Positions 1-28,876 of a stretch of 28,876 bases of DNA are shown one piece after another. The notes under the pieces were generated by a model. It had not been told where the DNA came from. It searched no databases and worked only from the letters and a program-made list of their open reading frames with translations. The stretch is taken from positions 1 through 28,876 of IMG/VR virus record IMGVR_UViG_3300030105_002229, one strand, 5' to 3'. Source of the stretch: a virus. How positions within the stretch are numbered: position 1 is the stretch's first letter; the number at the start of each line of letters is the position of its first letter. The position numbers were made by a program, and so were the translations under genes.

Positions 1-66
1 AGAACAGTAGACTTTTCAACTAATAATAATGATTCAAGAAGAAAAGAAAAATTTAGATTATTATAA
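1..66 (+). CDS. C-terminal end of an upstream gene (partial)
   Basis: Frame 1 is open from the first base and ends at TAA (64-66), giving 21 residues that finish KEKFRLL. The other two forward frames hit stops within the first 21 bases, so this is the only frame that can continue a gene from the left. The fragment is polar and charged and carries no recognisable motif. A competing reading is a 15-codon ORF from ATG 29 to TAA 76, which is too short to support. Function unknown. Confidence 0.45.
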   Translation, partial: RTVDFSTNNNDSRRKEKFRLL

Positions 67-87
67 CAATTATTAAAATAAAAAGAA

Positions 88-240
88 ATGGCTAATTCCA
101 AAGTTAAAACAGAAAAAAGAGCTATAGTTTACAATAGTGAGGGTAAAGCTGAATTTTCCAACGGTAATAGCATATGGTCTGAAGCGGGAAAAATTGGCCC
201 TTTATTTGAAAATACTAAAATTGAAATTATTAACAATTAA
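88..240 (+). CDS. Small hypothetical protein, 50 aa
   Basis: ATG at 88 follows an A-rich leader (AAAATAAAAAGAA), the same start style as the other genes here, and the frame runs 50 codons to TAA at 238-240. The next gene starts 11 bases later. The protein starts MANSKVKTEKRAIVYNS and contains a stretch (FSNGNSIWSEAGKIGPLFEN) that looks like a short beta-rich fold, with no cysteines and no membrane segment. I do not recognise a family. Its place just before the packaging genes gives no firm clue. The call rests on the tight spacing, leader type and uninterrupted frame. Confidence 0.6.
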   Translation: MANSKVKTEKRAIVYNSEGKAEFSNGNSIWSEAGKIGPLFENTKIEIINN

Positions 241-251
241 ATTAAATCAAC

Positions 252-533
252 ATGAGCAAAGTAAAAGAAATGAAAACAGAAATCGAAGAGGCAGTTAAAG
301 TAATAACGCCTGAACAATTAGAAAAAGTAAAAGGATTGCAAAATGATTTGCAAAAATATTTCAACCACATAGCTGGTCTAGAAGTGCAAAAATCTAAAGC
401 TATAGAAGGCGTAACTCTTATTGAAAAAGAGATGGATAAAGCTAAAAAAGAAATAGAAGATCAATACGGTGCTATTAATATTAATCTAATGGACGGAAGC
501 TACGAAGAAATAGAAGCAGATGTAAAAGAATAA
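252..533 (+). CDS. Small coiled-coil hypothetical protein, 93 aa
   Basis: The 93-residue product is highly charged and helical. Residues 1-70 are rich in E, K, L, I and Q with heptad-like spacing (around MKTEIEEAVKVITPEQLEKV and later LIEKEMDKAKKEIEDQYG), so it is probably a coiled coil. It ends in an acidic tail (SYEEIEADVKE). No signal peptide, cysteine or catalytic motif is visible. ATG at 252 sits after AAATCAAC, with no Shine-Dalgarno box. It belongs to the run of short genes upstream of the packaging module and is probably co-transcribed with them. Such small coiled-coil proteins are common near phage head genes, but no function can be assigned. Confidence 0.75.
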   Translation: MSKVKEMKTEIEEAVKVITPEQLEKVKGLQNDLQKYFNHIAGLEVQKSKAIEGVTLIEKEMDKAKKEIEDQYGAININLMDGSYEEIEADVKE

Positions 534-537
534 TATT

Positions 538-765
538 ATGAACAATATTATAAGAAAAATTAGTATCGGGGCTGACTACAAAAACGAAGCAATGCATTAC
601 TCTGTTAAACAGACAGTTTATGGCGGTCACGAAATTTCTCATATAATGTTTGAAGAGTCTGACAATTCTTATAATATATTTATAAAAAAAGTAGACGAGG
701 TAATGCCGTGGAAGAAGTTTAATTCTAACATGGCAATATCCGTTGAGTATGACTTAGAATATTAA
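538..765 (+). CDS. Small hypothetical protein, 75 aa
   Basis: A 75-codon ORF starts 4 bases after the preceding stop, and its TAA (763-765) overlaps the next ATG by one base (TAATG), which suggests translational coupling with the GroES-like gene that follows. The product starts MNNIIRKISIGADYKNEAM. Alternating hydrophobic and polar stretches (YGGHEISHIMFEESDNSYNI) suggest a small beta-rich fold. There is no membrane segment or known motif. I do not recognise the family. The coupling suggests co-expression with the next gene but does not reveal its job. Confidence 0.7.
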   Translation: MNNIIRKISIGADYKNEAMHYSVKQTVYGGHEISHIMFEESDNSYNIFIKKVDEVMPWKKFNSNMAISVEYDLEY

Positions 766-1370
766 TGAGGAGCATATACGATTTTATCATTAAGCCTGTG
801 GGCAAAAGATATGATAACGAGGTTAAGGTTGAAGGGCAAACCCTAATAACAAATAGCTCTATAGAAAGTTTTAAACACGTTAACAATATTGCTGAAGTAG
901 TGGAAACTCCTGCGGCATTTGCAACACCTATAAAAAAAGGTGATTTAATAGTGGTTCACCACAACGTATTTAGAGTATTCTATGATATGAAAGGAATCAA
1001 AAAGAACAGTAGGTCGTTCTTAAAAGATAATCTTTTTATGTGTGCTATAGATCAAATATACTTATATAAAAAAGATAAATCTTGGAATTCATTTGGAGAT
1101 AGGTGCTTTGTTGCTCCTGTTAAAAATAAAGACCTTTTAAGCAGTCAAAAAACCGCGGGCCTTATTGGTATACTTAAAATAGGTAATAACTCCTTAGAGG
1201 AGTCTGGAATCAATCCTGGAGACTTAATCGGATTTACACCTAATAGCGAATGGGAATTTGTTATAGACAATCAGGTTATGTATTGTATGAAATCAAATGA
1301 TATTGTTATAAAGTATGAACTCGATAGAAACGAAGAAGAGTATAATAGCCGCTGGGCGGGAAGCAATTAA
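765..1370 (+). CDS. GroES-like co-chaperonin, apparently two tandem domains
   Basis: The 201-residue product reads as two GroES-type beta-barrels in a row. Residues 5-101 start with a strand like the GroES N-terminus (DFIIKPVGKRY), followed by a polar stretch where the mobile loop would be (about 17-38). Then come IAEVVETP (like GEVLAVG), IKKGDLIVV (like VKVGDIVIF) and DNLFMCAIDQIYLY (like the GroES end, EEVLIMSESDILA). Residues 113-186 repeat the pattern: CFVAPVKNKD, LIGILKIGNN, INPGDLIGF and DNQVMYCMKSNDIVIKYE. Phage co-chaperonins such as T4 gp31 work with host GroEL to fold the capsid protein, and that role is inferred here from placement before the head genes. A single GroES is about 97 residues, so the length fits a duplication. 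The assignment is by pattern, without an alignment. Confidence 0.68.
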   Translation: MRSIYDFIIKPVGKRYDNEVKVEGQTLITNSSIESFKHVNNIAEVVETPAAFATPIKKGDLIVVHHNVFRVFYDMKGIKKNSRSFLKDNLFMCAIDQIYLYKKDKSWNSFGDRCFVAPVKNKDLLSSQKTAGLIGILKIGNNSLEESGINPGDLIGFTPNSEWEFVIDNQVMYCMKSNDIVIKYELDRNEEEYNSRWAGSN

Positions 1371-1587
1371 AGAATTAGTAAAGGTAGCGAAAGAAAAGAT
1401 CGTTGACTCAGAAGAGGATATATCAGCTGACAGACTTAAAAACGCTGCCGCTACTAAAAAGCTTTGCATATTCGATGCTTTTGAAATTCTTAATAGAATT
1501 CAAGAGGAAGAAAGTATGATTAATGAATCTAATGTAGATTCTAACAAACCAGTATTTAAAGGCTTTGCCGAGGGGAGATCTAAATAA
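1315..1587 (+). CDS. Hypothetical protein, candidate terminase small subunit
   Basis: The 90-residue product is predicted helical (about residues 5-65, containing GREAIKELVKVAKEKIVD and later KLCIFDAFEILNRIQEEES) with a disordered tail. Its stop (1585-1587) overlaps the large-terminase ATG by one base, so the two are probably translationally coupled. Small terminase subunits are helical, DNA-binding and usually encoded just upstream of the large subunit, so position and fold class fit. There is no clear helix-turn-helix, and 90 residues is short for the family. The start at 1315 lies inside the previous gene, giving a 56-base overlap. I see no ATG, GTG or TTG in frame soon downstream that would avoid this. 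TerS is an inference from context only. Confidence 0.6.
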   Translation: MNSIETKKSIIAAGREAIKELVKVAKEKIVDSEEDISADRLKNAAATKKLCIFDAFEILNRIQEEESMINESNVDSNKPVFKGFAEGRSK

Positions 1588-3797
1588 TGGCATATCAACA
1601 AACATTATATACAATAGTCAAAGACTACGTTAAGCCTCAGGTTATTAAAAAAAATAACAGATACGCTAAATGGAAATATGGCTATAATAAAGAATACGAT
1701 TTAATCGTAATAAGCCAAACAGGTAAAATAGGGGAAATATATCTTATTGGAAATATTCATATTGCTTTACCTAAAAACGAAGACGCAAAAGATCTTGGCG
1801 AAAATAAATGGGTGGTAAGCGAATATCCTAAGGAATTAAGTAAAATAAAAAGTGAAGCTGATTGGGCAAAATATCCCAATGCTTTTCAAGAAAAGTGGCA
1901 TCCCTATATAGATACTGAATTTGAAAGAAGAGAAAAAGGATATTGGTTTATTAACAAAAATATTCCTACTTATATTACAGGTACTCATTATATGTACTTG
2001 CAGTGGTCAAAAATTGACGTCGGATTACCTGACTTTCGAGAATCAAACAGATTGTTCTATTTGTTTTGGGAAGCTTGCAAAGCGGACAATAGATCCTACG
2101 GAATTTGCTACCTTAAAAATAGACGTTCTGGATTTTCGTTCATGTCGTCGGGAGAAACAGTTAATGCAGCTACAATATCATCAGACGCGCGATTCGGTAT
2201 ATTATCTAAATCCGGTGCGGATGCGAAAAAAATGTTTACAGATAAGGTTGTACCGATCTCGGTCAATTATCCGTTCTTTTTTAAACCAATACAAGACGGG
2301 ATGGACCGTCCCAAAACGGAATTGGCGTACAGAGTACCCGCTTCCAAATTTACAAGAAGAAAACTAGACGATAACAATAAAGCTGAAGACCTTGATGGGC
2401 TAGATACAACTATTGACTGGAAAAATACAGGTGATAATAGTTATGATGGTGAGAAGCTAAAGCTATTAGTTCACGATGAAAGCGGTAAATGGGAAAGACC
2501 TACAAACATACTTAATAACTGGAGAGTTACAAAAACCTGTTTAAGGTTAGGTAGCAGAATTGTAGGCAAATGTATGATGGGTTCAACATCTAACGCTTTG
2601 GATAAAGGAGGTAAAAACTTTAAAAAATTATATGATGGATCAGACGCATCAACTAGAAACAAGAATGGTCAAACTAAAACGGGGTTATACAAACTTTTTA
2701 TTCCTATGGAATGGAATTATGAGGGTTTTATTGATCAGTATGGCTATCCTGTGTTTGATGTTCCGAAGAAAGAAACATACGGACCACATGGAGGCGAAAT
2801 AACAGAAGGAGTTATACAACATTGGGAAAATGAAGTTGAAGGGCTAAAAGATGATCCAGATGCTTTAAACGAATACTACAGACAGTTTCCAAGAACAGAA
2901 GCCCATGCTTTTAGAGATGAATCTAAACAATCTATATTTAACTTAACAAAAATCTATCAACAAATAGATTATAACGATGAGTTAAGAAATAATACTATGG
3001 TTACCAAGGGTAACTTTCAATGGGAAAACGGAATTAAAGATACAAGAGTTATGTTCTATCCTAATAAGGATGGCAGATTTTATGTTACTTGGGTCCCAAA
3101 TCAAGAACAACAAAATAATGTAATAATAAAGAATGGAAACAAACATCCTGGAAATGAACACATGGGAGCATTTGGTTGTGACAGCTACGATATTAGTGGT
3201 GTTGTTGGTGGTGGCGGCTCTAATGGTGCATTACACGGATTAACTAAGTTTTCAATGGAGGATGTACCTCCTAATCATTTCTTTTTAGAATACATAGCTA
3301 GACCTTCAACAGCTGAAATGTTTTTTGAAGATGTGTTAATGGCATTGGTTTTTTACGGCATGCCATTGTTGTGTGAAAACAATAAACCTAGATTACTTTA
3401 TTATTTAAAACGTAGAGGGTACAGAGGTTTTAGCATTAATAGACCGGATAGAACTTATAACAAATTATCTTTATCAGAACGAGAAGTAGGTGGAATACCT
3501 AATTCAAGTGAAGATATAAAGCAAGCGCACGCTTCAGCAATTGAAACTTATATAGAAGATTTTGTAGGAATAACTAAAGAAGGTTATGGAGACGTTTATT
3601 TGCAAAGAACATTAGAAGATTGGGCAAAGTTTGATATAAATAATCGAACAAAGCATGATGCGTCAATAAGCTCAGGCTTAGCTTTAATGGCTTGCAACAA
3701 ACATAGGTACAGTCCAAAAGGAGCTATAGCAGTTAAGAAAATTAACTTAGGCTTTAAGAAATACAATAACGAGGGAACTACTTCAAAAATAATGTAA
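1587..3797 (+). CDS. terL: Terminase large subunit (packaging ATPase and nuclease)
   Basis: This 736-residue protein is the DNA-packaging motor: it docks on the portal, hydrolyses ATP to drive DNA into the prohead, and cuts the concatemer. The ATPase half has a Walker A-like loop at residues 177-187 (KNRRSGFSFMS), Walker B at 293-298 (LLVHDE, catalytic Glu298) and a coupling motif near 332-335 (GSTS). A typical FPRTEAHAF lies at 434-442. The RNase H-like nuclease half has GCDSYD at 530-535 (Asp532), LLCENN at 594-599 (Glu597) and KHDAS at 689-693 (Asp691), the expected acidic triad. The Walker loop has Phe in place of the usual Lys before Ser184, a variant that I believe occurs in other phage terminases. 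Length is above the usual 450-650 residues. It is followed 3 bases later by the portal gene. Confidence 0.95.
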   Translation: MAYQQTLYTIVKDYVKPQVIKKNNRYAKWKYGYNKEYDLIVISQTGKIGEIYLIGNIHIALPKNEDAKDLGENKWVVSEYPKELSKIKSEADWAKYPNAFQEKWHPYIDTEFERREKGYWFINKNIPTYITGTHYMYLQWSKIDVGLPDFRESNRLFYLFWEACKADNRSYGICYLKNRRSGFSFMSSGETVNAATISSDARFGILSKSGADAKKMFTDKVVPISVNYPFFFKPIQDGMDRPKTELAYRVPASKFTRRKLDDNNKAEDLDGLDTTIDWKNTGDNSYDGEKLKLLVHDESGKWERPTNILNNWRVTKTCLRLGSRIVGKCMMGSTSNALDKGGKNFKKLYDGSDASTRNKNGQTKTGLYKLFIPMEWNYEGFIDQYGYPVFDVPKKETYGPHGGEITEGVIQHWENEVEGLKDDPDALNEYYRQFPRTEAHAFRDESKQSIFNLTKIYQQIDYNDELRNNTMVTKGNFQWENGIKDTRVMFYPNKDGRFYVTWVPNQEQQNNVIIKNGNKHPGNEHMGAFGCDSYDISGVVGGGGSNGALHGLTKFSMEDVPPNHFFLEYIARPSTAEMFFEDVLMALVFYGMPLLCENNKPRLLYYLKRRGYRGFSINRPDRTYNKLSLSEREVGGIPNSSEDIKQAHASAIETYIEDFVGITKEGYGDVYLQRTLEDWAKFDINNRTKHDASISSGLALMACNKHRYSPKGAIAVKKINLGFKKYNNEGTTSKIM

Positions 3798-3800
3798 TAA

Positions 3801-6212
3801 ATGAATGTAAGTACAAATACTAATAGCCCATTTCCGGATCAAGTAGTAAGTGATGCTGAGAAAGCAACTATAGAATATGGATTGCAAGTATCGCGAGCTA
3901 TTGAGCAAGAGTGGTTTAATTACGGGGGTAGTGGTTCTAATAGATATGCTTCTAACTGGAATAACTTTCATAATTTAAGACTATATGCCAGAGGAGAACA
4001 AAGTGTACAAAAATATAAAGATGAATTAGCTATCAATGGTGATTTGTCTTATCTTAATTTAGATTGGAAACCAGTACCAATACTTTCAAAGTTTTCAAAT
4101 ATAGTAGCTAATGGTATAACGCAAAAGCAATATGATATTACGTCTTATGCTCAAGACCCTGAATCTTTAAATAAAAGAACTAAATATGCTCAGGATATTA
4201 TGTTCGACATAAATACTGCCGAAGCAAGAGCGTTAGCTACTCAAGTTATGCCTGGAGATTATAGTAAGTCACCTTTAAAAGAAAACGAACTTCCTGCAAG
4301 CAAAGAAGAAATGGAATTGCACATGCAATTATCTTACAAACAGTCTATAGAAATAGCAGAGGAAGAAGCAATTAATACAGTACTAGCTACTAATGAGTTT
4401 GATATAACTAAATCAAGGGTAAATCAAGATTTAGTTAACATAGGTATAGGTATAACTAAAACATCGTTTAATCCCGCAGAAGGCATAGTGGTTGATTATG
4501 TTGATCCCGCTTATTGTGTTTGGTCTTATACAGAAGATCCAAACTTTGATGATATATATTATGTAGGAGAAGTTAAATCTATAACTATACCTGAACTTAA
4601 AAAAGAATTTCCTCACATTTCTGATGAGGAATTAGAAAGAATCCAAAAATCACCAGGTAACCGTAGACTTATACGAGGTTTTGAAAACTATGATTACAAT
4701 ACTGTTCAAGTAATGTATTTTGAGTACAAAACTTATACTGATCAAGTTTTTAAAATAAAGAAAACTGATAACGGATTAGAAAAAGCTATTGAAAAAACGG
4801 ATGCTTTTAATCCTCCGGCAAACGATAACTTTGATAGAATATCAAGATCAATTGAAGTGTTGTACGAAGGAGCTAAAGTTGTAGGATCAGATATGATGCT
4901 TAAATGGGAAATGTCTGAAAATATGACAAGACCTATGGCTGATACAACTCGTGTTGAGATGAGTTACTCAATGGCAGCTCCTAGAATGTACAAAGGGGTT
5001 ATACAATCGCTTATAAGTAAATGTATAGGTTTTGCTGATATAATACAATTAACACATTTAAAAATGCAGCAAGTTTTATCTAGAATGGTTCCTGACGGAA
5101 TATTTTTAGATATGGATGGTTTAGCGGAAGTGGATTTAGGTAATGGAACAAATTACAACCCAGCAGAAGCGTTAAATATGTACTTTCAAACAGGTTCTGT
5201 TGTAGGTAGATCATTAACACAAGACGGAGATATGAATAGAGGCAAAGTTCCTATTCAAGAATTATCATCATCAAGTGGTATTGGTAAAATACAAGCTTTA
5301 ATAACCGCATACAATTATAATATGCAAATGATTAGAGATGTAACCGGTTTAAATGAAGCTCGCGATGGGGCAATGCCAGATGCAAATTCTTTAGTTGGTT
5401 TGCAAAAAATGGCGGCTAACGCTTCTAACACTGCTACGAAACATATACAAGATGCAAGTATATACTTATCTTTAAGCACTTGTGAAAATATATCTTTAAA
5501 AATTGCAGATGTGTTAAACTTTCCGCTTACTAAAAATTCTTTAATGAATAGTATATCTACGTTTAATGTAGAAACTCTTAAGGAAATTGAAAATCTTAAT
5601 TTGCATGACTTTGGTATATTTTTAGAAATGGAACCAGATGATGAAGAAAAAGCAGATTTACAACAAAACATACAAATAGCTTTACAAACAAAAGAAATTG
5701 ATATTGAAGATGCTATTGATATTAAAGAAATAAAAAATATAAAACTTGCTAATCAATTACTTAAATTAAAGCGTAAGAAAAAGCAAGAAGCAGCTCAAGT
5801 TCAAGTGCAACAAAATATTCAAGCACAGGCTCAAGCAAATGCTCAATTAGCGGAAAAATCAGCTATGGCTGAAGTACAAAAACAACAAGCATTAACATCT
5901 GAAAAAGTTTCGATAGAACAAGCTAAAGCTGGTTTTGAAATGCAAAGAATGCAAGCTGAAGCTCAAATTAAAAAAGAGTTAATGGCTACTGAGTTTCAAT
6001 ACAATATACAATTAGCTCAAGCTAATGTTGCTGCTACGCAACAAAAAGAAAAAGAAATTGAAGATCGTAAAGATAAAAGGGTTAAAATTCAAGGAACTCA
6101 ACAAAGTGAGTTAATAGAGCAAAGACAAAGCGAAGGAATGCCTAAAAACTTTGAGTCCCAGGGCAATGATGTAATGGGTGGTTTTGATTTATCTTCATTT
6201 GATCCTTCTTAA
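3801..6212 (+). CDS. Portal protein
   Basis: The 803-residue product lies directly between terminase and the scaffold and capsid genes. Portals form the 12-subunit ring at one head vertex, through which DNA enters and leaves and onto which terminase and tail attach. Supporting features are an N-terminal part with aromatic, helical segments (WNNFHNLRLYARGEQSVQKY), a central region with DPAYCVWSYTEDPNFDD, where portals often have a VDP motif followed by a clip-like part, and SGIGKIQALITAYNYNMQMI followed by RDVTGLNEARDG. The last 180 or so residues are a long Gln/Ala/Glu/Lys-rich helix, like the barrel helix of P22-type portals. Length is in the upper range of podovirus portals. No catalytic motif is expected. 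Assignment is by order, length and general pattern. Confidence 0.88.
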   Translation: MNVSTNTNSPFPDQVVSDAEKATIEYGLQVSRAIEQEWFNYGGSGSNRYASNWNNFHNLRLYARGEQSVQKYKDELAINGDLSYLNLDWKPVPILSKFSNIVANGITQKQYDITSYAQDPESLNKRTKYAQDIMFDINTAEARALATQVMPGDYSKSPLKENELPASKEEMELHMQLSYKQSIEIAEEEAINTVLATNEFDITKSRVNQDLVNIGIGITKTSFNPAEGIVVDYVDPAYCVWSYTEDPNFDDIYYVGEVKSITIPELKKEFPHISDEELERIQKSPGNRRLIRGFENYDYNTVQVMYFEYKTYTDQVFKIKKTDNGLEKAIEKTDAFNPPANDNFDRISRSIEVLYEGAKVVGSDMMLKWEMSENMTRPMADTTRVEMSYSMAAPRMYKGVIQSLISKCIGFADIIQLTHLKMQQVLSRMVPDGIFLDMDGLAEVDLGNGTNYNPAEALNMYFQTGSVVGRSLTQDGDMNRGKVPIQELSSSSGIGKIQALITAYNYNMQMIRDVTGLNEARDGAMPDANSLVGLQKMAANASNTATKHIQDASIYLSLSTCENISLKIADVLNFPLTKNSLMNSISTFNVETLKEIENLNLHDFGIFLEMEPDDEEKADLQQNIQIALQTKEIDIEDAIDIKEIKNIKLANQLLKLKRKKKQEAAQVQVQQNIQAQAQANAQLAEKSAMAEVQKQQALTSEKVSIEQAKAGFEMQRMQAEAQIKKELMATEFQYNIQLAQANVAATQQKEKEIEDRKDKRVKIQGTQQSELIEQRQSEGMPKNFESQGNDVMGGFDLSSFDPS

Positions 6213-6244
6213 ATAAGTATTTAATAATTATATAATATCATATC

Positions 6245-7393
6245 ATGAGTGAACAAAATGTAAAAACAGAGGGGTCTTTTAAGATTAAGACCAAACCAAA
6301 ATTAACCGATGAACAATTTGCGGCTAAAAATAAAGAACCGCTTATAGATGTTCCAAGTAATGTAACTAGAATAGTAATTCCTAAAAAAGAAACAAATGCC
6401 GTTCAAGAGCCAAGCGCAGAGAAGATGGATGTGGATGAATCTGCCGAAGATGGCCCAACGATGGTCGAAGGAGCATCCAAGCCAGAACTTACGGAAATTA
6501 CCGAAGAAAGTAAAAAAGAAGAAAAAGTAATTGCACAACCAGTACAGCCAGTACAGCCAGTACAACCTGAACTACCTGAGAATATAGGTAAGTTAGTTGA
6601 CTTTATGAAAGAGACCGGTGGTACAATGCAAGATTACATAAGACTAAGCACTAATTACGAAGATTTAGATCGTGACGTATTAGTAAAAGAATATTATAAA
6701 AACACTAAATCTCATTTAAGTACAGAGGAAATCAATTTTATGATTGAAGACAACTTTGCATTTGATGAAGATATAGATGAAGAACGTGAGGTTCGAAGAA
6801 AGAAACTTGCGTATAAAGAGGAGGTTGCAAAAGCCCGTACATTTTTAGAAGATACAAAAACAAAGTATTATGATGACATCAAGTTGAAGTCACCATCTTT
6901 GTCGGAGAATCAGAAAGAAGCATCGGACTTTTTTAATCGACACAAAGAGGATCAGAATAGAAACGCGGCAAACCACGAAAAGTTTAAAGTCAATACTAAT
7001 GAATTATTTAATGAAAATTTCGAAGGTTTCGATTTTGAATTAGGTGAAAAAAAGTTTAGATATGGCATACAAAACCCCTCGCAGGTAGCAGAAAATCAAT
7101 CAAACTTTAACAATTTTTTAGGGAAGTTCCTTGGAAAAGACGGGACGGTTGAAGATACCAGAGGGTATCACAAAGCATTGTATGCAGGTGCAAACGCAGA
7201 TAAAATGGCTAATCACTTTTATGAACAAGGCAAAGCAGATGCTATTAGAGATGTTGTAAACAAATCTAATAATACATCGTCAGGAGCTAGAAAAGCGGCC
7301 CCTGTTGACAGCGCAAGGTTTGGAGCATACAAAGTTAAATCAGTTTCTGGGGCGGACTCGTCAAAATTAAAAATTAAAAAATTTAGAAACTAA
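6245..7393 (+). CDS. Scaffold-like head assembly protein
   Basis: The 382-residue product sits between portal and major capsid protein, the classic scaffold position. It is low-complexity, hydrophilic and acidic for about the first 115 residues, with a Val-Gln-Pro repeat (VQPVQPVQPE). Next come a helical segment (GKLVDFMKETGGTMQDYIRL and following), a coiled coil around residues 175-205 (DEEREVRRKKLAYKEEVAKA), and a basic C-terminus ending KLKIKKFRN. Phage scaffolds are typically acidic and helical with a basic C-terminal end that binds capsid subunits, and this matches. There is no sign of a protease domain. It may be co-transcribed with the capsid gene, which starts 5 bases after its stop. 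The call is inferred from position and composition. Confidence 0.8.
   Translation: MSEQNVKTEGSFKIKTKPKLTDEQFAAKNKEPLIDVPSNVTRIVIPKKETNAVQEPSAEKMDVDESAEDGPTMVEGASKPELTEITEESKKEEKVIAQPVQPVQPVQPELPENIGKLVDFMKETGGTMQDYIRLSTNYEDLDRDVLVKEYYKNTKSHLSTEEINFMIEDNFAFDEDIDEEREVRRKKLAYKEEVAKARTFLEDTKTKYYDDIKLKSPSLSENQKEASDFFNRHKEDQNRNAANHEKFKVNTNELFNENFEGFDFELGEKKFRYGIQNPSQVAENQSNFNNFLGKFLGKDGTVEDTRGYHKALYAGANADKMANHFYEQGKADAIRDVVNKSNNTSSGARKAAPVDSARFGAYKVKSVSGADSSKLKIKKFRN
6539..6565 (+). repeat. 9-base tandem repeat, three copies, inside the scaffold-like gene
   Basis: The unit CCAGTACAG occurs at 6539, 6548 and 6557 (the third copy has one final change, CCAGTACAA). It is in frame and encodes Val-Gln-Pro three times in the disordered N-terminal part of the protein. 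Copy number could change without shifting the frame. Confidence 0.85.
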
Positions 7394-7398
7394 AAATT

Positions 7399-8877
7399 AT
7401 GAGTTTATTACCACAATTTGGGAGCATTATCCCATCTCAGTCGCAGCAAGTGCTTGCGTCAAATTATTTACAATGGAACAACAGTGGAGCAGGAGCTGTA
7501 CCAGGAAACTTTGCTGATTTTGCTCAGCAATATTTACCAGAAATTTATGAAGCAGAAGTAGAGCGTTACGGAAACCGTACGTTATCTGGATTCTTAAAAA
7601 TGGTTGGCGCTGAAATGCCAATGACATCTGATCAAGTTATTTGGTCTGAACAAAACAGATTACATATCTCTTACGCGGGAGTACAACAAGCGAATGGAGC
7701 TGGTACATTATCTGTTATAACACTTAATCCAGGTGCTGTTGCTGGTGTTCAAAACGTAATGTCTGTAAATGATACAGTTGTTGTTTTGGATCCTGCTACA
7801 GGGCTAGAAGCTAAAGGTATTGTAACAATATCTGTTCTTGGTGTAGCTGGAACAATAACAGTTCAGCTATTTGCTGGAACATCTTTAACTACACAAGGAT
7901 TTAGTGCCGCAGGATTAAAAGTATTCGTTTACGGATCTGATTATTCTAAAGGAACTACAATTGCTGCAGTTGGAGCGGGTAACTCTGCTGTAAGAAACAG
8001 TATTGATCCTGTATTAACACAATTTTCAAACTCACCAATTATTATTAGAGATCAGTATGTTGTATCTGGATCAGATACTGCTCAGATCGGATGGGTGAAT
8101 GTAGCAACTGAAGACGGAACTGACGGATACCTTTGGTATTTAAAAGCTGAGTCTGAAACACGTTTACGTTTTGAGGATTACTTAGAAATGGCTATGGTAG
8201 AAGGTGAACTTAATCTAAATGCTGCTGCAGCACCTGCGATTAATCAAAACCTTACTAACCCAGGAACACAAGGTTTATTTGCTGCTATTCAAGCTCGAGG
8301 AAATGTAGAAACAGGATTCACAGCGGCTCAAGGCTTAACTGAATTTGATGCTATCCTTAAAAACTTAGATACTCAAGGAGCTATTGAAGAAAACATGTTG
8401 TTTTTACAACGTCAAACTTCTTTAGACTTTGATGATATGTTAGCTAGTATTTCTAGCGGTGTAGCAGGAGGTGTTGCTTTCGGTTTATTCGAAAACTCTT
8501 CTGAAATGGCACTTAACTTAGGATTCAGTGGATTCCGTAGAGGATCTTATGACTTTTACAAAACAGATTGGAAATACTTAAATGATGCATCTACTCGTGG
8601 AGCAATCAATGGAGTTAATTCAATTGAAGGTGTATTAGTACCAGCTGGAACTTCAACTGTTTATGATCAAGTATTAGGAACAAATATCAGACGTCCATTT
8701 TTGCACGTTAGATATAGAGCTTCTCAAACTGATGATCGTAGAATGAAGTCTTGGTTAACAGGATCTGTTGGCGGAGCTAGTAACTCAACTCTTGATGCAA
8801 TGGAAGTAAACTTCCTTTCTGAAAGATGTTTAGTGACACAAGCTGCTAACAACTTTGTATTATTCAGAGGACTATAA
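7399..8877 (+). CDS. Major capsid protein
   Basis: The 492-residue product follows the scaffold-like gene and precedes a terminator, as expected for the most abundant virion protein. The N-terminal part contains a helix and strand region (YLPEIYEAEVERYGNRTLSG, then AEMPMTSDQVIWSEQNRLHI) like the N-arm and E-loop of HK97-fold capsid proteins. Residues about 100-182 form a Gly/Ala/Thr/Val-rich beta segment that reads as an inserted domain. The rest has mixed helical and strand segments (FEDYLEMAMVEGELNLNAAA, LDFDDMLASISSGVAGGV) and ends in a strand-rich part with VNFLSERCLVTQAANNFVLF. Codon use favours clean repeated choices (GGA, GCT, TTA), in line with high expression. Assignment rests on gene order, length, composition and the following terminator. 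Confidence 0.88.
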   Translation: MSLLPQFGSIIPSQSQQVLASNYLQWNNSGAGAVPGNFADFAQQYLPEIYEAEVERYGNRTLSGFLKMVGAEMPMTSDQVIWSEQNRLHISYAGVQQANGAGTLSVITLNPGAVAGVQNVMSVNDTVVVLDPATGLEAKGIVTISVLGVAGTITVQLFAGTSLTTQGFSAAGLKVFVYGSDYSKGTTIAAVGAGNSAVRNSIDPVLTQFSNSPIIIRDQYVVSGSDTAQIGWVNVATEDGTDGYLWYLKAESETRLRFEDYLEMAMVEGELNLNAAAAPAINQNLTNPGTQGLFAAIQARGNVETGFTAAQGLTEFDAILKNLDTQGAIEENMLFLQRQTSLDFDDMLASISSGVAGGVAFGLFENSSEMALNLGFSGFRRGSYDFYKTDWKYLNDASTRGAINGVNSIEGVLVPAGTSTVYDQVLGTNIRRPFLHVRYRASQTDDRRMKSWLTGSVGGASNSTLDAMEVNFLSERCLVTQAANNFVLFRGL

Positions 8878-8899
8878 TTAGTCAAAAATAATGTAATAG

Positions 8900-8937
8900 T
8901 TACCCTCGTTGTAATGACGGGGGTAATCATTACTTTT
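8900..8937 (+). terminator. Intrinsic terminator after the capsid gene
   Basis: A 10-pair stem is formed by 8900-8909 (TTACCCTCGT) with 8917-8926 (ACGGGGGTAA), with one T-G wobble, around a 7-base loop (8910-8916). It is followed by CATTACTTTT, a short T-rich tail. It lies 22 bases after the capsid stop codon. A T-tract this short suggests partial readthrough, comparable in logic to the T7 terminator after gene 10. Confidence 0.75.
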
Positions 8938-8960
8938 AAACTATTAAATTATATCATATT

Positions 8961-9842
8961 ATGGCAAATAAAAAAGCGCAACCCAAAAAAGCGGTTGCAA
9001 AACAAGTAGACTTAGAAGAGTCTATAAATGAGGTTGTAACATCAGTTGAACCAACTGAAACAACAAAAGATTGGCAGCACGTTGAAACTGCAAAACCGAT
9101 TGAACCTGAATGGGAAATTAAAGATAGATTATACTATTTAACAGGTAGAGATACTCCTCTTACTTTAACAATACCAGGTAAGCATACGCGTAAGCATGCA
9201 TTACTTTACTTTGATGAAAAGACTAGGAAACAAAAAGAAATAAGATATGCAACTAATCACGATTCCCCTTTTAAAGAAGAACAAGAAGGTGAAGCTACGA
9301 TGGGACATATTATGTTTAGAGATGGGGATTTAAGAGTTCCTAAGGAAAAACAAAATTTACAAAAATTACTTTCACTATATCATCCTTTAAGAAACAGATT
9401 GTATCAAGAATACGATCCAGTTGAAGAAGCTTACGATGATCTAGAGCAACTTGACCTGCAAACAGATGCGGCAGTATTTGCAAGAGAAATGGATATTGAT
9501 CAAGCCGAAGCTATATTACGTGTAGAGTTAGGTAGCGCAGTATCAGAGTTATCTTCTAAAGAAATAAAAAGAGATTTAAGATTATTTGCTAATAGAAACC
9601 CGGCATTATTTTTAGATTTAGCACAAGATGAAAATGTAGGGCTTAGGAATATTGCTATTAAAGCAACTGAGTCTAATATAATTTCTTTATCACAAGATCA
9701 AAGAACTTTTTCTTGGGCATCTAATGGCAGAAAGCTAATGTCTGTACCTTTTGACGAAAATCCGTATTCAGCTATGGCTGCTTACTTTAAGACCGATGAG
9801 GGCATGGAAGTATTTAGATCTATAGAAAAGAAGTTTTTATAG
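8961..9842 (+). CDS. Hypothetical head-region protein, 293 aa
   Basis: ATG at 8961 follows ATTATATCATATT. The product starts with a basic, Ala/Lys-rich tail (MANKKAQPKKAVAKQ), then an acidic linker to about residue 45. A compact beta-rich part follows (DRLYYLTGRDTPLTLTIPGK, later RYATNHDSPF and GHIMFRDGDL), then a helical region (about residues 125-245, including AREMDIDQAEAILRVELG and SKEIKRDLRLFANRNPALF). It ends with a conserved-looking YFKTDEGMEVFRSIEKKFL. There is no signal peptide or membrane segment and no enzyme motif. Placed between capsid and connector genes, it is probably a virion or head-completion protein. I do not recognise the family well enough to name it. Confidence 0.85.
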   Translation: MANKKAQPKKAVAKQVDLEESINEVVTSVEPTETTKDWQHVETAKPIEPEWEIKDRLYYLTGRDTPLTLTIPGKHTRKHALLYFDEKTRKQKEIRYATNHDSPFKEEQEGEATMGHIMFRDGDLRVPKEKQNLQKLLSLYHPLRNRLYQEYDPVEEAYDDLEQLDLQTDAAVFAREMDIDQAEAILRVELGSAVSELSSKEIKRDLRLFANRNPALFLDLAQDENVGLRNIAIKATESNIISLSQDQRTFSWASNGRKLMSVPFDENPYSAMAAYFKTDEGMEVFRSIEKKFL

Positions 9843-9889
9843 TAGTTTTTAAAAAAAACACGTAATTATATTATAGATGGTGAATTAGT

Positions 9890-9921
9890 ATTGACCGGTT
9901 TCTTAATTGGGACCGGTTAAT
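9890..9921. other. Long hairpin upstream of the adaptor-like gene
   Basis: Positions 9890-9902 (ATTGACCGGTTTC) pair with 9909-9921 (GGGACCGGTTAAT) over 13 pairs, three of them G-T wobbles, around a 6-base loop TTAATT. The core is two copies of the self-complementary ACCGGT, 18 bases apart. No T-run follows. Instead an A/T-rich leader runs to ATG 9943. It could be an RNA processing or stability element, an operator for a dimeric protein, or part of a promoter region. It is not a standard terminator. Confidence 0.5.
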
Positions 9922-9942
9922 ATTTATAATAAAAGAAATAAA

Positions 9943-10860
9943 ATGGCAGTAAATGTAGACATAGTTTATAAAACGGTATTACTTATTCTTAATAAAGAAC
10001 AAAGGGGTAACATGACACCAGACGAATTTAATAAGGTTGCTACGCAGGTACAACTTGAAATATTTGAAAGCTATTTTGAAACTTTAAATCAACAAGTACG
10101 AAGGCCAGATAATGACACAGAATATGGTGATCGCATTAAAAACGTAGATCAAGGTATTTCTGTATTTAAAACATACGGTAATGCAACTTATGTTCCCACG
10201 GGAGGATACTTTTCTTTACCAGCAGTATCAGGTGTAGGATCTGCTTCTCAAAATTTTACAGGAGACGGATTAATGCAGTCTTTTATTTTTACATCAATAA
10301 CCTCTTCTCAGTTATCTAATAGTGTGATAGCTGTTACTATAAACGGTGTACCAACCACAGCTTATAGTATATCTGGAAATAATATAGTGTTTACTACTAT
10401 TCCTGCTTTAAATGACATTATATTTGTTACAGCGACTCCAGAAGACTTTTATAAACTAGGAACAGTTATATATCAAGACACAAAAGAAGTTCAACTGTCC
10501 CAGCGTAACGAGCTTTTATATTTAAACTCTACACCTTTAATAGCTCCAACAACAACTTACCCTATATACTTATACGAAGACCATAAATTGTATTTATATC
10601 CACTATCTATAACTTCAAATGTACAAGTTAGTTATTTACGAAAGCCTGTTGATGTTGTATGGAATTTTACAATACCCACAGGACAGAATTATTACCAATA
10701 TAATCCCGTAAATTCTGTTAATTTTGAATTATCTAAAACAGAACAAGCTAATATAATATTAAGAATATTACTTTATTCAGGAATTGTAGTAAGAGATCCG
10801 TCGATAGTTAATATAGCTTCGCAACAAGTTCAACAAGAACAAATGAATTCAAAACAATAA
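9943..10860 (+). CDS. Head-tail adaptor-like protein with inserted beta module
   Basis: ATG at 9943 follows the A-rich leader AAAAGAAATAAA and is preferred over an in-frame TTG at 9907, which would begin inside the hairpin. The 305-residue product starts with a helical region (residues 3-55, TPDEFNKVATQVQLEIFESY) and then a strand-rich core in which GYFSLP (88-93) and TPEDFYKLGTVIYQ (165-178) would normally be adjacent. Residues about 100-163 lie between them and form a beta module (FTGDGLMQSF, VIAVTINGV, YSISGNNIVF, LNDIIFV). It ends with helices and a Gln-rich tail. Helix plus beta core downstream of the capsid genes fits a head-completion or connector protein. Function is inferred from position and fold class. 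Confidence 0.75.
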   Translation: MAVNVDIVYKTVLLILNKEQRGNMTPDEFNKVATQVQLEIFESYFETLNQQVRRPDNDTEYGDRIKNVDQGISVFKTYGNATYVPTGGYFSLPAVSGVGSASQNFTGDGLMQSFIFTSITSSQLSNSVIAVTINGVPTTAYSISGNNIVFTTIPALNDIIFVTATPEDFYKLGTVIYQDTKEVQLSQRNELLYLNSTPLIAPTTTYPIYLYEDHKLYLYPLSITSNVQVSYLRKPVDVVWNFTIPTGQNYYQYNPVNSVNFELSKTEQANIILRILLYSGIVVRDPSIVNIASQQVQQEQMNSKQ

Positions 10861-10863
10861 GAT

Positions 10864-12087
10864 ATGCCTATACCTAATGGCGGTTTAATAACCGAAACTA
10901 ACGAACAATATTACGCTGGAGCTCAGCGATTTATTTCAGATGGAAATGGCGTAATAACTACAACATTTGATACTGATCTAATACTAGGATCATTTGACCC
11001 CAACGCTTTAAATTACACTTTAAATAATTTTAAATTATATACAAGCGAAACAGGTTTACCAGGAAGATACGAAGAGTATACATTAGCTTATACTGTTGCT
11101 AATAACGTTATAACTTTTGCAGTTGCTCCAGATGCGGGTGATTATATAGCGGTACAATTAAAGATTTTAAATGGTGGTAGTTTTGGTGTAGGAGACGCAT
11201 CTGGAACTGCCACCGGAACAACTGTTGAAGAAAATTACGGAAGCTACGGTTATACATCTTTAAATGATGTAATAAATGGATTTATAGCTACTTATGTAGG
11301 AGAACATAAATTAATAAGTGATTGTAAAAGAACTGATGTTATATTCCACGCAAAAAGAGGATTACAAGAATTTAGTTATGATACATTAAAAAGTATTAAT
11401 TCTCAAGAATTAACAATTCCTCCAAGCTTAAGTGTTACAATACCTCAAGATTACGTTAATTACGTAAGTATGTCTTATATAGACGCTATTGGTGTTAAAC
11501 ACCCTTTATATCCAGCTAATGATTTAACTATTAGTCCTTATGAAGTTCCTTTACAAGATGATTCTGGAAATTACACAATGGACAATTTTGGTGATAATTT
11601 AGAAGGGTCTTCTTTAACAAATGAAAGATGGGCAGCAGCTAATGATAACTTGCTTAACGGAAATATAACTGCTGAAGATTATTTTGCTTATAGCGGATGG
11701 TTAACTGGTAATCCATTATTAGGTCAAAGGTATGGCAATGAGCCACAATATGCTCAGGGAAATGGATGGTTTAACATGAACGAAAGAGATGGAACTATAG
11801 CTTTCTCATCTAACTTAAAAGATCGTTTAATAGTGTTAGAATACATTTCTGATGGCTTAGCTTATGAATTAGACATGAGGATACCAAAGATGGCTGAGGA
11901 CGCTTTATATGCTCATATTTTGTATTCTATATTGGCAGGAAGAATCAATCAACCCGAATATGTTATACAAAGATTAAAAAGAGACCGATCAGCTAAATTA
12001 AGAAATGCAAAAATAAGGTTATCAAACATTAAACTATCAGAGATAGTACAGGTAATGAGAGGTAAATCTAAATGGATTAAATCGTAA
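10864..12087 (+). CDS. Tail adaptor/tubular-like protein
   Basis: The 407-residue product starts 3 bases after the previous gene. Residues 1-20 contain TNEQYYAGAQ. Residues about 21-100 carry a beta module like the one in the preceding gene (ISDGNGVITTTF, YTVANNVITF, DAGDYIAVQL). Residues from about 125 on resemble a podovirus adaptor (T7 gp11/P22 gp4 type): a helix (DVINGFIATYVGEHKLI, then VIFHAKRGLQEFSYDTL), a strand (ELTIPPSLSVTIPQDYVNYV), a long Asn/Gly-rich middle, and a C-terminal helical part (MRIPKMAEDALYAHILYSIL) with a basic end. Such proteins ring the portal and bind the tail nozzle. No catalytic motif is seen. The role is inferred from order and pattern. Confidence 0.75.
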   Translation: MPIPNGGLITETNEQYYAGAQRFISDGNGVITTTFDTDLILGSFDPNALNYTLNNFKLYTSETGLPGRYEEYTLAYTVANNVITFAVAPDAGDYIAVQLKILNGGSFGVGDASGTATGTTVEENYGSYGYTSLNDVINGFIATYVGEHKLISDCKRTDVIFHAKRGLQEFSYDTLKSINSQELTIPPSLSVTIPQDYVNYVSMSYIDAIGVKHPLYPANDLTISPYEVPLQDDSGNYTMDNFGDNLEGSSLTNERWAAANDNLLNGNITAEDYFAYSGWLTGNPLLGQRYGNEPQYAQGNGWFNMNERDGTIAFSSNLKDRLIVLEYISDGLAYELDMRIPKMAEDALYAHILYSILAGRINQPEYVIQRLKRDRSAKLRNAKIRLSNIKLSEIVQVMRGKSKWIKS

Positions 12088-12091
12088 TTAA

Positions 12092-15000
12092 ATGGCTCAA
12101 GAAATTAAGAATACATTTCTAAAATCCAAGATGAATAAAGATCTTGATGATAGAATATTGCCAAACGGCGAGTATAGAGATGCTTTAAATATATCCGTAG
12201 GTAGATCAGAAGATAATGATATAGGCGCTTTAGAAAATGTTATAGGAAACTCTTTACTTACAAATACTGAATTAAACATACCTGGATTAAACATTATAGG
12301 AATTAAACCTGACGATTCAAGCGAAAAAATATTTGTTTTTTTAACCAATTATACTGACTTAAACCCGCTAAATCCCACACCAGCACCTGCAAATACATTT
12401 CATTTTTTGTATTCTTATAACACTACAAACAATCAATATACAAAATTGTTAGAGGGGCATTTTTTAAATTTTTCTACAACTAATAGAATTATAGGTATTA
12501 ATTTATTAGAAAATCTTTTATTTTGGACAGATAATCGTAATCAGCCAAGAAAAATAAATATAGATTTAAGCGCAGGTAGTAATTCTTTATTTAATAACCA
12601 ACAACAAAGAACAGAGGATGGTCCATATTATACAGAGGAACATCAAATTTCTGTTGCAAAATACAACCCTTATCAAGCGATTAAATTATACAAAAGAGTA
12701 GAATTAGTTGCTATAGGTGGTGCTGGCTCCTATTTTTCAGTTGCAGGCGATAGAGTAACAGAGCTTTCTAAATACATAGGGGGTACGGTATTGAAAAGAC
12801 TGCAAACTAATCCAATAAGTGGAAATGATCACGTAACTGTTGCTAGTGTGATACTAATAGGCGGCACTACTAGAATTACGGTTTCTCCTGCTTTAACTGA
12901 AAATATAACCGCAAATCAAGAAATAATTATAATATCCTCCAATATGAGTAATGAGTCGGCTAATACCGAATGGCCGGGGGATCCTAATTTTTTAGAAGAT
13001 AGATTTGTTAGATTTAGCTATCGCTTTAAGTATGACGATAACGAATATTCGTTAATGGCTCCATTTACTCAAATAGCTTATATACCAACTCAAAAAGGAT
13101 TTTTTATACAAGAAGATGAGGAAGCTACTTATCAATCTACTGTTGTACAATTTATGAAAAATAATGTACAAAATGTAAATTTATCAGTGCCATTGCCTGA
13201 CGCAGCTACAGCATTAGCTAGATCTTATAAAATCCAAGAAATAGAGTTGTTGTTTAAAGAAGCTGATGGTACAGTGGTTAAAGTTTTAGAAAGCATTCCA
13301 GTGTCAGTAGTTGCTGCCCAGGGACCTTACGGTTTTTATGAATATGAATACCAATCTCGTAAACCCTACAAAACCCTTCCAGAGGCTCAAACAGTTAGGG
13401 TATATGATAAAGTGCCTATAAGAGCTTTTTCTCAAGAAACTGCGGGTAATAGAATTATTTATGGTAATTACATTGACCAGCACACTCCACCGGATAACTT
13501 AAATTACAACTGTAGAATATCTCAAAAAAATACAACTGGTAGATTTAATAATTTTGTAGAATATCCTAATCATTCTGTAAAAAGAAATAGAAATTACCAA
13601 ATAGGATTTGTTTTATCAGATAAATTTGGCAGGCAATCTCCTGTTATATTATCTTCTGTAGATAAGATTGGCCTTCAAGAGGCGGGTATTTTTTATTCTG
13701 GATCAAGTATTTATAGCCCTTACGATGATTCTATGAATGATACTGATGTTATGGAGTGGGTGGGGGATTCAATACTTATTAATATTAATTCTCAAATATC
13801 TTCTGTAAAAAATAACAGTACAGGTACACCTGGTTTATATGCAATACAACAAAAAGATACCTCCTCTGGGGACGGATACGCTGTAATAGCTGGGGATTCT
13901 ATAATAAATAATACGTACACTTTTACACTTAACAATGGTTTTAGCAGCAACGAAAACATTCCTAAAAAAGGAAATTATTTAAGAGGAAAGTTTAAAGATT
14001 TTGTTTTAGTTACAAATGTAGTTGAACCTAACTCTGGCAGTTATATAATAACAACTTTAGGTCAAGTAAATAGTTCATATTTACATGTTGAACCTCCCGT
14101 TGATACTGTGCCAATATTAAGATTTGCATATATTATAAACGATTTAGGTTGGTATTCTTATAAAATTGTTGTTAAACAAACACAACAAGATTATTATAAC
14201 GCTTATTTACCTGGATTTTTAGATGGATATCCTATATCTTTAAAGAATGACGATGATCCTCCAGTTAATATTATTGATTTTCCTACCGGCGAATTAGGTA
14301 AAACAGCTCACGTTGTTTTAATAAACGATAATATTAATAAAATACCTAGAGATTTATCAGAAGTTGGTCCAGAACAAAAACAATATAGATCTTCTGTAAA
14401 GTTATACGGAAGAGTTAATAATTTTCTTACTCTTAATGGTGAAAAACCTTTTACTCAACAATATTTTCCTAGAGTTGGTATAAGTGCTAATGCCGTAGAT
14501 CACGTTGCTTCTACCATTGCTAGTGCTTTAGAATTAAAATTTATACCTATTGAGATCAGCAATCCTACGGCTCTTTATCAACTTAACACTAATCCTTATA
14601 TAGCTAGATTAGCTACATCTGAAACTGGTATTGCTAATCCACTTGGTATTAAAGCTGAAGGTGATAAAATGATACCGGCTCTTACTATTTACGAAACAGC
14701 CGCTCAAGAATCTTTATTGCCTATATATTGGGAAACTACATCCGAAGGTCTTATTGCCGATTTAAACGCCGATGTTCTAGAGGACTTTCCTGGAGCCACT
14801 GATTTACAACCCTCTGGTTGGGCATTAGAAGAGGACTTAGCTCCTGGAGAGATTTTTACAAGAAATATATATGCTACTAGCGCAGAAGGAAATCCGTTAA
14901 TAAACGCAATTATTACTTTAGAAAGTATTACAAGAGGTACTAATAATCCAATAGTTATTACAAATGACGGTATTATAGATATAAATATTCCAGATAGCAC

Positions 15001-16804
15001 TTCTCCAGATTTTGGTTCTTTTAGTCTTAAAGTAGGGGTAAATAATGAGTCATTAGTATTTACTGAAAATTCTCCGGATATAGATCGGTTTACTGTAGAC
15101 ATTAAAGTTATATCTGATGGAGTTACTTCCTTTTTTACAATTCAAGATTTTTTAGGAAATAGTGATCCTTTTATAAAATCTTATGCCGATTCTATTGTGG
15201 AATCATTTAACCCTATTGTTATACCGGCCAGACCATATACAAATATTAATATTAAAAATGGGGCACAAAACGCGGAGAACCAAACGCAAGATATAATATT
15301 CTTTATGGAAGAGGCTCCTACTGGATGGGTTATTAGTCCAGAAAATGGACAAGTAACGCAAGTTCCTTTTAGCACTACAGAAGGGGTTTATAATTTTTTT
15401 ATAGGCGTTAAAGATGCAAATGGTGTTGGTTCACAATCTTTATCTAACAAAACACCTGTAAAAGTAACAATACGTCCACCATCTGTAAACGATAATATTA
15501 TTCCTTCCACTTGTTTTGTTAAACTTGATAATACAAACCAAGCTGCTGACAATAAATGTATTACTTCAAAAAATAACTTACAACCAGCATCGGGAATTTG
15601 GTATATAGGAAATGGTCCTATAGATGGAGCGCTTTTAGGAAGCATAGATGAAGGAACCAGTCCGTCACAATTTCAGATAGGAACTGAAGGTCACACCAGA
15701 GGAGTATTGTCTTTTACTTATAATTTACATAGAGGCATTGATGATCCCACCGGGGAAAGCATAGATGTGGATATGTTAGTTGATAAAGTAAAATTTTATT
15801 ATAGAATAGCAGGTACCAATAATGGAACTTGGTTGCAACTACCTAGAAAAAATGATACATATAATAATACCAGTACTACAGCTGGTGAAGGTAATGTATC
15901 TCCTGGTATTTCGCCTATAGATTCGGGTTCTAATAGACAAGATTTTCCTTCCAATACTTCAAATGTTGGTTCAAAGTGGCGAGTTCAGGGGTCTCAAGAT
16001 CCTAATACGGGTGAAATAAATAGAATTTATGCAACAGGTATAAGAGTATCGGATTACAATTCATATACTGAAATTGACGAAGGAGCTATTATTGAATATG
16101 CAATATTTATTAAAAATCTTAAGCCTAGCGAAGTAGGGAATGTTTCTAATTTTTCAAAATGTGCTCCTTATGCTTTTATTACTGTAGAAGATATAAACTA
16201 TACAAAATGTTTACCTATAAATGGAGTAAATGGAATTAATGTGGATCAGCCAAAATATGACGGAACTCCCCACTATATTTTTCAATATTTTAGATCAGAT
16301 GAACAACTCTTTGAGAAATGGGCAGAAAAATATCCTGTTTTTAATGATGATGGAACTCCAAAAAACGCTGCATTGTACTCTAATATAGCGCATCCAGAAT
16401 TTATAAATGAATTTTTTACAAACAAACTTTTAAGTGAAATTTATGTACCCACTGCAGAATCAAAGTCTATAAATTACGTTGGTGTTATTCCTGTTCCGCT
16501 AGAATGGACTCCAGCTGACCCAGCCAATGAACCATTTTACTTTCCAGACACAGTATCTGTATATTCTTGGTTTATAAATGGGTATTCTACTCCTGCCGTT
16601 GCTACAACATTAACTTGGTCCGCACTATTGGCAAATGATTTTGATGAAGTTGTTGATGGTAAAAAATTATTTACTTTAGCGGAGAGTGAAACTACAGGAG
16701 TTGGATCTGCTCAAGTAAGTTTTAATGAACCTAACACTGGTGTAAATTTGGAACAGAGATTATTTGGAACTACTAGATTTGGCGTACGCAATAATGTTAC
16801 TTAA
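12092..16804 (+). CDS. Large tail protein, nozzle/stabilisation type, 1570 aa
   Basis: The N-terminus has IKNTFLKSKMNKDLDDRILP followed by NGEYRDALNISVGRSEDND and GALENVIGN (45-53), a 'few mutations, describe the network, compare to the reference' style start seen in tail stabilisation/tubular proteins of the T7 gp12 or P22 gp10 kind. About residues 55-500 contain repeated short strands (IIGIKPDDSSEKIFVFLTNY, HFLYSYNTTNNQYTKLLEGH) that suggest a beta-propeller. Residues about 920-1130 look like Ig/cadherin-type beta domains (for example YNFFIGVKDANGVGSQSL and VKVTIRPP). The rest is strand-rich with scattered cysteines. It should act outside the head as part of the short tail, perhaps also in surface contact. 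The length is far above T7 gp12 (about 790), so extra domains are fused. Confidence 0.75.
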   Translation: MAQEIKNTFLKSKMNKDLDDRILPNGEYRDALNISVGRSEDNDIGALENVIGNSLLTNTELNIPGLNIIGIKPDDSSEKIFVFLTNYTDLNPLNPTPAPANTFHFLYSYNTTNNQYTKLLEGHFLNFSTTNRIIGINLLENLLFWTDNRNQPRKINIDLSAGSNSLFNNQQQRTEDGPYYTEEHQISVAKYNPYQAIKLYKRVELVAIGGAGSYFSVAGDRVTELSKYIGGTVLKRLQTNPISGNDHVTVASVILIGGTTRITVSPALTENITANQEIIIISSNMSNESANTEWPGDPNFLEDRFVRFSYRFKYDDNEYSLMAPFTQIAYIPTQKGFFIQEDEEATYQSTVVQFMKNNVQNVNLSVPLPDAATALARSYKIQEIELLFKEADGTVVKVLESIPVSVVAAQGPYGFYEYEYQSRKPYKTLPEAQTVRVYDKVPIRAFSQETAGNRIIYGNYIDQHTPPDNLNYNCRISQKNTTGRFNNFVEYPNHSVKRNRNYQIGFVLSDKFGRQSPVILSSVDKIGLQEAGIFYSGSSIYSPYDDSMNDTDVMEWVGDSILININSQISSVKNNSTGTPGLYAIQQKDTSSGDGYAVIAGDSIINNTYTFTLNNGFSSNENIPKKGNYLRGKFKDFVLVTNVVEPNSGSYIITTLGQVNSSYLHVEPPVDTVPILRFAYIINDLGWYSYKIVVKQTQQDYYNAYLPGFLDGYPISLKNDDDPPVNIIDFPTGELGKTAHVVLINDNINKIPRDLSEVGPEQKQYRSSVKLYGRVNNFLTLNGEKPFTQQYFPRVGISANAVDHVASTIASALELKFIPIEISNPTALYQLNTNPYIARLATSETGIANPLGIKAEGDKMIPALTIYETAAQESLLPIYWETTSEGLIADLNADVLEDFPGATDLQPSGWALEEDLAPGEIFTRNIYATSAEGNPLINAIITLESITRGTNNPIVITNDGIIDINIPDSTSPDFGSFSLKVGVNNESLVFTENSPDIDRFTVDIKVISDGVTSFFTIQDFLGNSDPFIKSYADSIVESFNPIVIPARPYTNINIKNGAQNAENQTQDIIFFMEEAPTGWVISPENGQVTQVPFSTTEGVYNFFIGVKDANGVGSQSLSNKTPVKVTIRPPSVNDNIIPSTCFVKLDNTNQAADNKCITSKNNLQPASGIWYIGNGPIDGALLGSIDEGTSPSQFQIGTEGHTRGVLSFTYNLHRGIDDPTGESIDVDMLVDKVKFYYRIAGTNNGTWLQLPRKNDTYNNTSTTAGEGNVSPGISPIDSGSNRQDFPSNTSNVGSKWRVQGSQDPNTGEINRIYATGIRVSDYNSYTEIDEGAIIEYAIFIKNLKPSEVGNVSNFSKCAPYAFITVEDINYTKCLPINGVNGINVDQPKYDGTPHYIFQYFRSDEQLFEKWAEKYPVFNDDGTPKNAALYSNIAHPEFINEFFTNKLLSEIYVPTAESKSINYVGVIPVPLEWTPADPANEPFYFPDTVSVYSWFINGYSTPAVATTLTWSALLANDFDEVVDGKKLFTLAESETTGVGSAQVSFNEPNTGVNLEQRLFGTTRFGVRNNVT

Positions 16805-16818
16805 AAAATAAAAAAATT

Positions 16819-18270
16819 ATGTCAGCTACAATAGAACTAAAATACTTTAATACCTTCTGGTTAAAAAGAATACAAGATATATCTTATGCAGAACAAGTGG
16901 TGGGGGGCGTAACATATCCCATATCGCCTACTTTTAATGATCCTCTTGTTCCTGAAAATTTACCACTTACTTTTACTTATAAAAGTAATAACCCTGAGGA
17001 TAAAAACGGACTAGCAACGTTTATTGTAAGTCCTGACGATGACAAAGATTGGTTAATAGAAGAATCCAGAATACGAGGAGGCTATAATAACACATCAGTC
17101 GATTTAGGTGTTAAAGCTTATTTAGTAGAAGAAGAAAATAATCAAACCCATAAAGCTAGCGGATTAATATATTCAGGTATATTTAATTCTAGAACAGGTA
17201 TAAATCAAACTAATCAGTTTTCAGTTGCGGAAGATATTACAAGAACTATAGATCCTGCTAATGGTTCTATTCAAAGACTTTACGCTGAAGATACAAATCT
17301 TATTATATTTCAAGAAAGTAAGGTAAGTAAATCTTTAATAGATAAAGATGCAATATATTCAGCAGAAGGAAATGCTAGTGTTACTAGCCGTAATTTAGTT
17401 ATAGGTCAAAACGTAGCTTTTGGAGGTGAATACGGAATAAGTAAAGATCCTGAATCTTTTGCTGTTAACGGTTATAGAAAGTACTTTACAGATAGAGAAC
17501 AAAATGTAGTTTGTAGGTTGTCTATGGATGGTATAACCATCATATCTAATTATGGAATGATTGATTTTTTTAGAGATAAATTATCTACAGCAAAAGTTAA
17601 CGGAATATTTGGGGGCTGGGATGCTCATAATAAACAATATGTAATATCAATAAGCGAACAGCAAGGATCCAATAGAGAAACAGAATATAATACATTGTCT
17701 TTTGACGAAAGTGCAAAGGGGTGGACTAGTTTATTTAGTTATAAACCAAATCAAATTTTTAGCTTAAATAATAATTTTTATACCACTAAATTAGGGGAAA
17801 TTTATAAGCACTATTCATTTGATAATTCTACTTCTACACATGGTAGGTTTTATGGAATAGGGTATAATTCTAAAGTAACATTTGTTTTTAATGGTGCCCC
17901 TTCTATGATTAAAAACTTTCAAACTATTAATTACGAAGGTGATAATGGTTGGATAATGGAATCTTTTAAAACAGATGTAGACACAGCTTTCCCTATAACA
18001 GCTTCTAATAGGCCTACCACATTAATTGCTATGCAAAATAATTTACTTGTAAATAATTTTAAATTAAAAGAAAATAAATATTATGCAAATTTAGTAAACA
18101 ATAGCCCCTCCTCATTTGGAGAAATTGTTTGGGGAAGTTCTTCCTCTGGACTTAAAGGATTTTATGGAGAGGTAACTATGAAGATAATTAATGAAACTAC
18201 CAATATTAGAAATGCAATAGGTAAAAAAGAATTATTTGCAGTAAGCACAGGATTTGTGCGATCATCTTAA
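16819..18270 (+). CDS. Beta-rich tail protein, 483 aa
   Basis: The product lies 14 bases after the 1570-residue tail gene and is almost wholly strand-rich. It has repeated propeller-like segments: RLYAEDTNLIIFQESKVS, NRKYFTDR-like KYFTDREQNVVCRLSMDG, IFGGWDAHNKQYVISI and FSLNNNFYTTKLGEIYKHYS. The order of a 'read-out' strand, then a Gly-Trp-Asp-type turn, is common in phage tail hub and nozzle proteins. It may complete the structure begun by the preceding protein, with which it is probably co-expressed. No enzyme motif or membrane segment is visible. It could instead be a separate tail-fibre anchor. Confidence 0.72.
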   Translation: MSATIELKYFNTFWLKRIQDISYAEQVVGGVTYPISPTFNDPLVPENLPLTFTYKSNNPEDKNGLATFIVSPDDDKDWLIEESRIRGGYNNTSVDLGVKAYLVEEENNQTHKASGLIYSGIFNSRTGINQTNQFSVAEDITRTIDPANGSIQRLYAEDTNLIIFQESKVSKSLIDKDAIYSAEGNASVTSRNLVIGQNVAFGGEYGISKDPESFAVNGYRKYFTDREQNVVCRLSMDGITIISNYGMIDFFRDKLSTAKVNGIFGGWDAHNKQYVISISEQQGSNRETEYNTLSFDESAKGWTSLFSYKPNQIFSLNNNFYTTKLGEIYKHYSFDNSTSTHGRFYGIGYNSKVTFVFNGAPSMIKNFQTINYEGDNGWIMESFKTDVDTAFPITASNRPTTLIAMQNNLLVNNFKLKENKYYANLVNNSPSSFGEIVWGSSSSGLKGFYGEVTMKIINETTNIRNAIGKKELFAVSTGFVRSS

Positions 18271-18295
18271 ATTAATAAAAATAAAAAATAAAATT

Positions 18296-19066
18296 ATGCC
18301 AAACCCAATAGGATTAGCTATGGCTGGAGTAGGAGTTGTTACCGGCGTTATAGGGATGTTCACAGCAAGCAGCCAAAAAAAAGACGCTGAAAGAGCAGCT
18401 GAGCAAGCTAAAAGAGAAATAACGATGTTTGAAAATTCCCGCGATGAGGTAATTAATCCTTATGCGGGAGCTGTTTCTCAAGCTGACATGATAACTGATT
18501 TGTCTGGTAATTTAACTAACCCATTTGCTGGCTTAGGAGTAGCTACGCAGGCTGCGGAGATCCAGATGGAACAAACAGATATTGCTCTAGCAAATACATT
18601 AGACACGTTAATGGCTACAGGAGCGAGCGCCGGAGGAGCTACAGCGTTAGCTCAAGCTGCTGCTAGAAGTAAAAAAGATGTTTCCGCAAGTATAGAAACT
18701 CAAGAGGTTGCTAACGAAAAATTAAGAGCTCAAGGTGAGCAAAACTTACAACAACGTCAATTGCAAGAACAGCAAAGAGTTCAACAGGGACAAGTTGCAG
18801 AAGAAGGAAGAGTGCAAGCGCTTCAAGGTCAAGGTCTAGCAATACAGCAAGGGGTTCAAGAAGAAAGAAACTACGCTACTTTAGGAAGACTACAGGGACA
18901 AGAAAATCAAGAAAGACAAAATATAGCAGATGCAAACGCTAATTTTAATAGTAGCTTAGGTAATATAACTAGCGGTCTTATGGGGGCAGCTTCTAGCTTT
19001 GCAACACCTGAAGGAAAAGGAAAAGGAAAAGGAAAAGGAAAAGGAAAAGGAAAAGGAAAGAACTGA
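18296..19066 (+). CDS. Ejection/internal virion protein (T7 gp14-like position), Gly-Lys tail
   Basis: ATG at 18296 follows the A/T-rich leader AAAATAAAATT and is preferred over a GTG at 18254 inside the previous gene. The 256-residue product starts with a hydrophobic Gly/Ala/Val segment (residues 3-22, IGLAMAGVGVVTGVIGMF), a plausible membrane-spanning stretch. Most of the rest is Gln/Glu/Ala-rich helix (residues about 25-50 and 130-215), probably coiled coil. It ends with eight Gly-Lys pairs and Asn. N-terminal membrane helix plus long helical part, upstream of a gp15-sized and a giant protein, matches the logic of T7 gp14, which forms the outer-membrane part of the DNA ejection channel. 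Role inferred by analogy. Confidence 0.75.
   Translation: MPNPIGLAMAGVGVVTGVIGMFTASSQKKDAERAAEQAKREITMFENSRDEVINPYAGAVSQADMITDLSGNLTNPFAGLGVATQAAEIQMEQTDIALANTLDTLMATGASAGGATALAQAAARSKKDVSASIETQEVANEKLRAQGEQNLQQRQLQEQQRVQQGQVAEEGRVQALQGQGLAIQQGVQEERNYATLGRLQGQENQERQNIADANANFNSSLGNITSGLMGAASSFATPEGKGKGKGKGKGKGKGKN
19013..19060 (+). repeat. Hexanucleotide repeat (GGAAAA), eight units
   Basis: Seven perfect GGAAAA units (19013-19054) and one GGAAAG unit encode Gly-Lys eight times at the C-terminus of the ejection-type protein. Read in the +1 frame the same DNA encodes Lys-Glu repeats. Gain or loss of a unit would add or remove Gly-Lys without changing the frame. It is a simple-sequence tract prone to polymerase slippage. 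Confidence 0.95.
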
Positions 19067-19106
19067 AAATCTTAACCGAAAATTAGGACTCAAAAAAATT
19101 ATAAAA

Positions 19107-20309
19107 ATGGCAACATACGGAGAATATAAAGTAATTAGCGATAAATCAGCAGCAAATTTGCAGAATACTATAAGCAAAAGTGTTACTGGTAACATAGCTA
19201 AAATTAAAGCTACACAAGAGCGTGTTCAGAAGGAAGGGCGCATGTATGACATTAGAAAAAGAAAACGAAATAAAGAAATTAGCACAGACGTAGCGGAGTT
19301 TGAAAAAAAAGGCAAATCAATAGCTAATGGAATAAACGATAGTTTTAACAAAGAATACAATACTCTATTAACTGAATATAGTGAATATACTGATATATTA
19401 GAAGATCCTAACTCTAATAGAAAGTCAAGACGTAGCGCTATGGAACAATTAGCAACACTAGACAGAGATATACTAGCGGCAAAAGCTAATCAAGAGACTT
19501 ATATTGGAGGAACGGCTATTATGGAAGAAAAGCTAAGTAATTCAGCTGCCATGGGAAGTGATTATGGTTTCGTTAATTTATCAATGGGAGATAATAAAAC
19601 AAATACAGACGGTGGAGTAGCTCAGGATATAGCTAATCAACTAATTGGTAAACCTGGTAAAAATGATGAGTTTATAAGAAATCCCGATGGAAGTATCGAA
19701 GCTACGGGAATGTATCTTGACGCGAATAATAATGAAGTGTCTTATATAACAAAGCTTACTCCTGAACAAGCTAACGATTTTTTAAATAACCCTACTTATA
19801 ACTACATTAAGCCTACTGAAAACGCTGTTAAAAACCTAGAGGGTACGTTTTTAACAAAAAACGGAGCGTTAGTAGAAGACTTTATGCGGGACAGAACAAA
19901 TCAAGTTATAAAAATAAGAGAAGTAGAAGGCGATGGTAGATCTTTTGAAAGAAGAGAAACTAGAACAGTTGTCACGGGTGTTGCAGAAGAAATTGCAGGA
20001 CAAGCGGAAGCACAATATAATGCGTTTATGGCTAATGAAAATAGCATGGCACAGGTGCAAGCTTTAGAAACCATAGGTTTAACCGAAGCTGCTCTGGATT
20101 TATTACAAGATGAGGGTAAATCAATTTCTTTTAAAAAGCTATTTATAGAGCGGATAACCGAACAAATAGATAAAGGTATAATAAATACAAATCCAAAATC
20201 AGGTAAAGGACTTTTTAAAGACGAAAACGGATGGTATTTTGTTGAACAAGTGAGTAAGACTGAAATAACAAAGGGAGTATCAAATGAATTTAATTCAGGT
20301 AAAGAATAA
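19107..20309 (+). CDS. Putative internal virion protein (T7 gp15-like position), 400 aa
   Basis: ATG at 19107 follows AAAAAATTATAAAA. Longer in-frame starts (from 18999) would force translation across the hexanucleotide repeat of the previous gene and are unlikely. The 400-residue product is charged and helical at both ends (ANLQNTISKSVTGNIAKIKA, RYTLLTEYSEYTDILED-like NTLLTEYSEYTDILED and AEEIAGQAEAQYNAFM). The central part is mixed (SDYGFVNLSMGDN, NPDGSIEATGMYLDANNN). No signal peptide, membrane segment or catalytic motif is seen. It stands between the gp14-like gene and the giant gene, where T7 has gp15, a component of the periplasmic ejection tunnel. It is shorter than T7 gp15 (about 747). 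Function is inferred from position only. Confidence 0.75.
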   Translation: MATYGEYKVISDKSAANLQNTISKSVTGNIAKIKATQERVQKEGRMYDIRKRKRNKEISTDVAEFEKKGKSIANGINDSFNKEYNTLLTEYSEYTDILEDPNSNRKSRRSAMEQLATLDRDILAAKANQETYIGGTAIMEEKLSNSAAMGSDYGFVNLSMGDNKTNTDGGVAQDIANQLIGKPGKNDEFIRNPDGSIEATGMYLDANNNEVSYITKLTPEQANDFLNNPTYNYIKPTENAVKNLEGTFLTKNGALVEDFMRDRTNQVIKIREVEGDGRSFERRETRTVVTGVAEEIAGQAEAQYNAFMANENSMAQVQALETIGLTEAALDLLQDEGKSISFKKLFIERITEQIDKGIINTNPKSGKGLFKDENGWYFVEQVSKTEITKGVSNEFNSGKE

Positions 20310-20320
20310 ACACAAGACTA

Positions 20321-23300
20321 ATGAAAAGATATAAAGCAATAGTAGAAGGTGTAGAAGAATTTTTTAACGTTACCCCTGACAGATACGACGATTTTATAGC
20401 AGCGCATCCAGACGCCGTGCTTGTTGAAGGGCTTGAAACTCAAGAAAATATTCAAGAAAAAAAGGTTGCTCAAGACCCAAAAAAAGCAAAAGACTCTGCG
20501 ACCGGTGTGAATGCGGAGTCAAAACCAACAGCACTAGAAAGTACGGAATTTCCATTGGAAGATGGTTTATTGGAATTACCAAATAGAACTACCCCTGTTG
20601 ACGAAACTACTTATTCCGGTTTTGCAAAAGGAGAAAAATACGTAGAATTTATAAGCAAAAACGAAAGCGGACAATCTGTTGTTTCTAGAACAGCTATTGA
20701 AGATATAAATTTAGGTAAATATAAAACTATAGAAGATTTTGTTAATGCTTATGATGCTCCAGGCGTTGCCGGTACAGCCAAAATATTAACTGAACAAGGT
20801 AATTCTTCGGAGGAGGAATTGTTTTTAGTACAAAAGAAAAAGAATCCAAAAACTGACAACAATGATCTTCTTGATAAATTAAGTGAAATAAATCCAGTTA
20901 CAGAAGAAAATAATATAGCGGCAGCTTACTTTGGCATAGCAGACAACAGTATACAAGATGTTGAAAGACCTAAAAAAGTAGTTAACGAAAAAGGCTTAAA
21001 TTACACAACATTTGTAAATGAAGATCGCGATGTTGACGTAAAAAACTTTCTTGGAGAAGAAAAATTTGCTAAATGGGAAATGGCCAGGAATAAAGCTTTA
21101 GTAAAAGGGGTTAAGCTTACTAAAAAAAATATACTTGAATTTATTTCCCCTGGCGACATTCCAGAAGATTTTACTAAAGACTATATTAAAACAAAACAAA
21201 ATAAAGAAGCTGAGGTTAATCTCCGTAATGAAGATTTAACATTAGAACAAAAAGTAAAAAAACAATTAAATTTATTAAGCAAAAAAGGAGACGATAAAGC
21301 ATACAACGCGCTTTCTACCGAATGGGAAAGATCTAAAAAGGATGCAAAAGATTACAAAGCTGCTGGCGGAGGCGATTTATATGGTGATAAAAAATTGTTT
21401 AATGAAGAAGATTCTAGAGTATACAAATCATTTAATACAAGATTTCTTGATCAATATTACGCCAACGAAGGTCAAAAGTTAACTAATATAGTTACAAGCA
21501 GTAATAATGCTGTAAAAAAATTTAATGAAGATATTTTAAAAATAAACGACCAAAGCAAAAAGCTTGAAAAGCAGTTAGAAAACGATATAACTGCGCTTGA
21601 AGAGTTAAAAAAAATAGAAAACCCTACGCAAGATGATGTAAACAAATATAATGATATAGTAAAAAATATTAGAGGCGTTTTAGCTGGAGACAAAGTGGCA
21701 ACTTTGAGTAAAAATATAAATATATTAGCTGCTAGTGAAGAAATATTAAAAATAAACGGTGATATATTACAAGAAAAAATAAAAATCTTTTCAGGGGGAT
21801 CAGAAGGCTCTAAAGACCAAAAATCTGAAAATGAAATAAACGTTGTACTTGACGCTTTAGGTAAAAACTATAGTAAAGTTGATAAATTAGCTCACGTGCT
21901 AGAAGTTGCGTTTATGGGCTCTGGAAGTATGCTTTACAATTCAGCTGTTAAAGGAGTGGTAGATTTGTTAGAGCCTAACAGAAATCCTGAAACAGGAGAA
22001 ATTTCTGAAAATGGATTTGCTCAAGAAGTTTTAGCTTGGCAGAGAATTGCAGCTACTAATAAAGAAAGCTCAGTAAACTATAATCAAGAATTACAAAAAA
22101 AATCAGTAGAAGAATTTCCAATAGCTTTAACATCAGACGATTCTTCTAGCAAAGGAGATTATCTTGTTGATATGCTTATTAACAATGCTCCCTCAATAGC
22201 TGTTGTAGCGGGTAGTATGGGAATTGGATCTATTGCAGCGGCGGGAGTTAGCGGCGTGGCTAGAGCGGTAATCATGAAAAACGCTATGAATGTTGCAATG
22301 GCTCCCTTTTTTGTTATGGAATCAGGTGGACAAATGGCTAATATAGAAATACAACAAAGAGAGTCCACTAAAAACATTGCGGCTTTAGAAAGTATATTAT
22401 TAGATCTTCCTAAAGGAAATACAATAGATAGAAGAAAAATTACAGACCAAATTGCTGACCAAGAAAGAATACAAAACTTGTCTCAAGCTCAAAAAGCATT
22501 TAACAGTTATGCTTTTGGGGGAGTAGCTACTTTTGCTGAAAGGTTTGGTACTTTAAGATTCATGAGGGGATTTGCTGGAATCGCTAAAAATTTATCTGAT
22601 CCTTTGCTTAAAAAATACATGGCTAGTGGATTTAAAAAAGCTTTTATTAAGACGGGCGCAAATCTTACCACTGCAGGGCTAGGGGTTATAGTAGAAAATA
22701 TAGAAGAAACTCTTACTGTTTTAGGTCAAAACTTTTTAGATAATAATGTTTTAGGCGATAACAAAAGCTTAATAGAAGGTCTTGATAAAGAATTTTTTAA
22801 CAATGTCAGCGTAACCTCTTTTGCTATAGGCGGACCCCAAGCTAGTCAAGGGGTATATCAAGCTTTTTCTCAAGAGGTTAAAACAGCAAGAGAATACGCT
22901 GAAGAAGTTAAATTAAGAGATCAGATACAAGGTTTAACTCAGACTTTGAATGCAATGGACGGAAGAACCACTGCTGCTATAAATGTTCAAAAACAAATAG
23001 ATGTTTTAATGAATAAATCTGCTTTGCTAAATACAAGCATAGTCGGTAAATTAAAAAATTTAGATTCAGAAGATATAAACACAGTATTTGAAAATAACAA
23101 CAAAAAAAGACAATTAAAGCAAGCTGCACAAGAAGCTGCAAGTGGAGGCAAGTTAAATCCTGGAACTAAGAAATACATAGAAGAGTTACAAACGCAATTC
23201 AACGATCTTTCTGAAGTTAACGCTAAACTATTGAACAAAGACGTAAAGAAAAACGAACAGGAGTTTAAAGCTGCCGAAATGGGCCCTAGAGCTGCTGCTT

Positions 23301-26300
23301 ACGCTAGTATGTATCAGCTTAATAAAGACATAGTAAATGCTATTGGAGGAGATACAAACTTACTTGAAATTAATAAAAGAGAAGAATTAATAAGTTATCT
23401 TAATGCCCAATTATCTAACGGCAATATGACGGAAGATCAACAACAAAAAATAGTTGATGGCTACGACAGAAATGTTAATGCGGCGGTTAATGATTTTGAT
23501 AACACTATTATAGTGTTTAATGATAATGTAAAAAAATCTCTTTTATTTGGAGATTCAGAAACAGGAGGATTTGCAGCAGTGTCGCCTATTCATGAATTAG
23601 GCCACATACAAACTAGAAGAAAAGGTAGGTTTAAAAACGCAAAAATAGCAGCAGCAGGCGACGCTATGATACTTAGCTTAGAAGAAGATATGCTAGCTAG
23701 ATTAGATAGCAAAAAAATAACCGAAGAGCAACATGATATATTTGTAGGAAGAGTTGAAACTTATAGAGAACTTGGAGCACAAGGAACAGTTATGGCTGAT
23801 GAAATGATACAAATTATTTCAGATATGACAAACTTAGGATTACTTCCTAAGAGTTCAATAGTTAATTCTCCTACCATTAGTTCTTTTGTAAAACAAGTGG
23901 CTGGAGCCGTATTAGGAGATAGCGCAATGTTTTTACAATTAGATAATGCGGAAGGTGTTTATGCTTTTGTTAATTCTTTTCAAAATAGAATAGATAACTA
24001 TTCTTTTAAGTCATTACGTGGGGATAAAGCAAATAAACAAGGTAATACATCTTTTTCTGAAAGCTTAAATGCCAAAACTCAAGGAAAAATAAATAAAGCT
24101 TTAGATGTTCTTGAAGAAGCAGAAATTGCTTTAGAAGAAGATTTTGATAATCCTCAGGCTCAAAAAGCAGTTGAAGACGCTACCGCTGCTTATAATTCTT
24201 TGATAGAACAGGAAGCTAATGCTGTTGAAGATGTTACTGTTGAAAAAGAAGAAGAAGTAATTGCAAGTGTACCAGCTGAAAATTTTATTCCAAAGAAAAA
24301 AGATCCTTCTACTAAAAAAAGATCTTTAACTCCGGAAGTAAAAGAAAAAATAGAGGTTAAGCTAGCTAAAGCTCAGGAAGAGAACAAAAGGATTATAGCT
24401 GAAGAAAAAGCTAATATTAAAAACAGAGTTGCTGAAATAGAATCTATTCCCGACAAAGAATTGTCTAGAACAGAAAAAAGCATACTTATAAAACTTTCTG
24501 AAGATAACCCTGTAGAATTTGCAAAGCAAGAAAAGCTTACCGTAAATAAGTCTGAAGAGTTAAAAGCTTTAGAAAAAGAAATAGCAAAAGATTTGGAAGT
24601 GCCTATTGAAAAGTTTGTTAAGTCTGTAGGTGTCCTTTTTTACAAATTGCAAAAGCCTCAAATAAGAGATACTGTAGATCTTAACACATTTTTAGAAGTA
24701 GTTAGAGGAGACGTCTTAAATATGACTATTCGTGAATTTAAAAAGAATACTGTAAATAGACAAGGTGAAGCGGTTATTAATGATATAGAAGATATTATAT
24801 TTTCTAGAGGAGGTCGTAGAATTATAGACGTTTCAAAAAGGCTTATAGTAGGTGAAGAAAAAACTGATAGCACTAAAGACATAAAAAGTGAACAAGTAAA
24901 AGATGTTAAAAAAATAAAAGCCTCTTCAATCTTAGCTGGAACAAAAAATAGATACGAAAAAGCTAAAAAAGCTGTTCAAGATTATTGGAAACAAAATGAA
25001 GGTAATAAAAAAGTAGAAAACTTTAAAGGATTAAAAAGCGTTATTGACGATGTTGTCTCTGAGTTGTTTGGAGTTAAAAAAAGTGCTCTTGTTGCAAGAT
25101 CTGGTAACCTTAATCAATCTGATATGTTAAGTGCTTTAGACTTTTTTACAGCGCCCTTAAATATTATAGAAATAAGAAAAGCAGACGGAAGCATTGAAAC
25201 GGCTAGAATAAGAGGTATTGTAAAAAATACGGCAGGAAAGATTGTATCTAACGAGGCTGCGGATTTTATAGATAGTTTAAACGAAAGAAAGTTATTAGAC
25301 AAAAGTGACCCTAACTACATTGAGGGCTACACGAGGCTTTCAAAAACAACTTCTGTAGCAGAACTTTCTGGGCAACTTTTACCTGAAAGCACTGTTCCTG
25401 ATTATTTTTATGAAGATGGAAAGCCTGGTAGATACCGTAACAAAGCTACGGGCATTGGAAATAAAATCAAAGAAGCTCTTTATACTGTTCAAAAAAGAGG
25501 AACTATAGATTCGGGTAATATAGAAAGAAGTGTTAATGATATATCCGCAAAAGATATATTGGAAATGATTGGAGCTTTTAAAGATTCCGACGGAAAGTTT
25601 AAATTTAATGCATCGGTTATGGGAGCTAAAGTCCCAGGTCAAACATCTGAAGGATTAAGACTACTAGAATTTATTAAACTATACGGAAAGTATATTACTA
25701 ATGAATTAAGTAGAACTGAAACCAACCTTGATGTAATGACCAAAGCTGACATCAAAGGAGGCAAAAGAAACGTAATGTTCTCTGAAGCTTTTTTAGGTGC
25801 TTTACGTAAAGATAACTTTCCTGTTAATCCTTTAGCTGCAGCTATGTTGAATAATATTAACAAAAACGGCACTATTACTATGCAAACAATGGTTGACTTA
25901 ATGTTTAAACCTGCTGTTACTAATTCTTTAGCTGAAATTCCTCAAAGAAAATATAGGCTAGAAATAGCCTTAGCAATGATGCAAGTATCCAAAAATTTAA
26001 TAACTGATACTGAAGCTTTTTTGAAAGTTTACGAACTTTATAAAAAACTGTACGATTATCAAGCTTTAGTTATAGCAGATGGTTTTATATCCCAGCAATT
26101 TGCCGCTGATATTAAAGCAAAAAAAGGAGAAAATCAAGTTAAAGATGTAGTAAAGGCTGTTGAAGAGTATTATACTTTTATTGCAAGATCCGTAAAAACT
26201 ACTAAATATTTGCCTGGCAAAACCAATAAAGCTATATGGGAAACAAAAATAGTGCCTGCCTTTGTAGAATCAGGATTGGTTACTGAAAAAAACGCAGAAG

Positions 26301-28876
26301 AACAAATTAAAAACAAATATAAATTAGAAATAGTAGAAAAGCCAAATAAAAAAGGTGACGGAGTTATTACCTATATGGTTAGTAATAAAATTAAAGTCAA
26401 TGGCTTGATGGATGTTACCGTGCTTAAGGCTAATTTTAATCAATCAAATAGCACTATTGTTGCCAATGAGGCTGTGGATGCTTTTGAAAAAGTTACTGAT
26501 ATGCTTGATTATTTTAGAAAAAATAAAATGAAAGCAGTAGCTCTAGGATTTATTGCTTTAATAAAACCAGATCAAAGAGGATTATTAAGAAAATTATCTA
26601 CCCCGGGATTTGCGGAAAAAAATCCTACAGGAAAGGTAAGTAATATGGTTTTAGAGCACGAAACAGAAGTAAAAACATTAGCGCAGTATGCTTTAGATTA
26701 CTACAATAATGGTAATAAACCTGTATTTCAAGAAAGAGTAAATGACTCTAAAGTAAATCTTGTTACAATAAAAACAGATGAGGCTTTATTAAAAAACAAA
26801 AAGAACAACAAAGTAAAAGATAAAGCTAGGTACAACGGTGTTAATATAATCAAAGAATTTACTTTTAAACCAGTTGTTAAAACTTTAAGTATTAATGAAG
26901 AAAATAAAATAAAAGCAGAACAAACAAAAATAAAAAGTAATACGCTTTTTAGTGAAAGCGGCATGAGCGCTTTTGATTTTGATGATACGTTAGCCACAAG
27001 CAAAAGCAACGTATTATACGAAATGCCTAATGGCAGAACCGGAAAGCTTACGGCAGAACAATTTGCAAAAGAAGGGGAAAATTATTTAGCCGCAGGTGCT
27101 GTATTTGATTTTAGCGAATTTAGCAAGGTTGTTAAAGGTAAGAAAGGTCCATTATTTCAAAAAGCTATAAATAGAGTTAAAAAGTTTGGTAATAAAAACA
27201 TGTATGTAATAACCGCTCGTCCTGCAAACAGTGCCTTCGCTATACAGGAATTTTTAAAAGGAGTAGGATTAAACATACCAATAGAAAACATTACTGGATT
27301 AGCTAACTCAAATCCTCAAGCTAAAGCCGACTGGGTTGTTGGTAAAATAGCAGAAGGGTATAACGATATTTATTTTGTAGATGATCACATTGGCAACGTT
27401 AAAGCTGTAAAAAATGAATTGAAAAAATACAATGTAAATAGTAATGTTCAACAAGCTAAGCCAACATTGTTTTCAGAAAGCTCTTTAAGCAATCAATTCA
27501 ATAAATACTTAGAGGGTTCTACAGGTATTGAATCATTTAAAAAATATAAAAGTGACAAAGCAAGGCTTAAAGGTAGATTTAAAGGTAAGCTTGATGTTTT
27601 TATACCACCTTCAGCTGAAGACTTTTTAGGTTTATTGTATCAAACTTTAAATAAAGGTAAGTTAGGTAATGCTCAAATAAAGTTTTATGAAGACAATTTA
27701 CTTAAGCCTTACGCTAAAGCTAATTCACAATTACGTACAGCTAGAGTTCGCAGCATAAAAGAATTTGCTGCTATAAAGAAAAAGTTAAAAATTGTACCTA
27801 AAGATTTAAAAAGATCTTTTAAATTTGAAGATGAAAACGGTAACATTAAAGATAGTTTGTTCACTAAAGAACAGGCTATAAGAGTTTATATTTGGAATTC
27901 ACAAGGCATAGAAATGCCTAACTTATCTCAAGTAGATTTAGCTATATTAGTAAATGAAGTTAATGCTAACCCTGAATTAAAAGCTTTTGCTGATGAACTA
28001 CTGAAGCTTAATAGAGGAATGGATTCTAAGGCGCCATCTAAAAACTGGATGGATGGCAATATAGGTATTGACTTGCAAGCCAATTTAAACTCTGTAGGTA
28101 GAAAACAACTATTAGAAGTATGGCAACAAAATGTAGACGCTATATTTTCTGAAGAAAATCTTAATAAGCTAGAAGCAGCTTATGGTCCGGAATACGTAAA
28201 CGCTCTTAAAAGTTCTTTAAGACGGATGAGAACAGGTAGAAGTTCAGTTCCGGTTACAGACAATGAAGCTGGTAATAATTTAATAACCTGGCTTAATTCC
28301 GCTGTAGGTAACATAATGTTTTTTAATAATAGATCAGCTTTATTACAGATGTTGTCTGCAACCAACTTTTTAAACTTTGAAGAAAATAATATAATAGCTG
28401 CAGGTAAAGCGTTTGCAAATCAACCACAATATTGGAAAGATTTTACTATGCTGATGAATTCTGATTATTTACTTGATAGACGAGATGGTACTAGAATAAA
28501 CATTAACGAAGCTGATATTGCTTTAATAGCTAAGCAAAGCGGGATTCAAGGCGTGATAGCAAAAATATTAGAATTAGGATTTTTACCTACTAAATTTGCT
28601 GATAGTTTAGCAATAGCGACGGGTGGTGCAACTTTTTATAGAACAAAAGTTAATGCGCTTATCAAAGGCGGTATGAGTAAGGCTAAGGCAGAAGCTCAGG
28701 CGATGCAAGAATTTACAAGTGTTGCGGAAACATCTCAGCAATCAAGTGATCAATCTAAAATTAGTATGGAACAAGCTGGGCCCGTAGGAAAGATTATACT
28801 GGCTTTTAACAATACATCGTCACAATATTCAAGGATAATTAAAAGATCCGTTCAGGACCTTTATAATAGACGTGGG
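20321..28876 (+). CDS. Giant ejected multi-domain protein, zincin plus HAD domains (3' partial)
   Basis: I translated this frame by hand from ATG 20321 to the window edge and found no stop: 2852 codons, 3' end missing. In order: a short N-terminal domain (RYKAIVEGVEEFFNVTPDRY, HPDAVLVEG); charged coiled-coil regions (about 250-490); a Gly/Ala-rich hydrophobic stretch (about 624-650); a zincin motif HELGH at 1091-1095 with ADE at 1159-1161; helical linkers; unassigned domains (about 1495-2205); and a HAD phosphohydrolase domain (about 2217-2380) with DFDDT 2219-2223, TARP 2298-2301, Lys2335 and DD 2354-2355. The C-terminal module (about 2648 on) includes AETSQQSSDQ and ILAFNNTSSQYSR. Phe-Ser-Glu motifs recur between domains. 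The position matches T7 gp16, and the layout matches the class called polyvalent proteins, which are delivered with phage DNA. Substrates are unknown. Confidence 0.88.
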   Translation, partial: MKRYKAIVEGVEEFFNVTPDRYDDFIAAHPDAVLVEGLETQENIQEKKVAQDPKKAKDSATGVNAESKPTALESTEFPLEDGLLELPNRTTPVDETTYSGFAKGEKYVEFISKNESGQSVVSRTAIEDINLGKYKTIEDFVNAYDAPGVAGTAKILTEQGNSSEEELFLVQKKKNPKTDNNDLLDKLSEINPVTEENNIAAAYFGIADNSIQDVERPKKVVNEKGLNYTTFVNEDRDVDVKNFLGEEKFAKWEMARNKALVKGVKLTKKNILEFISPGDIPEDFTKDYIKTKQNKEAEVNLRNEDLTLEQKVKKQLNLLSKKGDDKAYNALSTEWERSKKDAKDYKAAGGGDLYGDKKLFNEEDSRVYKSFNTRFLDQYYANEGQKLTNIVTSSNNAVKKFNEDILKINDQSKKLEKQLENDITALEELKKIENPTQDDVNKYNDIVKNIRGVLAGDKVATLSKNINILAASEEILKINGDILQEKIKIFSGGSEGSKDQKSENEINVVLDALGKNYSKVDKLAHVLEVAFMGSGSMLYNSAVKGVVDLLEPNRNPETGEISENGFAQEVLAWQRIAATNKESSVNYNQELQKKSVEEFPIALTSDDSSSKGDYLVDMLINNAPSIAVVAGSMGIGSIAAAGVSGVARAVIMKNAMNVAMAPFFVMESGGQMANIEIQQRESTKNIAALESILLDLPKGNTIDRRKITDQIADQERIQNLSQAQKAFNSYAFGGVATFAERFGTLRFMRGFAGIAKNLSDPLLKKYMASGFKKAFIKTGANLTTAGLGVIVENIEETLTVLGQNFLDNNVLGDNKSLIEGLDKEFFNNVSVTSFAIGGPQASQGVYQAFSQEVKTAREYAEEVKLRDQIQGLTQTLNAMDGRTTAAINVQKQIDVLMNKSALLNTSIVGKLKNLDSEDINTVFENNNKKRQLKQAAQEAASGGKLNPGTKKYIEELQTQFNDLSEVNAKLLNKDVKKNEQEFKAAEMGPRAAAYASMYQLNKDIVNAIGGDTNLLEINKREELISYLNAQLSNGNMTEDQQQKIVDGYDRNVNAAVNDFDNTIIVFNDNVKKSLLFGDSETGGFAAVSPIHELGHIQTRRKGRFKNAKIAAAGDAMILSLEEDMLARLDSKKITEEQHDIFVGRVETYRELGAQGTVMADEMIQIISDMTNLGLLPKSSIVNSPTISSFVKQVAGAVLGDSAMFLQLDNAEGVYAFVNSFQNRIDNYSFKSLRGDKANKQGNTSFSESLNAKTQGKINKALDVLEEAEIALEEDFDNPQAQKAVEDATAAYNSLIEQEANAVEDVTVEKEEEVIASVPAENFIPKKKDPSTKKRSLTPEVKEKIEVKLAKAQEENKRIIAEEKANIKNRVAEIESIPDKELSRTEKSILIKLSEDNPVEFAKQEKLTVNKSEELKALEKEIAKDLEVPIEKFVKSVGVLFYKLQKPQIRDTVDLNTFLEVVRGDVLNMTIREFKKNTVNRQGEAVINDIEDIIFSRGGRRIIDVSKRLIVGEEKTDSTKDIKSEQVKDVKKIKASSILAGTKNRYEKAKKAVQDYWKQNEGNKKVENFKGLKSVIDDVVSELFGVKKSALVARSGNLNQSDMLSALDFFTAPLNIIEIRKADGSIETARIRGIVKNTAGKIVSNEAADFIDSLNERKLLDKSDPNYIEGYTRLSKTTSVAELSGQLLPESTVPDYFYEDGKPGRYRNKATGIGNKIKEALYTVQKRGTIDSGNIERSVNDISAKDILEMIGAFKDSDGKFKFNASVMGAKVPGQTSEGLRLLEFIKLYGKYITNELSRTETNLDVMTKADIKGGKRNVMFSEAFLGALRKDNFPVNPLAAAMLNNINKNGTITMQTMVDLMFKPAVTNSLAEIPQRKYRLEIALAMMQVSKNLITDTEAFLKVYELYKKLYDYQALVIADGFISQQFAADIKAKKGENQVKDVVKAVEEYYTFIARSVKTTKYLPGKTNKAIWETKIVPAFVESGLVTEKNAEEQIKNKYKLEIVEKPNKKGDGVITYMVSNKIKVNGLMDVTVLKANFNQSNSTIVANEAVDAFEKVTDMLDYFRKNKMKAVALGFIALIKPDQRGLLRKLSTPGFAEKNPTGKVSNMVLEHETEVKTLAQYALDYYNNGNKPVFQERVNDSKVNLVTIKTDEALLKNKKNNKVKDKARYNGVNIIKEFTFKPVVKTLSINEENKIKAEQTKIKSNTLFSESGMSAFDFDDTLATSKSNVLYEMPNGRTGKLTAEQFAKEGENYLAAGAVFDFSEFSKVVKGKKGPLFQKAINRVKKFGNKNMYVITARPANSAFAIQEFLKGVGLNIPIENITGLANSNPQAKADWVVGKIAEGYNDIYFVDDHIGNVKAVKNELKKYNVNSNVQQAKPTLFSESSLSNQFNKYLEGSTGIESFKKYKSDKARLKGRFKGKLDVFIPPSAEDFLGLLYQTLNKGKLGNAQIKFYEDNLLKPYAKANSQLRTARVRSIKEFAAIKKKLKIVPKDLKRSFKFEDENGNIKDSLFTKEQAIRVYIWNSQGIEMPNLSQVDLAILVNEVNANPELKAFADELLKLNRGMDSKAPSKNWMDGNIGIDLQANLNSVGRKQLLEVWQQNVDAIFSEENLNKLEAAYGPEYVNALKSSLRRMRTGRSSVPVTDNEAGNNLITWLNSAVGNIMFFNNRSALLQMLSATNFLNFEENNIIAAGKAFANQPQYWKDFTMLMNSDYLLDRRDGTRININEADIALIAKQSGIQGVIAKILELGFLPTKFADSLAIATGGATFYRTKVNALIKGGMSKAKAEAQAMQEFTSVAETSQQSSDQSKISMEQAGPVGKIILAFNNTSSQYSRIIKRSVQDLYNRRG

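Follow-up and report, generated by a model that had tools for sequence, protein, structure and literature searches.

In phicrAss001 (hereafter crAss001), the tail barrel is built from stacked rings, and the docking hubs of the tail fibres are described as attaching at two of them, R1 and R2 (PMC10172136). In other phage groups, accessory domains have likewise been reported on neck rings, in extracts of the respective papers. The adaptors of SU10, T7 and KP32 carry fibre-dock domains, whereas those of P22 and Sf6, which have no long fibres, do not (PMC9509320). The stopper of phage 812 bears an external beta-sandwich that is missing from homologues (PMC12886913), the beta-sandwich being described for stopper and adaptor, and a small beta-barrel inserted in the head completion protein (HCP) of DT57C (DII, residues 44-111) binds the portal and not a fibre (PMC10713586). 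Neck and adaptor rings with optional beta-domains on their outside are thus a known theme, of which the locus described here would be a variation. As in SU10 and phage 812, the domain that we call module A is present in some homologues and absent from others. The likeness to SU10, 812 and DT57C is drawn from the presence of a domain on a neck ring, and would extend only tentatively to insertion points or, for SU10, to fold. An accessory domain in two successive ring genes is a feature of our locus that the extracts on these three phages do not mention.

The window, i.e. the whole stretch of DNA analysed (28,876 nucleotides), spans 28,876 of the 29,743 bases of its virus record. By PHROG and Pfam, it encodes TerL, a portal, a capsid-type virion protein (phrog_13704), a 293-aa protein, the two proteins A and B, and muzzle-type genes. 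It comes from an uncultured crAss-related phage, whose formal family we leave unassigned. Among cultured phages, the nearest found were Maribacter phage Panino, the Flavobacterium elemo phages and Cellulophaga phi38:1, in which A and B are adjacent too. In the window, no gene intervenes between A and B, and a muzzle gene adjoins B, as it does gp43 in crAss001, where the ring genes stand in the same order, after the major capsid protein and before the muzzle. The muzzle-type protein is seemingly split over two genes (12092-16804 and 16819-18270): positions 1-182 of phrog_14478 match the first and 923-1258 the second, on which the crAss muzzle C-terminal domain PF25729 is also found. A co-chaperonin GroES-like protein (765-1370; phrog_13932, E 5e-26) is encoded upstream of the terminase gene. 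The features of A and B are as follows:

9943..10860, + strand: gene A, predicted 305-aa tail-barrel ring protein, crAss001 R3/R4/R5-like, with module A (phrog_14543, E 8.6e-28)
~10237..10440, + strand: module A, predicted beta-jellyroll, residues ~99-166 of A, between GYFSLP and TPEDFYKLGT (fold matches, bimodal lengths)
10864..12087, + strand: gene B, predicted 407-aa tail-barrel ring protein, crAss001 R1-like, with module B (phrog_13977, E 2e-42 over residues 122-396)
10864..10914, + strand: conserved N-terminal arm of B, residues 1-17, ending ..EQYY (96% mean identity in the window's clade)
~10912..11166, + strand: module B, predicted beta-jellyroll, residues ~17-101 of B, between arm and core (fold matches, arm-to-core lengths)
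11230..12084, + strand: ring-protein core of B, residues 123-407 (phrog_13977 match; VIA rows spanning 125-407)

The first-pass annotation had taken A and B for connectors, a label that we replace by tail-barrel ring protein, A being nearest in fold to R3-R5 of crAss001 and B to R1. Both display the ring-protein fold (three helices plus a beta-sandwich). The AF2 model of A (start codon ATG at 9943; pLDDT 84) was aligned to ring protein 3, gp35 (7qoj_D, VIA Z 12.4), and matched ring protein 4/5, gp34 (7qoj_E, Foldseek E 7.1e-6). The model of B, with a low-confidence core (pLDDT 63 overall), was aligned to ring protein 1, gp43 (7qog_B, VIA Z 10.1), and also to ring or adaptor proteins of other short-tailed phages, e.g. 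KHP30 (Z 10.3). By sequence family, both belong with virion proteins of crAss-related phages; phrog_14543 was detected in 44/44 A members and phrog_13977 in 43/43 B members, both families being annotated only as virion structural protein. Full-length A and B gave no Pfam match above cut-off, and SU10_adaptor matched 12 of 44 A homologues weakly (best E 0.0013). Searches of the PDB, with single proteins and full-length profiles, returned no ring relatives of A or B, so that their assignment as ring proteins relies on the comparison of folds and on gene order. The hhalign comparison of the A and B families with crAss001 ring sequences was not significant either (best 8.7%, E 0.004), and the crAss001 ring proteins (225-238 aa) are much shorter than A and B. 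On these models, A and B belong to the tail barrel of a crAss-related phage, as ring proteins. One relative, L054, has two A-type ring genes, 1961-2650 (229 aa) and 3248-3994 (248 aa), which suggests an extra ring.

A and B each carry a module of ~65-85 aa with the same predicted fold, which confirms the initial observation that the same type of module recurs in successive genes; the motifs quoted at the time are indeed found at those places in the 305-aa and 407-aa proteins. In the AF2 models, the elements come in the same order, namely E101-106, E113-115, H121-126, E127-133, E136-138, E141-144, E147-150 and E159-166 in module A, and E20-24, E30-32, H49-53, E56-61, a short pair at 70-71, E76-79, E82-85 and E94-99 in module B, residues 21-100 of B being modelled at pLDDT 76-90 by ten-residue blocks. 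Both modules were aligned by VIA-align to the same residues of CBA120 TSP4 (7rfv 187-250; A 99-166, Z 8.9, 1.6 Å, 62 residues; B 17-101, Z 7.0, 2.2 Å, 62 residues). These residues correspond to domain XD2, given TSP4 linkers at 179-188 and 250-264 (PMC8825819), and both modules are predicted to have the beta-jellyroll fold of XD2/XD3, which is also that of T4 gp10. They also align to Shigella phage B2 (9d84_B 123-191; Z 8.2 for A, 5.6 for B), to the P1 baseplate (9ay5 139-234; Z 6.3 and 5.6) and to T7 tail chains. Among neck proteins, two phage 812 entries were matched by module A at residues 143-208, namely a neck chain (8qkh_A, Z 6.8) and the stopper (8qgr, Z 6.4), and module B was aligned to 42-109 of the DT57C HCP chain (Z 6.3). 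Most of these Z-scores lie between 6 and 9, and the tool warns that values <8 may reflect a common arrangement and are not decisive alone; the case for a common fold therefore rests on the agreement of many chains and on sequence.

Similarity in sequence between the modules is weak, yet above shuffled controls. An HMM built from A modules only scored module B at 17.8-18.0 bits (0/2000 shuffles reached this score); apart from A and B, the highest-scoring protein had 7.0 bits, in a set of 815 segments of 92 aa taken from the proteins of the window. The reciprocal B-module HMM gave 10.3 bits on module A (next best 5.9; 0/2000 shuffles). By hhalign, the two modules were matched at 72% over 25 columns, or at 70% over 62 collinear columns, unrelated core controls remaining <1% in the 25-column run. 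It could be argued that two unrelated small beta domains have converged and are alike only through a common hairpin motif: the best common stretch is that of 25 columns, plain BLASTP of full A against full B yields no significant match, and two of five A-module subgroups reach profile similarities of only 3.3% and 0.7% with module B. We nevertheless consider convergence highly improbable, because the elements of the modules are in the same order, both are placed on identical stretches of the same solved structures, no shuffle attained the observed score in either HMM direction and the 62-column profile alignment is collinear.

Judged from their sequences, the modules are only distantly related and not recent duplicates. 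We rejected the idea that one module had been duplicated locally into the adjacent gene, as module A is much nearer to marine tail-fibre modules (98.5%, in a comparison set found via an A-family module and hence favouring A) than to module B (72%).

The annotation had also linked the modules to the N-terminal regions of phage tail fibres. This kinship is borne out by fibre matches and by fold; it is strong for A and weak for B. A tblastn search with the module of relative L114 (E up to 1) retrieved 20 phage records, the annotation of seven of which was compared. The matches lie at the N-termini of the fibres of the marine phages HTVC041P, Bylgja and S-CBP1 (residues 5-63, 8-64 and 7-63, respectively), in a Vibrio pectin-lyase-fold protein (83-152), at the C-terminus of a cyanophage lyase and in a baseplate wedge protein. 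The best match (E 3e-5) was to the C-terminus (745-807 of 879) of the T7-type tail tubular protein B of MedDCM-OCT-S28-C3, a marine T7-like phage in which the same kind of module is thus seen near the end of this protein (L141:2995-3198). These three fibre N-termini pass the Pfam family Phage_T7_tail (PF03906). The T7-type fibre N-terminal domain, found in pelagiphage and cyanophage fibres, shares the predicted fold of our modules and is matched to module A by tblastn and profiles, but the window's modules sit inside ring proteins and neither of them matches PF03906 above the Pfam cut-off. In addition, a ring-only profile finds the solved tail fibre gp9 (E 1.4e-4), and module A aligns to 7ey9_b (Z 7.7; an entry titled tail proteins) and to 7ey7_a of the T7 tail complex (Z 6.0).

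For module B, the fibre N-terminal fold was recognised in T7 gp17 (7boz_c, Z 6.4, 2.4 Å, 68 residues), and a tail-fibre HMM scored 10.6 bits, a value reached by 2/2000 shuffles. The tail-fibre family phrog_18673 was detected in 6/44 A proteins (best 1e-4), 1/43 B proteins (0.003) and 1/25 B modules (5e-4), the last being the only significant match of module B to sequences outside its clade. A tblastn search with a B module found no match in the phage collection, and B modules alone retrieved nothing credible from the PDB. Among the other proteins of the window and 20 longer records of relatives, no A-type module was found besides A and, weakly, B, in a search of limited profile reach in which 11/20 records were matched and records may be incomplete.

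The presence or absence of the modules was then compared between homologues. As had been suggested, module A is inserted in a loop of A, since homologues without it exist. In 99 distinct homologues of at least 220 aa (left after removal of 8 shorter ones from 107 distinct hits), the stretch between fixed flanks follows a bimodal distribution: it measures 25-50 aa in 46 homologues and 98-107 aa in 52, with a single one at 185 aa. Another homologue set was found with a pattern from the module itself, and presence counts including those hits are biased; the tally to rely on is that of the best 80 loci found via B, near relatives only. Of these, 78 had a full A homologue: 38 with the module, 39 without it and 1 with another insert. 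The A homologues of Panino, the elemo phages and phi38:1 lack the module. Unrelated Gly-rich inserts were observed near the module-A loop in relatives L056 (2124-3338) and L250 (1557-2480), and in a different, C-terminal loop of the A homologue of L137 (4001-5023).

Module B, described at the outset as N-terminal, does lie near the N-terminus, but as an internal insertion between the conserved arm (..EQYY) and the core (..YGSYxY). The arm is partly common to module-less homologues, which keep the YY pair. From this YY to the GSYxY of the core, 92/93 close B homologues of at least 330 aa have 102-115 residues (one was unmatched by the pattern), versus 4-10 residues in 53/53 distinct complete homologues from sister lineages (85 loci; total length 285-302). 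Module B is kept throughout the window's clade and is absent from sister lineages. Within this clade (35 members), both modules are less conserved than the cores of their proteins: module A has 72% identity versus 92% for the N helices and 81% for the C core, and module B 57% versus 84% for the B core.

On a tree of the joined cores, from which the module columns were left out (97 rows, quick method), module A requires four label changes, of which starred branches force at least three. The A core alone gives three changes (at least three forced) and the B core alone seven (at least four forced). The best tree found with all module-A bearers as one clade was rejected (AU p 8.4e-5). These are quick trees with some long branches and have to be read with caution. 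At least three gains or losses of module A have taken place; the counts give no direction between gain and loss, the three outgroups being without the module. The idea of a ‘mobile’ cassette is therefore only partly sustained. Module A is patchy on the tree of its carrier gene and has changed at least three times, but module B shows no such patchiness within the clade, and the copies in A and B are remotely similar instead of near-identical.

What such modules could do is suggested by their greater variability and by other phages. A small predicted beta-jellyroll of the tail-fibre-root kind (T7 gp17 N-terminus, T4 gp10, TSP4 XD2/XD3) is inserted in each ring protein, probably in a surface loop: in A it follows the ‘..LP’ strand, and in B it separates the N-terminal arm from the first helix of the core. 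Every ring would accordingly bear a crown of module copies outside the barrel, twelve if it is dodecameric as in crAss001, and this crown may offer tail fibres, a collar or another decoration a face for protein-protein docking. XD domains, by comparison, form trimers in spikes and baseplates, and a ring would give many copies round the barrel; XD2 and XD3 are reported to bind partner spikes or fibres (PMC8825819). We infer the dodecamer, the outward orientation and the docking itself, and consider the chances that the inserted jellyrolls provide such a docking face on two rings to be evenly balanced. Several observations are consistent with it: the common fold on the same solved chains, the fibre-annotated relatives of module A, the clean bimodality of the insertions in A and B, the greater variability of the modules, which favours an exposed role, the 3-7 changes required for the module-A label depending on the tree together with the rejection of a single clade, and the extracts describing SU10, T7 and KP32 adaptors, partner binding by XD2/XD3 and the crAss001 hubs at R1/R2. 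Against it stand the comparable inserted domain of DT57C, which is described as portal-binding, the fact that only about half of the close relatives sampled possess module A, the absence of any partner gene found for the modules and the weaker parts of the comparison (most Z 6-9, a poor model of the B core, module B without significant outside matches except phrog_18673, and two A subgroups unlike B).

The same DT57C precedent would suit modules that, rather than docking fibres, strengthen the contacts of the stacked rings with one another or with the portal clip, all the more as module B aligns to the HCP chain over nearly the residues of DII and as B resembles R1, the portal-adjacent ring in crAss001. 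Such a clamp seems fairly unlikely to us: a fixed clamp would not be expected to be clearly less conserved than the ring cores, module A can be missing, as it is from about half of the relatives sampled, and the likeness to DT57C covers the inserted domain and only tentatively its insertion point. Variability and patchiness, together with the Gly-rich inserts of L056 and L250, which suggest an insertion-tolerant loop near module A, would rather fit a surface domain without a fixed virion partner, binding weakly to host surfaces or particles or merely tolerated. Plain decoration of this kind is unlikely, as mere tolerance would not explain the retention of module B in nearly all measured close homologues, and no carbohydrate-binding family was found above the Pfam cut-off. 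From sequence and analogy, docking would thus be our first choice over a portal or ring clamp and over plain decoration.

A search of titles and abstracts, mostly without subscription papers, revealed no recognised description of such modules in crassvirus ring proteins; likewise, no paper on fibre-type domain insertions in neck adaptors was found, most subscription papers being outside the coverage. A broader reading, which we put forward tentatively and regard as rather doubtful, is that a marine crAss-like lineage grafted tail-fibre root domains onto two consecutive rings, and that fibres or a collar attach there and not via a separate R2/THA/THB hub as in crAss001.

Tail barrels of crAss-like phages thus appear to be customised, their ring proteins accepting a small, putative docking fold at defined loops; the module is kept in one ring and has been repeatedly gained or lost in the next. 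The natural pairs with and without the module make the idea of fibre attachment testable. Should fibres be held by these modules, the mode of fibre attachment in a large uncultured marine group could be predicted from which phages carry them.

Follow-up and report, generated by a model that had tools for sequence, protein, structure and literature searches.

Does the giant protein that ends the virion module of this uncultured virus carry, in the linkers between its modules, the sites at which its own peptidase would cut it? Iyer et al. proposed in 2017 that the in-chain zincin-like peptidases of polyvalent proteins, the commonest domain of these proteins, process the chain in which they reside (PMC5512222). 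The substrate of such domains has hitherto been a guess. The answer given here is at the level of sequence and consists of letter-by-letter predictions of cut positions, to which nature adds numerous pairings of a site with a peptidase.

A giant multidomain protein at the end of the virion module

The window, i.e. the whole stretch of DNA that was analysed, covers 28,876 of the 29,743 bases of the uncultured virus record IMGVR_UViG_3300030105_002229. Its virion module begins shortly before the terminase, portal and capsid genes and extends as far as a giant open frame at 20321-28876 (plus strand, like all features of the giant given below). The terminase and portal have relatives in Elemovirus, in Cellulophaga phages (Pervagoviridae, Pachyviridae) and in Tenacibaculum and Maribacter phages; the source virus is marine and of flavobacterial type. 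The giant frame encodes 2852 residues up to the window end, where its 3' end is open because an N-gap follows. Past 28876 and this gap, the frame of the giant is interrupted (stop at codon 2874), and the true C-terminus is unreadable from the record.

The zincin-like metallopeptidase domain (23243-23992; residues about 975-1224) contains the motif HELGH at residues 1091-1095 (23591-23605) and a distant glutamate, Glu 1161 (23801-23803). Among 44 homologues of 10-25% identity, E118, H121 and E187 of the zincin segment are invariant and H117 is nearly so. Judged from these sequences, the HExxH and the third acidic ligand of a zincin-like peptidase are kept across divergent members, with EExxH exceptions that are described below. 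The AF2 model of the domain has a confident core; searched with Foldseek against PDB and BFVD, it gave no significant match.

The HAD-family phosphatase domain (FDFDDTLA; 26960-27463, residues about 2214-2381) matches the polynucleotide kinase family phrog_415 with E=8e-4. In Foldseek it finds class C acid phosphatases (E about 1e-3, probability 1.0), with T4 PNKP lower down the list. This phosphatase, related to polynucleotide kinase phosphatases, adjoins the C-terminal domain in 114 homologues; in the rest, other modules take its place. The conserved C-terminal domain itself (27482-28876) runs beyond the window end; it has at least 556 relatives among the IMG/VR stretches checked, and a tblastn search with it against GenBank phages gave no relative.

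None of the Pfam polyvalent domains matches the window protein at E<=1. Two observations bear on a possible polyvalent nature, which would imply injection of the chain. A zincin-like domain is joined to a HAD domain in a single protein, and in cultured relatives the product of the gene at the matching place, the last of the same module, is annotated as a structural protein.

Copies of the motif in the window protein

The first-pass annotation had read recurring Phe-Ser-Glu motifs in this protein as candidate cleavage sites at domain boundaries. The motifs are where it placed them: FSES at F1245 (24053), F2210 (26948) and F2384 (27470), with the related copies FSRG at F1494 (24800), FSEA at F1820 (25778) and FSEE at F2609 (28145). 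An additional copy, FSEF at F2264, had been overlooked. FSE is the most over-represented 3-mer of the window protein (6 against 0.62 expected, Poisson 5e-5), and FSES the most over-represented 4-mer (3 against 0.04). Corrected for the testing of every k-mer, 22 of 300 shuffles are equally extreme for FSE and 45 of 300 for FSES (P about 0.07-0.15). With a corrected P of about 0.07 for FSE, the window alone is therefore no proof, and chance is excluded only at the level of the family.

The two copies flanking the HAD domain are strong candidate sites. TLFSES at F2210 (26942-26959) occupies the N-terminal junction of the domain, with 121 alignment ends within 15 residues of it; TLFSES at F2384 (27464-27481) occupies the junction between the HAD and C-terminal domains. 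In the model, which covers residues 2120-2560, the HAD fold is predicted with confidence (pLDDT about 80-91), and pLDDT drops below 50 only at 2204-2209, beside F2210, and at 2381-2387, at F2384, besides the variable upstream stretch 2130-2190. Both motifs are thus predicted to lie in or beside low-confidence linkers, outside the folded cores, an outcome in favour of the first-pass proposal, which a place inside such cores would have refuted.

Two other copies are plausible sites. TSFSES at F1245 (24047-24064) sits in the linker just after the zincin-like domain, within the low-confidence region 1224-1262 of the model, and the homologue L003 has TAFSKD at the corresponding place. At VMFSEA (F1820; 25772-25789) the sequence is VMFSK in L003, VMFSES in L006, and MFSK, LFSK or MYSK in several aligned relatives.

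The remaining copies fare worse. IIFSR at F1494 (24794-24808) is unsupported as a site, as two of the three aligned relatives read DIIFQRGG. FSEE at F2609 (28145-28156) is rejected: IFS[EKDP] is fold-conserved there in nearly all relatives, a single alignment end lies nearby, and the motif is kept in L005 and L008 despite their QSK- and ESK-type junctions. F2264 is rejected likewise: nearly all relatives keep it as a fold-conserved position, irrespective of the type of their junction motif, and 0 alignment ends lie nearby. A location at domain boundaries therefore holds for F2210 and F2384, and for F1245 in the low-confidence tail after the zincin; it is plausible for F1820 and fails for F1494, F2609 and F2264.

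The motif across the homologue family

Scans of IMG/VR and of genome contigs yielded a set of 240 distinct homologues, the window protein counted among them; 183 are full length. Regional counts of FS[KRE] were made in 147 non-redundant giants with the HAD domain left out. In the region from the zincin-like domain to the C-terminal junction the motif occurs 276 times against 84 expected (3.3-fold), and N-terminal to the zincin 88 times against 68. Permuted or altered controls are flat, with ratios of 0.70 for SF[KRE], 1.19 for [KRE]SF and 1.06 for FT[KRE]. The letter after the serine is K in 196 cases, E in 61 and R in 30. Fold-conserved positions account for the high counts in the HAD domain and for some of the high counts in the C-terminal domain.

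Alignments tend to end where the motif stands: there are 11.1 ends near FS[KRE] against a background of 4.7 (2.4x), and the permuted controls, at 3.1-3.4, stay under background. The motif is also confined to the giant, with 316 copies against 134 expected in giants and 89 against 100 in other ORFs.

The junction commonly takes the form [IVL]KFS[KER][ST] in the family and xxFSES in the window protein. At the HAD junctions the motif is conserved among homologues while the surrounding linkers vary, as the cleavage-site reading had foreseen. The phenylalanine does not survive as a fixed letter: other members have Y, A, E, Q, T or S in its place, and about a third of the giants have a C-terminal junction without xS[KRE]. 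Where the C-terminal junction is of the F type, more FS[KRE] is found at junctions far from the HAD domain (P=0.002).

Fission of the gene at the motif was considered and set aside: short C-terminal ORFs are few, and they do not start at a junction. Separately, one giant (L344; MW202828.1, 741-12320) has two HEFGH motifs and two copies of FSETP..QQ, perhaps from a duplicated segment.

Motifs match within one protein

In 107 non-redundant proteins, the motif that precedes the HAD domain was compared with the one that follows it. The within-protein match score is 15.56, against 12.35 (SD 0.31) when proteins are swapped; none of 50,000 permutations reached it, the maximum being 13.98. The effect is limited to the junction itself. 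A protein matches itself better than its nearest relative (P=8e-5), and not better than the best of its three nearest relatives (15.6 against 16.1), a comparison that favours the relatives and in which related proteins possibly share a motif.

Matched pairs differ widely in their letters. NTSEKM occurs twice in L086 and in L106, KQSK three times in L005, and AKASKRI (L072), ASKKV (L092), AKQSKR (L234) and KFSKSLN (L046) twice each; the pair of the window protein is TLFSES. Among further homologues, L161 is of the ASKR type and L144 of the FSK type. Between proteins the letters of the junction motif thus vary while each protein stays matched.

Matched residues use the same codon in 72 of 144 cases, against 80.8 from codon usage, and in 50 of 95 cases by another count, against 50.4 expected. 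Serines at matched positions come from different codon blocks, TCN against AGY, in 18 of 33 cases. Synonymous codons being randomised, selection acts on the protein and not on the DNA. As far as sequences can tell, the family thus combines the matched junction sites and the protein-level selection that a self-processed polyprotein would have.

Relation between the motif and the peptidase

Similarity of the motif tracks similarity of the zincin once C-terminal and HAD similarity are removed (r 0.11, P=0.003); in proteins with clear pairs, the same partial correlation is 0.24 (P<0.001). Among the non-adjacent regions tried, the zincin has the highest correlation with motif similarity. With all other regions controlled, the correlation is 0.14 (P<0.0025) in the clear-pair set and 0.06 (P=0.10) in the whole set. 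HAD similarity, that of the domain between both motifs, tracks motif similarity as strongly as the zincin does, so the link between zincin and motif is only suggestive.

Five homologues (L016, L017, L037, L053 and L207) read EExxH, as EELFH or EEIFH, where the others have HExxH, and their motif is retained; the first zinc-binding histidine is replaced by glutamate, the other residues being unchanged. L123 and L103 have matched motifs, with no zincin detected. Two further members, L181 and L151, have the variant HEXXXH. Cultured counterparts were paired with the giant by gene order alone. Those without HExxH (phi38:1 gp101, phi19:3 gp129, Panino and Gundel) show no excess of FS[KRE], 4 against about 4.3, and gp21 of Flavobacterium phage elemoA (3694 residues), which has HEIFH, shows 6 motifs against 2.45.

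We judge it rather probable that the motif marks where a phage polyprotein that processes itself is recognised and probably cut. That the chain is actually cut, that the zincin is the cutter, and at which stage, we infer. The giant would be made, and probably packaged, as one chain, with a long N-terminal part followed by the zincin-like metallopeptidase and several modules on flexible linkers, among them the HAD phosphatase and the conserved C-terminal domain. The linkers C-terminal to the peptidase would bear the sequence favoured by this in-chain enzyme, which could thus set the modules free, in the maturing head or else once the protein has been ejected into the host. The computed support for such processing consists of the motif itself, its place downstream of the zincin-like domain, its position at junctions, the matching within a protein and the selection at the protein level. 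Against it speak the retention of the motif in the five EExxH members, the matched motifs of L123 and L103, the third of the giants whose C-terminal junction lacks xS[KRE], the HAD similarity that tracks the motif as closely as the zincin does, the absence of a significant structural match for the zincin-like model, and the zincin-bearing polymerase of phage N4, which is packaged uncut (PMC5512222). What endures of the first-pass polyprotein proposal is the motif at the HAD junctions of homologues, co-varying within the protein, beside zincin-like residues that are nearly invariant; F1494 and F2609 are lost as sites.

Rather than being cut, the copies could dock to one partner (portal, core protein, chaperone or zincin scaffold) and thereby order the modules for packaging or ejection. 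A single common partner would be enough for matching within a protein, and the EExxH members retain the motif; we nevertheless consider docking unlikely, since there is no motif excess upstream of the zincin, and since the exact placement at module junctions and the zincin-linked pattern fit cutting better.

It is less probable still that the motif is cut by a different protease, a separate phage or host enzyme, and that the zincin does something else. Such an enzyme could lie outside the 29.7-kb record, and the motif is kept in members with EExxH or an undetected zincin. However, other ORFs show no excess of the motif, and a search of the window for a maturation protease revealed no clear one: a Peptidase_S24-like match at 765-1367 stayed below the threshold. 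Motif differences between close relatives would be left unexplained by a host protease.

Chance, or the composition of disordered linkers rich in motif residues, could account for the corrected excess in the window protein; it is contradicted by the family-level tests, whose controls were permuted or altered motifs of equal or similar composition, and we hold it to be very improbable. An effect at the level of DNA (gene conversion, linker duplication or short homologies for module shuffling) is hardly credible, for although module shuffling is real in these giants, codon sharing is no higher than expected and the matched serines switch codon blocks.

Comparison with known systems

A self-processing giant would resemble the polyproteins of RNA viruses, in which a protease acting in cis cuts matched sites between modules and the letters of the sites drift jointly between relatives. 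The likeness is an analogy, with no claim of homology, and cutting is presumed in the giant. In the prohead-protease maturation of the T4, phiKZ and SPN3US type, packaged ejection proteins are cut at short motifs with a glutamate needed at the cut. The giant differs in that lysine is commoner than glutamate after the serine, so that the T4/phiKZ-type rules do not match, and in that the motif is confined to the giant.

With polyvalent proteins the giant shares a very large size, a multidomain build and an in-chain HExxH; the HExxH and HEXXXH variants described for their MPTase domains (PMC5512222) both occur here. It differs in its motif: no named cleavage motif was found in that work, nor in a search of the openly licensed literature on polyvalent proteins. 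P1 DdrB, DarA and DarB contain no repeated motif. LPD38 polyvalent proteins from proteobacterial genomes show no clear excess of FS[KRE] (18 against 12.3, with 16 for the permuted control), so the junction motif is not general to polyvalent proteins. The virion RNA polymerase of phage N4 is likewise very large, is ejected, and contains a zincin-like domain with HExxH (PMC12633501; PMC5512222); compared by description, it differs from the proposed polyprotein in being packaged uncut, as it is reported to be unprocessed in the particle (PMC5512222). While processing by the zincin was already proposed in 2017 (PMC5512222), the signature of the sites and the concerted way in which they evolve appear to be new.

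We put at somewhat under an even chance the broader proposition that a widespread lineage, mostly of uncultured aquatic podoviruses (over 550 related IMG/VR stretches), packages a true self-cleaving polyprotein, in which zincin and junction sites co-evolve, giving every phage a cut code of its own, and the single chain that is injected splits into several effectors inside the host. If so, phages would deliver several early proteins in one chain by a polyprotein strategy, and their peptidases could be turned into a panel of site-specific proteases that differ in the sequences they recognise.

Other features of the module

The protein encoded at 16819-18267 contains the Crassvirus muzzle protein C-terminal domain PF25729 (E=2e-9), in a module whose terminase and portal are nearest to those of Elemovirus and Cellulophaga podoviruses. 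The protein at 18254-19066 ends in a glycine/lysine (GK) repeat. Two frames overlap at 18999-19066, where the GK repeat reads as a KE repeat in the next frame; the start of the following gene is probably later, near 19107.
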